Virus record (IMG/VR): IMGVR_UViG_3300044799_000042
Coordinates: 1-46,319 of that record
Origin: a virus
Direction: 5' to 3' (one strand)
Length of the DNA: 46,319 bases
The position numbers were made by a program, and so were the translations under genes. Numbering within the stretch: position 1 is the first letter of the stretch; each line of letters opens with the position of its first letter. The notes below the pieces were generated by a model that was given only the letters and a program-made list of their open reading frames with translations, was not told where the DNA came from and did no database searches. Below are positions 1 through 46,319 of the stretch, one piece after another.

Positions 1-140
1 CTAACTGGGTGATGTAGTCGCCTTCCCTCGCGGTGACGGTGATACTGCCAGCGTTGTTCGCCGCCGCCGCAGTCCAAACTGTGGGCAGGGCCTCATCGCA
101 GAAGTAGATGTCACCTGGGGTAGCCGCTACGCCCGCTACA
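1..140. repeat. Contig-end overlap, left copy
   Basis: These bases recur at 46180-46319 with a single difference, C at 127 versus T at 46306. Joining the ends restores one open reading frame, so the overlap most likely marks a circular or circularly permuted genome rather than true terminal repeats. The mismatch would change an Ala codon to Thr in the structural gene crossing the junction, which suggests a population variant or an assembly error. Confidence 0.9.
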
Positions 141-613
141 AATACCTGCTCATAAGCCACGGTCGCAAGGTTCCCCGCAGGCGGCCCACCGGCGAGGTTG
201 GATAGGTTACTTCCGTTCCAACTGCGAGGAGTAAGTCCCCCGAAGATGAGTAGCAAGTCGTTGATGTTCACCGACGCAGCCTGCGCGCTGTTTAGTGTCG
301 CTATCGACACGCCCCACGCCAAAGTAGTCTCGTTGTACTGCCGCAGGTCGGTGCCGAACATGGCGAGGAGTTGCGACGTGCCGTTCACCGTGTCGTAGTA
401 CGGGAACACGCCGTTTAGTGCGGATGTGCCTACTTGTGCGCCAACGGCGGTGAGTCCAGGACGTGTCGTCAGCGTGCCTTTGGGTGAGATGATGAGGTTG
501 GACACCAACGACAATGCACCCAACGGTCTGTCTACGGGAGACAGGGATTCGTACAGGCCGCCAAAACCGCCGATTGACTGTTCGGTGAGGCCCAGATCGT
601 TCCAAAGAGACAC
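1..613 (-). CDS. Nozzle/tail-hub beta-propeller-like protein, N-terminal part
   Basis: This is the first 204 codons of a 476-residue protein whose remainder lies at 45362-46319. The start is GTG at 613, eight bases after an AGGAGG site on the minus strand. Joined across the contig ends the frame is uninterrupted. The sequence has repeated Trp/Gly/Asp-rich strand segments, such as LIWTRYGLAVLNGPD and GVWVWLTDKGFARWSGG, as in beta-propeller proteins. Podoviruses commonly close the portal and adaptor with such a nozzle (P22 gp10, T7 gp12). I infer that role from the fold-like repeats and from position between the tailspike and ejection proteins. No homology search was possible. It is the first minus-strand gene beyond the inserted plus-strand cassette, so late transcription must cross 3.4 kb of antisense genes to reach it, or start close by. 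Confidence 0.7.
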   Translation of the reverse strand, partial: MSLWNDLGLTEQSIGGFGGLYESLSPVDRPLGALSLVSNLIISPKGTLTTRPGLTAVGAQVGTSALNGVFPYYDTVNGTSQLLAMFGTDLRQYNETTLAWGVSIATLNSAQAASVNINDLLLIFGGLTPRSWNGSNLSNLAGGPPAGNLATVAYEQVFVAGVAATPGDIYFCDEALPTVWTAAAANNAGSITVTAREGDYITQL

Positions 614-677
614 GTCGCCACCTCCTTATTGCGGATCGGGAAGGAAACCCCATCTACGGCATTGAAAGAAGTCTTGG

Positions 678-1517
678 GTGGTGAATATTGTAATAAAGGA
701 GATCCTAGCGCAGATCACGCGCCGGTGTCGTTTTCGTGGTCGCGACAGATTCACTAAATGGATTGAAAAGCACTCACCCGATTGGACGGTCGTAGCCGAT
801 GTCATAGCAGAGACAGTTCCGCAACACAGATTGGAACTATATCCCCGCGCCCATATCGACCGAACGGTGTTCTATTTTGGTGCCTATGAACCAGACTATC
901 TCGCGTTTTTCCTTGGCAAACTCCATCCCGGAGACACAGTTTTCGACCTCGGAGCGAATATCGGTGTCTACACCGTGCCGTCTGCTATTACGGTTGGTCC
1001 GAGGGGCCACATCTACTCCTTCGAGGCACACCCCGGCATTGCAGAGAGGCTTCGCCGCAATCTTGCACTGAATGGTCTTGCCAATGTTACTGTCATAGCA
1101 AGGGCGGTCGGGTTGGGTTTTTGTGATCGCAATCTACACATCGCACCCGATCACGGTCAGAACTCCTTGATGTCTCTCGGCGATGAAGTGGGCGTGTTCC
1201 CGGTGGCGACAACGGAACTGGATACCTTTGTCCACGAAAACGCTGTCGGGGCAGTCCACGCCATCAAGATCGATATTGAAGGTGCCGAAGTCGAAGCACT
1301 GAAGGGCGCCTGTGCCACATTGCGAAGAGATCGCCCGTTGATAATGGCGGAGGTAAACTCTGATCGCCTCACGGCTGCGGGAGAGTCGCCCCGCACCCTA
1401 ATCGAGTACCTCCGTAACCTCGGATATGAAGTTCAGGCGTTAGACGGTAACCGGACATACCCTATCACCGATGCGAGGCTGGACCAAGAAGCCAATTGGA
1501 CAGTCTTGGCGACCTAG
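678..1517 (+). CDS. FkbM-family SAM-dependent methyltransferase
   Basis: This 279-residue protein has the FkbM layout. The SAM-binding glycine loop DLGANIGVYT is at residues 90-99, the acidic end of strand 2 (SFEAHP) at 114-119, and the family signature KIDIEGAE at 197-204. FkbM enzymes typically O-methylate sugars or glycan intermediates in the cytoplasm. The start is GTG at 678 or 681, with only a weak ribosome site. A possible TTGAAA (662-667) and TATTGT (686-691) pair overlaps the start, so the promoter and exact start are uncertain. It is the first of three plus-strand genes in a block otherwise made of minus-strand virion genes. A glycosyltransferase and a polysaccharide polymerase or ligase follow, which points to surface glycan modification in the lysogen. 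Confidence 0.85.
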   Translation: MVNIVIKEILAQITRRCRFRGRDRFTKWIEKHSPDWTVVADVIAETVPQHRLELYPRAHIDRTVFYFGAYEPDYLAFFLGKLHPGDTVFDLGANIGVYTVPSAITVGPRGHIYSFEAHPGIAERLRRNLALNGLANVTVIARAVGLGFCDRNLHIAPDHGQNSLMSLGDEVGVFPVATTELDTFVHENAVGAVHAIKIDIEGAEVEALKGACATLRRDRPLIMAEVNSDRLTAAGESPRTLIEYLRNLGYEVQALDGNRTYPITDARLDQEANWTVLAT

Positions 1518-1638
1518 TTACGCCTTAACTACCCGAACTGTCCAAGCACTTGGCGCCAGTCAAAACCGAAATCCCGCCCGACTATCGAATCGGGTATGAT
1601 GGTAGGCGGAGGCGGTACTGACGACGAACCCTCATATC

Positions 1639-2787
1639 TTGTTCATACCTTCCTCGTATCCAAGCACCACAAGTCCGTTCGCGGGTGTGTTCTTTCGGGA
1701 TCAAACCTTGGCCCTCCGCAAAGCGGGGTTCAAGGTGGGCGTTGTCTATCCAGAATCCCGCAGTCTGAGGACGTTTCGCATCAATGCCTTGCATGAACAG
1801 CACTTCCAGTTCCAATCGGAGGCCGATGCCGGAGTGCCCACGTTCCGGCGTCTCGGTTGGAGATTGCCAGTACAACGTTTGTGGAAACTCCTTTGGGTGT
1901 CTCTTTGCCTTGATCTCGTGAGAAGATATATCTCTACTCACGGCAAACCCGACGTAATCCACGCCCACGACGTCCTCTGGGGTGGTTGGGCGGCGCACGA
2001 AGTTGCTGCGGAATTGGGCATCCCATACGTCGTCACAGAACACTCATCGGCCCACATGAGGGGACTCATACGGTCGTGGCAGATGCCCTATATCAAGAAA
2101 ACCCTTGTCGAATCGGATGCCGCAATCGCGGTGAGCCGTGCCCTTCGTGACCGATTGATGCGGTACTGCCCCGGAAGAGACATACACGTGGTCGGCAACG
2201 TGGTTGACACCGCATTCTTCGGCCTTGCGCCCCAAAACCGCGGTCACTCTGAATTCACCTTTCTCGCGATTGCCGCACTCAACGAGAACAAGGGCATCGA
2301 TGTACTGATTAGAGCTTTCGCGCAAGCATTCAGCCACTTGGATGGTGTTCGACTGGTCATCGGAGGAGATGGCCCCGCACGGAGCGGTTTGGAACTCCTC
2401 ACGTTGGATCTAGGTTTGAGTGACCGTGTGAAGTTCCTCGGCATGTTGTCCAGGGAAAGTGTCCGCGATACCCTATGGGAAGGTGACACCCTCGTTCTTG
2501 CCAGCCACATTGAAACCTTTGGTGTAATCCTGATAGAAGCGATGTCAACCGGCCTTCCGGTTATCGCCACCAGTTGTGGTGGACCGGAAGATTTTGTGTT
2601 GCCTCATGTCGGTTCGCTGGTGCCGCCAGGTGATGTCAACGGTCTTTCTTTAGCGTTGATAGCGGCCGTAGAGAACCCTGGGCGGTTTGATCGTCAGACG
2701 GTGCGCAACTATGTTCAAGAGAACTTCAGCGAGAACGCCGTGGTAGAAAAACTCGCTGAGGTCTACCGCAAGGTGAGCCATGTCTAA
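1639..2787 (+). CDS. GT4-family glycosyltransferase
   Basis: This GT-B fold glycosyltransferase has an N-terminal acceptor domain (FIPSSYPST, HAHDVLWGG, VVTEHSS) and a C-terminal nucleotide-sugar domain. The GT4 E-x7-E motif is at E292 and E300 in ETFGVILIEAMSTG, preceded by IGGDGP. It should add a sugar to a lipid-linked glycan on the inner face of the membrane. The given start is TTG at 1639. The reading frame extends upstream as TTNPHILFIPS, which restores the missing first beta strand. A GGAGG site at 1608-1612 sits five bases before an in-frame CTG at 1618, so translation may begin there. Only about 120 bases separate it from the FkbM gene. It overlaps the next gene by 8 bp, so the two are probably translationally coupled. 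Confidence 0.85.
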   Translation: MFIPSSYPSTTSPFAGVFFRDQTLALRKAGFKVGVVYPESRSLRTFRINALHEQHFQFQSEADAGVPTFRRLGWRLPVQRLWKLLWVSLCLDLVRRYISTHGKPDVIHAHDVLWGGWAAHEVAAELGIPYVVTEHSSAHMRGLIRSWQMPYIKKTLVESDAAIAVSRALRDRLMRYCPGRDIHVVGNVVDTAFFGLAPQNRGHSEFTFLAIAALNENKGIDVLIRAFAQAFSHLDGVRLVIGGDGPARSGLELLTLDLGLSDRVKFLGMLSRESVRDTLWEGDTLVLASHIETFGVILIEAMSTGLPVIATSCGGPEDFVLPHVGSLVPPGDVNGLSLALIAAVENPGRFDRQTVRNYVQENFSENAVVEKLAEVYRKVSHV

Positions 2788-4066
2788 ACTCACATCGTTG
2801 GTGATTATCGCCATCCCCATCACCGCGAGCCTCGGCCCACACCTCATGCCCATAGGGTTATTCGGGGTGAATGTCTTCGGGTACAGGTTACTGACCGTCG
2901 CCCTTTTCTGCCTGACCGTTATCTCATCGGTTGTCCTTGGGGGAAAACTCTTCGTCGGCAACCGTCTGTCGCGGTACTACCTCGCGCTCATGGCGTTCTG
3001 GCTCGTCTACGGAACCGCCTCCCTCTTATGGACGCCCGACAGACCTGCGGGGATCAGGGAACTACTGAGTGTTGGCGTAGGCTTGGTGATTCATCTCGTT
3101 CTTCTAGGTCTGGTTCGAGATTCCCGCGAATGTGCGCTCACGGTTGCGTGGGGCTGGGCGTGGGCCGTCCTGGGTAGCGTTGTCCTTGCCGCATGGGAGA
3201 TCAGGACGGGCAACCACCTGTCGGGGTACTATGTTGAACACGCCCAAAGACTCCCTACCGGCCTAGCTATCGCCACCTTCGGCAATCCAGAGGGTCTATC
3301 CGCTTTTGCGGTTTTGGCCTTCCCGTTTCTGGTCTGGCTCGTTCTTACCTGTCGGGGGACAAAGAGGATATTTGCTTCCGTCTTGGCATTCGTGGGGACG
3401 CCTGCACTCCTGGTTGTATCAGGAGGCATGTTGTCCTTTTTGGGATTCAGTCTGGAGATTGTCGTCCTGCTCCTCCTCTGTTTTCGCAGGCGTAGCGTCA
3501 TCTCGCTTCTTGTTCCGGCACTACTCGTAACTTCGGTAGTTCTCGCATCCTTTGTTGCGGTTGGTGAAACACCCCTATTCTCCAAAATGGAGTCGCGCCT
3601 AGGGTTGGGACTACAGAACAGCGAATCCATCCTTGTCCGACTCCGCCTGACCTGGAGTGGACTTACCTTTCTCGTTCAATCCTTCGGGTTCGGCATTGGT
3701 GCGGGCGGTTTTGAACGCTCAATAGAACAACGCGCTGTCTTCAACACCAACAACCTGACTAATCCTCACAACTTCTGGATAGAAGTCCTGTCCCAGTATG
3801 GTCTTCCCGTTTTCGTACCCCTCTTTGCCTGGTTTGTTAGCGTGGTTCGGATGGCCTTGCGCCTTCGGAGGAAGGCTAGAACTTCTTCCCCTGTCTGGTC
3901 CCTGTCTACCACGATCCTCATCGCCTTGGTCGGATATGTGCCCGCAGCCGCAGAGGGTAGTTCCTTTGTGGATTCGTCGATCAACTTTGTGTTTCTTGCG
4001 TCCATTTGCGTACTCGTGGGCACAGCAACCGCAATGGCCAGATCACCCGAGGGTTCACCTGGATGA
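2780..4066 (+). CDS. O-antigen ligase/polymerase-like (Wzy_C) membrane protein
   Basis: This 428-residue protein has about ten to twelve hydrophobic segments. A larger non-membrane loop near residues 270-340 ends in NPHNFWIEVLSQYGL, the conserved region of the Wzy_C (O-antigen ligase and polymerase) superfamily. Members sit in the inner membrane and either join polysaccharide to a lipid anchor (WaaL) or polymerise repeat units (Wzy). Sequence alone cannot separate the two. The ATG overlaps the end of the glycosyltransferase gene and follows AAGGTG. Phages such as Pseudomonas D3 encode alternative O-antigen polymerases that change host serotype and block superinfection. A similar role is inferred here. 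The gene ends seven bases short of a tiny minus-strand ORF. Confidence 0.85.
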   Translation: MSKLTSLVIIAIPITASLGPHLMPIGLFGVNVFGYRLLTVALFCLTVISSVVLGGKLFVGNRLSRYYLALMAFWLVYGTASLLWTPDRPAGIRELLSVGVGLVIHLVLLGLVRDSRECALTVAWGWAWAVLGSVVLAAWEIRTGNHLSGYYVEHAQRLPTGLAIATFGNPEGLSAFAVLAFPFLVWLVLTCRGTKRIFASVLAFVGTPALLVVSGGMLSFLGFSLEIVVLLLLCFRRRSVISLLVPALLVTSVVLASFVAVGETPLFSKMESRLGLGLQNSESILVRLRLTWSGLTFLVQSFGFGIGAGGFERSIEQRAVFNTNNLTNPHNFWIEVLSQYGLPVFVPLFAWFVSVVRMALRLRRKARTSSPVWSLSTTILIALVGYVPAAAEGSSFVDSSINFVFLASICVLVGTATAMARSPEGSPG

Positions 4067-4072
4067 GCGGCG

Positions 4073-4114
4073 CTACACCTTGATGACGCGCACGGTCCAG
4101 GTACCCGACACCAT
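4073..4114 (-). other. 13-codon ORF, possible gene remnant at cassette edge
   Basis: On the minus strand a perfect AGGAGGT site (4121-4127) overlaps the tailspike stop codon and is spaced correctly before ATG at 4114. The ORF encodes only MVSGTWTVRVIKV and stops at 4073, seven bases from the end of the plus-strand polymerase gene. Such good initiation signals for so short a product suggest either a late-operon gene truncated when the plus-strand cassette entered, or a leader peptide. I cannot tell which. Confidence 0.45.
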
Positions 4115-4125
4115 ATCGTCACCTC

Positions 4126-6189
4126 CTACATCTCCACGGTGATAACGACTCGAATGTCGGCTGTCGCGGGTGCCCAGTCAGCCGAGGTCGTGAGATGCAC
4201 ACCCATGAGGTCGGCAGCGACGAACGTATCGGTGTCCTTGGTCTGCGTCGTGACTTTCTTCGTGGTGTTTGTGCCGTTGAGTACCGCTGTGAGTCCCACC
4301 CCAGTGCCGTTCTTCGTAACCTCGACGGTGAGCGTACCCGCAGTCCGCGCTTGGTCCGAAACCACGCCAACCGCCAGGATGGAACCTGCGTAGTTCATTA
4401 TGAACTCGCACACAGCATCGCCTATCGCCGTGAGCATGTCGGTGTTCGTAAGGTTCGCAGCCACTACGTCGTAGAAGAAGGAAAATGACAGCATGTTGGG
4501 CGTATCGACCTCACCCGCCAATGAGGCCCATGTGCCTGGAGTGCCGCCCGTCACGCAGACCCAACCGATGGGTTTGCCCACGGCGGGTGCGTTGTTGAAC
4601 ACTACCCGTCCCGCGACCCACGTTCCAGCGGTAGGCGCAACCGTGCCTATGTTCGCCCCCGGAACTACCTGCTCATAGTCAGGCCAGGCCATACAATCGC
4701 CGCCGTCCACGCTGTATATCTTGAAACTCCTCAGTTTGAGGGTGGCAGTACCCTTACCAAGGATAACCTCTACTTTGGCGACATCGGGACCGACGGCGAA
4801 GAAAGTGTCCAAGTTGCTGTCGGAGCCGGTCGCGTAAGCCCCGCCCATGTTTGCGGTGTACGCAAAAGTAGCCCCGTACAGGGGTGTGACATAGGGATGC
4901 CCAACGTCCGCGCTGGTCAACACCACACCCGTGGAATCGTAACACTTGACGAACACCCTCCCACCCGTAGCTGACGAAACACAGTCGCATCTCACCACAA
5001 AACGCTTTTGAAGGGTCGTATTGATAAAAATGGCCACGCCCCGGGTGTCTATTTCCACATAGTCGGAGTCCAGACTAGCCACCAGACCCATATAACTCCT
5101 TGCACCGCCCCCATTATCTGTGCGATGGACGCGAGGAATGTGTACGTTTGTTGCGCCGTCGGCATAGCAGGCAACCTTCGGAAGCGGCCCTGAGTCGAAG
5201 ACCAGATGAGCCGGGTCCAAAAGTTTCCGGCGGGCGTCGCGCACGGATGTCGCGGGACAACTGGAGGTGTCGGATACGTTGGCGATGGTGAAGAAACTGT
5301 AAGCCGCCTCGAACACGTTCTCGGTGGAGGCGTTCTGGACCTCAACGCAGACCGTCGAGTTGCCTTCGTTGCGAAAATCCTTGAACTGATTCTGGTGCCC
5401 GTACTCTATCTTTACGCATATGGCGTCGGCCGCGCCCGCCATGGCCTTGCTCAACTCGAAGGAGGGCTTCTGAAATACGTTGTTGTTGTTCGTGAGGTAC
5501 GTCAAGTCCTTCGAGGTAATCCGCACGCCGTAGCGAGAAAGACCCACGCCTATGCCGCTCTCGCAGGAGAAGCGACCACCTTCATACAAGTTCTCGCAGC
5601 ACCAACCAGCGGTTTCGTTTGTCAGATCCACGCCATACTTGTTATTCACGATGTAGGCGAGAACGGTCTGATTGTAGGCGAACCCATGGGCAGACCCAAT
5701 ACACTGGACCCCGATGGTGAAGTTGCTGGCCTCCACAATCTGGACGTATGCGGCGTTCAGATTGAAGAGTTTGATCCCGATGTTGTCCTCGTTAAGCCAT
5801 GTAGACTGCGTAGCTCGTCTTACACGCAGTTTCAGATGCACAAGGGCGTTAACCGCGCCAGCCGATCCCACAATTAAAGCTGCCTCTTCCCCTGCTCCCG
5901 TATAAATCAGCGGTGCGTCCATGACTATGGATATGCCTGTCGGAACCGTCAGGGTGTCGGTGATGGCGTAACCCATGCTACTGGGGAAGTAGAGGATGGA
6001 GTTCGTAGCAAGTGCAGCCGCTGTTACGGCGGCACGGATGGCGATTATGTCGTCTGTCACGCCATTTCCCACAGCGCCATATCCTTTGACGTTGACGACG
6101 GGGGTTATCAGGGTCTTCGAGGCGGGAGTGTACCCGGCAAGCATACCCCTGAAACTCCCCGAAACCAGTTCTCCTATTTTGCTAGACAC
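4126..6189 (-). CDS. Tailspike with pectate-lyase-type beta-helix
   Basis: This 687-residue protein carries near its N-terminus (about residues 33-54) the NVKGYGAVGNGVTDD motif. That motif opens many right-handed beta-helix (Pectate_lyase_3) tailspikes. The long middle is rich in short beta repeats. A C-terminal part around residues 510-560 (GRVVFNNAPAVGKPIGWVC, TPGTW) resembles small tail-fibre tip modules. Such spikes bind and often cleave host surface polysaccharide at the start of infection. A hydrolase or lyase activity is likely but no catalytic residues can be assigned. The stop codon overlaps the ribosome site of the 13-codon ORF. The polysaccharide cassette lies immediately beyond, so the receptor-binding gene and the genes predicted to alter a surface glycan are adjacent. 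Confidence 0.8.
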   Translation of the reverse strand: MSSKIGELVSGSFRGMLAGYTPASKTLITPVVNVKGYGAVGNGVTDDIIAIRAAVTAAALATNSILYFPSSMGYAITDTLTVPTGISIVMDAPLIYTGAGEEAALIVGSAGAVNALVHLKLRVRRATQSTWLNEDNIGIKLFNLNAAYVQIVEASNFTIGVQCIGSAHGFAYNQTVLAYIVNNKYGVDLTNETAGWCCENLYEGGRFSCESGIGVGLSRYGVRITSKDLTYLTNNNNVFQKPSFELSKAMAGAADAICVKIEYGHQNQFKDFRNEGNSTVCVEVQNASTENVFEAAYSFFTIANVSDTSSCPATSVRDARRKLLDPAHLVFDSGPLPKVACYADGATNVHIPRVHRTDNGGGARSYMGLVASLDSDYVEIDTRGVAIFINTTLQKRFVVRCDCVSSATGGRVFVKCYDSTGVVLTSADVGHPYVTPLYGATFAYTANMGGAYATGSDSNLDTFFAVGPDVAKVEVILGKGTATLKLRSFKIYSVDGGDCMAWPDYEQVVPGANIGTVAPTAGTWVAGRVVFNNAPAVGKPIGWVCVTGGTPGTWASLAGEVDTPNMLSFSFFYDVVAANLTNTDMLTAIGDAVCEFIMNYAGSILAVGVVSDQARTAGTLTVEVTKNGTGVGLTAVLNGTNTTKKVTTQTKDTDTFVAADLMGVHLTTSADWAPATADIRVVITVEM

Positions 6190-6190
6190 A

Positions 6191-7027
6191 TTACCATCTC
6201 CCTCTTACACGCACTTCGGAAACGGGTTCCGGGTCGAAGTCCGCAATCATGGTTGCCAAGACCTTGTCGCCTTTCAAAGCAAAACTGTTGGCGAGAACGC
6301 CGTCCCGTTGTATCGCGGCAACAACCTCCGCGAGATACCAGACGAAGATCATGTGGTAATCCGAGGGTATGGATGGACTAACGGTAAGGGCCGATGCAGT
6401 GAAGACTGTCGGTTTGGGTGAGTAGTAGACGTATATCATGTCGGGGCTGACCGTAGCGGTAGCCTCTGCCAACGTCCCGCCGCCCCCCGTGAAGGTGACG
6501 GCAGGCACGGAAGTGTAACCCGTACCGCCAGCCGTCACCGTGACCGCTGTGACCGCACCGGCCACGATAACAGCGGTAGCCGCCGCACCAGAACCAGCCT
6601 CGCCTATGAACTCTACTGCAGGCACGGAAGTGTAACCCGTACCGCCAACCGTGACGGCGATCGCGGTTACGCGTCCCGCTGAGATGGTGGGTGCGGGGTA
6701 GAGGTACAATTTGTCGTCCACCATGGACCAGAACTCGTCGGCGGCCTCGCCTGAAGCCGCGATGTCCATGTAATCGTACTTGGTCCCTTCGCCCGCGCTG
6801 TTAACCACCACGACCTGTTTTATCCTGTCAGGTGGGCAGTCGGTTGGAAGAGTATAGAAGTACGTGTCCGCTATGGGCAGGCCGTAGGAGATGTCGTTGG
6901 GGAAGTTGACCTTGCGGTAAAGTTCGTCCTGGATGTGGTTGAGATGTGCAACCTTCTGTGCGTCGGTAAGGGTGTTGCCAACCAACCACTCATCGTCAAT
7001 CTGGTCGATTATTTCTTGAAGAGTCAT
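6191..7027 (-). CDS. Head-tail adaptor-like protein with inserted repeat domain
   Basis: This 278-residue protein has an N-terminal helical part (TLQEIIDQIDDEW, DAQKVAHLNHIQDELYRK) and a C-terminal part (YHMIFVWYLAEVVAAIQRDG). This is the pattern of podoviral adaptor or neck proteins that extend the portal channel. The middle carries two copies of a GGTGYTSVPAV module (residues about 127-165), a repeat seen in many phage structural proteins and probably surface-exposed. The function is inferred from this pattern and from its place one base upstream of the tailspike. A 30-bp segment of the repeat is identical in both copies, implying recent duplication or conversion. It could instead be another neck component. 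Confidence 0.55.
   Translation of the reverse strand: MTLQEIIDQIDDEWLVGNTLTDAQKVAHLNHIQDELYRKVNFPNDISYGLPIADTYFYTLPTDCPPDRIKQVVVVNSAGEGTKYDYMDIAASGEAADEFWSMVDDKLYLYPAPTISAGRVTAIAVTVGGTGYTSVPAVEFIGEAGSGAAATAVIVAGAVTAVTVTAGGTGYTSVPAVTFTGGGGTLAEATATVSPDMIYVYYSPKPTVFTASALTVSPSIPSDYHMIFVWYLAEVVAAIQRDGVLANSFALKGDKVLATMIADFDPEPVSEVRVRGRW
6501..6647. repeat. Two identical 30-bp repeats within adaptor-like gene
   Basis: Bases 6501-6530 and 6618-6647 are identical over 30 bp and lie 117 bp apart in the same frame. Each encodes the YTSVPAV core of a duplicated glycine-rich module on the minus strand. Confidence 0.9.
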
Positions 7028-7051
7028 CAGCGAACACCCCCATTTCCACCA

Positions 7052-7585
7052 TTATGCCGCCTGGAACAGGGCGTCCTTGAACCACGCCTGCCCTGTCGCG
7101 CCGATAGTCTTGGCATACACGAAGAAGTAAGTTATCGCCAAGGCCGCCGTAGCTGGCGAAGTGACGACCACCTGTTGCCGAGAGTAAGCTGGTCCGGGGT
7201 TTATTTCTGCCGAAGCGCTGTCCGAAATCCACACGGTGCCTGCCGTGAACCAGCTTATCCTCACTTTGATGGTTTCCGCGCCAGATCGGACTAAGGCCGC
7301 GTCAACGGATAGAGCACAAACCGTGTTCGGCGATACCGCATGAGCCGCTGCCTCGTAAATGTACACAAACGCATTGGCGGCCGTTACGTCTGCCAGCGTG
7401 ACCTTCTGACCCGGCATGCCAGCGTCGAGACTGAGGACGGACGCCTCGTTGGAGTGTGCGTGTGTGAACCCGTCCACCACGCCGTCAGCATTGGTATCCA
7501 CAGTCATCGCGCCGTTCACACCTAAGAGGTTCGCCGCCAGGCGGGCGACACTCCTGTTACGCTTCAGGCCAAGGATGCCTCCCAT
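7052..7585 (-). CDS. Virion-associated protein, jelly-roll-like, unrecognised
   Basis: This 177-residue protein has a basic N-terminus (GLKRNRSVARLAANLL), followed by a stretch like a carbohydrate-binding jelly roll. That stretch has an Asp/Asn-rich turn (VDTNADGVVDGF), alternating hydrophobic strands and the ending GQAWFKDALFQ. Such folds are common in head-decoration or tail-fibre proteins and may bind glycans. Position between the adaptor-like gene and other late structural genes supports a virion role. I do not recognise a specific family. The start is ATG at 7585, two bases after the preceding stop. Confidence 0.6.
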   Translation of the reverse strand: MGGILGLKRNRSVARLAANLLGVNGAMTVDTNADGVVDGFTHAHSNEASVLSLDAGMPGQKVTLADVTAANAFVYIYEAAAHAVSPNTVCALSVDAALVRSGAETIKVRISWFTAGTVWISDSASAEINPGPAYSRQQVVVTSPATAALAITYFFVYAKTIGATGQAWFKDALFQAA

Positions 7586-7587
7586 AT

Positions 7588-8376
7588 CTACGCCGCCTTA
7601 GTGTAGCCCACCATGTTGGCCTCGGTGACGACTGACGCCCCGCCAGCGCCCACGTACAGGTTGGCGGCGGTAGCGGCGGTCATCTCGATGCCGTGGGCGA
7701 ACACTATCCCTACCCGCTCGCCGCGTACCGCGCCGGAGCCAAAGTAGTCCTGCCACTTGATGGTCGAGCCGTCCTTGAGGGCCACGCTGATGTCCGCGCC
7801 AGCAGCCGCGCCGCGCAGCACGACTAGGAAGCCGGTTATGACATGTTTCGTGGTGCCTGTACCAGCAGCCTTAGTAAGGGTCTGCTCAGTGTTGGCCGTG
7901 GAGGCCTGGGTAACTGACCACTCGGAGATGTCTGTGACCAACGAAACCCCGTTCGTGGTGCCCAACGTGGTCTGGTCAATACCAGTCTTACCGATGAGGG
8001 CCGTTCCAGCGGGGATAGCCGCCATAACGGTTCCCAGGGGCATGGGCGACGCCCGACCCACGACCGACACCGCGTTCGCCGACCATCCCGAAATCCGCGC
8101 CCTGATGAACTGCAAGGCGTTTACGGCAAAGACATACAGACCCGCTGCGGCAACCGTTGTGGACGATACGCCCGTCGCTAGATTCTGGCCCGCTATGGCG
8201 ACGTAGTTGTCACCGTCAGCCGTGCCCTCAAAGTTCACCGTCGCCGTGAAGGTGCCTATGACTTGCAGCACCGCGCTCGCCTTTGTGGACACATCGAGGA
8301 CAGTCCCGTTGCCGTTAGCGACGGCAGAGTTCTGCATTAACGCCGCAGTAGCGATGAGATCCGAAAGTGCGCTCAT
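7588..8376 (-). CDS. Structural protein, beta-rich, unrecognised
   Basis: This 262-residue protein is rich in Ala, Gly, Thr and Val, typical of phage beta-sandwich virion proteins. A first half (TFTATVNFEGTADGDNYVAI, LYVFAVNALQFIRARISGW) resembles domains that recur in tail and head accessory proteins. The second half ends in NLYVGAGGASVVTEANMVGY. The ATG at 8376 follows GGGAGGTAACACAC. It is part of the late structural operon, between small basic proteins and the jelly-roll-like protein. No catalytic motif is visible. Confidence 0.6.
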   Translation of the reverse strand: MSALSDLIATAALMQNSAVANGNGTVLDVSTKASAVLQVIGTFTATVNFEGTADGDNYVAIAGQNLATGVSSTTVAAAGLYVFAVNALQFIRARISGWSANAVSVVGRASPMPLGTVMAAIPAGTALIGKTGIDQTTLGTTNGVSLVTDISEWSVTQASTANTEQTLTKAAGTGTTKHVITGFLVVLRGAAAGADISVALKDGSTIKWQDYFGSGAVRGERVGIVFAHGIEMTAATAANLYVGAGGASVVTEANMVGYTKAA

Positions 8377-8381
8377 GTGTG

Positions 8382-8552
8382 TTACCTCCCGTCAATCGCA
8401 GGCGAAACCTTCTTGCGAGGCTTCCGCTTGCGGGGTGTCTCGGAAACGGTGACGGCAGGCTTTTCGAGTGCCTGCCGTATCAGTCGGAGTTCATCGAGGA
8501 TCGCTTGGTAAAACTGTTGGTCGTGATCCACGGGCGACTTGGGTTCTATCAT
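8382..8552 (-). CDS. Small 56-residue protein with helical start and basic tail
   Basis: This short gene reads MIEPKSPVDHDQQFYQAI, then a likely coiled helix (LDELRLIRQALEK), and ends with a Lys/Arg cluster (PRKRKPRKKV). Its ATG overlaps the stop of the upstream 60-residue basic protein (ATGA), and AAAGG precedes it, so it is probably translated by coupling. The function is unknown. Charge and position suggest a small head-associated or DNA-binding protein. Confidence 0.6.
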   Translation of the reverse strand: MIEPKSPVDHDQQFYQAILDELRLIRQALEKPAVTVSETPRKRKPRKKVSPAIDGR

Positions 8553-8731
8553 CCTTTCTTCCTCAACTTCCCGAGGGTGATAGCGAGTCTGGCCCTCTTC
8601 CCGGTCTTACCCTTCTTCTTGGCAGCCTTCCGCAACTTGGCAGCGGGGATCTTCTTCCCCTTCTTCGCGCCAAGAGTCTTGCGGAGGTTGCCCTTATGCT
8701 TAATGGCACCGGCAATCCACTTCTCAGCCAT
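8549..8731 (-). CDS. Small Lys-rich basic protein (60 aa)
   Basis: This protein reads MAEKWIAGAIKHKGNLRKTLG and continues with more than a third Lys plus Arg. Similar short proteins beginning with a W-I-x-A-I-K motif and rich in lysine occur near phage structural genes. Their role is not known to me. The strong basicity suggests binding to packaged DNA or another nucleic acid. The ATG follows GGAGGTAAGAAAC. Confidence 0.65.
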   Translation of the reverse strand: MAEKWIAGAIKHKGNLRKTLGAKKGKKIPAAKLRKAAKKKGKTGKRARLAITLGKLRKKG

Positions 8732-8749
8732 GTTTCTTACCTCCAGTGA

Positions 8750-9193
8750 CTAGGCAGGCGGTTCGTCAACGATGAGTCCTTGCAACGCCGCCATCTCCAC
8801 AGCCGTCGCCTCCAACTTGTCGCCCAACTGGTCGAGGGTGAGTGGCTTGAAGTCGAAGGTGACTTCGGTTCCAGCGAGTTCCTGGAATTCCTTATTGACA
8901 GTCACGTCAGCCTCTGGGGTGAAGGCGTAGCGGTAGAGACCTTCGTAGTCTTCCTTCGCCTCGACCCACACGCCGCCTTCGCCCTCCACCATCTTGATGG
9001 GTTGTAGTTTGCTGTCCTTGCGGCAGTATTGTTCGCACAGGCGCACCCGTGACGCATCGAAATCTTTGAACTCCGCAGTCGCCTTCGTGAGGAACTTGCC
9101 CAGCCAGTACGCCGCCTTCACGGGCAAACGCTGAGTGAGTATGCCTTCCAGTGCGTTCACCATAGACTGAAGCTGTCCGAGTTTGAATACCAT
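8750..9193 (-). CDS. DUF1617-like phage protein
   Basis: This 147-residue protein starts MVFKLGQLQSMVNALEGIL. The start at 9193 is preferred over in-frame codons upstream because an AAGGAGG site lies about eleven bases before it. The first half (residues 15-60, with KAAYWLGKFLTKATAEFKDF and RLCEQYCRKD) has the helical, charged pattern of the DUF1617 family. The second half, with TEVTFDFKPLTLDQL, resembles the end of such proteins. Its function is unknown. The gene follows the head-fibre gene after a hairpin. Confidence 0.55.
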   Translation of the reverse strand: MVFKLGQLQSMVNALEGILTQRLPVKAAYWLGKFLTKATAEFKDFDASRVRLCEQYCRKDSKLQPIKMVEGEGGVWVEAKEDYEGLYRYAFTPEADVTVNKEFQELAGTEVTFDFKPLTLDQLGDKLEATAVEMAALQGLIVDEPPA

Positions 9194-9229
9194 TCTTGGG
9201 TCATCCTCCTTGGTTTTTGGGGAAAGGAA

Positions 9230-9255
9230 GGGAGGCCCCATCGGAGGAGCCTCCC
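9230..9255 (-). terminator. Intergenic hairpin below head-fibre gene
   Basis: On the minus strand GGGAGGC pairs with GCCTCCC around a 12-nt loop and is followed by TTCCTTTCC. The poor U-tract makes this a weak or leaky terminator, or an RNA-processing hairpin, between the fibre gene and the DUF1617-like gene. Confidence 0.4.
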
Positions 9256-9262
9256 GGTTGAG

Positions 9263-11395
9263 TTACGCCACACTGTTCAACTCGATGCCGTAGGCCACGC
9301 CGCCGAGGTCAACCTTGAGATACTTCTTGGTGGCGGCATTTGGCGTACCGGTGACGACCATGTCTCTGTCGCCGCCGGGTGTGATAGTGAGGAAGTTGTC
9401 CGGCATATTGATGCCCTGGAAGTGGATCCCGGACTTCGCAACACCCAATTCCTGCAAGGCGCACACGATAAACGCATCGACACCCGTGCCCTTGGTGGTG
9501 TTGAACTTGTGCAGGAATATATTCGAGAAGTAATCGGTCGCGCCCAGTTCCTTCATGTCCACGACCAGTCCGCTGATCAGATTGGTCGCCAGGTTGGGGC
9601 TGCCGCTCAAGGGCATGCGGATGTACATGCCGTTGACGTTGCCCGTCCCGCCTACCGTGACCTGGTCCAGGATGCCGTTAAACCGCGCCGCCGCGCCGCC
9701 CGTCCTATTGCCGCCAGCAGTTACGAGAAGGGAAACCGCGTTCCCGACACCAGTGGCAAACGTGGTGCTGTCGGTCAGGGTGATTCCCAGGCCGTTGGAT
9801 GCCGCCGTGCCCGTTCTGGTGCCGAGAGCCAGGGCAACCGCCCCTGCCGCACTATTGTAGAGGGTCGCTCCGTTGGTAAGTCTCACGTCAGCCGTGGGAG
9901 TGCCCATGCCGTAGGTGTCGAGGCCGTAAGTCCAGTTGCCTGCTGAGGGCGACAGCACGCGCACACCTGAAGCGACCCCTGTGATGGTGCCGCCCAAGTC
10001 CCCACTTACCGAGACGCCGGCAGCCTGAGAACTTGCTGCCAGGGTGCCGCCGGATACCAGGTTCAGCGAGAAGTGCCCGGCTGCCACGATCGCTCGCGCA
10101 CCGCTGGAGTTATCAATGGTCACCCCTGTAGGTATCAGGAAATGACCCCAGACACCCGACAGGTTGCCGCTGCCCGTGTAGTTGGCATATACCCATTGCG
10201 AGGCATGCAAAGCACTGGCAGACACGGGTCCGCTGGCAATAACCTCATTGATAGCGTACCGCACCATGACGTTCTCGGTCGAACCCGTAAGTGCGACTCC
10301 GCCATCGTCAGCGAAGAAACCGTTAGCCTGGTAGTTTGTTTCGGAGAGAGGTATGCCGCTGCCGTGAGCAGCAGCAGATGCGCCGATGAAGATCCCGTGC
10401 TTTGAGGCAGCAGCCGCCGCCGCGTCAGCATGAAGGATGTAAGTCCAGGTTCCCGCCGAAGGTGCCCTTACCCTAAAACCAGAGATGAGACCTCCCGTAA
10501 TCGTCCCGCCGAAGTTGCCTCCGACCGAAACGCCAGCCGCCCGAGAACCGGACGCAAGAGTCGCCCCAGTTGGGATGTCCGCCGAGAAGTGGCCTCCGGC
10601 CATGTCAGCGGTGCCCGAACTGTTGGTAATCGTGACACCCGTTGGCACCAGGAAGGAACCCCATACGCCCGACATACCGCCGGTGCCGGTGTAACTACCA
10701 CGAACCCACATCGAGGCATGAAGCGAGGAAGCAGATGTGGCAAGTCCGCCGGTGTTGGCCTGGGTGATGACGTATCGCACCATGAGGTTCTCAGTAGAAC
10801 CCGCCTCAAGCGCAACCCCGCCGTCGTCGGCGAAGAAGCCGTTACCTTGGAAATGAGCGTTGGATAGCGGGATGCCGTTACCCGCAGTGTTGGATGACGT
10901 GCCGACAGTGATGCCGCTGGTGAGTGAGGATGTGCCTGTGATGGCGATGCTGCCCTTGGTTGCCAGCGAGCCAGTCGTCGCAGTAACCACGAACTTGGTG
11001 GCACCTACGGTGAAGTCGCCTGTGACTCCGAGTGTGCTGGCAATCGCCACGACGCCCGCCGCAGATACCGTGAACTCGGTGGCGTTAGTCCCTACGCCCA
11101 ACGTACTCTTGATCAGCGTGGCCCCCGCCGTGGACACCGTGAACTTATTGGTAACAACCGCAATGCCGCCGTTAAGCGAAGATAGACCCGAAACGGTGAC
11201 GGCACCTGTAACAGTGGCATCGCCCGTCCATGCGAGAGTGCCCATCAGTGTTAGGGTGTCAGCCGAGGCGTCCCACATGAGGTACTTACCGCTTGTGTCA
11301 CCGTAGAAGATGACATCTTCACCAGCACTACCGCCAGACTCGCCGAAGTATGAGTAACCCTGTCCGAAATGCCGCAGTCTTGTAGAACCAGCCAT
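9263..11395 (-). CDS. Fibre-like virion protein with internal duplication
   Basis: This 710-residue protein is dominated by Gly, Thr, Ser, Ala and Val in repeating beta segments. An N-terminal piece (YGDTSGKYLMWDASADTLTL) is found in many phage fibre and structural proteins. Residues about 171-325 and 345-495 are an internal duplication, each beginning G-N/S-GIPLS and containing NGFFADDGGVAL, STEN-MVRY and a closing PSAG-WTY. The gene lies directly below the major capsid gene, so it may be a capsid-surface fibre rather than a tail fibre. That is an inference from gene order. The ATG at 11395 follows GAAAGGGGTAGCAAA. No enzymatic motif is visible. Confidence 0.65.
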   Translation of the reverse strand: MAGSTRLRHFGQGYSYFGESGGSAGEDVIFYGDTSGKYLMWDASADTLTLMGTLAWTGDATVTGAVTVSGLSSLNGGIAVVTNKFTVSTAGATLIKSTLGVGTNATEFTVSAAGVVAIASTLGVTGDFTVGATKFVVTATTGSLATKGSIAITGTSSLTSGITVGTSSNTAGNGIPLSNAHFQGNGFFADDGGVALEAGSTENLMVRYVITQANTGGLATSASSLHASMWVRGSYTGTGGMSGVWGSFLVPTGVTITNSSGTADMAGGHFSADIPTGATLASGSRAAGVSVGGNFGGTITGGLISGFRVRAPSAGTWTYILHADAAAAAASKHGIFIGASAAAHGSGIPLSETNYQANGFFADDGGVALTGSTENVMVRYAINEVIASGPVSASALHASQWVYANYTGSGNLSGVWGHFLIPTGVTIDNSSGARAIVAAGHFSLNLVSGGTLAASSQAAGVSVSGDLGGTITGVASGVRVLSPSAGNWTYGLDTYGMGTPTADVRLTNGATLYNSAAGAVALALGTRTGTAASNGLGITLTDSTTFATGVGNAVSLLVTAGGNRTGGAAARFNGILDQVTVGGTGNVNGMYIRMPLSGSPNLATNLISGLVVDMKELGATDYFSNIFLHKFNTTKGTGVDAFIVCALQELGVAKSGIHFQGINMPDNFLTITPGGDRDMVVTGTPNAATKKYLKVDLGGVAYGIELNSVA

Positions 11396-11429
11396 TTTGC
11401 TACCCCTTTCTATGAGCGAAAACGCAGGA

Positions 11430-11455
11430 GGCGATTGTCGGGGTAGACAACCGCC
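11430..11455 (-). terminator. Hairpin below major capsid gene
   Basis: On the minus strand GGCGGTTGTC pairs with GACAATCGCC (ten pairs including one G-U) around a six-base loop, followed by TCCTGCGTTTT. The distal U-run suggests a leaky terminator or processing site that lowers expression of downstream genes relative to the capsid gene. Confidence 0.55.
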
Positions 11456-11493
11456 CCCTACCTGATGTGGCTATCTCAGGCCGCTTTCGCTAA

Positions 11494-12417
11494 CTAAGCC
11501 ACCTGATTGCCTACCAGCCATCTCCACGACGGAATTCCGAAGCCGTGACGCTCGTAAGCGCCGAAGGTGAGCACCATGGCGTCCTCATCGAGCGTGTCGT
11601 GTGTCTCCAAGGGAATGCGGGTGAACCAGTTGAGGTACATCTTCATCTTCTTGGAGTCAATGCCGAACCAGTTCTTGTGGTTCGTGAGTTCCATCCACAC
11701 GGCCAGACTGTAGCGGCCCTTGTGGAAGTTGCGGTTGTTGTCGGTCACGTCAACCTTGCCCGCGGTGTTGATGATCTCCCAGGCAACCTCTTCGATGTCC
11801 TTGTCAGCGGGGACCAACAGCGTATCAAGGCTGAGGTACGACTTGTTGCCGCGCCCATCCGTGATGTCGCGCATCTGGTCGCGCATAGTGGACACAGCCG
11901 AAGCGGCCATGGCCGTAGTGCCCTTGTTGCTGCCCGCGTAAGTGCTGCTGGCCTTGGAGGGATGATCCGTAGCGCAGAGGGCCTTCGCGTCAGCCAACGC
12001 CGTGGTATCGCCGCTGGAGTACGTCCCAGTGGCGGTGAAGGCGTAGTTGAACGGTTCAGCCGCGTGAGCTTCCTTGGTGCGGTTGTACGACAAACCCATC
12101 TCCGCCGCCATGTTCATAATGGTGCGGTCGCGCCTGTCGTCCCACAATTTCCGCTTGATGTCGATGGACTGCGCCCACTCGGGGAAACTGTAGGTGGTCT
12201 TGTACTCTTCCGTCATCGTGTCCCGAACCATACTGCCGTTCAGCAGTTTGAAGTTGCCGAGGCCGGAGTACGTCATATCGTACTCTTCCTCGCCATCGGC
12301 CTTGCCCGAGTTGTACAGTGTGCCGATCATGCTCTGGAAATCAACGAGCGTGTCAGAGAACCACTTCCTCACATCGGTGAGGCATGCGTTCCGCCAGTTC
12401 TCAGAAACTTGTGCCAT
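11494..12417 (-). CDS. Major capsid protein (HK97-fold, Mu gpT-like)
   Basis: This 307-residue protein lies after the scaffold and decoration genes, the usual place for the coat protein. It contains elements shared with Mu gpT-type coat proteins: a long N-terminal helical and strand part, ALCATDHP near residue 147, LDTLLVPADKDIEEVAWEII (about 198-217), and a late N-R-N-F-H-K-G-R-Y-S segment followed by WFGIDSKKMKM. The ATG at 12417 follows AGGAAGGTGAACTAA. Family assignment rests on these motifs and gene order. The fold is inferred. A hairpin just downstream may keep its transcript level above that of the next gene. Confidence 0.75.
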   Translation of the reverse strand: MAQVSENWRNACLTDVRKWFSDTLVDFQSMIGTLYNSGKADGEEEYDMTYSGLGNFKLLNGSMVRDTMTEEYKTTYSFPEWAQSIDIKRKLWDDRRDRTIMNMAAEMGLSYNRTKEAHAAEPFNYAFTATGTYSSGDTTALADAKALCATDHPSKASSTYAGSNKGTTAMAASAVSTMRDQMRDITDGRGNKSYLSLDTLLVPADKDIEEVAWEIINTAGKVDVTDNNRNFHKGRYSLAVWMELTNHKNWFGIDSKKMKMYLNWFTRIPLETHDTLDEDAMVLTFGAYERHGFGIPSWRWLVGNQVA

Positions 12418-12430
12418 TTAGTTCACCTTC

Positions 12431-13123
12431 CTACAACTCAACACAGTGGTTACCGAACTGATGCACACGCAACTTGCAGAAGACCGTAGTCTCTTTCAGT
12501 TGCGCGTCATAATCGGTGTCCACGATGTTGAGGGATTCGCCGCCAGCGGTGTCGAGGTCGATGCTGGTGCCGTCTGAGTTGAGGTCGAAGCCGTGGCAAG
12601 TCACCGCGCGCTTGCCGGGATAGATGTACCCGGTCATGCCTGAAGCGATGGTGCCGCCCGCGCCCGTAACCGTGCAGTCTCCGCCAGTGTTGACGAAGTC
12701 GGTGATGTCAAGTACGTCGCCCACGCTGAACCCGGTGATGCTGTTGGTACTGACGATGACGATCTTGCCGCCGTTGAATACGTCGTTGGCCGCCGTGAGC
12801 GAAGAGTCTATCCATGAAGTGGCGTCGCCGCTCGTGGTCGTGCTCAGAGTCTTGGGAATATTCTTGAACACGATGTCGGGGTCGGCGTACACCAGGATCT
12901 TGGTGCTGACCTGCCTGCCCGCCGTCGCGCCGTCGTGGGCCTCAGCCGCGATACCGAGAGCGGGAACGTCAAAGTCGGTGCCATCGCTACCTAGAGCCGC
13001 GATGCCTACGCCGACAGTGAACTGAACGATCTCGCCCTTCTCGATTGCCGTGCCTGTGGCGATGTAGAACTCACGCGGGTATATCGGCCCGCGATTTTCC
13101 CTGTATGCCGTCTCAAACGCCAT
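12431..13123 (-). CDS. Capsid decoration/cement-like protein
   Basis: This 230-residue beta-rich protein, beginning MAFETAYRENRGPIYPREFY, sits between scaffold and coat protein genes. In many phages that slot encodes a head decoration or cement protein (DUF2190-like). The segment YIATGTAIEKGEIVQF with a following GIAALGSDG fits small barrel cement proteins. A glycine- and threonine-rich middle (TGGDCTVTGAGGTIASGM) and a C-terminal part follow. The ATG at 13123 follows AAGGAGGTTGCGGAAGC. Assignment by position and composition is moderate. Confidence 0.55.
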   Translation of the reverse strand: MAFETAYRENRGPIYPREFYIATGTAIEKGEIVQFTVGVGIAALGSDGTDFDVPALGIAAEAHDGATAGRQVSTKILVYADPDIVFKNIPKTLSTTTSGDATSWIDSSLTAANDVFNGGKIVIVSTNSITGFSVGDVLDITDFVNTGGDCTVTGAGGTIASGMTGYIYPGKRAVTCHGFDLNSDGTSIDLDTAGGESLNIVDTDYDAQLKETTVFCKLRVHQFGNHCVEL

Positions 13124-13138
13124 GCTTCCGCAACCTCC

Positions 13139-13960
13139 TTAACCGTAACGAACTCCTTTTCTGCCTCTCAGGAAATCGGTGTATTCCTTCAAGTCCTTGA
13201 AGTGACCTTGAGCGACGCGCCGCTCGCCATGCGCCTTCTCCTCTGGTGTGAGGTCCAGCACTTCTGGAGGTGCGGGGGATTCGTCGCTGGGCATGACGCC
13301 GCCCTTGCTGGCCTGTCGTTTGTGTTCCTCGACAGCCTGTTTCTTCAGTTCCTCGGTGAGTTTAGGGTAGTTCAGGCGCAGATACCATGCATAGGCGACT
13401 TCTAGGTCGTTGACGTTGCTCTGTCGGGCAAGGTCAACGATCTCTTTCTCGTGCGCCGCGAAGTGGGGAGCGTCTTTGAGCGTCTCGCGCTGTTCGGAGA
13501 ACTTGGTTTCGGTCTCGAACTTGGCGATCTTCTGCTCCATCCCCTGGATCTGGGTTAGAACCTCGGGGGTGACGCCTTTCTCCTCGGCCACGCGCCTGGT
13601 GCGTTCCTGTTCCAACGCCGTCTGGTAAACCTCGGCGTTGGCATAGCCCGCGAGTTTTGCGGCCTCTTCGAGAGCGGCCTTCAATTGCTCGCGGTGCTGA
13701 ACCACCTTATCGTAGTTCAACCCTTTCTGTAACAGCGTCTTGCGCTCGGACTTGGGAATCTTGCGGACTTCCCGGTTGAATAACACTTCGTCGAATTCCT
13801 CTTCAGCCTGCGGTACTTCGGCTGGTTTGCCTGTGACCTCGGGTTTCGGAGTCTCGACTACCTCTGCGCCTTGCGGTTTCACGTCCTCGGCGGCTGGTGT
13901 GGCCTCCTCGGTAACGGAAACCTCCGGCTTCTCGTCAACTTGGCTGGGTAGAGCCAACAT
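13139..13960 (-). CDS. Scaffolding-like protein
   Basis: This 273-residue acidic, helical protein starts MLALPSQVDEKPEVS. This start at 13960 is preferred because AAGGAGGTTCC lies just before it, with none before the upstream in-frame ATG. An N-terminal Pro/Glu/Ala-rich unstructured part (to about residue 85) is followed by long charged helices (residues 95-240) that look like coiled coils. The C-terminus (EYTDFLRGRKGVRYG) is basic. That pattern and the place between portal and coat protein match internal scaffolds, which guide procapsid assembly and then leave. No protease domain is seen. Confidence 0.65.
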   Translation of the reverse strand: MLALPSQVDEKPEVSVTEEATPAAEDVKPQGAEVVETPKPEVTGKPAEVPQAEEEFDEVLFNREVRKIPKSERKTLLQKGLNYDKVVQHREQLKAALEEAAKLAGYANAEVYQTALEQERTRRVAEEKGVTPEVLTQIQGMEQKIAKFETETKFSEQRETLKDAPHFAAHEKEIVDLARQSNVNDLEVAYAWYLRLNYPKLTEELKKQAVEEHKRQASKGGVMPSDESPAPPEVLDLTPEEKAHGERRVAQGHFKDLKEYTDFLRGRKGVRYG

Positions 13961-14023
13961 GATGCTAGGAACCTCCTTGGTATGGGTTTGCCTGCTATGA
14001 AGCCGCAGGTTGGGCATGGATAA

Positions 14024-14037
14024 GCCCCTTGCGGGGC
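14024..14037 (-). terminator. Short GNRA-loop hairpin above scaffold gene
   Basis: On the minus strand GCCCC-GCAA-GGGGC forms a five-pair hairpin with a GNRA tetraloop between a small basic gene and the scaffold gene. There is no U-tract, so it may act in mRNA stability rather than termination. Confidence 0.35.
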
Positions 14038-14042
14038 AGGGT

Positions 14043-14249
14043 CTACTTCTTTCGGGCCTTGACGGTTCTCTTACTCGGCTTGCGGGGTTTCTTCTTGGAT
14101 ACGCCGCCCTCGCGCTTCTTCATGCGCTGGAATGTGCCCATGATATATTGCCAGTCTCCACCGTGTCCGTTCTCGGCAGCTATCTTTTTCGCTTCGGACC
14201 ACAACCGTTCATCTCGCTTACTCTTAACAACACTAACCGGCAACGGCAC
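14043..14249 (-). CDS. Small basic head-associated protein
   Basis: This protein of about 68 residues contains RLWSEAKKIAAENGH and DWQYIMGTFQRMKK, a pattern I associate with short proteins next to phage portal genes, and ends in a run of Lys and Arg. The start is GTG at 14249 or, with better spacing from AAGGAGG, TTG at 14243. It overlaps the end of the portal gene by 17 bp, implying coupling. The function is unknown. Its basic tail suggests nucleic-acid contact. Confidence 0.6.
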   Translation of the reverse strand: MPLPVSVVKSKRDERLWSEAKKIAAENGHGGDWQYIMGTFQRMKKREGGVSKKKPRKPSKRTVKARKK

Positions 14250-16116
14250 CGCCTCCTTGTGGCTGCGCCCCCTGCGCCTGTTGGAACAACTGCATGACCG
14301 CCTGCGTCCGCGCCTCCGGGCTAGGCAGGGCGTTAATCTGCTGCACTATCTCGGGCGGCAACGACTGCACGAACTGGGCCAACGCCGCGCCCTGGCCGCC
14401 TTGTGGCGTGCCGGGTTGTCCTGCGCCGGTCGTCTGCGCCATCATGCGCTGCAACGTGTCCTGCTTCTTAGGGAAGTCGGGCAGCATGTCGTAGTATCCT
14501 TGCAGGTCGATAGCCTTCCTTGCGAACATCTCGCTCCCCATCTGGAAGAGGAACGACTCGCTCATGGACAAGGATGCGCCAACGTCCACCTTCGCGTTGA
14601 AGTACACCCGGCGCGACTCGCCGGGAGTCTCCGTCCACGCACCATCTACCAGTTTGCGCGGCTTCATCGCCGCCAGTTTAGACGGATTGAACATGAACGA
14701 CTCGACTCCGCCCTCTCCCCGTTTCGTCCACTCGCGATCCGTGGTCACGAACTCGATGAGGTGTTCCACCCACAATTCGATGAGTTCGCGGATACCCTGA
14801 TGCAGGGTGTCTACCCTATCGGTGAGTCCCTTCATCGCTTCTTCGCGGAGGGCCAAGGTCTGCGTGGCCGTCCTGATCGCAGTGGTGGCGCGTCCCTGCG
14901 TCACGTCCCACTGTTTGGTGATGCGGTCAGCGTCTATCATCTTGGCCTCGCGGTAGGCCATGACCTGCGGGTTAGGGCCAGGTCCCTGTATGTGCGCTAT
15001 GGCCTCGCTAACGGGTCCCTTGACGGGTATAAGCAGTTCCGGTTCGCCCGTCAGGGTGTTCTCGGGGTCTTTTATCTTGCCGTGTTGGTACGCGGTCTGC
15101 CCCAGGCCACTCATCTTTATGGCGATGATGAAGTCCTGGTCAAATTTGTTGATGATGTCCTGTATGCCGTCGCGTTTGCCCTCTTCGCCAACGAGGGACT
15201 GCAACTCGCTCCTGCCCCACAGCCTCTTGTCCTTCTGGACGTAGGGGATAAGCACGACCGGGTATCTGCCGTGCTTGTAGAAGCCGTTCTTCTTGCTCTC
15301 GGGGTTGTCGCGTGAGTCCTTCAACAGCACTTCGCCAGCATACCAGGCCACCTGTAACTTATCGTCGTCGTCCTTGTACCAGCGTTCATGCACGTTCACG
15401 CGCTCGCGCTGACCCGCAACCGTGGTCTCGGTGTCGTAGGTATCGGTGTCGCTCGAAGTGTCGGCGACAAGGAGTTCCTCCAACTCGGCCTTGGTGAACC
15501 TGCACAGGGGATCGCGTCCCTTGTCGAAGTATGAGGACGCCCAACGTTTGGTCTGGTTCGCAACGAACTCCATGAACTCAGCCCTCTGTATCTCCCAAGG
15601 GTTAGTGATGTTGGGGTCGGGGAAGAAACATCCGGGATGCACGACGAACAGGTCAAGGTCGCCATCACCATTGTTCTTCTGCGGGTTCCAGGGAGACTTG
15701 AACACGCAGGTGCCAAGTTTCGGCCTGATCCACTCGAACTCACCCAACTTGCGGTGGAAGTCCAGCGCGTCGATGTAGTAGGCCGTTATGTCCGTCATCT
15801 TGGCGGCTTCGTCGGCGAACCCAGGGATGCGCTCCGTCAACGTCGCGGCGATCTTACCCGTCGCGGTGTTGCCGTGAATGGTCTGCAACTTCTCCCAGCA
15901 GATGTTTGTAACCGGCCTGGGTTTCCACTCGTCGCGGGCGATAGGCGTGTCCCACTGGTCATCCTCGACGTACTTGTCATAGCGCGCCCACTTGGTATCC
16001 TCTTCCTCGCGTGCGGACTTGGCGGCTGAATAGTCATCGCGCCACTCGCCCAAGAGTTCCTTCGTCTCTTCGGTACGCACCGCAAGCGCGGTGTCCTTGA
16101 CCTTCTTCGCCGTCAC
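14233..16116 (-). CDS. Portal protein
   Basis: This 627-residue protein begins MTAKKVKDTALAVRTEETKE. The GTG at 16116 follows GGGGAGATGAACC. It overlaps the terminase gene by 4 bp, the usual terminase-portal order. The first 100 residues are helical and charged, followed by PVTNICWEKLQTIHGN and FEWIRPKLGTCVFKSPWNP, the wing-like parts of P22-type portals. Residues around 120-140 carry DLFVVHPGCFFPDPN. The C-terminal 60 residues are Gln, Gly and Ala rich. It forms the ring through which DNA enters and leaves the head. Length and lack of a fused head-morphogenesis domain fit podoviral portals. Confidence 0.8.
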   Translation of the reverse strand: MTAKKVKDTALAVRTEETKELLGEWRDDYSAAKSAREEEDTKWARYDKYVEDDQWDTPIARDEWKPRPVTNICWEKLQTIHGNTATGKIAATLTERIPGFADEAAKMTDITAYYIDALDFHRKLGEFEWIRPKLGTCVFKSPWNPQKNNGDGDLDLFVVHPGCFFPDPNITNPWEIQRAEFMEFVANQTKRWASSYFDKGRDPLCRFTKAELEELLVADTSSDTDTYDTETTVAGQRERVNVHERWYKDDDDKLQVAWYAGEVLLKDSRDNPESKKNGFYKHGRYPVVLIPYVQKDKRLWGRSELQSLVGEEGKRDGIQDIINKFDQDFIIAIKMSGLGQTAYQHGKIKDPENTLTGEPELLIPVKGPVSEAIAHIQGPGPNPQVMAYREAKMIDADRITKQWDVTQGRATTAIRTATQTLALREEAMKGLTDRVDTLHQGIRELIELWVEHLIEFVTTDREWTKRGEGGVESFMFNPSKLAAMKPRKLVDGAWTETPGESRRVYFNAKVDVGASLSMSESFLFQMGSEMFARKAIDLQGYYDMLPDFPKKQDTLQRMMAQTTGAGQPGTPQGGQGAALAQFVQSLPPEIVQQINALPSPEARTQAVMQLFQQAQGAQPQGGGAVAG

Positions 16117-17834
16117 GGTTCATCTCCCCATTCCTCGCGCTCGCGTTTCTTCCTCGCGTCCTCGGCCTTCGACGGGTGAACCCATCCTGGCTTGCCGAAA
16201 GGCACGTTGCTCTTCGCCTCGGCGGTCGCCTTATGCGGCGCGGGTATGTCAAGTTCACTGGTCGCGTGTACCGTCGCGGCAATCGCACCCGCCATCACCA
16301 CATCGTCCCACTTGCCCTTGACCGCACCCATCCTGCCTTTGTCGTCCCTCACGAAGGAAAGCGCCTCCTCGATGAGCCGCCTGGATTTCGTCTTGAGCGT
16401 CTTGTCCCTGAACATCGCGCCCAGATGTCCTATAGCTAACGGTTTGGTGGCCTCGGTCGTCAGCCACCCTAACCGTTGCTGTTCCTTCTCGCTCTCACGG
16501 CCTAGCACGGGACTGCGCCACAAATTGGGGTATGACAGGTGCTTCAGCCTCGTGATGGTGGTCAAACCGTGGTTATTGGCCTCGGGAGCCACCAAAGCGT
16601 CGTTGTACCAGTAACCCAGGTTCGCCAGTTCGTCGCCGAAGAGGTCGGCGTCGATGTGCCCGTGCCACAGGGCGGCGTGCTCCAAAGTGGTGCGGTCGAG
16701 GACGAAACCCGCGCTGAAGTCGCCGTGTTCCAAACCTTCCGCAACGTCGCCGCCAATGGCGTACTCGTGACCCGGCACAGGAACCTGCCACACTTCGAGG
16801 TAACCTTTAGCATCCGGGATGAACGATTTACCTTCGAGATAACCCTTGTCGCCGGGCGCACACTCCCCGAGGTACTCGCGCAGCGCGGCCACATTGAACA
16901 CCGGGCGTCCCGGCACGAGAAAGCGACCGTACTGCCTCGCGTCGCGCTCACCCTCGTCCATCGTGGCTTCGAGTCGCGCCTTTTCGTCGTCGGAGAGGTA
17001 CGGGTTATCGTCCCAGGAAGCGTTCAGGCACACGACTTCGGGGTCGCGGCGTTCAGGCGGCTTCAGGTCGTTGTCCACCACCATGCCCACAACGAAGGTC
17101 ATACCCTTGAGCGGGGTCATGGCGGCTATGATGCTGCCGCGCACGTCGAACACCCGCATGGCGCACTCCTGATGCACGTCCTCGGGCGGTTCCTCGTCGT
17201 AGGCGATAAGGTGCTGGCTGGTGCCCTGGAACTTCTCGCGCCCCTGGTCGTAGGACTTCCAACCTATCTCCGTGCCGTTCTTTAGGTGGAGTAGGTCCAG
17301 CACGTCCTTGTCGCGGTATGTCGCGTCAGCCACCTCGCGCTTCGGAATCCAGCCCCCGATGAAGGTCTTGCAGTCGCCCACGATCTCGCGCTGCACCACG
17401 TCGCGCTGTACCTCAAAGGTCTCGCTGACTACCCAGATCCGCGCCGGTTGCGGTACGGATGACGCCAGTTCACGGTATCCCGCCACGATGTCGGCCACAG
17501 CCGCTTCGGTGGCGTGTGCGGCAAACCAGTCGCGCAACTTAGCCACCGATACCATGTCCGCAAGTCGCCGGTAGACCCGCAGCAGGTTCCAAGGCCAGTC
17601 CTCCATGTAAGGCAGGGCGCATTTGCCTAAACCAAACAACGTAACGAAGGTTGACAGGCCAACGGTCTTGCCGGTGCGGTTCCCGGCGATCACCCAGCGA
17701 CTACGCCGCTTGTCGAAGTGGAATGCCACCTGCAACGGCGTGGGCGCGTAGAACCTGAGCCTCTCCTCGCGCTGCCTGCGCTCAATCTCCAAGCCGCCGT
17801 CCTGGACTACCTGCGCGTCAGTCGAGACGTTCAT
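16113..17834 (-). CDS. terL: Terminase large subunit
   Basis: This 573-residue DNA-packaging motor starts ATG at 17834. Upstream in-frame codons lie in the overlap with the previous gene and look spurious. Walker A is AGNRTGKT (residues 50-57), Walker B is LIAYDEE (about 209-215), followed by a coupling segment (AAMTPLKGM). The RNaseH-like nuclease domain begins at GGDVAEG (D363 of the acidic triad) and includes KWDDVVMAGAIA near 520. The ATPase translocates DNA into the procapsid and the nuclease cuts it. It overlaps the upstream gene by 17 bp and the portal by 4 bp. No classical small subunit is adjacent. The DUF5681 gene at 20811 is the best candidate. Confidence 0.9.
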   Translation of the reverse strand: MNVSTDAQVVQDGGLEIERRQREERLRFYAPTPLQVAFHFDKRRSRWVIAGNRTGKTVGLSTFVTLFGLGKCALPYMEDWPWNLLRVYRRLADMVSVAKLRDWFAAHATEAAVADIVAGYRELASSVPQPARIWVVSETFEVQRDVVQREIVGDCKTFIGGWIPKREVADATYRDKDVLDLLHLKNGTEIGWKSYDQGREKFQGTSQHLIAYDEEPPEDVHQECAMRVFDVRGSIIAAMTPLKGMTFVVGMVVDNDLKPPERRDPEVVCLNASWDDNPYLSDDEKARLEATMDEGERDARQYGRFLVPGRPVFNVAALREYLGECAPGDKGYLEGKSFIPDAKGYLEVWQVPVPGHEYAIGGDVAEGLEHGDFSAGFVLDRTTLEHAALWHGHIDADLFGDELANLGYWYNDALVAPEANNHGLTTITRLKHLSYPNLWRSPVLGRESEKEQQRLGWLTTEATKPLAIGHLGAMFRDKTLKTKSRRLIEEALSFVRDDKGRMGAVKGKWDDVVMAGAIAATVHATSELDIPAPHKATAEAKSNVPFGKPGWVHPSKAEDARKKREREEWGDEP

Positions 17835-18132
17835 AGAGCACGAAACTGGCGTTGGCAGCGATGAACAGCCTGTCGTCAACCTTCATGCAGCACGGGCCTA
17901 TGCCGCGCTTGCGGTAGGCGAGGAACAGGTTCAAGGCCCGCGCCTTGTTCTCGGTGATGTCGTCGCGCACCTCGTAGGCGTCAACGTCGCCCACCGTGTA
18001 CCGCCACAACTTGCCACACAAGGAACACCTGTCGTTGAAGGTGTGCGCCTTCCTCGGCATGGTGAGCGGCGCGGGTTTCTCGTGGACTATGATGAGCGGA
18101 CCTCGCCTTTCGAGGGTCACGCCTTTGGACAT
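17818..18132 (-). CDS. Small zinc-binding protein upstream of terminase
   Basis: This 104-residue protein starts MSKGVTLERRGPL, with GGAGGTG four bases before the ATG at 18132. Cysteines CSLC near residue 36 and CC near 81 form a plausible metal site. The function is unknown. It is the first gene below a terminator-like hairpin (18149-18185) and is translationally coupled to the terminase, so it opens the late unit. Confidence 0.65.
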   Translation of the reverse strand: MSKGVTLERRGPLIIVHEKPAPLTMPRKAHTFNDRCSLCGKLWRYTVGDVDAYEVRDDITENKARALNLFLAYRKRGIGPCCMKVDDRLFIAANASFVLYERLD

Positions 18133-18148
18133 GGGACACCTCCAAAAC

Positions 18149-18185
18149 AAAAAGGCAGAAGCACGGTGTTACCCGCACTCCTGCC
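18149..18185 (-). terminator. Intrinsic terminator in front of the late genes
   Basis: On the minus strand GGCAGGAGTGCGG pairs with CCGTGCTTCTGCC (thirteen pairs, three of them G-U) around a six-base loop, followed directly by TTTTTG. It separates the early genes from terminase and later genes, with no obvious promoter below it. It may stop early transcription until late antitermination. Confidence 0.75.
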
Positions 18186-18213
18186 GTTTTCGGTCAGGAA
18201 CTACACTATGGGG

Positions 18214-18435
18214 TTAGAAATGCCTCTGGGCGAACGGTCGGATCAGCCAGAGAAGGTGTTTGCGCCACTTCGGAATCGCCCTCACGAGGAAGCAGTAATA
18301 ATCCTCGCAATAGGTGCAGAGGTCGGTGAACTTGAAGTGCCGCCAACAGAACCCTTCGCCGCTGTATCGCGCAGTCTGATCCTGCCAGTAACAGAAGTCA
18401 CAGATAGGGTGACAATCAGGCCCGCAGAGTTTCAT
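18214..18435 (-). CDS. Cysteine-rich small protein (73 aa)
   Basis: This protein reads MKLCGPDCHPICDFCYWQD, with further cysteines in CWRHF and CTYCEDYYC. The nine cysteines plus histidines suggest two small zinc sites. It overlaps the preceding gene by 4 bp. The function is unknown. It resembles other short Cys-rich early phage proteins, possibly a host-takeover factor. Confidence 0.65.
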   Translation of the reverse strand: MKLCGPDCHPICDFCYWQDQTARYSGEGFCWRHFKFTDLCTYCEDYYCFLVRAIPKWRKHLLWLIRPFAQRHF

Positions 18436-19085
18436 ACCGAACCTTGCTGTCGCGGAGGCGGTGAACCTGTGCCGTTGTCTGCGCCGCAGGGAGGCGGCGA
18501 TGGATTTGCCCTGTTATCCGCACCATTGGTGTACACCACCCGCGTGGGTTGCTCTGGGAAAACATAAGGCCACCATTGTGGCGGTCGGTGCTCCAACGCA
18601 GTCACACGCCTAGCCAGTTTGTCGAAACCCTGGGTCAGTGAGAACAACCCGTCGCTTAGGTCGTTAACGTCGCGGTCAAGGTCGAGGACGTTATCCTCTG
18701 TGTCACCACAACGGGTAGCGAGACCGCGCATCACCTCGTCCACGTGCTCACGGAGGACGGTAGCGGCGGGGTCGGGAACGTCGCCCCACTTGTCTAGGTA
18801 GAGGTCATCCACATCGATGTGCCCCTTCCTCGCGTGACACTTAGGGCCATACGGCCAGCAGCCGGGAACGGCGTCAGGCGGCACGGGCACACCTTCGGCG
18901 AGGTCGCCGCCTTGGTCGCACTCGACGGGAACAGACTGCGCTTTCGCTTTGTTGGACACCTGCGCCAAGTCGAGAAGAACGTCCTCTGCCTTCACCCACG
19001 CGAATGCCATGTCTCTCCGTAGACCTAGCCAATAGTCCAACCGCGCAGACAGAGCCTTACCGATGATGGCGTATCTACTGTTCAT
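18432..19085 (-). CDS. Hypothetical early protein (217 aa)
   Basis: The start is ATG at 19085, behind GGAGGTGCCGC. The in-frame ATG further upstream lacks such a site. The protein begins MNSRYAIIGKALSARLDYWL and has a helical N-terminal part. A middle segment with CDQGGDL and CHARKGH follows, then a predicted coiled coil (residues about 130-175, LDRDVNDLSDGLFSLTQGF). The tail is Pro, Gly and Ser rich. I recognise no family. It overlaps the 57-residue gene upstream and the Cys-rich gene downstream. Confidence 0.6.
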   Translation of the reverse strand: MNSRYAIIGKALSARLDYWLGLRRDMAFAWVKAEDVLLDLAQVSNKAKAQSVPVECDQGGDLAEGVPVPPDAVPGCWPYGPKCHARKGHIDVDDLYLDKWGDVPDPAATVLREHVDEVMRGLATRCGDTEDNVLDLDRDVNDLSDGLFSLTQGFDKLARRVTALEHRPPQWWPYVFPEQPTRVVYTNGADNRANPSPPPCGADNGTGSPPPRQQGSV

Positions 19086-19248
19086 GCGGCACCTCCGTTT
19101 TCGTCTTTGCCAAGTCCAGGAACGCCTCGCCAAGTTTGCGCAGGTCATCGGCGGTCAAGGTTCCATCGGCTATCAGGCCACGAGCCAGGGCAAACATAAC
19201 GACCGCGCATCCTTGCGGCTTTATGTCCTTGTCGATGTAGATGCTCAC
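19075..19248 (-). CDS. Small hypothetical protein (57 aa)
   Basis: This GTG-initiated gene (19248), with AAAGGAG upstream, encodes MSIYIDKDIKPQGCAVVMFA and a charged helical second half (DDLRKLGEAFLDLAK). It overlaps the following gene by 11 bp and is part of the chain of coupled early genes. No family is recognised. Confidence 0.6.
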   Translation of the reverse strand: MSIYIDKDIKPQGCAVVMFALARGLIADGTLTADDLRKLGEAFLDLAKTKTEVPHEQ

Positions 19249-19251
19249 TTC

Positions 19252-19437
19252 TCACACTCCTTTGTTTTCAGTCAGAGTCTCCACTATCGGCACACCCTTG
19301 TACGGCCCCGCGCTAACCTTGTGCGCCACGATACAGCCCTTCTCGCGGTCAATCTTGGTGTAGCGGTCGTCCTTGGGATTGCGGATCTGGATGAAGCGCG
19401 GCTTGCGGTCGTCAGTCAGTGTCGGTAAGCTTGACAT
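19252..19437 (-). CDS. Small hypothetical protein (61 aa)
   Basis: The sequence MSSLPTLTDDRKPRFIQIRN is followed by a basic segment and KGVPIVETLTENKG. It overlaps the upstream 65-residue gene by 26 bp and ends three bases before the next start. The compact, charged, beta-like sequence with many Lys and Arg could be a regulator, but nothing specific is recognised. Confidence 0.55.
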   Translation of the reverse strand: MSSLPTLTDDRKPRFIQIRNPKDDRYTKIDREKGCIVAHKVSAGPYKGVPIVETLTENKGV

Positions 19438-19609
19438 CTTCGCGCAAACCCTTGAGCATCACCGGCACGCCAGCCTTCAACACGACCGTAGCCTCTCCCC
19501 AGCCTAGATGAGCGCGCAGCGCCTCGATGAGACGATGCTCTTCCTTGGATAGTGCGTCTAGTTCAAGACGAGAACCGCCTATCGCATAGTAACTCGCTGT
19601 GTTGTCCAT
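19412..19609 (-). CDS. Small hypothetical protein (65 aa)
   Basis: The start is ATG at 19609 behind GGAGGTGTGAGT. The protein begins MDNTASYYAIGGSRLELDAL and has a helical centre (KEEHRLIEALRAHLGWGEA). No known domain is seen. It lies in the coupled run of short early genes. Confidence 0.55.
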   Translation of the reverse strand: MDNTASYYAIGGSRLELDALSKEEHRLIEALRAHLGWGEATVVLKAGVPVMLKGLREDVKLTDTD

Positions 19610-19611
19610 AC

Positions 19612-19872
19612 TCACACCTCCGTCACCTTCACGCCAGCCGCTTCCCACGCCTCGCGCACGCCGGGAACCTCCAGCAAGCCAGTCAGGAGCACGTAGAACA
19701 GTTGCATGAGGTCTGCCAAGTCGTCTATAGGGTCCTGGAGGGTGTAACTTATCTCGTACCGCCCAGCGCGAGCGCAGAGCGTTCTAGGGCCAGTTACCAG
19801 TTGGCTAATCTCATAACGCCTCGCGCCACCATAGTTACGTGCTTCGTCAAATAGTCGCCCCCCATTGCTCAC
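19612..19872 (-). CDS. Hypothetical protein (86 aa)
   Basis: The start is GTG at 19872, overlapping the upstream HExxH gene by 4 bp. In-frame codons further up are a shadow of that gene. It begins MSNGGRLFDEARNYGGARRY and has a helical second half (DPIDDLADLMQLFYVLLTGL, VREAWEAAGV). It could be a phosphoribosyl-ATP pyrophosphatase-like short helical protein, but the evidence is too weak to say. Confidence 0.55.
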   Translation of the reverse strand: MSNGGRLFDEARNYGGARRYEISQLVTGPRTLCARAGRYEISYTLQDPIDDLADLMQLFYVLLTGLLEVPGVREAWEAAGVKVTEV

Positions 19873-20249
19873 TTCGCCACCCCCGCTTTCTTCCGCTCGC
19901 CCATCGCCTTCAGGCGCAGCATTGCGCTGGCCATCTTGTCCACCATCGTCTCCACCTTCGCGCCGACCTCGTCCTTGACGTACTCGCGGGTATGTGCATC
20001 GGTGATGAAGGTGTCCATCATGCGCAGGATCGCCATCCAAACGTCATTGCTGAGGATGTGGCACTCCTCGTGGATCAAGGAATGCTCCGGGTCCGTCTTG
20101 TCGCCGGGACTGAGATTGACAGCCACCGTAGCCCACCTGCGCGTGGGAACGGCATCGCAGAATCCGGCCTTATTAGCGCCGTACACTTCCGCAAACTTCG
20201 CGTCGGGTATGAACTCCACATCTATGTGCCAGTCCTCAATGCCGATCAT
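19869..20249 (-). CDS. Putative zinc metallopeptidase-like protein
   Basis: This 126-residue protein has HEECH at residues 60-64 (HExxH zincin signature) within EHSLIHEECHIL. A WATVAVNL strand lies before it, an arrangement seen in small SprT-like or phage metallopeptidase-like proteins. A charged helical C-terminus follows. A role in host or phage protein processing is possible, but the third zinc ligand is not evident. The ATG at 20249 has a poor ribosome site. The frame stays open upstream and reads TFDNRLAKWWQK, which looks like a natural N-terminal extension. It crosses the TGA of the previous gene at GTT-TGA-C, raising the chance of a +1 frameshift. Confidence 0.6.
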   Translation of the reverse strand: MIGIEDWHIDVEFIPDAKFAEVYGANKAGFCDAVPTRRWATVAVNLSPGDKTDPEHSLIHEECHILSNDVWMAILRMMDTFITDAHTREYVKDEVGAKVETMVDKMASAMLRLKAMGERKKAGVAK

Positions 20250-20277
20250 CTTCTGCCACCACTTGGCTAGCCGATTG

Positions 20278-20523
20278 TCAAACGTTTTCGCTGGACTCGC
20301 CCTCCTTCGGCAACTGCTCGCCGGGCTGTAGTACCACCGCGCCGCGTCCCTTGAGAGCCTCGACGAAGGCAGGCATGTCTAGGGCGGCCTCGATAAGTAG
20401 CGCGATGCTCTCGCCGAAGCGGTCGTGTGTGCGGAGGACCATTGGGTCGGATGCTGCGATATCCTTGAGTACAATCCGTCTGCCGCTTGGTACACGGATC
20501 TCTGTGTAATCAATCTCTATCAC
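20278..20523 (-). CDS. Hypothetical protein (81 aa)
   Basis: The start is GTG at 20523, with AAAAGGAG upstream. The protein begins MIEIDYTEIRVPSGRRIVLK and continues with a helix (DRFGESIALLIEAALDMPAF) and an acidic end. Its stop, TGA followed by C, is preceded by a GTT codon, and the +1 frame leads into the HExxH protein. Function unknown. About 110 bases without a gene separate it from the upstream membrane peptide. That gap holds a short CCTT-CGTA-AAGG hairpin and two copies of TGTATGCGG, but no clear promoter. Confidence 0.55.
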   Translation of the reverse strand: MIEIDYTEIRVPSGRRIVLKDIAASDPMVLRTHDRFGESIALLIEAALDMPAFVEALKGRGAVVLQPGEQLPKEGESSENV

Positions 20524-20634
20524 GCGTTTTCGCTCCTTTTGTTGGGTCTATGCACTCGCCAACCTTGCTACCCCCGCGATCCGTGAGCCTTTACGAAGGG
20601 TTTCTGTAACCGCATACATCGCGCCGCATACAAC

Positions 20635-20808
20635 CTACATTTTGACCGCCCCCTTGCGTCCCTTCTTGGCCTCGGCATACGGCGACACCGCCGCCGGCAG
20701 CTCGCCTACCGCCACCTCGATAACCTGCGCCTTGATGCGGTCGCGCAGGATGTAGCCGATGAGGATGCCTACGCCTAATACCACAGCCCCTAGCAGGAAG
20801 TTAGCCAA
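20635..20808 (-). CDS. Small single-pass membrane protein (57 aa)
   Basis: A TTG start at 20808 lies behind GGAGGG and overlaps nothing downstream. Residues 3-22 (NFLLGAVVLGVGILIGYI) form one membrane helix, followed by a positively charged cytoplasmic tail ending KKGRKGAVKM. Position between the DUF5681 gene and the early block gives no function. It could be a membrane-acting host-takeover peptide. Confidence 0.55.
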   Translation of the reverse strand: MANFLLGAVVLGVGILIGYILRDRIKAQVIEVAVGELPAAVSPYAEAKKGRKGAVKM

Positions 20809-20810
20809 AG

Positions 20811-21158
20811 TTAGCCCTCCAGTTTGGACATGGCAGCGCGTACACGGTCAAGCAGTTCGGGCGTAGTCAGGCCGAGCAACGCGACAGGCCCGCCATCCGC
20901 GCCGGTGAGCTCGACGCCGAGTTTGGGCTTGCCGTAGGCGTAGCCCGCCAGCAACTCGATGACGCGGAAGTGATAGTCGGCTTGGGGAGCGCGCAACGCC
21001 GCAAGCAGGCGATCGCGGCCTTCGGTAGCCATGATCTCCTTGCACCATTCGCGGAACTCGCGAGCGACAGCGGGGCGACCATCGGGGTTGCCGCTGACAC
21101 CCTTCACAAACTCACCTGTTGCATTCCTGATAGCAGGAACGTCGCCCACGCTGCTCAC
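20811..21158 (-). CDS. DUF5681-like protein, possible terminase small subunit
   Basis: This 115-residue protein contains FVKGVSGNPDGRPA (residues 17-30), the signature of the DUF5681 family. Such proteins are frequent in phages and near terminase genes. The rest is helical with a second conserved-looking segment (VIELLAGYAYGKPKLGVELT) typical of those proteins. Some are thought to act as small terminases or DNA-binding factors. Here no other candidate small subunit exists, but 2.7 kb separates it from the large subunit. The GTG at 21158 follows GAGGTAGGGA. Confidence 0.6.
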   Translation of the reverse strand: MSSVGDVPAIRNATGEFVKGVSGNPDGRPAVAREFREWCKEIMATEGRDRLLAALRAPQADYHFRVIELLAGYAYGKPKLGVELTGADGGPVALLGLTTPELLDRVRAAMSKLEG

Positions 21159-21161
21159 TCC

Positions 21162-21371
21162 CTACCTCGCGCACAGGCCAGCGCAGTATCGCCTCGCGCT
21201 GATGCTGTGGTCCTCGTAGAACGCTGCTGCCATCGCTCTGTACTTGGCTGCTACCTCTTCGCGCTGAAACTCCACGATGACGCGCGTACCCTCTATCCTC
21301 GCGGCATAGTCGCGCCTAGGCCATATCTCACGCATGTCTCGCAACCACGCCCTGTATCCTTGTCGCGTCAC
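21162..21371 (-). CDS. Small hypothetical protein (69 aa)
   Basis: The start overlaps the stop of the metallophosphoesterase gene by 4 bp. The sequence MTRQGYRAWLRDMREIWPRR is strongly basic and helical and ends RRYCAGLCAR. No family is recognised. Coupling with its neighbours suggests a shared early function. Confidence 0.55.
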   Translation of the reverse strand: MTRQGYRAWLRDMREIWPRRDYAARIEGTRVIVEFQREEVAAKYRAMAAAFYEDHSISARRYCAGLCAR

Positions 21372-22408
21372 GCTACCCCTCCTCGCACGTTTGCCCTCGC
21401 GTAGTTCAAGGCCTCGACGCCAGCACGGAGATCCATGTATCCCTCCACGCGGTGCTCGTTGGGCCAGAGGATTATCACGGCCACGGTAGGTATCCCAGCG
21501 TATCCCCCCGCCCGCTGCCCGAAGTCGTCGCCCACCTTGTAGCCGCCAGGACGTATCAGCAACATGCGTTTGCCCGCCTTGTAGTAGCGCGCCAGGGCTG
21601 GCTTGTGCCTGTGGGCCAACGCCGCAAAGTCAACCTGGCCGTATTCCTCCATCATGTTCCGCGCCGGGTTCAGTGGATTGTACTTGCTCTCGCCAGGATA
21701 CTTGTGGCGCACGTGGCCCCTGTATGACTGGTCGCCAAGATTCAGCGTCAGTGTGCCGCCGTGCCACAGGTTCAACGCCTGTGCGTCCTCAGCCAACGTC
21801 GCCAGGAAATCCTTGCCTGTGCGCTCGACAGTCCAGTGATCGTGACAACCGTCCACCAGCGCAAGCCACTTCCCCGCCGTCTTACGCATGTGCCACCGCA
21901 CTACTTCGTCCTGCATGCCAGGTTGCGTGATAGCCTCGAACATGCCGCCGGACGGCGCACCCTGGATGAAGTTATCCCGGTAATCGCCCAGTCCGACAGT
22001 GTAGAGACCATCCGTGGCGAGAATCGTTTCCGTGTCGCGCTTGAAGGCGTGGTAGTCAACACCCACGGCCCCGATGTGCCAGTCAGCCCAGAACGCGACG
22101 CCCACGGGTTTGTCGTCCTCCAGGGTGATAGTCGCGTCCACCTGGCGCGTGTCGAGGGCTTGCTGCGCTTCTTGCAGGTCTATCATGCAGTCAAAGAAGT
22201 GCTCAATGTCCGTTTCGCCGTACTTCTTGATGTCCTCGAAGGTTATGCGCTGCTTGGTGATCTGCTGCTTCTGCTCCCGCCTCCGACACACGCTCCGTAT
22301 CTGTTCGGGGTCCAGGACTACGCCGTGCTTGTCGAGCATCAGCCGCGCTATTTCGGGATAGATTTTGCCCTCCTCGCGTAACTTTACGGCATCATCTTGC
22401 CAGGTCAT
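21368..22408 (-). CDS. Metallophosphoesterase with N-terminal HTH-like region
   Basis: This 346-residue protein has the calcineurin-like metallophosphoesterase motifs in order: ADWHIG (D109, H111), GLGDYRDN (D142), GCHDHW (H189), GHVRHKY (H232) and ALAHRHKP (H266, H268). These bind two metal ions and hydrolyse phosphoesters, often DNA ends (SbcD/Mre11-like) or nucleotides. Residues 1-45 (DDAVKLREEGKIYPEIARLM) resemble a helix-turn-helix of the kind found in terminase small subunits. A DNA-processing role is therefore plausible. It overlaps both neighbours by 4 bp. Confidence 0.8.
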   Translation of the reverse strand: MTWQDDAVKLREEGKIYPEIARLMLDKHGVVLDPEQIRSVCRRREQKQQITKQRITFEDIKKYGETDIEHFFDCMIDLQEAQQALDTRQVDATITLEDDKPVGVAFWADWHIGAVGVDYHAFKRDTETILATDGLYTVGLGDYRDNFIQGAPSGGMFEAITQPGMQDEVVRWHMRKTAGKWLALVDGCHDHWTVERTGKDFLATLAEDAQALNLWHGGTLTLNLGDQSYRGHVRHKYPGESKYNPLNPARNMMEEYGQVDFAALAHRHKPALARYYKAGKRMLLIRPGGYKVGDDFGQRAGGYAGIPTVAVIILWPNEHRVEGYMDLRAGVEALNYARANVRGGVA

Positions 22409-22764
22409 TTAGACCACGCATAGGCGTAGGACTTGATGAACTCCTCGACTTGAGCATCTTGGTCGAACACAGGCATCATCCATCCCTTTGCGTCAGCGAC
22501 CTCTTCCTCCGTGCCGTCCGAACCGCCGGGTAGGCGCCATAGAGCCATACAGGACACAAGCCACTGCCTGTCGTATTCCATCCACTCCTGGTGTTCGTGC
22601 GGGTACATCATGTGCCAAAGGTGTGTCAGGTGCGGGATGAACGGCACACCACCCCAACACAGAACCTTGTCGCCAGCCTCAATCGCATGACGCACGTTGG
22701 CGGCCACGTCTCCAAGGCTGTAGGGTCCGGCAATGTAGATACGGGGTTTCCTCGCTATCATCAT
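22405..22764 (-). CDS. DUF4406/nucleoside deoxyribosyltransferase-like protein
   Basis: This 119-residue protein begins with RIYIAGPYSLGDVAANVRHA (residues 8-27), then a PFIPHLTHLWHMM segment, and ends with LPGGSDGTEEEVADAKGWMM, containing the G-x-x-x-E pattern of this superfamily. Nucleoside 2-deoxyribosyltransferases exchange bases between deoxynucleosides and serve in nucleotide salvage. The phage relatives (DUF4406) are not characterised. The start is ATG at 22764 or 22761, behind GGAGG about 10 bases upstream. It is the first protein gene below the structured RNA region. Confidence 0.7.
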   Translation of the reverse strand: MMIARKPRIYIAGPYSLGDVAANVRHAIEAGDKVLCWGGVPFIPHLTHLWHMMYPHEHQEWMEYDRQWLVSCMALWRLPGGSDGTEEEVADAKGWMMPVFDQDAQVEEFIKSYAYAWSK

Positions 22765-22794
22765 TCAAACGCCAGCCTCCTCTCAGATATAGTT

Positions 22795-23407
22795 GGGCGG
22801 CACCGCTATAGCAGCACCGCCCCTTATCCGTCCCGCCCCGGTACGCTATGCCCAAGCGTGGCAGGCTCTGTTTGTTGGGCGGCAGGAACGCAATCCCGCC
22901 GCCCGCATCGTGGCATCCCGTCGTTGCGCCTTTTCAGGACGCCACCGCATTAACCCAGCCCTCGCCTCTCGGCTTAGCCATGACATTCATGGCAGCATCT
23001 CTCGGTGCGGACTGGTTGCTTGGACGTGGCGAGGAGTTCCGTTGTGCCACCTCGCATTGGGGGCCTCGGCTTGCCGCCGCGCTGTGCGCTAAACCCCCGC
23101 GCTACTCTTACGTCTGCTGCGCTACACGTCCAGGGATCGGGATGACGGGAGGAGGACCGTCACCCCAGGGATTGCGCGTGTCATGCGGGGAAAGCCAGTG
23201 CCTGTCACACGCTCGGATGTGTGCCGTTGCCACGCGCAAACTCGCTCCGCTAGTTCCTCCTCACGATTTGGTGGAGCCGGTGGGATTCTCACCCACGTGT
23301 TCCCGCCTTGTCAGCGGGCGTATCTGGTTGACCAGCGGCCCCAGAAATCAAATTGCGCGCTGGTTGCTGCCGCCCCGTGAAACTGTTTTAAGGCCGCCCG
23401 CGCGCAA
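22795..23407 (-). ncRNA. Candidate large structured noncoding RNA, about 610 nt
   Basis: No plausible protein gene lies here, but the minus strand carries many long complementary pairs. Read 5' to 3', in window coordinates: an 8-bp stem 23400-23407 with 23353-23360; a tRNA-like fold 23269-23342; a 9-bp stem 23231-23239 with 23172-23180 enclosing a hairpin at 23206-23223; a 10-bp hairpin 23139-23166 whose loop matches 23255-23262. An 8-bp stem 23125-23132 with 23021-23028 closes a multibranch domain: GCGAGG/CCTCGC at 23050-23055 with 23029-23034, and an 8-bp stem 23091-23098 with 23059-23066. Further hairpins lie at 22977-22993, 22910-22945, 22877-22904, 22843-22859 and 22795-22822. G-U pairs and GAGA or GAAA loops favour the minus strand. 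GOLLD and ROOL are known phage RNAs of similar size often found near tRNAs. Membership is untested. Confidence 0.75.
23269..23342 (-). ncRNA. CCA-ended tRNA-like structure
   Basis: The minus strand folds as four stems: acceptor GGGGCCG with CGGCTCC (seven pairs, one G-U), a D-like arm CTGG-TCAA-CCAG, an anticodon-like arm CCCGC-TGACAAG-GCGGG, and a T-like arm GTGGG-TGAGAAT-CCCAC, followed by A and an encoded CCA. It departs from a normal tRNA in several ways. No bases separate acceptor and D stems, the D loop has four bases without GG, position 33 is G, and the T loop lacks TTC. It lies near the 5' end of the large structured RNA. It could be a tRNA mimic, a decayed tRNA or a domain of that RNA. 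Confidence 0.65.
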
Positions 23408-23417
23408 ACCTATGTTT

Positions 23418-23648
23418 CTATTCGAGACTCGTTGATAGTTCCTGTTCTCGCAATACATCACGCCTGGCTTGTTGAATAGCTACGCCCAACCAACAACGAT
23501 GACACCTACCATCGGGACAGAATAGGGGCTGGATCAACTTATCTAGAGCACGGAATTCATCATACCGCTCCTTGGGAGTGACATCCAACGGAACGCCGTA
23601 ATAGATACTGACGCCCTCTGGTGCGTAGTCGTTGCGTGGTCTTACCAT
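23418..23648 (-). CDS. Small hypothetical protein (76 aa)
   Basis: The start is ATG at 23648, behind GGGAGGG. A longer in-frame version would run through a terminator hairpin and is rejected. The protein begins MVRPRNDYAPEGVSIYYGVP and contains CPDGRCHRCW, a likely zinc or redox site. It is the first gene after the 23.7-kb terminator and ends just before the structured RNA. The two may share a transcript. No family is recognised. Confidence 0.6.
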   Translation of the reverse strand: MVRPRNDYAPEGVSIYYGVPLDVTPKERYDEFRALDKLIQPLFCPDGRCHRCWLGVAIQQARRDVLREQELSTSLE

Positions 23649-23663
23649 ATAACCCTCCCAACC

Positions 23664-23696
23664 CAAAATAAGAAGGGCGGCTGCTTGAACCGCCCC
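23664..23696 (-). terminator. Terminator below the late-regulator gene
   Basis: On the minus strand AAGGGGCGG and CCGCCCTT form eight pairs around a nine-base loop, followed by CTTATTTTG. A T-rich run on the opposite side makes it possibly bidirectional. It lies between the ArpU-like gene and the 76-residue gene that precedes the structured RNA. Confidence 0.65.
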
Positions 23697-23760
23697 TTGG
23701 GTATTTTCTTCGACAATATCATTATAACGCACTTTAACCCCCATACCCATCGATTTATTA

Positions 23761-24288
23761 TCAATCTTCCAGTGTCGGTGTTTCCGAGGTAAGGCCCATC
23801 TCCCAAGCCACCATCAGCACCAATTTCCGACGCCTTCTAAAGCAAACCGCTTCGGATATGTTCATTTCTAGACAGATTTCTCCCCATGTCCGACACTGAC
23901 GATACCAAAGCCAGTAGAGCTTCCGATACTCTGGCCCCAACCGCTCAAAGGCTCGCTCAATTTGGCTTATCGTCCGCGTCATGTACACTATCGCCTTGTT
24001 GGTCAGGACGGTAATGGCGCGTTCCTCTGTTGGACTTCGCAGCGTATGCTCGGCTCTGGGTGTGACAAAGGAGACGGAACCCAGCCCTTCTATCGAAGCG
24101 CGGAGTTCCGCTAGTTCGCTCTTCGTGTACTCGAAGGAGTAGAGTTCGCCCTCCACATACTTCCAGCGTTCATGGGAGAGTCCGCTTCTCTTGAGACGCA
24201 AGGATTTGGGCGGTCTCTCGTCGCATATCCCATCCTGGGCGGCGCTCTGCTCTGGCGAGGGGCTAGTGCCGCCCATTGGCTGCATCAT
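23761..24288 (-). CDS. ArpU/RinA-like late transcription regulator
   Basis: This 175-residue protein starts MMQPMGGTSPSPEQSAA at 24288, behind GGTGGAG. The C-terminal third (YRKLYWLWYRQCRTWGEICL, then FRRRRKLVLMVAWEMGL) is the sigma-region-4-like helix-turn-helix pattern of ArpU, RinA and DUF722 proteins. These act as late-gene activators in phages of Gram-positive bacteria. The middle contains a charged helix, RTISQIERAFERLGPEYR. As the last regulator before two terminators and the late genes, it is the best candidate for switching on terminase and downstream transcription. Mechanism (activation or antitermination) is not shown. Confidence 0.7.
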   Translation of the reverse strand: MMQPMGGTSPSPEQSAAQDGICDERPPKSLRLKRSGLSHERWKYVEGELYSFEYTKSELAELRASIEGLGSVSFVTPRAEHTLRSPTEERAITVLTNKAIVYMTRTISQIERAFERLGPEYRKLYWLWYRQCRTWGEICLEMNISEAVCFRRRRKLVLMVAWEMGLTSETPTLED

Positions 24289-24475
24289 GTGGACTCCACC
24301 TTCCCCCGCACTTCGTACAGTCGCCGCAGAGTGTGACAATCAGCCAGTCCAGGATGCGGCAGATACGCCCGATACAGACGCCGAAAGGATGCCTCCAAGA
24401 CACACAACGAATCCACAGGTAATCGTCCAGCGCACACCACCAGCCAGATAGCAACTGCACTAGCGCACAGCGCAT
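24263..24475 (-). CDS. Small hydrophobic Cys-rich protein (70 aa)
   Basis: The start is ATG at 24475, with GGTGGAG upstream. The sequence MRCALVQLLSGWWCALDDYL continues with two hydrophobic segments and a late CGDCTKCGG zinc-like knuckle. It overlaps the regulator start by 26 bp. It may be membrane-associated. No family is recognised. Confidence 0.5.
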   Translation of the reverse strand: MRCALVQLLSGWWCALDDYLWIRCVSWRHPFGVCIGRICRILDWLIVTLCGDCTKCGGRWSPHDAANGRH

Positions 24476-24477
24476 GG

Positions 24478-24978
24478 CTACTCCACCTTCCCGAGGCTTT
24501 CGTCGCAGCGCGGGCAGGCGAGTGTGCCCAGCGGCCATTCGTCGTCAGGCTTGTAGTAGAGAATCATCCGCAACCCACAATGTGGGCACGTCTTGGCGAA
24601 GCGCAGCACGACCGGCTGCTCGTTGGGGTCGCGGTACAGCCACCGTATCTCGGCCTGGCTCATGTCCTGGTCTAGCGCGGTAGCCAGCACCGCCATCGGG
24701 TCCAGCTTGCCGCGCTTGGCTGCCATCAGAGTCTCGCGGTAGACGCTCCAATCCACGTCAGGCAGGCGCACACCGGGCAGGCCGGGGTATGCCACGGCCA
24801 CGCGGATGGTCTGACGGATGTGCTCTGCGCTGCAATGCGCCAAAGTAGCTAGCGAACCGATGCAGCCTTTGCCGAAGTCCTTGACGCACTCGGCGAATTT
24901 ATCACCAAGTGCCCAATTGGTTGCACGGTGAGCCTCCAGCAGGGTAGCGATTTGCGAGAGATGTTCTTCGAGAGTCAT
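24478..24978 (-). CDS. Hypothetical protein with C-terminal zinc ribbon
   Basis: The start is ATG at 24978, with GGGAGGCTGCACA upstream. This 166-residue protein begins MTLEEHLSQIATLLEAHRAT, helical and HTH-like (FGKGCIGSLATLAHCSAEHI looks like a DNA-binding helix pair), and ends with CPHCG and CPRCDES, a zinc ribbon. Such an arrangement would fit a DNA-binding regulator. The function is inferred only from this layout. Confidence 0.6.
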   Translation of the reverse strand: MTLEEHLSQIATLLEAHRATNWALGDKFAECVKDFGKGCIGSLATLAHCSAEHIRQTIRVAVAYPGLPGVRLPDVDWSVYRETLMAAKRGKLDPMAVLATALDQDMSQAEIRWLYRDPNEQPVVLRFAKTCPHCGLRMILYYKPDDEWPLGTLACPRCDESLGKVE

Positions 24979-25160
24979 TGTGCAGCCTCCCATTCTAGGC
25001 CCACTGTCCACGTCCAGGGGCCGAGATAAATGCACAGCGCAACTTCGCTGGGCCACACGATGCCGTCTTCGTACACACCGCCACGCGCCCAATCAAGACC
25101 CACGCCAAGTCGCCAGAAGTCGATAATGGTCAGATGAGATGTGATAAACTTGATTTTCAC
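24975..25160 (-). CDS. Small hypothetical protein (61 aa)
   Basis: The GTG at 25160 follows GGAGGCTGCGAA. The sequence MKIKFITSHLTIIDFWRLGV is rich in Trp, with a beta-like second half (WPSEVALCIYLGPWTWTVGL). It overlaps both neighbours by 4 bp. No family is recognised. Confidence 0.6.
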   Translation of the reverse strand: MKIKFITSHLTIIDFWRLGVGLDWARGGVYEDGIVWPSEVALCIYLGPWTWTVGLEWEAAQ

Positions 25161-25606
25161 TTCGCAGCCTCCTTCGCTATCTCGTATCCCGCTTCTTCCA
25201 GCACGAACTCCACGTCCTTGAGGTATGCCACGAACAGGGGTTCCTTCGCCGTGCCACGGTCTATCAGCACACCTCGCGTCCTGTCGCTCTGTTGCAGCCA
25301 CTTGTCCAGCGTAATCATCGCGTCTTGGCGGTGCTTGCACTCCAGGTAACTCAGGTAGCGGTGGTCCTCGGTCGTCCTCCGCAGGTCGCCACTCCAACTG
25401 CCGCCAGCCGCGCCACTGAGTGGCACACGCTCGAAGCCGAAACGCGCCAGACGTTGCGCTAGGCGGTGCTCAGCGCGGTAGCCGCGATTGCGCTGTGCGC
25501 GACCACGGTTACGGGCCACTTTGCGCTCAGGCGTGTTGCGCGCAGCCTTCGCAGCGGCACGGTCAGCGCGGCCTTGTTCGACTAGCACATCCAACTCGTC
25601 GGTCAC
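25157..25606 (-). CDS. PD-(D/E)XK resolvase-like nuclease
   Basis: This 149-residue protein has the archaeal Holliday-junction-resolvase/VRR-like core: a helix RGYRAEHRLAQRLARFG (41-57), an acid in GSWSGDLRR (D74), then LECKHR (E89-x-K91) followed by a helix around LDKWLQQSDRTRG. These residues bind metal and cut branched or damaged DNA. The preceding 40 residues are very basic. With the Cas4-like nuclease and the Sak4-like ATPase it makes a recombination set for the phage genome. It overlaps its neighbours by 4 bp. Confidence 0.7.
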   Translation of the reverse strand: MTDELDVLVEQGRADRAAAKAARNTPERKVARNRGRAQRNRGYRAEHRLAQRLARFGFERVPLSGAAGGSWSGDLRRTTEDHRYLSYLECKHRQDAMITLDKWLQQSDRTRGVLIDRGTAKEPLFVAYLKDVEFVLEEAGYEIAKEAAK

Positions 25607-25959
25607 GATGCAACCGCCTCCTTCCCATGGTAGCCGCTGCCGATGCTGACGTTGCCGCCGTTCATCTCCCGGATTTCTTCGATGATGCGGCCTATCTGGT
25701 CAACGTCAGGCGCATGGCCTAACCTCGTCTCAGCCACCACAAGCCATGCGGCCAGGGTGTGAATCTGCGGCGTGACGGTCCTGGCGATGATGTGCAAACG
25801 CACTGATGTAGTCAATAACCCCAATGCCCGGAGCCAGGCGCAGATCACATTCCGGTCGTGGTGATAGCGGCAGGCGAGTGTGTTGCTGGAAGTGCCGAAG
25901 TAGTATTCCTCGGCTATCTTCCAGCGCGTAGGCCAGTTCCACCAAGGTTCACTAGCCAC
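25603..25959 (-). CDS. Hypothetical protein (118 aa)
   Basis: The GTG start at 25959 sits behind GGAGG. The protein begins MASEPWWNWPTRWKIAEEYY. A helical stretch (ACRYHHDRNVICAWLRALGL) could be a helix-turn-helix, as in phage replication or regulatory proteins. The last third is charged. No family is recognised. It overlaps the downstream nuclease gene by 4 bp. Confidence 0.5.
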   Translation of the reverse strand: MASEPWWNWPTRWKIAEEYYFGTSSNTLACRYHHDRNVICAWLRALGLLTTSVRLHIIARTVTPQIHTLAAWLVVAETRLGHAPDVDQIGRIIEEIREMNGGNVSIGSGYHGKEAVAS

Positions 25960-26200
25960 GATGCACCCTCCTCCCGGCATGTCCCAGTGTCCTCCGATGC
26001 CGCAGGATGATGGGCGAATCGTAGCCACATATCCTCGGCTGCACCGTGTGCCACTTCACCCGGCGCGCAACCCACCACCGCAGGCACAGCACGAGCAGCA
26101 GCGTAGCGTCCAGGCACAGTGCGAACCGCAATATCAGCACCCATTGTAGATAGGCCAACAGCGCCAGGAAGGTGAGAACGACGGTGCGGCGCAGGGTCAT
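25952..26200 (-). CDS. Small membrane protein (82 aa)
   Basis: The start is ATG at 26200, with CAGGTGA upstream. Two membrane helices (about residues 7-22 and 26-43, TVVLTFLALLAYLQWVLIL and FALCLDATLLLVLCLRWW) precede a basic, Arg-rich cytoplasmic tail. It overlaps its neighbours slightly. The function is unknown. It might act on the host membrane during early infection. Confidence 0.5.
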   Translation of the reverse strand: MTLRRTVVLTFLALLAYLQWVLILRFALCLDATLLLVLCLRWWVARRVKWHTVQPRICGYDSPIILRHRRTLGHAGRRVHRG

Positions 26201-26643
26201 ACGCGCGTCACCTGCTTGTACAAGGCAGCCAACTGCCGCATCCTCTCCGTCGCGCCAAGACACACTTGCATGGCAAACCTGGGTTTCGGCAGTTTGCCGC
26301 CGTCCTTCTCATAGTGCTGAACCGCTATGTCGTAGGCTCTGCGGTCGAAGTCCATGTAGCGGTTATGGCCCCTGAAGGAGCGACATTCACCATCACACCG
26401 TTCACACGCTTTCAGGTCGGCCAACGTCCACTCGAAGTCGCAGGCGAAGGTGAAATCCTTCACCGTGAGCAGCGCAGGCGAGATGCCCGCCAGGATGCGG
26501 TTGTAACGGTGGATGTAATACGCCACATCGTCGGTGTCGTCAGGACTGCCAAGACGCACACCGGCGTTGCGCGTCTCCCGTATCTCGTCGCTCGTCGGGA
26601 AACGCGGCAGGTGTTCATCCAACGGCTTGAGCACGGTAGCCAT
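26197..26643 (-). CDS. Hypothetical replication-associated protein (148 aa)
   Basis: The sequence MATVLKPLDEHLPRFPTSDE is mainly helical and includes a cysteine cluster CERCDGEC near residue 80, like the N-terminal zinc part of some DnaC/DnaI-type loaders. The ATPase domain of loaders is absent. It follows directly after the replication initiator gene, so a helper role in replication is plausible, but this rests on context only. Confidence 0.5.
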   Translation of the reverse strand: MATVLKPLDEHLPRFPTSDEIRETRNAGVRLGSPDDTDDVAYYIHRYNRILAGISPALLTVKDFTFACDFEWTLADLKACERCDGECRSFRGHNRYMDFDRRAYDIAVQHYEKDGGKLPKPRFAMQVCLGATERMRQLAALYKQVTRV

Positions 26644-27473
26644 CAGCGCACCACCTTTCCTTTGAGGAATGCCTCGGCCATGCCGTCGAACCGGGCCTGT
26701 TGTTCGGCTAGTTCCGCCCGGACCTCGGCGCTGGGGGGAGACGGAGCGGGCAACGGTTTCTCTTCCTCCGCCACCTGTAGATAGTCCATGTAGGGTCGAT
26801 TGGGGCCAAAGAAGGTAGCGGGATGCTCGATGAATCTCTCTTCAGTGCCTAGTTGACGGCATGCGGCAGCATACTGATTTACCGCAACAAAGAGATCATC
26901 AGGGGAAACACCTTCCTTACAGCGAGTCTGAAAAGCTTTGAAGGCACGGATCTTCTGAACCTTGCGGGGGTAGACAGTCCAGATGCGTTCAAAGTCGGGA
27001 GAATACGCACATGCATGTGTACTAGAATCAAGAGAGAGGGAATCAGAAGGAGAAGAAGACAAAGAAGGAAAAGACGGGCTAGGCAATACCTTTTCACGGC
27101 TAGACAATACTTCTTCACGGCTAGGCAATACCTTTTCACGGCATCCCTGGTCAGGGGCCGGAATCACACTTGCCGGTTCCTTGGGATGTGGTCGTTGATG
27201 TTGGTGGAAATGGACCACTTCAATGTATCGGACACCCGAGGTTTCGTAGCGTAGGATGAACTCAGCATCATGTAAGACCTGGAGGAGTCCATCCACGTCG
27301 CAGTCATCATAAGGCAGGGTCTCGGTCTTGATACGCCGTGGTCGATCCTCAAGTCTTCCCTCTCTATCCGCTAGGCACCACAGACCCTCGAAGAGTATCC
27401 GTGCTAGGGGTTCTAGTGACGCCAGGTCCTCGTTGAGGAAGAACCCCGGCTTGATGTTACGCGCTCTAGGCAC
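26643..27473 (-). CDS. Replication initiator-like protein (replisome organiser)
   Basis: This 276-residue protein starts at GTG 27473, with GGAGG correctly placed. The longer in-frame ORF overlaps the neighbour and lacks this signal. It begins MPRARNIKPGFFLNEDLASL and continues with LARILFEGLWCLADREGRLE, the winged-helix pattern of phage replisome organisers (DnaD/O-like). A Ser/Glu-rich linker, encoded by three 21-bp repeats, is followed by a C-terminal helical domain (SPDFERIWTVYPRKVQK) seen in such proteins. It should bind the origin and recruit helicase. The repeats inside the gene fit an origin as in lambda O. Confidence 0.7.
   Translation of the reverse strand: MPRARNIKPGFFLNEDLASLEPLARILFEGLWCLADREGRLEDRPRRIKTETLPYDDCDVDGLLQVLHDAEFILRYETSGVRYIEVVHFHQHQRPHPKEPASVIPAPDQGCREKVLPSREEVLSSREKVLPSPSFPSLSSSPSDSLSLDSSTHACAYSPDFERIWTVYPRKVQKIRAFKAFQTRCKEGVSPDDLFVAVNQYAAACRQLGTEERFIEHPATFFGPNRPYMDYLQVAEEEKPLPAPSPPSAEVRAELAEQQARFDGMAEAFLKGKVVR
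27077..27139. repeat. Three tandem 21-bp repeats, probable replication origin iterons
   Basis: Units lie at 27077-27097, 27098-27118 and 27119-27139. The first and third are identical and the second differs at two positions. They lie within the initiator gene in the linker-coding part, next to an A/G-rich, AT-richer tract (about 27030-27075). Iterons plus an easily melted tract inside an initiator gene resemble the lambda origin. Function inferred. Confidence 0.6.
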
Positions 27474-27498
27474 GAAATCGACCTCCGGTTCTCTCCAT

Positions 27499-27858
27499 CT
27501 ACTTGGTACTCGGCTCTTGCTTCTCACCCGCCTTGGCCTGGGCGATGACGTAATCCGCGCCTTCAATCGCGCCATGTAGCCTCTGCAGCGCAGAACGGAA
27601 ACCCTGCGCCCAAACACCACGCTCACCCTTGATGCCGGCCTCCTCCTTGGGCAGCCATATTTGCACCGCCCTCCCCAGCCTCGCGTCCTCCTCCTTCGCG
27701 GCGAGTTGGGCTTCGAGGGCGGCTAGGTCGGCGGGGGAGACGAAAGCCACACGCTCACATTCACCACCATCAGGACACTCCTGGTTGGTTTCGATACACC
27801 AGCAGAGTTCCTCGCCGTAGTCGCCACCTGGATGAATGAAACCGATGCGCTTATCCAT
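27499..27858 (-). CDS. Hypothetical protein (119 aa)
   Basis: The protein begins MDKRIGFIHPGGDYGEELCW and has a Cys-rich patch (CWCIETNQECPDGGEC). A helical second half (PADLAALEAQLAAKEEDARL and LQRLHGAIEGADYVIAQ) resembles Ead/Ea22-like early phage proteins. It overlaps the next upstream gene by 8 bp. No activity is assigned. Confidence 0.55.
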   Translation of the reverse strand: MDKRIGFIHPGGDYGEELCWCIETNQECPDGGECERVAFVSPADLAALEAQLAAKEEDARLGRAVQIWLPKEEAGIKGERGVWAQGFRSALQRLHGAIEGADYVIAQAKAGEKQEPSTK

Positions 27859-28531
27859 GACTTTCTTCCTCCTTCGGTTCGTCGTCTTCGTCGGGGGCGG
27901 GCAACTTCGGGTTCAGGTAGGCGTCGATGGTCGCCAGCAGTTCTTCCCAGTCGCCTCCCCAATCTGCAGCCTCATCGTCGCCGGGAACACGGTCCAAGGA
28001 ACGGGTGAGTCTAACCTTCTGCAATGCGTCTAGCCGTTGCACCAGCCCCTCGGCCTGCTCCAGGTGCTGCAACCTCGCCAGCATGGCCTTGCCCGCCGAA
28101 GAGGAGAGGGCGGCTTCGGCGGCTTTTCGCGCTACCATGACTACACATTCATCGTCGCCAGCACAAGAGCCGTCAGGATACGTGTCTACGCATAGGGAAC
28201 AATGCTCGTTATCTAGGGTTGAAAGTAGGTTGTGAAGTGCAGTGTCCTTCTCGGCACACGCACACTCGGCCTTCTCAGCGCGGGCCAGCAACGTCTCCTC
28301 GCGGTTGTGCAATTCGAGAGCAGCATCCAGCCCCGCTTCCAGGGTGCCTTCCTCGTGGGGATCGCAAGGGGGGAAGGTAAAGTCCCGCGCGGCTGTCTCT
28401 TCCTCGACGGGCACGAATCCCTTGCCGCCGCAGTCGGGGCAGGGTTCCTGGATGAAGGGGCAACCCTGCTCGACGTAGACCTCGATCCATCCCCTGCCGC
28501 CACAGGGGATGCAGCGTAGCTTCTCAGACAT
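27851..28531 (-). CDS. DnaJ-type zinc-knuckle, helical protein (226 aa)
   Basis: This protein begins MSEKLRCIPCGGRGWIEVYV and carries CPDCGGKG near residue 31. The two pairs form the CxxCxGxG knuckles of DnaJ-like zinc centres. The middle is a long helical, Ala/Glu-rich region. It contains a second Cys patch (CSLCVDTYPDGSC) shared in style with neighbours. Ead/Ea22-like content suggests an early accessory gene. The tail is acidic. A role in binding host factors is possible but not shown. Confidence 0.55.
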   Translation of the reverse strand: MSEKLRCIPCGGRGWIEVYVEQGCPFIQEPCPDCGGKGFVPVEEETAARDFTFPPCDPHEEGTLEAGLDAALELHNREETLLARAEKAECACAEKDTALHNLLSTLDNEHCSLCVDTYPDGSCAGDDECVVMVARKAAEAALSSSAGKAMLARLQHLEQAEGLVQRLDALQKVRLTRSLDRVPGDDEAADWGGDWEELLATIDAYLNPKLPAPDEDDEPKEEESHG

Positions 28532-28910
28532 GCTTCACAGCCTCCTTGCCTTGCCGCATGAACAACTCGCCATAGCACTCGTGACAGTCGCCGTTAGATC
28601 GCTGGCATACGCTAGACCCGTGCATTGGGCTAGTGCAGACCACCTCGGCGGCGATGTGGTCAATCGCCGCCTCCAGCGCGGTCTCCACCTCCTCGCAGCG
28701 CGAGAGGTAGTGGGGCAGGGCGTATGCCGAGAACTCGACAAACGGGATGAGATTGGCGCTAGCCTCTTCAACGTACCGCTCCACCTCGGTGGGGTCGGTA
28801 CTTGTTGAACGTAGGGGTATGTCCCTCTCTACCAGTTTCCACCGCAGCGGCTTTGCGAGGATTACCTTGAGTGCCTCCTTGTCAGCCGCTATGTCGCGCC
28901 GCTCAGACAT
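28524..28910 (-). CDS. Hypothetical protein with C-terminal Cys motif (128 aa)
   Basis: The sequence starts MSERRDIAADKEALKVILAK and is helical. Near the end it has CTSPMHGSSVCQRSNGDCHECY, four cysteines likely to bind zinc. It overlaps both neighbours by 8 bp. Function unknown. It belongs to the dense set of small early genes. Confidence 0.55.
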   Translation of the reverse strand: MSERRDIAADKEALKVILAKPLRWKLVERDIPLRSTSTDPTEVERYVEEASANLIPFVEFSAYALPHYLSRCEEVETALEAAIDHIAAEVVCTSPMHGSSVCQRSNGDCHECYGELFMRQGKEAVKHV

Positions 28911-29199
28911 CGGCGGGAACCTCCTTCTCTGCGTCCAGTTCCCTTTGCGTCAGCCACCGCATGGTGTAACCGCAGCACCTGGGCCAGCCATGCGCCAAGT
29001 GGTGAGCCACATCGCCAAGCGGTTCCTCGTGGCCGCAATGTAGGCAACGCAGGACGCCGCCAAATTCCCGCAGCTCGGAACCCACGAAAGCCGCACACTC
29101 TTGGGTGCGGTCAATGACTACCTCCACTTCGCCAACCTCCTCCCCCGCGCGCATCGCCCGGAGCGCGGGTGAAATGCTGCCGGGACAGCGTGTTGCCAC
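28903..29199 (-). CDS. Small zinc-binding protein (98 aa)
   Basis: The GTG at 29199 overlaps the preceding stop (TAGTG), implying coupled translation. Residues around 52-76 contain LRCLHCGHEE and a later HGWPRCCGYTM, a plausible treble-clef or ribbon zinc site. The C-terminus is helical. No function is recognised. Confidence 0.5.
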   Translation of the reverse strand: MATRCPGSISPALRAMRAGEEVGEVEVVIDRTQECAAFVGSELREFGGVLRCLHCGHEEPLGDVAHHLAHGWPRCCGYTMRWLTQRELDAEKEVPADV

Positions 29200-29399
29200 T
29201 AGTTAGCGCGACACCAGAGCTCCACGTTGATTGAGATGATGGCGCGGCTGTACTCCTCCCACTCGATGGCATCTTCGGGATCGGTGACCGTAATGAACCG
29301 CCGTAACGCGTCTGCCATTGTCTCAGCCTCGATGGATTCCTTGACCGTATCTGACACCAACTTACCCTCGCGCCGATAGGTGACTAGGTATAGATTCAC
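29199..29399 (-). CDS. Small hypothetical protein (66 aa)
   Basis: The GTG at 29399 follows AGGAGGTGGAAAC. The sequence MNLYLVTYRREGKLVSDTVK has a beta-alpha-beta look (ADALRRFITVTDPEDAIE) and resembles small phage proteins of unknown function that recur next to recombination genes. It is followed directly by a coupled zinc protein. Confidence 0.55.
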   Translation of the reverse strand: MNLYLVTYRREGKLVSDTVKESIEAETMADALRRFITVTDPEDAIEWEEYSRAIISINVELWCRAN

Positions 29400-29453
29400 G
29401 TTTCCACCTCCTCTCCCGCACTCTCGCGCCTACGCACTCTTCTGCCCAACCAG

Positions 29454-30446
29454 TTAGGCCGCCTTATACGTCGCGCAATCGAGAATGAGTTTGTTGAGTT
29501 CCCTGGTGGTGAACTGGGGTAGCTGCTTGAGGGATGTCAGTCCTTCGACGCCAGCGGATTTACCCGCGATCTGGTGTACAACCTCGCGTGTGAGTGCAGG
29601 CTTGCCCATGTTGCGGACAGCAGCCCACAGCTTGGCAAAGTTGGGGTTAGCATCATCCTTATCATCGTCAGGAGTAATGGACTGCTCTGCGAGGGGTCCA
29701 TTAGGTTCTGCGGGTTTGCCCTGCTCAACGGACTTGGGTACGGCCTTCGCTACCTCGGGGATTGCGCCGTCGTTGAGCCAGCCGATGAACTTGTCGGCGA
29801 ACTCCTTGCCAGGCTTGTTGAGGAACAGACCATCGAAGGGGCTGCAACGGGTCTTGGTGACGTTGAAGTTGTGGTCCAGGTCCATCTCGCCGACGATGCC
29901 GAACTCGTATTCCATGCCGTCGCGCTGGATAGGTGCCATACCTACCTTGCGGATGACCGTCTTGCCCTTGTCATCCTGGGTCTGGATATAGTCCATCTTG
30001 GAACGCATGGTGGCTATGAGGTGGCCTGGGTAGGATAGCATGGCCTCGATGAGTTGGTTGTGCAGTGGGCTTACGTCGCGCCACGCGGCCCACTTGTTGC
30101 CGCTGTACTTCGCCATGTTGCGGTCAGCCATCTCCAACGCGCCGCCGGGACCCGCCCACGCATGGCTCAGCGAGTCGATGATGAGCACGTCGTAACCTGC
30201 CGCACCCGCTGCATGGATAGCGTCGATGTAGTTCCTGGGGTCGAAGTTGTCCAGGAGGAGGGTGTCGAAGAGGAACTGGTCGGCGTAGAGAGACGCGCTT
30301 CCGTGCTCAGTGTCAATCATCGCCACCTTGCCGCCCATGTGTTGGGCAATCGCCAAGGCGGTATAAGTCTTGCCGCTGCCCGATGGCCCGATGATGCCCA
30401 GTCTGCCTTTGGCCTGTGTCTTCACTGCCTTTTGAAAGGCGCTCAT
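29454..30446 (-). CDS. Sak4-like RecA-fold recombinase/ATPase
   Basis: Starting MSAFQKAVKTQAKGRLGIIG at 30446, this 330-residue AAA/RecA-fold protein has Walker A GPSGSGKT (20-27) and Walker B YDVLIIDSLSH. The arrangement and length match phage Sak4-type single-strand annealing proteins (AAA_24 family), which act with a nuclease and an SSB in recombination and repair. An acidic linker and a helical C-terminal part follow, the latter (KLWAAVRNMGK, VEGLTSLKQLP) perhaps for protein contacts. The Cas4-like exonuclease lies directly upstream with near contact. Confidence 0.8.
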   Translation of the reverse strand: MSAFQKAVKTQAKGRLGIIGPSGSGKTYTALAIAQHMGGKVAMIDTEHGSASLYADQFLFDTLLLDNFDPRNYIDAIHAAGAAGYDVLIIDSLSHAWAGPGGALEMADRNMAKYSGNKWAAWRDVSPLHNQLIEAMLSYPGHLIATMRSKMDYIQTQDDKGKTVIRKVGMAPIQRDGMEYEFGIVGEMDLDHNFNVTKTRCSPFDGLFLNKPGKEFADKFIGWLNDGAIPEVAKAVPKSVEQGKPAEPNGPLAEQSITPDDDKDDANPNFAKLWAAVRNMGKPALTREVVHQIAGKSAGVEGLTSLKQLPQFTTRELNKLILDCATYKAA

Positions 30447-30447
30447 C

Positions 30448-31452
30448 TTACTCAACCTCCTCAATCTTCAGTTGCCTACTCGTGGTCACGGTTAGCAGTT
30501 TTGCCAGTGTCGCCGCATCCAACGTCTGCCTTGCCGCCTTCGTGTCGAACCTCTCTGTGCGCCTGTCCTGCGCCCTCAAGAGCCAGTTGCCCGCTTGCAC
30601 GGGTGTGTCGTCTACCGACGCCAGCAACCGTTCCTTTAGCTCGTCCCGCGCTGCCGTCAGTTCGCCTATCTGCTCACCCAAGCCCTGGTATTGCTCGACG
30701 GCATCCGCCAGGTCGTCCTTCTGGACTATCTCGGCGAGTTTGCGCTGGTAGGTGGGGTGACAGACATAACCGAAGGGACACCAGCGGACGCGACAGCGCC
30801 ATGTAGTGTCCGGCGAGTAACCTTCGGGCACCGGGATGTCGTCGCCACGGTCAATCGCCTTGGCGAGTTCGCAGAGGCGGTCTACCTCTGTCTTGCAGAA
30901 GTCGGGGTCGTAGGCTATCTCCTCGTAATGGTGATCCCACTGACGGGTCGCAGGGGTGTTCTTGTTGCGGGCAACGAGATAGGCTTTCTTAATAAGCCCC
31001 TTGCGACCCAGCATCCCGCCGCCACCATCAAGGGCTCGCAGGTAGAGTTGTATCTGTGTAAAGTATTGCGGATGAGACGCTCGGCAACCGCTGGTGCGTA
31101 GTTCCTGGAACGCTCGCGCCGCTAGGCACTTGGCTTCGAGGAGCACATACTCGAATTTGTACTCCTCGGGGCAGCGCCAACCCAGGCCATCGATATGTCC
31201 AATTAGTCTTTCCTCTACAGCAACCTCGTCCTGCTGGTGATTGATCCGCCACGGAGCACCTGGGATATTGGCAAGCGCCCACTCCAGGATGCTGGCCTCG
31301 TGCAGGTTGCCCTCGTCAAACGCCCTTTGCGTCGCTGGCGAGATGGGCAGACCCTCCACGCCACGCGCTTCCAGGGCGATACGACGAGGACAGCCACCTG
31401 CCTGTGAGATGCGGATTGTGGTGTGTTTGAACTCGACCTTGCTACCCGCCAT
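30448..31452 (-). CDS. Cas4/RecB-like PD-(D/E)XK exonuclease
   Basis: This 334-residue nuclease carries C21 in GGCPRR, a catalytic HIDG (D88), then LLEAKC (E106-x-K108), and three late cysteines (C220, C225, C231). Four cysteines placed before and after the nuclease core are typical of Cas4 and AddB-type enzymes holding a 4Fe-4S cluster. It would resect double-strand ends to provide single strands for the adjacent Sak4-like protein. No CRISPR genes are near, so a phage recombination role is favoured. The start is ATG at 31452, 11 bp inside the neighbour. Confidence 0.8.
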   Translation of the reverse strand: MAGSKVEFKHTTIRISQAGGCPRRIALEARGVEGLPISPATQRAFDEGNLHEASILEWALANIPGAPWRINHQQDEVAVEERLIGHIDGLGWRCPEEYKFEYVLLEAKCLAARAFQELRTSGCRASHPQYFTQIQLYLRALDGGGGMLGRKGLIKKAYLVARNKNTPATRQWDHHYEEIAYDPDFCKTEVDRLCELAKAIDRGDDIPVPEGYSPDTTWRCRVRWCPFGYVCHPTYQRKLAEIVQKDDLADAVEQYQGLGEQIGELTAARDELKERLLASVDDTPVQAGNWLLRAQDRRTERFDTKAARQTLDAATLAKLLTVTTSRQLKIEEVE

Positions 31453-31825
31453 GTCTCGCCGCCTCCTCGACGTATCCCGTAGTCACCTGTTTCTGGCCGC
31501 GCAGGTACTTCAGCAGGCACTCGTCCTCGTCGGGATGGCAGAACAGCATCCCGTCGTAGAGGACCACGCGGTCGTCGGAGAACCTATGGCCGCACTTCTC
31601 GTAGGTGCAGCGCAGGACCACCTCACGCACCTCGCCAGACTTCAGCAGATCAGCCATGAGGCAGCGGTCGTTGCAGTAGAGATAGCCGCCATACTTGGTA
31701 ACTTCGTCGCCTGCGTAGAGAGCGGTATCGCAGAACACGCAGTCGCGCACAGTCACCATCACGCGGTCAGCGGGGTCGGGCAGGCTACAAGCTGACGCGC
31801 CGTTGGAGGGTAGATGGTCAAACAT
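31442..31825 (-). CDS. LIM-like zinc-binding protein (127 aa)
   Basis: The ATG at 31825 has a strong AAGGAGG upstream. Cysteines in CVFCDTALY, GGYLYCNDRC, RCTYEKCGH and MLFCHPDEDEC resemble two consecutive LIM or treble-clef zinc modules. It has no catalytic motif and probably mediates protein contacts. It lies beside the recombination genes. Confidence 0.6.
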   Translation of the reverse strand: MFDHLPSNGASACSLPDPADRVMVTVRDCVFCDTALYAGDEVTKYGGYLYCNDRCLMADLLKSGEVREVVLRCTYEKCGHRFSDDRVVLYDGMLFCHPDEDECLLKYLRGQKQVTTGYVEEAARHGG

Positions 31826-32027
31826 CGGGGGATGCCTCCTTTGCTGCAGCGAGTCTGATGTAGTCCGCGGCTAACTTGATGTACTCGGCCTTCGGCACTA
31901 TGGCGTAATCCCTGGACAACTCGGCGATAACCAACTGTGCCGCCGTGTCGTCGCACAGCAAACCCTCGGTGTATCGCAGTATCTTGGCCAACCTCTCGAC
32001 CAACGCCTCATCTACCACGCCGCTCAT
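31818..32027 (-). CDS. Small helical protein (69 aa)
   Basis: The start is ATG at 32027, with GGAGGCTTCGAGAT upstream, overlapping the 36-residue membrane peptide gene. The sequence MSGVVDEALVERLAKILRYT is amphipathic and helical with a predicted coiled coil. No family is recognised. Confidence 0.5.
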   Translation of the reverse strand: MSGVVDEALVERLAKILRYTEGLLCDDTAAQLVIAELSRDYAIVPKAEYIKLAADYIRLAAAKEASPDV

Positions 32028-32118
32028 ATCTCGAAGCCTCCTCATCGCAGTCCAGGACAGCCGCCACCATGAACCACAGGACGCACATCGCCATGAGCAA
32101 CACCAGCACGGCTTTCAC
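32008..32118 (-). CDS. 36-residue membrane peptide
   Basis: GTG at 32118 follows GAGGTCACGCC. The peptide is one hydrophobic helix (VLVLLMAMCVLWFMVAAVL) with a charged tail (DCDEEASRYERRGR). It overlaps both neighbours in other frames. It could be a small membrane-acting early peptide. Confidence 0.5.
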   Translation of the reverse strand: MKAVLVLLMAMCVLWFMVAAVLDCDEEASRYERRGR

Positions 32119-32663
32119 GGCGTGACCTCGGGGGTGTAGTCGATGGTGAACTCTTTGCTGTCAAGAGCCTCGTACGCCGGACTCTTGACTCGCACCCAGT
32201 GACATGGGCCGGACGTTTCGTCTGCGATAACGGCACCGGGCAGACACGCGGCAATCGCGGCGGCTATCTTCTGCGCCTCGGCGAGAGTGCGTGTCCAGTG
32301 ATACTTGCCGTTGGATAGGCGGTAGCAGCCGAATACCGAGTAGCGTGTAACGATTGCCACGTCCGGCTCCACGGCGCGTATGACAGCCGCGAAGTCACAT
32401 GTGGGCTGGCTTGACAACGCCTCGGCTATGGCGTCTGCGTCTATGGAACACGGTTGCGAGAGTAGTTGCTCCGCCGTCAGCACGATGGTAGACTCTACGT
32501 GACTACCGTTTGGCTGGGTGTTGACGCACCCGGCTTCTTTTTCTGTACTCTTCACTTTGTAACCCCTCCTCCTGCTGCCATGAAGTTTCCTAGTGAACTC
32601 TCGTGCCGCTCGACGCTCCTCTCGGTTCGCCTCGGCTAACCTCGTCCACGTCTCGTCTGTCAT
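32115..32663 (-). CDS. Hypothetical early protein (182 aa)
   Basis: The preferred start is ATG at 32663 (MTDETWTRLAEANREERRAA), behind GAAGGTGCAGCC. Strong AGGAGG signals also precede an internal GTG (residue 38, MKSTEKEAGCVNT), so two forms may be made. The first part is very basic and the second is a mixed alpha-beta region (EPDVAIVTRYSVFGCYRLSN, AQKIAAAIAACLPGAVIAD). No family is recognised. Confidence 0.5.
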   Translation of the reverse strand: MTDETWTRLAEANREERRAAREFTRKLHGSRRRGYKVKSTEKEAGCVNTQPNGSHVESTIVLTAEQLLSQPCSIDADAIAEALSSQPTCDFAAVIRAVEPDVAIVTRYSVFGCYRLSNGKYHWTRTLAEAQKIAAAIAACLPGAVIADETSGPCHWVRVKSPAYEALDSKEFTIDYTPEVTP

Positions 32664-32929
32664 GGCTGCACCTTCGCGAGGGCGTGAATGAGTGTCATTT
32701 GCCTGTCGTGTAGCTCTCCAGCGACCGCAAACCCGCAACGAAAGCCGGTATCCTCGCCGATAACCACAAGTAACTTGTCTGCCGCCTCCGCTACATCCAC
32801 CAGCGCGAAGTAGCCAACGGACTCCAGGGCGGCTTCGGCCATACGCAGATAACTCTCCTCTCCTCCGTCATGCTCATAGAGCACCTTGGCTACACGCACA
32901 ATCGCCTGTCCGCGCTGCTCGTCTGTCAT
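32660..32929 (-). CDS. Small hypothetical early protein (89 aa)
   Basis: The sequence MTDEQRGQAIVRVAKVLYEH is helical throughout, with ALESVGYFALVDVAEAADKL in the middle. It is the second gene of the early operon and overlaps the next by 4 bp. Function unknown. Confidence 0.5.
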   Translation of the reverse strand: MTDEQRGQAIVRVAKVLYEHDGGEESYLRMAEAALESVGYFALVDVAEAADKLLVVIGEDTGFRCGFAVAGELHDRQMTLIHALAKVQP

Positions 32930-32950
32930 CTCGCGTCCTCCTCCTCGTAG

Positions 32951-33142
32951 TTACTTGCGCTTCTCGCCAGCCAGCCACCGTTCCAGTTCCTCGGGTGACA
33001 CGCGGTACGTTGGCCGCTTCTTGCCGCCGGAGATGTCTGCCGCATGAAGCACCCCGGCCCTGATGAGTCCGCGTACTCTGTTGGGGCTGATGTCCAGTCT
33101 CTTCGCAACTTTCTTGGCGCTCAGGGCCTGGTCGTCTGCCAT
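32951..33142 (-). CDS. Excisionase-like helix-turn-helix protein
   Basis: This 63-residue protein is the first gene of the leftward early operon, opposite the repressor. It contains LSAKKVAKRLDISPNRVRGL (about residues 7-26), a MerR/excisionase-type winged helix, followed by RAGVLHAADISG and YRVSPEELERWLAG, the pattern of helix-turn-helix excisionase domains. It may direct excision with the integrase at 34261, or act as a Cro-like early regulator. The ATG at 33142 follows AGGTGGCAAGA. The promoter at 33219-33247 is 72 bp upstream. Confidence 0.65.
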   Translation of the reverse strand: MADDQALSAKKVAKRLDISPNRVRGLIRAGVLHAADISGGKKRPTYRVSPEELERWLAGEKRK

Positions 33143-33195
33143 TCTTGCCACCTGCCTTTCGTTGTATACGCATGAGTCCTGTGGCCTATTGCGTC

Positions 33196-33281
33196 ACGAA
33201 CCATTTCCGTTCATTCTCTTTATCGCACGACCATGATTCGTTGTCAAGGGTTTTAAGGGGTTCCATACGAAATTCTTCCGA
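33196..33281. promoter_or_regulatory. Three candidate repressor operators
   Basis: Three 15-bp sites share ACGA at one end and a C-G-T/A end: ACGAACCATTTCCGT (33196), ACGACCATGATTCGT (33227) and ACGAAATTCTTCCGA (33267). The middle one lies in the spacer of the early promoter, and the first lies beside its start point. They resemble an operator set for the adjacent repressor. The consensus was drawn by eye and is weak. Confidence 0.4.
33219..33247 (-). promoter_or_regulatory. Early leftward sigma-70 promoter
   Basis: On the minus strand TTGACA (33242-33247) and GATAAA (33219-33224) are exactly 17 bases apart. Transcription would start near 33212 and lead into the excisionase-like gene and the early operon. 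A candidate repressor operator overlaps it. Confidence 0.75.
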
Positions 33282-33338
33282 ATCACTTTCTTGGGGCAGG
33301 GGCACAATGATACAAAAGGATTGAGGGAAGGTGGGGGC

Positions 33339-33986
33339 GTGACCACACTCGGAAGGCGGCTCGCCGCGCTGAGAAACGAGGCGGGGCTGACCCAGGTTGA
33401 CTTAGGGAAAATTGTCGGGGCAAGCCAGGACACGATTTCTATCTGGGAAACCGATAAGGGCGGTGTCAACCACGAGATGCTCAAACGATTAGCGGATGCT
33501 TTTGCGGAACGGCTGGGACGTGCGGTGACTGTCGATTATCTTCTTGCGAGAGGGGGGATAGATGATAACCAACCTCCCGTGCCTGGCGCATGGTGGCCTG
33601 GACTGACTGTAAAAGTACCGATCTACGGTCGCATCGCAGCAGGAGAACCGGCATTGGCAGAACAGAACATCGAGGGATGGGAGGAGGTCCGGGTGCAAGA
33701 AACACAGAACGGCGAATACTTCCTCTTGCGCGTCAAGGGCGACTCGATGGATGGAGCAGGGATTAAAGACGGCGACCTTGTGTATATTCGCAGGCAAAGC
33801 ACCGTTGACGATGGGGAGATCGCTGTCGTCCTTGTGGGGAGCGAAGAGGCGACTCTGAAATGCGTCTACCGTGCAAACAGTCAAGTCATCCTCGAAGCGC
33901 AGAATCCGAAGTATCCCCCGCTTTTCAAGAGGCCCGAAGAGGTTCAGATCCTCGGCAAGGCGTTGTGGAGCAAACACTACCTCTAA
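33339..33986 (+). CDS. LexA/CI-type phage repressor
   Basis: This 215-residue protein has an N-terminal XRE helix-turn-helix (residues 2-65; LTQVDLGKIVGASQDTISIW) and a C-terminal S24 peptidase fold. The likely self-cleavage site is Ala101-Gly102 in RIAAGEP, and the Ser/Lys pair is S136 in KGDSMDG and K174 in ATLKCVYR. RecA-triggered self-cleavage is the known mode of induction for this family. GTG at 33339 follows GGAAGGTGGGGGC. Upstream in-frame ATG is less likely. It faces the early operon across about 190 bases, which hold the promoter and candidate operators. Confidence 0.85.
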   Translation: MTTLGRRLAALRNEAGLTQVDLGKIVGASQDTISIWETDKGGVNHEMLKRLADAFAERLGRAVTVDYLLARGGIDDNQPPVPGAWWPGLTVKVPIYGRIAAGEPALAEQNIEGWEEVRVQETQNGEYFLLRVKGDSMDGAGIKDGDLVYIRRQSTVDDGEIAVVLVGSEEATLKCVYRANSQVILEAQNPKYPPLFKRPEEVQILGKALWSKHYL

Positions 33987-33989
33987 GAG

Positions 33990-34280
33990 GTGATGACGGT
34001 GAAGTGGCTGGTTTATCTTGCGCTGGCGGTGTGCCTCCTGCTGGTCATCAGTGTGTTCCTGAACAACATACGGTGGTCATACTACGACAACGGCGTTTAC
34101 TGTGTAGACAAGTGGACCGGCACACGTTACCACTATTCAACCAGTTCGCCAGATAGATTACAACCTCTCCTCGATACAGTCTTGCGCGTGTTCGAGACGG
34201 CGGGCGGTGTTGGTTTGGCGACACTGGCCATAGCGGGCATAATAAACATAGTGGAGGAACATGGCAAGCGGTCACGTTGA
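33990..34280 (+). CDS. Small membrane protein between repressor and integrase
   Basis: This protein of up to 96 residues has an N-terminal membrane helix (WLVYLALAVCLLLVISVFL), a polar segment with a Tyr-rich region, and a second hydrophobic stretch near residues 72-87 (GGVGLATLAIAGIINIV). The start is GTG 33990, ATG 33993 or GTG 33999. It is expressed with the repressor in the lysogen by location and overlaps the integrase gene by 20 bp. A superinfection-exclusion role is a reasonable guess. Confidence 0.55.
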   Translation: MMTVKWLVYLALAVCLLLVISVFLNNIRWSYYDNGVYCVDKWTGTRYHYSTSSPDRLQPLLDTVLRVFETAGGVGLATLAIAGIINIVEEHGKRSR

Positions 34281-35400
34281 ACGCCGCAGCAAGCACGGCT
34301 GGACCCTGGTAATTGACCATGGCCGGTACGTTGACCCGGTGACTCACACAGAAGGGCAGCGCCGGGAGTACCGCGCCATACGTAACTGCACCAAGGCTGA
34401 AGCACTCGCGCAGTTGTACGATGTTCTCTCCGAGATTAACAAGGGTACATACGTCAAACCTTCTACTGTGACGCTGGCTGACTACCTGCACCAGTGGTAC
34501 GACCAGCATTGCGTCCCGCGCCTCGCGCCCAAGACCCTGGAATGCTATCGGCAGGCTATCGCGCACCTCACGCCCATCCTCGGCACAATCGCTCTCGCTA
34601 ACCTCACTCCTCCGCTCGTACAGGCGGCGTACAGCCAACTCCTGGCCCAGGGCGTAGGCAAGCGCAGCGTCCAACTGGCGCACGTCGTCCTCCGCATGGC
34701 GTTGAAGCAGGCGGTCAGGGCTGGCTCGCTCTATCGTAACGCCACGGACGCGGTAACGCCGCCGGGATCGCCGAAGCACGAAATGGTGGCCCTGCGACCC
34801 GACGAGGTGGACACGTTGCTACATGCCGCTCAGGAAAGCGGCATACTCGAATTCGTCATTCTCGCGCTCAGCACCGGCCTCCGCCGCGGCGAACTCCTGG
34901 CCCTACAGTGGCAGGACATAGACTGGCCTAATGCTACTCTAAAGGTGGACAAGACCCTCCAGCGCGTAGAGAAGCGGATACTGGTCAAGCCGCCCAAGAC
35001 GCAGCGCAGCCGCCGCACCGTGCCGCTGGACGAGGAGACGTTGATCCTCCTCCGGCACATGAGAGGGCGCACCACGTCAACCTTCGTGTTCTCGCGGCCT
35101 GACGGCCAGCCGCTGGACCCTTCGACCGTCACGCATCAGTTCAAACGCTTGGCGCGTAAAGCGGGGTTCCCCGCCATGCGCCTGCACGACACGAGGCACA
35201 CCTATGCTACCCTCGCGTTCCTGGCCCACGTCGAACTGCGACTCGTGCAAGACCTCCTCGGTCACGAAGACATCTCCACCACGGCCAACACCTACACCCA
35301 CGTCACCTCGGAAGCGAAAGAGGCCGCCGCAGAAGCCATAGGCAGGATGCTGAGAAGCGGCAAGCGGCATGTGAGCGACGAGTCAGACGCGGGGCGGTAG
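34261..35400 (+). CDS. int: Tyrosine integrase
   Basis: This 379-residue site-specific recombinase has a core-binding SAM-like domain (about 65-160) and a catalytic domain with R208 (STGLRRGE), K246 (KPPKTQRS), H309 and R312 (LHDTRHT), H335 (LLGHED) and nucleophile Y345 (NTYTHVT). It inserts the phage into the host chromosome. The gene ends 30 bp from the attP core. An arm-binding N-terminal part (residues 1-55) looks like those of Gram-positive phage integrases. ATG at 34261 follows GTGGAGGAAC. Confidence 0.9.
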   Translation: MASGHVERRSKHGWTLVIDHGRYVDPVTHTEGQRREYRAIRNCTKAEALAQLYDVLSEINKGTYVKPSTVTLADYLHQWYDQHCVPRLAPKTLECYRQAIAHLTPILGTIALANLTPPLVQAAYSQLLAQGVGKRSVQLAHVVLRMALKQAVRAGSLYRNATDAVTPPGSPKHEMVALRPDEVDTLLHAAQESGILEFVILALSTGLRRGELLALQWQDIDWPNATLKVDKTLQRVEKRILVKPPKTQRSRRTVPLDEETLILLRHMRGRTTSTFVFSRPDGQPLDPSTVTHQFKRLARKAGFPAMRLHDTRHTYATLAFLAHVELRLVQDLLGHEDISTTANTYTHVTSEAKEAAAEAIGRMLRSGKRHVSDESDAGR

Positions 35401-35429
35401 TTTCTACGGCCAGGATTCGGGGCTTACGC

Positions 35430-35478
35430 TGGTGGAGCCGAAGGGGATCGAACCCACGACCTCCTGAATGCCATTCAG
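35430..35478. other. attP core: 3' part of a tRNA-Ala(GGC)
   Basis: On the minus strand this reads as the anticodon arm, T arm and acceptor end of tRNA-Ala(GGC), with loop ATGGCAT, ending GGCTCCACCA. The 5' half of a tRNA does not follow, so it is a partial copy of the kind phages use to keep a host tRNA intact after insertion. It lies 30 bp after the integrase gene. Confidence 0.85.
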
Positions 35479-35540
35479 AAGGAGGATGGTTCTCCTAGCA
35501 GGCACGATGTTGGCGATACCGCAGAGTAACAGGCTTGAAG

Positions 35541-35603
35541 CGATGTGAAGCGTAGCGAAACGATGTGAAGGTGTGTGAAGTTGAGCGACGAGTAGAGCGA
35601 CGA
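35541..35603. repeat. Putative integrase arm-site repeats beside attP
   Basis: CGATGTGAAG occurs at 35541 and 35561, with GTGTGTGAAG at 35571. GAGCGACGA occurs at 35583 and 35595, with another copy inside the integrase end at 35373. Short direct repeats on both sides of the attP core are typical of integrase arm sites. The rest of the 35401-35755 gene-free region holds the attP core and a terminator. Confidence 0.5.
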
Positions 35604-35711
35604 AACTCCCACGACTTCCGTGTCCCGATACACACTTTGGCTATGCAGTCCATTGTTATCATGGGTGAACACAGTCGCGCCGTATTGTCGTGGTGTGCCT
35701 GAGAAGCAAAC

Positions 35712-35743
35712 AAGGGCGGCAAGGCCGAAACCCCACCGCCCTT
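35712..35743 (-). terminator. Terminator at the end of the late/lysis operon
   Basis: AAGGGCGG and CCGCCCTT pair perfectly around a 16-base loop. On the minus strand TTGTTTGCTT follows. It lies just below the holin gene and would stop late transcription before attP. Confidence 0.7.
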
Positions 35744-35755
35744 CACATACCGTTG

Positions 35756-36115
35756 TTATGCCGCCGGAGCCTTCTTAATCTCTTCACCCAGCGACTTCAT
35801 CGATGCTACCGCCGCCTCCAGGAAACTTCCCCATTGTTCGTCGCTGAACACCACACCCTTGCTTGCCGCCAGATCCTTCACCCGGCGCAGGGCCGCGGCA
35901 AACTTACTCTTGTAGTCGATGATGCCTGCCGCACCCATCTCTTCTACCGCGTCAACGATGACAATGGCTACATCCTGAGCGATCTGAATCTGCTTGGCCG
36001 TGAAGTTTGCCTGCACCAGTTTCTTGGCCCAATACTCGATGAGCACGCCGAATATGCCAATAAGCCCCACAACCACCGTCACCAGCGCATTACTGATTCT
36101 CGGGTCCACGTTCAT
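35756..36115 (-). CDS. Holin, LLH-like
   Basis: This 119-residue protein starts MNVDPRISNALVTVVVGLIG at 36115, with AGGAGG directly upstream. The first membrane helix (VTVVVGLIGIFGVLIEYW) is followed by a charged helical domain (TAKQIQIAQDVAIVIVDAVE), the single-helix, long-tail layout of phage holins of the LLH family. It should permeabilise the membrane at the end of the cycle and release the adjacent endolysin. It overlaps that gene by 4 bp. Confidence 0.75.
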   Translation of the reverse strand: MNVDPRISNALVTVVVGLIGIFGVLIEYWAKKLVQANFTAKQIQIAQDVAIVIVDAVEEMGAAGIIDYKSKFAAALRRVKDLAASKGVVFSDEQWGSFLEAAVASMKSLGEEIKKAPAA

Positions 36116-37266
36116 TCCTCCTTGATGAATTCGTCGCACACCGCCGCCGCGATGAGCTTGGCGATATGCACCGCGTCACGCCTGATCCACTTGGCCTCTT
36201 CCGCATTGTCATGGAACCCCATCTCGATGTAGACCGCGGGCGCGTCCGTCCACTTAAGCTCGTAGAACCCCGTAGCCTCGCACCTGTGCCCGCCATGCGG
36301 GTTGGCGTGAGACAGTTCGCCATAGACGCGCCGCGCCAGCCTCTCGCCCACCGTAGAACCGGGATGGTAGAACACCTCGCAGCCTACTGCGTCATGGTTC
36401 ACACTGGCGTTGCTGTGCAGGCAGATGTGGACACTCGCACCCCATGCGTTGCTCTCAGCCACGACCTGCGGCAAGGATAGCCCGGTGCGGGCCACGGCGA
36501 CATCCACGCCGTCCATGAACGACAGGCGGGTAGCGGTAATGAAGGCGACTCGTCGCATGGCGGTCTGCTCGTCGCCGAAATCGCCTACGCCGATGTTATC
36601 GGGCTGCTGCGAGGGGGAGAGGTAGACTTTCACCTTGCGGTTTGCGGGTGCCTCTGCGTCCACCACAAAGCAGTTCGGCACCACACGCTCGCCTATCGCG
36701 TCGCCAGTCTCCGGGCAGTACCACGAAGCTGAACCGCCGCCGTCACCAGCCAGCGCGTCTATGCAACCTAGCGATAACATGTCAGCCGCAGCCTGTCGCA
36801 TGGTGGTGGCATCCCAGTAGGCCAACACGACTTGACCGTCAGCGCGGACACCGATAGCTACGCGGGGTTTCGATGCCGTCACCGATACGCCACCGGCGGG
36901 CCACCGACTATCCGAGATGCTACGCTCGCATACCGCACCGGCTTCGAGTAAACGCGGGCCAGCGCGTATGCCCCAGTCACAGTCCGCAGGCAGCCAGTCC
37001 CAACACTTCACCGCGCCATCTTTGCGGTAGACGCCGTGGAAGTGTGCGAACTTCGTCGCGTCCGTCAGCAGCACGTTCTTGCCGTCAAGCACGGCCTGAC
37101 CGACGGGCCACGAGCCTATCGGGTGCGTATCACTCATGCCGAAGTAACCGAAATTGATGGCAACCTCGGCGTTGACCTCACGGGCAGCATCCTTGACCAA
37201 ACGAAAAGCCCCGCCGAAGTGGAGAAGTTTGACCTTCTCCGGCGAGGTTACGACATACTTAATCAC
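36112..37266 (-). CDS. Two-domain endolysin: phosphodiester glycosidase-like plus amidase
   Basis: Residues 1 to about 205 resemble the NAGPA/DUF2233 phosphodiester glycosidase domain: VAINFGYF, GIRAGPRLLEAG, RVAIGVRADGQVVLAY and ALAGDGGGSAS. Residues about 212-384 form an N-acetylmuramoyl-L-alanine amidase (Amidase_3 type): KVYLSPSQQPDNIGVGDFG, HICLHSNAS and AVYIEMGFHDN, with likely zinc ligands. The amidase cuts the peptide from peptidoglycan. The first domain may cleave a phosphodiester-linked sugar such as one on teichoic acid or a lipid. This is an inference. GTG at 37266 overlaps the stop of the HNH gene. Confidence 0.75.
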   Translation of the reverse strand: MIKYVVTSPEKVKLLHFGGAFRLVKDAAREVNAEVAINFGYFGMSDTHPIGSWPVGQAVLDGKNVLLTDATKFAHFHGVYRKDGAVKCWDWLPADCDWGIRAGPRLLEAGAVCERSISDSRWPAGGVSVTASKPRVAIGVRADGQVVLAYWDATTMRQAAADMLSLGCIDALAGDGGGSASWYCPETGDAIGERVVPNCFVVDAEAPANRKVKVYLSPSQQPDNIGVGDFGDEQTAMRRVAFITATRLSFMDGVDVAVARTGLSLPQVVAESNAWGASVHICLHSNASVNHDAVGCEVFYHPGSTVGERLARRVYGELSHANPHGGHRCEATGFYELKWTDAPAVYIEMGFHDNAEEAKWIRRDAVHIAKLIAAAVCDEFIKEE

Positions 37267-37925
37267 TAAGCAAACACCTCTCTTTCGTTGGGCGGTTTCG
37301 CGCCTTTTGCGAGGTTATCTGCGGCCCACAGTGGTTGAAGATTGTCGAGTGCCCAACATTTGCGGAATTCGGGATCATCCCGAGAGGTGAACGTAAACGA
37401 TGATTTAGGGTGTATGTGGTCAACGTGCCACTCGCCGTAGTTATCCCACGACATGCCGGGTTGGAAGAGAGATTCAAGGTGCTGTTGGAGATCTGTGAGC
37501 GTGTACCCGACGATGTCCTCCCACGTATGCCCGCCCTTGTTGTTGTGTAGCGCATACCAGACCATGTAACCCATGTTAGCGGATAGACGAACACCGGGGT
37601 TATTGCGTAGCCAGGCGCGAGTGTATTCTTGCACGTGTTCTCGGTTCCTCTGCCTCCAGACTTGCCGAAACGCCTTTCGCGCCTCTTTGTGACTATCCCG
37701 ACCGCGTTTGTAGATGGCTCGTGCGTCCTCGGGATTCTTGCGCCGCCACTCCCTATTCCGAGCGGTCTGTTCTTTTCGGTGAGTGTGATCGTACTTGCGA
37801 CTCTCTGCGCGCAGACACTCTCTACAACGCGAGGTCAGTCCAATCTTGGTCTGGGGGGAAGGATAAAAGAACTTCGTGGTAGCGGGGAACACCCCGCCGC
37901 ACTTCGTACATGTCTTAAACTCCAC
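37266..37925 (-). CDS. HNH endonuclease, probably free-standing mobile gene
   Basis: This 219-residue protein has a zinc-type N-terminus (CTKCGGVFP and CRECLRAESRK), a very basic middle and an HNH core: EWHVDHIHPKSSF followed by ALDNLQPLWAADN. It sits between the XhlA-like gene and the endolysin gene, an unusual position for a phage function but typical of homing endonucleases that spread between phages. Its stop overlaps the start of the endolysin gene. Its own strong promoter lies upstream at 38017-38045. Confidence 0.75.
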   Translation of the reverse strand: MEFKTCTKCGGVFPATTKFFYPSPQTKIGLTSRCRECLRAESRKYDHTHRKEQTARNREWRRKNPEDARAIYKRGRDSHKEARKAFRQVWRQRNREHVQEYTRAWLRNNPGVRLSANMGYMVWYALHNNKGGHTWEDIVGYTLTDLQQHLESLFQPGMSWDNYGEWHVDHIHPKSSFTFTSRDDPEFRKCWALDNLQPLWAADNLAKGAKPPNEREVFA

Positions 37926-38016
37926 GAAAACGCACCCCCTGTAGTGCTCCTGATTGCGCTGGGGGCAGGCGGTTCAGGAATACCGCTTTTCAGGCTGCAG
38001 ACCTTAGCCCGCACCT

Positions 38017-38045
38017 ATTATATCACTTAGCAGGGATCGTGTCAC
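38017..38045 (-). promoter_or_regulatory. Strong sigma-70 promoter before the HNH/lysis genes
   Basis: On the minus strand GTGACA (38040-38045) and a perfect TATAAT (38017-38022) are 17 bases apart. Transcription would start near 38010, in the 127-base gap between the XhlA-like and HNH genes. It could drive the HNH gene, endolysin and holin separately from the late operon. Confidence 0.8.
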
Positions 38046-38053
38046 CTAGCGCC

Positions 38054-38338
38054 TCACTTCGCGGCCAGAGCACGAATGAGGTTGACGACAGCGTACAGGG
38101 TTCCCGGCAGGCCGATAACCAACATGAAGGCCCACGTCGTCCACTGGTTCTTCTGCCCGCGTTCCTCTTTGCGAAGCAATTCAATCTTCTCGTCAATGAA
38201 GTCGCGCAAACCGTCTACCTTGCCCTCCAGCCGCACGAGGGTAGTGTCCTGGTCTTTCTGCCATCCGTTAGTCCTGCGCTGCGCCTCTTTGAGGGTAGCC
38301 ACATCCTTACCGAGTTCCGTTAGCTCCGCGTCCTCCAT
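38054..38338 (-). CDS. XhlA-like lysis protein
   Basis: This 94-residue protein has a charged coiled-coil N-terminal two thirds (LGKDVATLKEAQRRTNGWQK, LEGKVDGLRDFIDEKIELLR) and a C-terminal membrane helix (WAFMLVIGLPGTLYAVV). This is the layout of XhlA, which works with a holin in Bacillus prophages. It completes the lysis group, though the HNH nuclease and a promoter separate it from endolysin and holin. ATG at 38338 is modest in ribosome signal. Confidence 0.65.
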   Translation of the reverse strand: MEDAELTELGKDVATLKEAQRRTNGWQKDQDTTLVRLEGKVDGLRDFIDEKIELLRKEERGQKNQWTTWAFMLVIGLPGTLYAVVNLIRALAAK

Positions 38339-38347
38339 GTCAGCCGC

Positions 38348-41300
38348 CTACTTTCCTGTGTTTAGGGAAGCCTTACCTAACGCTCGTCGGGCAACCTCAA
38401 CCATTTGCCGCTGTACCGCCTCCAACTGTTCCTTCTTGACTTCGGGGGTCATTGTGCGCGAGTCCTCGATAGCCCGCCGTCGTTTCTGCAAACCCGACAT
38501 CTGGCTATATCCACTTTTCACCCGCGCCAGTTTCACCCTGTCGGTCGCAGCCATCGGCTGTTTTTTGGCTTGGGCGCGAGTCTCTTCTTTGGTCAACCTG
38601 TCATATTCGTTGTACAGTTCATCCACGCTCTGCGACATCGCCGTACTGGTCACGAAGGAACCGATACCCGGAATCCCCGCTGCACCCTGTGTTGCTTGGG
38701 GTGTGGGTTCAATGCCGGTGAGTTGGATGAATGCCCAGTCTGCGGCATCTAGGAAGGTGTCCGCTAACCCGCCGCCGTAGGCGCTGATGTAGTGCTCCAT
38801 CAGTCGGGGCGACAGTTTGAACTGTTCGCCAAGCCACTTCAGCGTTTCGGGGGTGTAAGGACCGTACTGCATCTCTGGCGGGAGGTCCTCTTCGTGTGCC
38901 GGGATGATCGGCGTGCCGGAGTAGAAACGCTTGTTGGCCTGGGCCTCATAGTAGCCAACTAACAACTGAGGTGCGATACTCGGGAGCATCTCACTCAGAA
39001 GATCGCCGGCGAACCCATCGAAGGCTGAAGGATCGCGGTCGTCGATGTAACCCCAGATCCGTTCCGGCAGAGAACCGAAGATGATCCCGGCCTCGTGCGG
39101 TTTGGGTATCCGCAGTAGTACCGCGTCGGGGTCGGTCCCGGTCGGGACGTGCCAGTACATATCCTTTTCTTTAGACGGCAGTTCTTTGTAGCGGTTGTTC
39201 TTGCGGCACATGAGGTAGGTTACGAAAGTGGTCAGTGTAATGCCCGCCAATGCACGGATGGTGAACTGTTTGGGATTGTCGCGTATCGCCCTCCTGAGTT
39301 TGTCGGTTCCTTGGATCGTCGCATTGAAGAACGGCACCATCCGGCGATACCACTTGACCGAAGGGCTGCTTCCCCTACGTGCGAAGTCTACTGTCACATC
39401 GCGGGAACTCAATGCCGCTTCGAGAATGCCCTCCGTTGTCGGATTGGCCTTCACACCCAAGGCGAACTCACCCACACGTGTTCCGGCCTCGCCCCACTCA
39501 CTTAACGCATGGAGGACCTCTATGGGATGGGAAGCGTAATACTCGGCCTCCTGCGCCTGGGTTTTCAGGAGTTCATCGAGAGTACCTTGCAGGTAGTCCC
39601 GGTCCATCGATACCAACGCGGATTGTGCGCCACCTGCGGCCATCCAGTTCCAGTAAAGTTCATCCTTCTTTACGACATGGAACGCGCCTCGCGCCAGGTC
39701 AACGAATGGCTTATATCCATACTTGCTATAGAGGTAAGCATCCAACTGGTCGCGCACCGGGTTGCGCAAGATAAAACTCGGGTTCAGGACCGCACCGGCG
39801 CGTAGGACTTGCGCCGGGATGCTGAGTATGCGGGTGAGGACGTCAACTGATTCCCTGTCTAACGCCAACAGCGCGGGGTACAACTCCGGGTCTACCTGGT
39901 AGGTTTGCGGTTCACCGTCCACGAACACGCGTAGGATGTTCTCCTTCGCGGAGGTGCGCCCGTGCGTGAAAATCTCACTGGCAGCCGCCACGTCCACCTT
40001 AGAAACATCGACGCCCACGCTTTCCAGAGCGTCCGTCACTTCCGCAATAGGCGGGGCGATCTCCGACACAACGTTATCGACTCTCTCTACCCACTTACCG
40101 CCTCCTTCGGTCGCTTCGGCGAGGTCCGCCAACGTCTTACCCACGTTGTTGTGTGCGGCCAGGTTAACGTAAGCGTAGGTATTCTTGATGATGGATTCCA
40201 GGGGGTCGATTATCTCCCGCTCGGAACCCTTCAGCCGCTTCACGGGGTTAGACAGGTTCGCGTATCCCTTGCCACCGCCGGGACCACCAATGACTCGGCT
40301 TTCATCGAATACACGGTAGAAAGGAACGTACTCCTGGTTCATCTTCCGCATTGCGCCTGCGGCAGTCTTGGAGATGATGCCTGACCTGACGAGGGTTTGG
40401 TCGAGAACCTCATCCTGGAACTTGACGAGGGCTTTCTGAATCTTCTCTAGTTCGGGGTGTCCGTCAACGAACTCTTTTGCGTCAGCGGGATCAATGCCTG
40501 TCGCCTTGCCGCGCGCCTCAAGTTCCAGGGCGCGTTTTGCGGTGATGTACCGTCTCACGTTCTCTAGGTTGTCGCGTACCGGCTTAAGGATTGATTCCAG
40601 CGAATCGCCTATTTTCTTGAAGTCCTCGTCCAACACCGCATGATGTAGGAACGTCTCAGCCTTGCCCGTAGATCCTCGCGCCAGCCATGCCAACTTGAAC
40701 GGGTCTTTGGTGATGGGTATTGCCTCGCCGCCAGTCAGTTCCTTGACGACTTTCTCCAACGGCCTCAGTTCATCTACCAGTTTTGTATAGAGTCCGTCCC
40801 AGGTTACGGAGCGACTCACCTTCTCGCCCACGGAGATGGCTGCGGAGATCCGCGCCGCTGCGGGCTGGTTTGCCCAGTCGCTAATCTGCTGCCTTGCGGC
40901 TAGGAGGGTGTCCCGGACCTGCGGGTCGTTCCCGATACGGGACTCGAATTCGGCAAAGTAACCTGGCGCGACTGCCGCAGCGTGATCGGGGTCAGTCAGG
41001 TACAACCGCACAAATTCCGCTACTCCCTCGCGCTGCAGGGCGTCGCCCGTAAGGTTTGGCCCAGCAGGTTTGCCAAGTACCTGCAGTTCCGCATTGAACT
41101 TCGGGTCATCTAAACCTAATACCTTGGCGAGGTAGTGCCCCACCTCGTGAGAGACAACAGTGAGGTTGTTTGCGATGCGTGTACGGATGACTTCGGGTTT
41201 GACCTTGAAGATGCCTTGCGCCTTGCCGACGTAGCGACCGACGCGGATCGGCACACCCAACTTCTCACTGAGGAACTTCACCACATCGCTGCGTTTGACG

Positions 41301-43438
41301 GGTTGTGCCGCCGCTGCGGGTTTGCCCTTCGGGACAATGGGGGCGGTGCCCGCGAAGGCTTGAACTGCAGGTGGCTTCTCGATGGTGGGTTCCACTATCG
41401 ACACCCTACCCGCGCCAGGGAAGCGGCCTGCGGGGGCTGTGGGCGGTGCTGTTACACGTGGAGCGGCGATCTGCCCTGCGGAGGGCATCTTACTAGGGGT
41501 AGCCTGAGATATTGGCTGTACGGGCCTCGTGGTGAGTCCTTCTGCGGCCTGCGGCGGGGTGAGCCTCGTTGAACCGTCCGCGAGGGTCGTACTCTGCCAC
41601 TTACCCGCCCTTAACCGGCGTGCGCTTACCGGGTCGAGTTTAACTCCAGGTTTCAGGGTGATAGAAGCGACTATCTGGCTTCCGTTGAAAGGAGCCTTAA
41701 TGATCTGATACTCGGGAGGAGCACCCGTTATAGCCTCTGAAACCCTCGCACCGATTTTGGTACGCATGGGAATTACATCAATAACATCCATGTTCTTGAA
41801 CTCAACAACCGCGCCCTTGCCTGTTTGCCCGATAGCAAGGTACGATTCCGGGCTAACCCATGTTCCCGTAAAGTCCATCGAACCCGTTGCCATTGTGGTG
41901 GCGGTGCGTGGATCTGTCTCGTGGTAAAGAGCCTTGATGCCGCGCCCACTAGCCGCAAAACCACTCACGTATTCTTCAGAGGGCACATTCCCCTTCGCGA
42001 TGAGCGCCGCCTGGTCGGAAGGCACCTGCCTACCGAGAAGATCGACAGGAGCTGCGCCGCGCTGGACAACCTCCTTGACCGCCTGCGCGCGGGTGAGTGA
42101 TGTCAGCGGGATGGGTAGAGCCACATTGGGTGCCTGCGCCGCGCCAGTGGGCTGAGCGACGCCCTGCGGCACGGTGGCTAGGCCAGTCTGTGCCGTCGGG
42201 GGTTCACCGGGGGTGTAGGGTGCGATCTGGCCGCCAGCCATTGCACCCCCAATCGTGACTGGCCCCATCGCGGGCACGTTGACTCCCACGACGGCTTGCG
42301 GTACTCCGGGTTTGGCCTCCATGACTTCGGCCTGTCTGAGGAAGTTGTGAACTATCTTCGGCTGTCCGTCCTCCAACATGACGCCAAAGACGTATCGCAC
42401 AGAAGCCGTCTTGGGGTCGTACTGGAAGGCAAAGGTCGATTCGCCGGGCAGCATCGTCCACTCGGGGCCAGTAGCCCCTTTCTCGATAAGTGTCCGGGCG
42501 AGTCGGTAGTAGTCAGCAGTCCTGCCCTTCGGCGCGAGTCCAACGGACGCGAAGAACACGTTCAAGGCCGCACCCAGCGCGGCTTCTGCTCCTACTTCGG
42601 TAATCGCGGAACCTATGTTTATCGGTTCACCCTGAACCCACTTGGCGACCTGACGAGTCACACCACGTGCTGCGCCTGCGCCCGCGCCAGTGACCGCAGG
42701 CGCGATGTACGGAAGCGCCTTCTCCATCGTGGGCGACAGGGCTTTGGGGAAGTGTTTCGCAAGTGTATTACTGATGCTGCGAGTAACAAAGGGGGCGACG
42801 AGATCGCCCGCCGCACCGATGGCGGCAGAGACGCCGATGGTCGTAACCGCTTCTTTGGCTGTGACCTTCTCGCCGCCAAGTGCCTTCTGCCCTACCTGGG
42901 TAGCCGCTATTGTGCCGAGACGCGCCGCGCCCGCTAGGGCAGGAACCGCCTTCGCTGCCGCGCCGCCGAGGAGTCCAGGCACACCGATGAGTGTACCCGC
43001 CATGCCCGTAACAGCACCAAGTGCGGCTTCAGCCTTCGACCGAGGAGGAGCGATCCTTTGCGCGGGCACCGGGACTGGCGCGATAGCGCCCTTGATGGCT
43101 TGGCCTACTGCGTAGGGATACGGGGTCATCTGTTCCAGGGGAATGCCATACTCGCGCCGCATCTCGCCCACGCCGTGATAAGCCGGGAGAGACTCAACTA
43201 TTTGGGCGCGGGTCATCCTCTCAGGCGGGGAATACCCTTGCGACACCAGAAGATTGAGTCCCTTGCGCGTGAGAGAGTCCCAGGTACGTGCCCCTGTTTC
43301 TATCTCCCCATTGAGTAGTAAAGCCCTGCCTTTATCGGTTAGGCGGTCAAACGTGAGGGTGCCAGCGTCAAGGAGGCGTTGCAGACGTTCCGCGTCGCTT
43401 ATCGGACTAACCCCGCCGCCTTGCACTAGTGCCCTCAT
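38348..43438 (-). CDS. Giant internal virion/ejection protein with zincin and ART-like parts
   Basis: This 1,696-residue protein starts at ATG 43438, overlapping the previous stop. It is the largest gene. Residues about 135-240 are hydrophobic and Ala/Gly rich. A segment from about 503 (ALYHETDP) to 620 resembles an ADP-ribosyltransferase-like fold. HEVGH at 764-768 is a zincin metallopeptidase motif, with a later AEFVRLYLTDP. The C-terminal third (about 1200-1500, with NPSFILRNPVRDQ) looks like LPD38, a domain of large polyvalent proteins. In podoviruses such proteins ride in the head and enter the cell first. Which activities function is unknown. Confidence 0.7.
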   Translation of the reverse strand: MRALVQGGGVSPISDAERLQRLLDAGTLTFDRLTDKGRALLLNGEIETGARTWDSLTRKGLNLLVSQGYSPPERMTRAQIVESLPAYHGVGEMRREYGIPLEQMTPYPYAVGQAIKGAIAPVPVPAQRIAPPRSKAEAALGAVTGMAGTLIGVPGLLGGAAAKAVPALAGAARLGTIAATQVGQKALGGEKVTAKEAVTTIGVSAAIGAAGDLVAPFVTRSISNTLAKHFPKALSPTMEKALPYIAPAVTGAGAGAARGVTRQVAKWVQGEPINIGSAITEVGAEAALGAALNVFFASVGLAPKGRTADYYRLARTLIEKGATGPEWTMLPGESTFAFQYDPKTASVRYVFGVMLEDGQPKIVHNFLRQAEVMEAKPGVPQAVVGVNVPAMGPVTIGGAMAGGQIAPYTPGEPPTAQTGLATVPQGVAQPTGAAQAPNVALPIPLTSLTRAQAVKEVVQRGAAPVDLLGRQVPSDQAALIAKGNVPSEEYVSGFAASGRGIKALYHETDPRTATTMATGSMDFTGTWVSPESYLAIGQTGKGAVVEFKNMDVIDVIPMRTKIGARVSEAITGAPPEYQIIKAPFNGSQIVASITLKPGVKLDPVSARRLRAGKWQSTTLADGSTRLTPPQAAEGLTTRPVQPISQATPSKMPSAGQIAAPRVTAPPTAPAGRFPGAGRVSIVEPTIEKPPAVQAFAGTAPIVPKGKPAAAAQPVKRSDVVKFLSEKLGVPIRVGRYVGKAQGIFKVKPEVIRTRIANNLTVVSHEVGHYLAKVLGLDDPKFNAELQVLGKPAGPNLTGDALQREGVAEFVRLYLTDPDHAAAVAPGYFAEFESRIGNDPQVRDTLLAARQQISDWANQPAAARISAAISVGEKVSRSVTWDGLYTKLVDELRPLEKVVKELTGGEAIPITKDPFKLAWLARGSTGKAETFLHHAVLDEDFKKIGDSLESILKPVRDNLENVRRYITAKRALELEARGKATGIDPADAKEFVDGHPELEKIQKALVKFQDEVLDQTLVRSGIISKTAAGAMRKMNQEYVPFYRVFDESRVIGGPGGGKGYANLSNPVKRLKGSEREIIDPLESIIKNTYAYVNLAAHNNVGKTLADLAEATEGGGKWVERVDNVVSEIAPPIAEVTDALESVGVDVSKVDVAAASEIFTHGRTSAKENILRVFVDGEPQTYQVDPELYPALLALDRESVDVLTRILSIPAQVLRAGAVLNPSFILRNPVRDQLDAYLYSKYGYKPFVDLARGAFHVVKKDELYWNWMAAGGAQSALVSMDRDYLQGTLDELLKTQAQEAEYYASHPIEVLHALSEWGEAGTRVGEFALGVKANPTTEGILEAALSSRDVTVDFARRGSSPSVKWYRRMVPFFNATIQGTDKLRRAIRDNPKQFTIRALAGITLTTFVTYLMCRKNNRYKELPSKEKDMYWHVPTGTDPDAVLLRIPKPHEAGIIFGSLPERIWGYIDDRDPSAFDGFAGDLLSEMLPSIAPQLLVGYYEAQANKRFYSGTPIIPAHEEDLPPEMQYGPYTPETLKWLGEQFKLSPRLMEHYISAYGGGLADTFLDAADWAFIQLTGIEPTPQATQGAAGIPGIGSFVTSTAMSQSVDELYNEYDRLTKEETRAQAKKQPMAATDRVKLARVKSGYSQMSGLQKRRRAIEDSRTMTPEVKKEQLEAVQRQMVEVARRALGKASLNTGK

Positions 43439-44553
43439 TTCGTGTAACCCCCCTTTGTCCACTCATCCACGGTCTCCGATGTCGTCGCCGGTGCCGCCTG
43501 TCCTTGCAGGAGCCGCATGTACTTCTGGATAATGGTCTCCAGCACCGCCTCGTTTTCCTCGCCTTCCCAGGCGAAGTCTTTCTGAGCCATACCCATTGCG
43601 ATGGAACGCACGTTGGCCGCCGTGATACCTAAGAACCTCTGTTCGTCCTCGGTGAGCGGCATACCCTGCGCGAGTTTGTTGTAGATGGTGTCCTCGTACT
43701 GTTCCTTCGGAGTGCGTACCGCAGGTGCTTTCGGTTGTCCCGCCTGCGCAAGCGTCTGGCCCTGGTAATACTGCGTCTGTGCAAACTCAGCGCCCCACCG
43801 TTTCTGCGCCTCAGCCGCTGTCGCCGCTCGTTCTTTCCCTGCCGCGACCGCCTGCCCTGCGGCAAATGTGGGTTGACCCATGTAGGTTCCCGTAACCCCC
43901 GCTTCGCTCAAACCGAACTGGCGGTTAGTCTCAACGATGTCCCGCAGCAGTTTGGCCTTCGCCGTGGCTGTATCTTCCTCGTAACGCTGCCGCTCGACAA
44001 ATGCCTGTAACCCTTGCAGTTGGTTGGTCAACTGTTGCTGTTGTTGGCTCCGCGCCTCCCCCATCATGGAGGGGATAAGTTGCCCGGCGCGGATGTCCGC
44101 CTCGCTCTGCACTTGACCAAACGCCCCAATTGCCGGGGTGCTGCGGAGCATGGTGCGCGAAGCCAAGTCCCTCCGCAAGGCCGCCATAGCCTCTCCGCGT
44201 TGTAGGTCAAGATAACCTTTCTGCGCCTGATACTCGGGGCTTGCCACTACCTGTTGAGGCGTGACCGGCGCGGCTGAGAGTAACCCCTGGAATTTCTGCA
44301 ACGCCGCCAGCACATCAGGTCCATAGTCGTAACGCGGGGCGGTGTTCAATTGGGGCATGTACGCCGTCACGTCGGGGATGGACCCAGGATAGGCGTAACT
44401 CCTCCCGCCCGTCTCAAGGGGCGGCTGGTAGTAACGCTTGCCGCCCAGTGTGACCCAGCCAGGTTCTTCCCAACCGATAGCCTCGTTGGGTATGCCCTGC
44501 CGCCGCAGTATGTCCCTCATCCATTCCATGCCCTGCGGTATAGTGGTTGACAT
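43435..44553 (-). CDS. Second ejection/internal virion-like protein
   Basis: This 372-residue protein starts MSTTIPQGMEWMRDILRRQG, behind AGGAGGCATGTTCG. The middle (about 95-245) is helical, Gln and Ala rich with a predicted coiled coil (RSQQQQQLTNQLQGLQAF, ERQRYEEDTATAKAK). It sits directly before the giant protein and overlaps it by 4 bp. In podoviruses the genes around the tail often encode two or three such inner proteins that form the ejection channel. Identity rests on that context and composition. Confidence 0.55.
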   Translation of the reverse strand: MSTTIPQGMEWMRDILRRQGIPNEAIGWEEPGWVTLGGKRYYQPPLETGGRSYAYPGSIPDVTAYMPQLNTAPRYDYGPDVLAALQKFQGLLSAAPVTPQQVVASPEYQAQKGYLDLQRGEAMAALRRDLASRTMLRSTPAIGAFGQVQSEADIRAGQLIPSMMGEARSQQQQQLTNQLQGLQAFVERQRYEEDTATAKAKLLRDIVETNRQFGLSEAGVTGTYMGQPTFAAGQAVAAGKERAATAAEAQKRWGAEFAQTQYYQGQTLAQAGQPKAPAVRTPKEQYEDTIYNKLAQGMPLTEDEQRFLGITAANVRSIAMGMAQKDFAWEGEENEAVLETIIQKYMRLLQGQAAPATTSETVDEWTKGGYTK

Positions 44554-44578
44554 CGAACATGCCTCCTAAAACGAAGCA

Positions 44579-44596
44579 CCCCCGCATTTGCGAGGG
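44579..44596 (-). terminator. Short hairpin between tail and ejection genes
   Basis: On the minus strand CCCTCGC pairs with GCGGGGG (seven pairs, one G-U) around a four-base loop. A GTTTT run comes only nine bases later. It is a weak terminator or mRNA-processing site. Confidence 0.35.
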
Positions 44597-44631
44597 CGCG
44601 AGATGGAGACTCGGAAACTTTGGTTCAGATT

Positions 44632-45360
44632 CTAAGGCAGATACGCCTTGACGAAGTAGGTGGCCTGTATCCTGCCTAACTGCGACGAAGCCAGCGAGAT
44701 GGTGTTCCAACCGACGGCCAGGTATTGCGCTATGTCTAGTGAATCCTGGTCTGCGGTGAACCCCGTAATCGCGCCGCCCAAAGCGACCGTCCTGTCAGTG
44801 CCGTTGATAGTCACCGTTACACCGGTTGCCGAAGTGCCTTCGTAGATGTCGTGAACCAGGTCGTGGGTGTGGGCAGCGATTGTCACAGCATGGGTATGGG
44901 CGGCGAGGGTAACATCATGGTCGTGGCTTGCGTCTGCAATGGTATGCCCGTGGCTACCATCGGAAGCCACAGCACCAGCATGGGTATGCGCGCCGTCAAG
45001 TGAAGTCACACCGAAACCCGATGTCTTGCCGTAATCGGTGAACCAGTGATCGTCAGCCGAAGTCGTGGTAGTGCCCCCGCCCGCCGCGCTCGTCGGTGTG
45101 CTTGCCCCGCCACTTGCAGCCCCCGTGCCGTAACTCCTGAAGGCCAGGAGTTTCAGCCGCAGGAACCCCCGGTCTATGAGTTTGCAATCAGTCGGAATGT
45201 AGAGGCTCAGTGAGAGGGGATGTGTTGCGTCCACGTTCTCCTCTTCGTGGTCCTGCCATACCGCACGCATGGACTCCACGCCCATGGTGTACTCCTGGTC
45301 TCTCTTGAACATCGCCAATTCGCTCCGCAGGGCTTCAACCTGTTTGGCCAGTTCGTCCAC
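44632..45360 (-). CDS. Tail-fibre/needle-like protein with His-rich repeats
   Basis: The start is GTG at 45360, one base after the nozzle gene stop. The long in-frame upstream extension is a shadow of that gene. The 242-residue protein begins MDELAKQVEALRSELAMFKR (coiled coil). A Gly/Thr/Ser-rich linker leads to residues 140-190, with repeated H-T-H and H-D-H units such as DGAHTHAG, GSHGHTIAD and LAAHTHAV. Such repeats occur in trimeric phage fibres and spikes, where histidines may hold metal. The C-terminus is beta-rich and hydrophobic. It may form the needle or a receptor-binding tip. No search was possible. Confidence 0.6.
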   Translation of the reverse strand: MDELAKQVEALRSELAMFKRDQEYTMGVESMRAVWQDHEEENVDATHPLSLSLYIPTDCKLIDRGFLRLKLLAFRSYGTGAASGGASTPTSAAGGGTTTTSADDHWFTDYGKTSGFGVTSLDGAHTHAGAVASDGSHGHTIADASHDHDVTLAAHTHAVTIAAHTHDLVHDIYEGTSATGVTVTINGTDRTVALGGAITGFTADQDSLDIAQYLAVGWNTISLASSQLGRIQATYFVKAYLP

Positions 45361-45361
45361 G

Positions 45362-46319
45362 TCAACTACCCGCCCTTCTGTACTGGATATTAAGGTCGTG
45401 GACGGCGACCGTGCCTGTGCCGCTGAGGTACACCCGGAACAGGCCAGAACGGATAGACTCAGCGTTAGCGAAAGGCAGAGGCAGGCGAACCTGCGTGATG
45501 CTGGTCCCTGCGGATACCGTTTTCGCTGTACCATAGGAACCTCCTTCGGTCGTGGAAATTTGCGCCGTGGCGGTCCCGCCCGACGCGAGGCTCATCATAG
45601 CATAGATGTAGGCGATTTCCTTCTTCTGCCAGCTAGACCCCAGGAAGGAAGGACCTACCGTGGCAGACCACGTTATCGCCGTGCCTGCGTCGGTCGTGCC
45701 CTGGAATGTGCGGAGATATCCGTCACTAGTGCCTACAAGTGCGGTTTCCTCTCCCGTGAAACGGTAGGAACCCGCCGCCCTCATCGAGGCACCCGTACCC
45801 ACGAACCACCCGTAGTCCTTGTCGTAACAGAACCACTTATACGCGCTGCCCATCACCGGGACAGAACACCAGTACCTGCCTACGTCGTCAATCCAGGCGC
45901 AGGAGTTGACTATCGTGGTCCAGTCTATCGTGTCGAAGGTGGTCTTGATGGGTTCGTAGTCTACCTGGACGCTGCCGCCGCTCCACCTTGCGAATCCCTT
46001 GTCCGTGAGCCATACCCACACCCCGTTGACGTTCTGCACAGTCCGGCCTTGCGGTGTGCCGTAGGGTGCGAGGAACCTTATGTTCCACAGGGCAGGGCGG
46101 TTCGGCGTGTCAGGTCCGTTCAGGACAGCCAACCCGTACCGCGTCCAGATGAGTACCTTGCCTTGTACCTTGTCGAAACCTAACTGGGTGATGTAGTCGC
46201 CTTCCCTCGCGGTGACGGTGATACTGCCAGCGTTGTTCGCCGCCGCCGCAGTCCAAACTGTGGGCAGGGCCTCATCGCAGAAGTAGATGTCACCTGGGGT
46301 AGCCGTTACGCCCGCTACA
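45362..46319 (-). CDS. Nozzle/tail-hub beta-propeller-like protein, C-terminal part
   Basis: This is the rest of the gene that begins at 613 in the left part of the window. It contributes the last 272 residues. The segment includes SAYKWFCYDKDYGWFVGTG and RFTGEETALVGTSDGYLRTF, further propeller-like blades, and ends with a beta-rich VAVHDLNIQYRRAG. The gene stops one base before the start of the His-rich protein. The terminal 140 bases of this part duplicate the left end. Confidence 0.7.
   Translation of the reverse strand, partial: VAGVTATPGDIYFCDEALPTVWTAAAANNAGSITVTAREGDYITQLGFDKVQGKVLIWTRYGLAVLNGPDTPNRPALWNIRFLAPYGTPQGRTVQNVNGVWVWLTDKGFARWSGGSVQVDYEPIKTTFDTIDWTTIVNSCAWIDDVGRYWCSVPVMGSAYKWFCYDKDYGWFVGTGASMRAAGSYRFTGEETALVGTSDGYLRTFQGTTDAGTAITWSATVGPSFLGSSWQKKEIAYIYAMMSLASGGTATAQISTTEGGSYGTAKTVSAGTSITQVRLPLPFANAESIRSGLFRVYLSGTGTVAVHDLNIQYRRAGS
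46180..46319. repeat. Contig-end overlap, right copy
   Basis: This is the second copy of window bases 1-140, with T at 46306 where the left copy has C. It supports a closed circular or permuted genome. Confidence 0.9.

Follow-up and report, generated by a model that had tools for sequence, protein, structure and literature searches.

Does a gene-free interval just upstream of the DNA-packaging genes of a phage encode a large structured RNA, and if so, of what kind? The interval lies in IMGVR_UViG_3300044799_000042, a 46,319-base virus record (the window, analysed here over its whole length) representing a temperate tailed phage. It is located between an ArpU-like regulator gene and the exonuclease and terminase genes, and all real genes around it are on the minus strand. 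A preliminary description had proposed that a densely folded, minus-strand RNA occupies this region, and had likened it to the GOLLD and ROOL families. The genes and sites that define the setting are as follows.

23761..24339, minus strand: ArpU/sigma-like late transcription regulator, upstream of the locus (phrog_36, 1.6e-16; Sigma70_r4_2 below cut-off)
23418-23648, minus strand: small ORF between the ArpU-like gene and the RNA region
22789..23413, minus strand: likely limits of the whole structured non-coding RNA locus (flat GC, MFE z, hairpin density), its ends closed by weak AUAG/CUAU pairing
22776..22784, minus strand: ribosome site GAGAGGAGG of the next gene, which can pair with the UCCUCCUC loop described below
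22405..22764, minus strand: nucleoside 2-deoxyribosyltransferase-like gene, downstream of the RNA (phrog_355, DUF7768)
21368..22408, minus strand: exonuclease-like gene, used for synteny (phrog_7339)
16113-17879: T4-type terminase
14233-16116: portal
26 to 31 kb: replication and recombination genes
34261-35400: tyrosine integrase

No convincing promoter was found just upstream of the locus, and no terminator was called between its 3' end and the next ribosome site. An intrinsic-terminator-like hairpin (23673-23697, minus strand) follows the ArpU-like gene, upstream of the likely start of the small ORF. Elsewhere in the window, positions 678-4066 (plus strand) hold a methyltransferase-like, a glycosyltransferase-like and a third ORF, oriented opposite to most phage genes and possibly representing surface-modifying cargo or host flank.

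Coding potential and folding of the locus

Across 22785-23415, GC content hardly varies with codon position in any of the six frames (about 0.61-0.65 at each position, versus 0.605/0.463/0.71 in the genes of the same phage), and the codon scores of these frames fall below background, excluding a protein-coding reading and bearing out the description of the region as gene-free. On the same grounds, a 195-amino-acid plus-strand ORF (22848-23435), for which a simple gene call gave no ribosome site and which lacks both a Pfam match and a coding signal, is spurious.

Folded at full length, the minus strand reaches a z of -3.0, as against -0.8 for the plus strand, and the minus-strand value is the lowest among 148 strand-windows in a survey of the whole record. 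Because a coding window reaches -2.87, close to the value of the locus, folding energy alone is borderline evidence. Hairpin density is the stronger evidence of structure: the 631-base locus contains four minus-strand hairpins of at least 11 pairs, compared with 16 across the whole 46-kb minus strand, while shuffled sequences average 0.26 hairpins of at least 10 pairs, with three or more in none of 300 shuffles. The plus strand of the locus has one long hairpin (10 bp) to the four on the minus strand. Helices of the minus-strand MFE fold (at least six of 8 pairs, with others of 9, 11, 11 and 12) include G-U pairs that become A-C when read on the plus strand. The long stems and the minus-strand orientation proposed for this RNA are thus both upheld, and together with the GC profile and the tRNA-like content, rightly noted in the preliminary description and set out below, they support a large, structured, non-coding RNA. 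Its parts, from 5' to 3', are listed here.

23353..23407, minus strand: 5' hairpin UUGCGCGC...GCGCGCAA, preceding the tRNA-like structure (8 bp; pair probability 0.94 on average)
23269..23342, minus strand: tRNA-like structure, 74 nt (tmRNA and tRNA models, z -3.5)
23255..23262, minus strand: Shine-Dalgarno-like sequence GAGGAGGA, 6 nt past the CCA terminus
23172..23239, minus strand: helix UUGCGCGUG / CACGCGCAA with inner hairpins (9 bp, P 0.73; local z only -1.3)
23138..23167, minus strand: 11-bp hairpin with the anti-Shine-Dalgarno loop UCCUCCUC at 23149-23156
23021..23132, minus strand: multibranch domain closed by UGGACGUG/CACGUCCA (isolated-domain MFE, z -1.8)
22831..23142, minus strand: 3' domain with an alternative long-range closing helix, UCCCG..CCCUGG.ACGU / GCGU.CCGGGG.CGGGA (MFE/MEA, P about 0.6)
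22910..22945, minus strand: 11-bp hairpin GUGGCGUCCUG / CGGGAUGCCAC (P 0.99, z -4.1)
22877..22904, minus strand: 11-bp hairpin GGGCGGCGGGA / UCCUGCCGCCC (P 1.00, z -5.5)
22795..22822, minus strand: 12-bp 3'-terminal hairpin GGGCGGUGCUGC / GCGGUGCCGCCC (P 1.00, z -5.0)

The multibranch domain competes with the closing helix of 22831-23142. When the 126-nt domain is folded by itself, the stem originally described as closing it, TGGACGTG/CACGTCCA, is present, but it meets a rival pairing in the fold of the whole RNA (P about 0.6). The 3'-terminal hairpin is not followed by a U-run and was not called as a terminator. Within the RNA, a 15-base direct repeat (23354-23368 and 23006-23020, 87% alike) has AGCAACCAG common to both copies, and an ACCAGC beside the 5' hairpin is a potential competitor for the D-arm strand GCUGGU of the tRNA-like structure.

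The tRNA-like structure and the anti-Shine-Dalgarno loop

The 5' part of the tRNA-like structure (23342-23269, minus strand) reads GGGGCCG-CUGG-UCAA-CCAG-AUACG-CCCGC-UGACAAG-GCGGG, followed after GCGGG by the 3' part, AACAC-GUGGG-UGAGAAU-CCCAC-CGGCUCC-ACCA. All four arms are fully paired: a perfect 7-bp acceptor with G3.U70, A73 and an encoded CCA, a D-arm reduced to CUGG-UCAA-CCAG, an anticodon-like arm (CCCGC-UGACAAG-GCGGG), and a perfect T-arm (GUGGG-UGAGAAU-CCCAC). The tmRNA model aligns with it end to end (25.7 bits, E 3.1e-10 over the whole record, which falls below the 47-bit cut-off of that model), a better score than that of the tRNA model (13.7 bits, versus a 29-bit cut-off). Default ARAGORN, which missed this structure, called neither a tRNA gene nor a tmRNA in the record, and relaxed settings yielded only implausible tmRNA calls. 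The combination of acceptor, T-arm and CCA occurs once in the record, nowhere in 965 kb of other phage DNA, and once in 60 shuffles of the record; with all four arms included, it occurs in none of the shuffles.

The acceptor carries all four of the bacterial alanine acceptor-end identity elements listed in PMC9976931 (A73, G2-C71, G3.U70 and G4-C69); the remaining alanine element, G20, is absent. The structure resembles tRNA-Ala (RF00005) in these elements and in its 3' acceptor strand, which is that of a tRNA-Ala fragment elsewhere in the record, but differs from it in having no U33, TUC or D-loop GG, as well as in its score with the tRNA model. Because it is without U33, a TUC loop and a normal D-arm, a decoding tRNA was rejected. 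The UCA of the D-loop is complementary to the UGA of the T-loop, and judging from the sequence, this pairing might replace the normal elbow contact. A CCA following the acceptor/T-stem, as here, is what E. coli RNase P requires (quoted in PMC5723415).

With the tRNA-like domain of tmRNA (RF00023), the phage structure has in common an acceptor of the form GGGG.../...CUCCACCA, G3.U70, A73, the CCA, a T-arm of 5+7 and a reduced D-arm. In contrast to the tmRNA domain, which comprises the two RNA ends around an mRNA-like part and pseudoknots, the phage halves are contiguous within 74 nt through a short anticodon-like hairpin, with no mRNA-like part or tag; the T-loop, UGAGAAU, also differs. A further comparison is provided by the leader of E. 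coli thrS, which controls the synthetase's own gene via anticodon-arm mimics, whereas the phage RNA mimics the acceptor side and lies ahead of a phage operon. Like the leader proposed for the phage, that of thrS combines a tRNA-like structure with proposed control by a synthetase, and it is a precedent for tRNA mimicry in a leader (PMC5723415).

The tRNA-Ala fragment, the 3' part of a tRNA-Ala(GGC) gene, lies at 35430-35497 (minus strand), 30 bases past the integrase stop. It is likely to be the phage attachment site (attP), and the phage probably integrates into a host tRNA-Ala. Because the tRNA-like structure has the same final 11 bases and the same T-stem 5' strand as this fragment, it probably descends from, or copies, a host tRNA-Ala. 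That positions 23269-23342 are themselves an attachment-site relic was excluded, since the 5' acceptor strand is present too, and paired.

The second distinctive part is the loop at 23149-23156. UCCUCCUC is perfectly complementary to GAGGAGGA (23262-23255) and mostly complementary to GAGGAGG (22782-22776) in the ribosome site of the next gene, with duplex energies of -15.4 and -14.4 kcal/mol, respectively; a pseudoknot between 23149-23156 and 23255-23262 is possible. No other hairpin on the 46-kb minus strand has a loop that is complementary over its full length to a sequence close by; of 500 shuffled versions of the region, 6 contain such a hairpin. Any anti-Shine-Dalgarno sequence can pair with any strong ribosome site, which weighs against reading the loop as a switch.

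The same gene interval in related phages

Searches of phages and plasmids returned no DNA homologue of the RNA locus, nor did the full records of terminase and exonuclease relatives. An exact-pattern search of viral contigs likewise found none, its sole match (L110) having the appearance of coding sequence; a 78% match in L030 was rejected because it falls in a glycine-rich coding stretch. Searches with the terminase, exonuclease and Sak4 proteins recovered distant protein relatives only (best about 56% identity; 33-44% for the exonuclease in the nearer set). A covariance model of the tRNA-like structure found nothing convincing beyond itself.

Phages encoding relatives of the exonuclease have a common gene order: ArpU-like regulator (or a gene replacing it), gap, exonuclease. 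Structured gaps occur at this place in L058 (z -5.6), L056 (-5.4), L065 (-4.5) and L080 (-3.8), and gaps with weaker values in CBP1 (about -3), L076 (-2.8), L068 (-2.7), L055 (-2.1) and L082 (-0.3); ordinary terminators form the ends of several of these gaps and would by themselves lower the folding energy and inflate z. No sequence common to the gaps and the phage record was detected, and the CBP1 and L055 gaps are the only two that resemble each other. L054, the closest full-length relative to keep this gene order, has no RNA at this place, and carries what reads as a deoxyribosyltransferase-like gene.

The gap RNAs of Caldibacillus phage CBP1 (L051:7839-7982) and an IMG/VR phage (L055:5802-5955), about 64% alike, are hairpin-and-terminator RNAs between the ArpU-like gene and the exonuclease, with a common AGTAGG motif and no Rfam match; a covariance model built from them has no match in the 46-kb record. 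The 391-nt gap of L058 (5590-5980) holds a DUF3800-VII RNA (RF02967, L058:5662-5751) and a terminator-like hairpin at its end; this RNA resembles the phage locus in being a structured RNA in the same gene interval, and Rfam DUF3800 models have no match in the 46-kb record. The 361-nt gap of L056 (5613-5973) has no Rfam match, and a Type-P5 twister ribozyme lies downstream of the exonuclease gene in L066 (6665-6717). Diverse phage RNAs, most of them undescribed, seem to occur repeatedly between the ArpU-like gene and the exonuclease, and the support that this recurrence lends to function is one of position only.

Leader, free RNA or passenger

Our best guess, a tentative one held at less than even confidence, is that the locus forms the structured non-coding leader of the late (packaging) operon, equipped with a tRNA-like processing or synthetase site and a loop switch. 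The leader would be transcribed together with the late genes; RNase P could recognise the tRNA-like structure through its acceptor, T-arm and CCA, and a cut at G1 would leave a protected 5' end. Alanyl-tRNA synthetase may bind or charge the same structure. The UCCUCCUC loop would have two alternative partners, GAGGAGGA and the downstream ribosome site, such that the state of the 5' part would control expression of the packaging operon. What the sequence gives is the anatomy, from which we infer processing, charging and switching.

A stand-alone, trans-acting RNA similar to GOLLD or ROOL (abundant, late, perhaps multimeric like the 14-mer cage of GOLLD, with a tRNA or tRNA-like passenger) is nearly as good an explanation, though doubtful in itself. 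Like GOLLD (RF02032) and ROOL (RF03087), the locus is a large structured RNA in a phage, with tRNA-like content, and it resembles them in size and in its multibranch fold with capped hairpins; the syntenic RNAs of L058, L068 and L055 end in terminators, which fits separate transcripts. GOLLD linkers sometimes hold phage tRNAs, and both families are found near tRNA islands (PMC12286853). The setting is that of GOLLD to the extent that a phage is present (integrase, terminase, portal), but the record has no ARAGORN tRNA gene and only the one tRNA-like structure, and the 3' end has no terminator. Membership in either family, as first suggested, was not borne out: neither model has a match at E up to 10 (the control genomes are also ROOL-free), and an Rfam search of the region gave nothing at or above a family cut-off.

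Equally doubtful is the view that the stretch has no selected RNA function, consisting of a captured, non-functional host tRNA-Ala gene and hairpin-rich intergenic DNA that is decaying or carried along. In favour of such a degenerate tRNA-Ala copy, the acceptor 3' strand (CGGCUCCACCA) and T-stem 5' strand match the fragment beside the integrase, three features of a real tRNA (U33, TUC loop and D-arm) have been lost, the searches gave no homologue, and the energy z is no better than that of some coding windows. Four fully paired arms with a G3.U70 acceptor wobble are, however, unlike a decayed gene, the hairpin excess was seen in none of 300 shuffles, and phage genomes seldom retain 640 idle bases. 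An element acting at the DNA level, for instance in packaging (pac/cos) or replication, with palindromes that fold as RNA only incidentally, would suit the position upstream of the terminase genes, and hairpins are inverted repeats in DNA too. We consider it highly improbable, as the stems rely on minus-strand G-U pairs, folding of the plus strand barely exceeds that of shuffles, with a single 10-bp hairpin to the four of the minus strand, and the tRNA-like structure would have no evident purpose in DNA.

We know of no function for GOLLD, ROOL and similar large phage RNAs. The region matches no known RNA family and no relative of it was detected, so it may represent a new phage RNA, best regarded as a candidate and not as a new class. 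Such a class, unlikely on present evidence, would combine three elements, an alanine-chargeable tRNA-like domain, an anti-Shine-Dalgarno switch and a large folded body, through which the packaging operon would read host tRNA processing or alanylation. An alanine-type acceptor end next to packaging genes would offer a handle for simple assays of alanylation and RNase P cutting.
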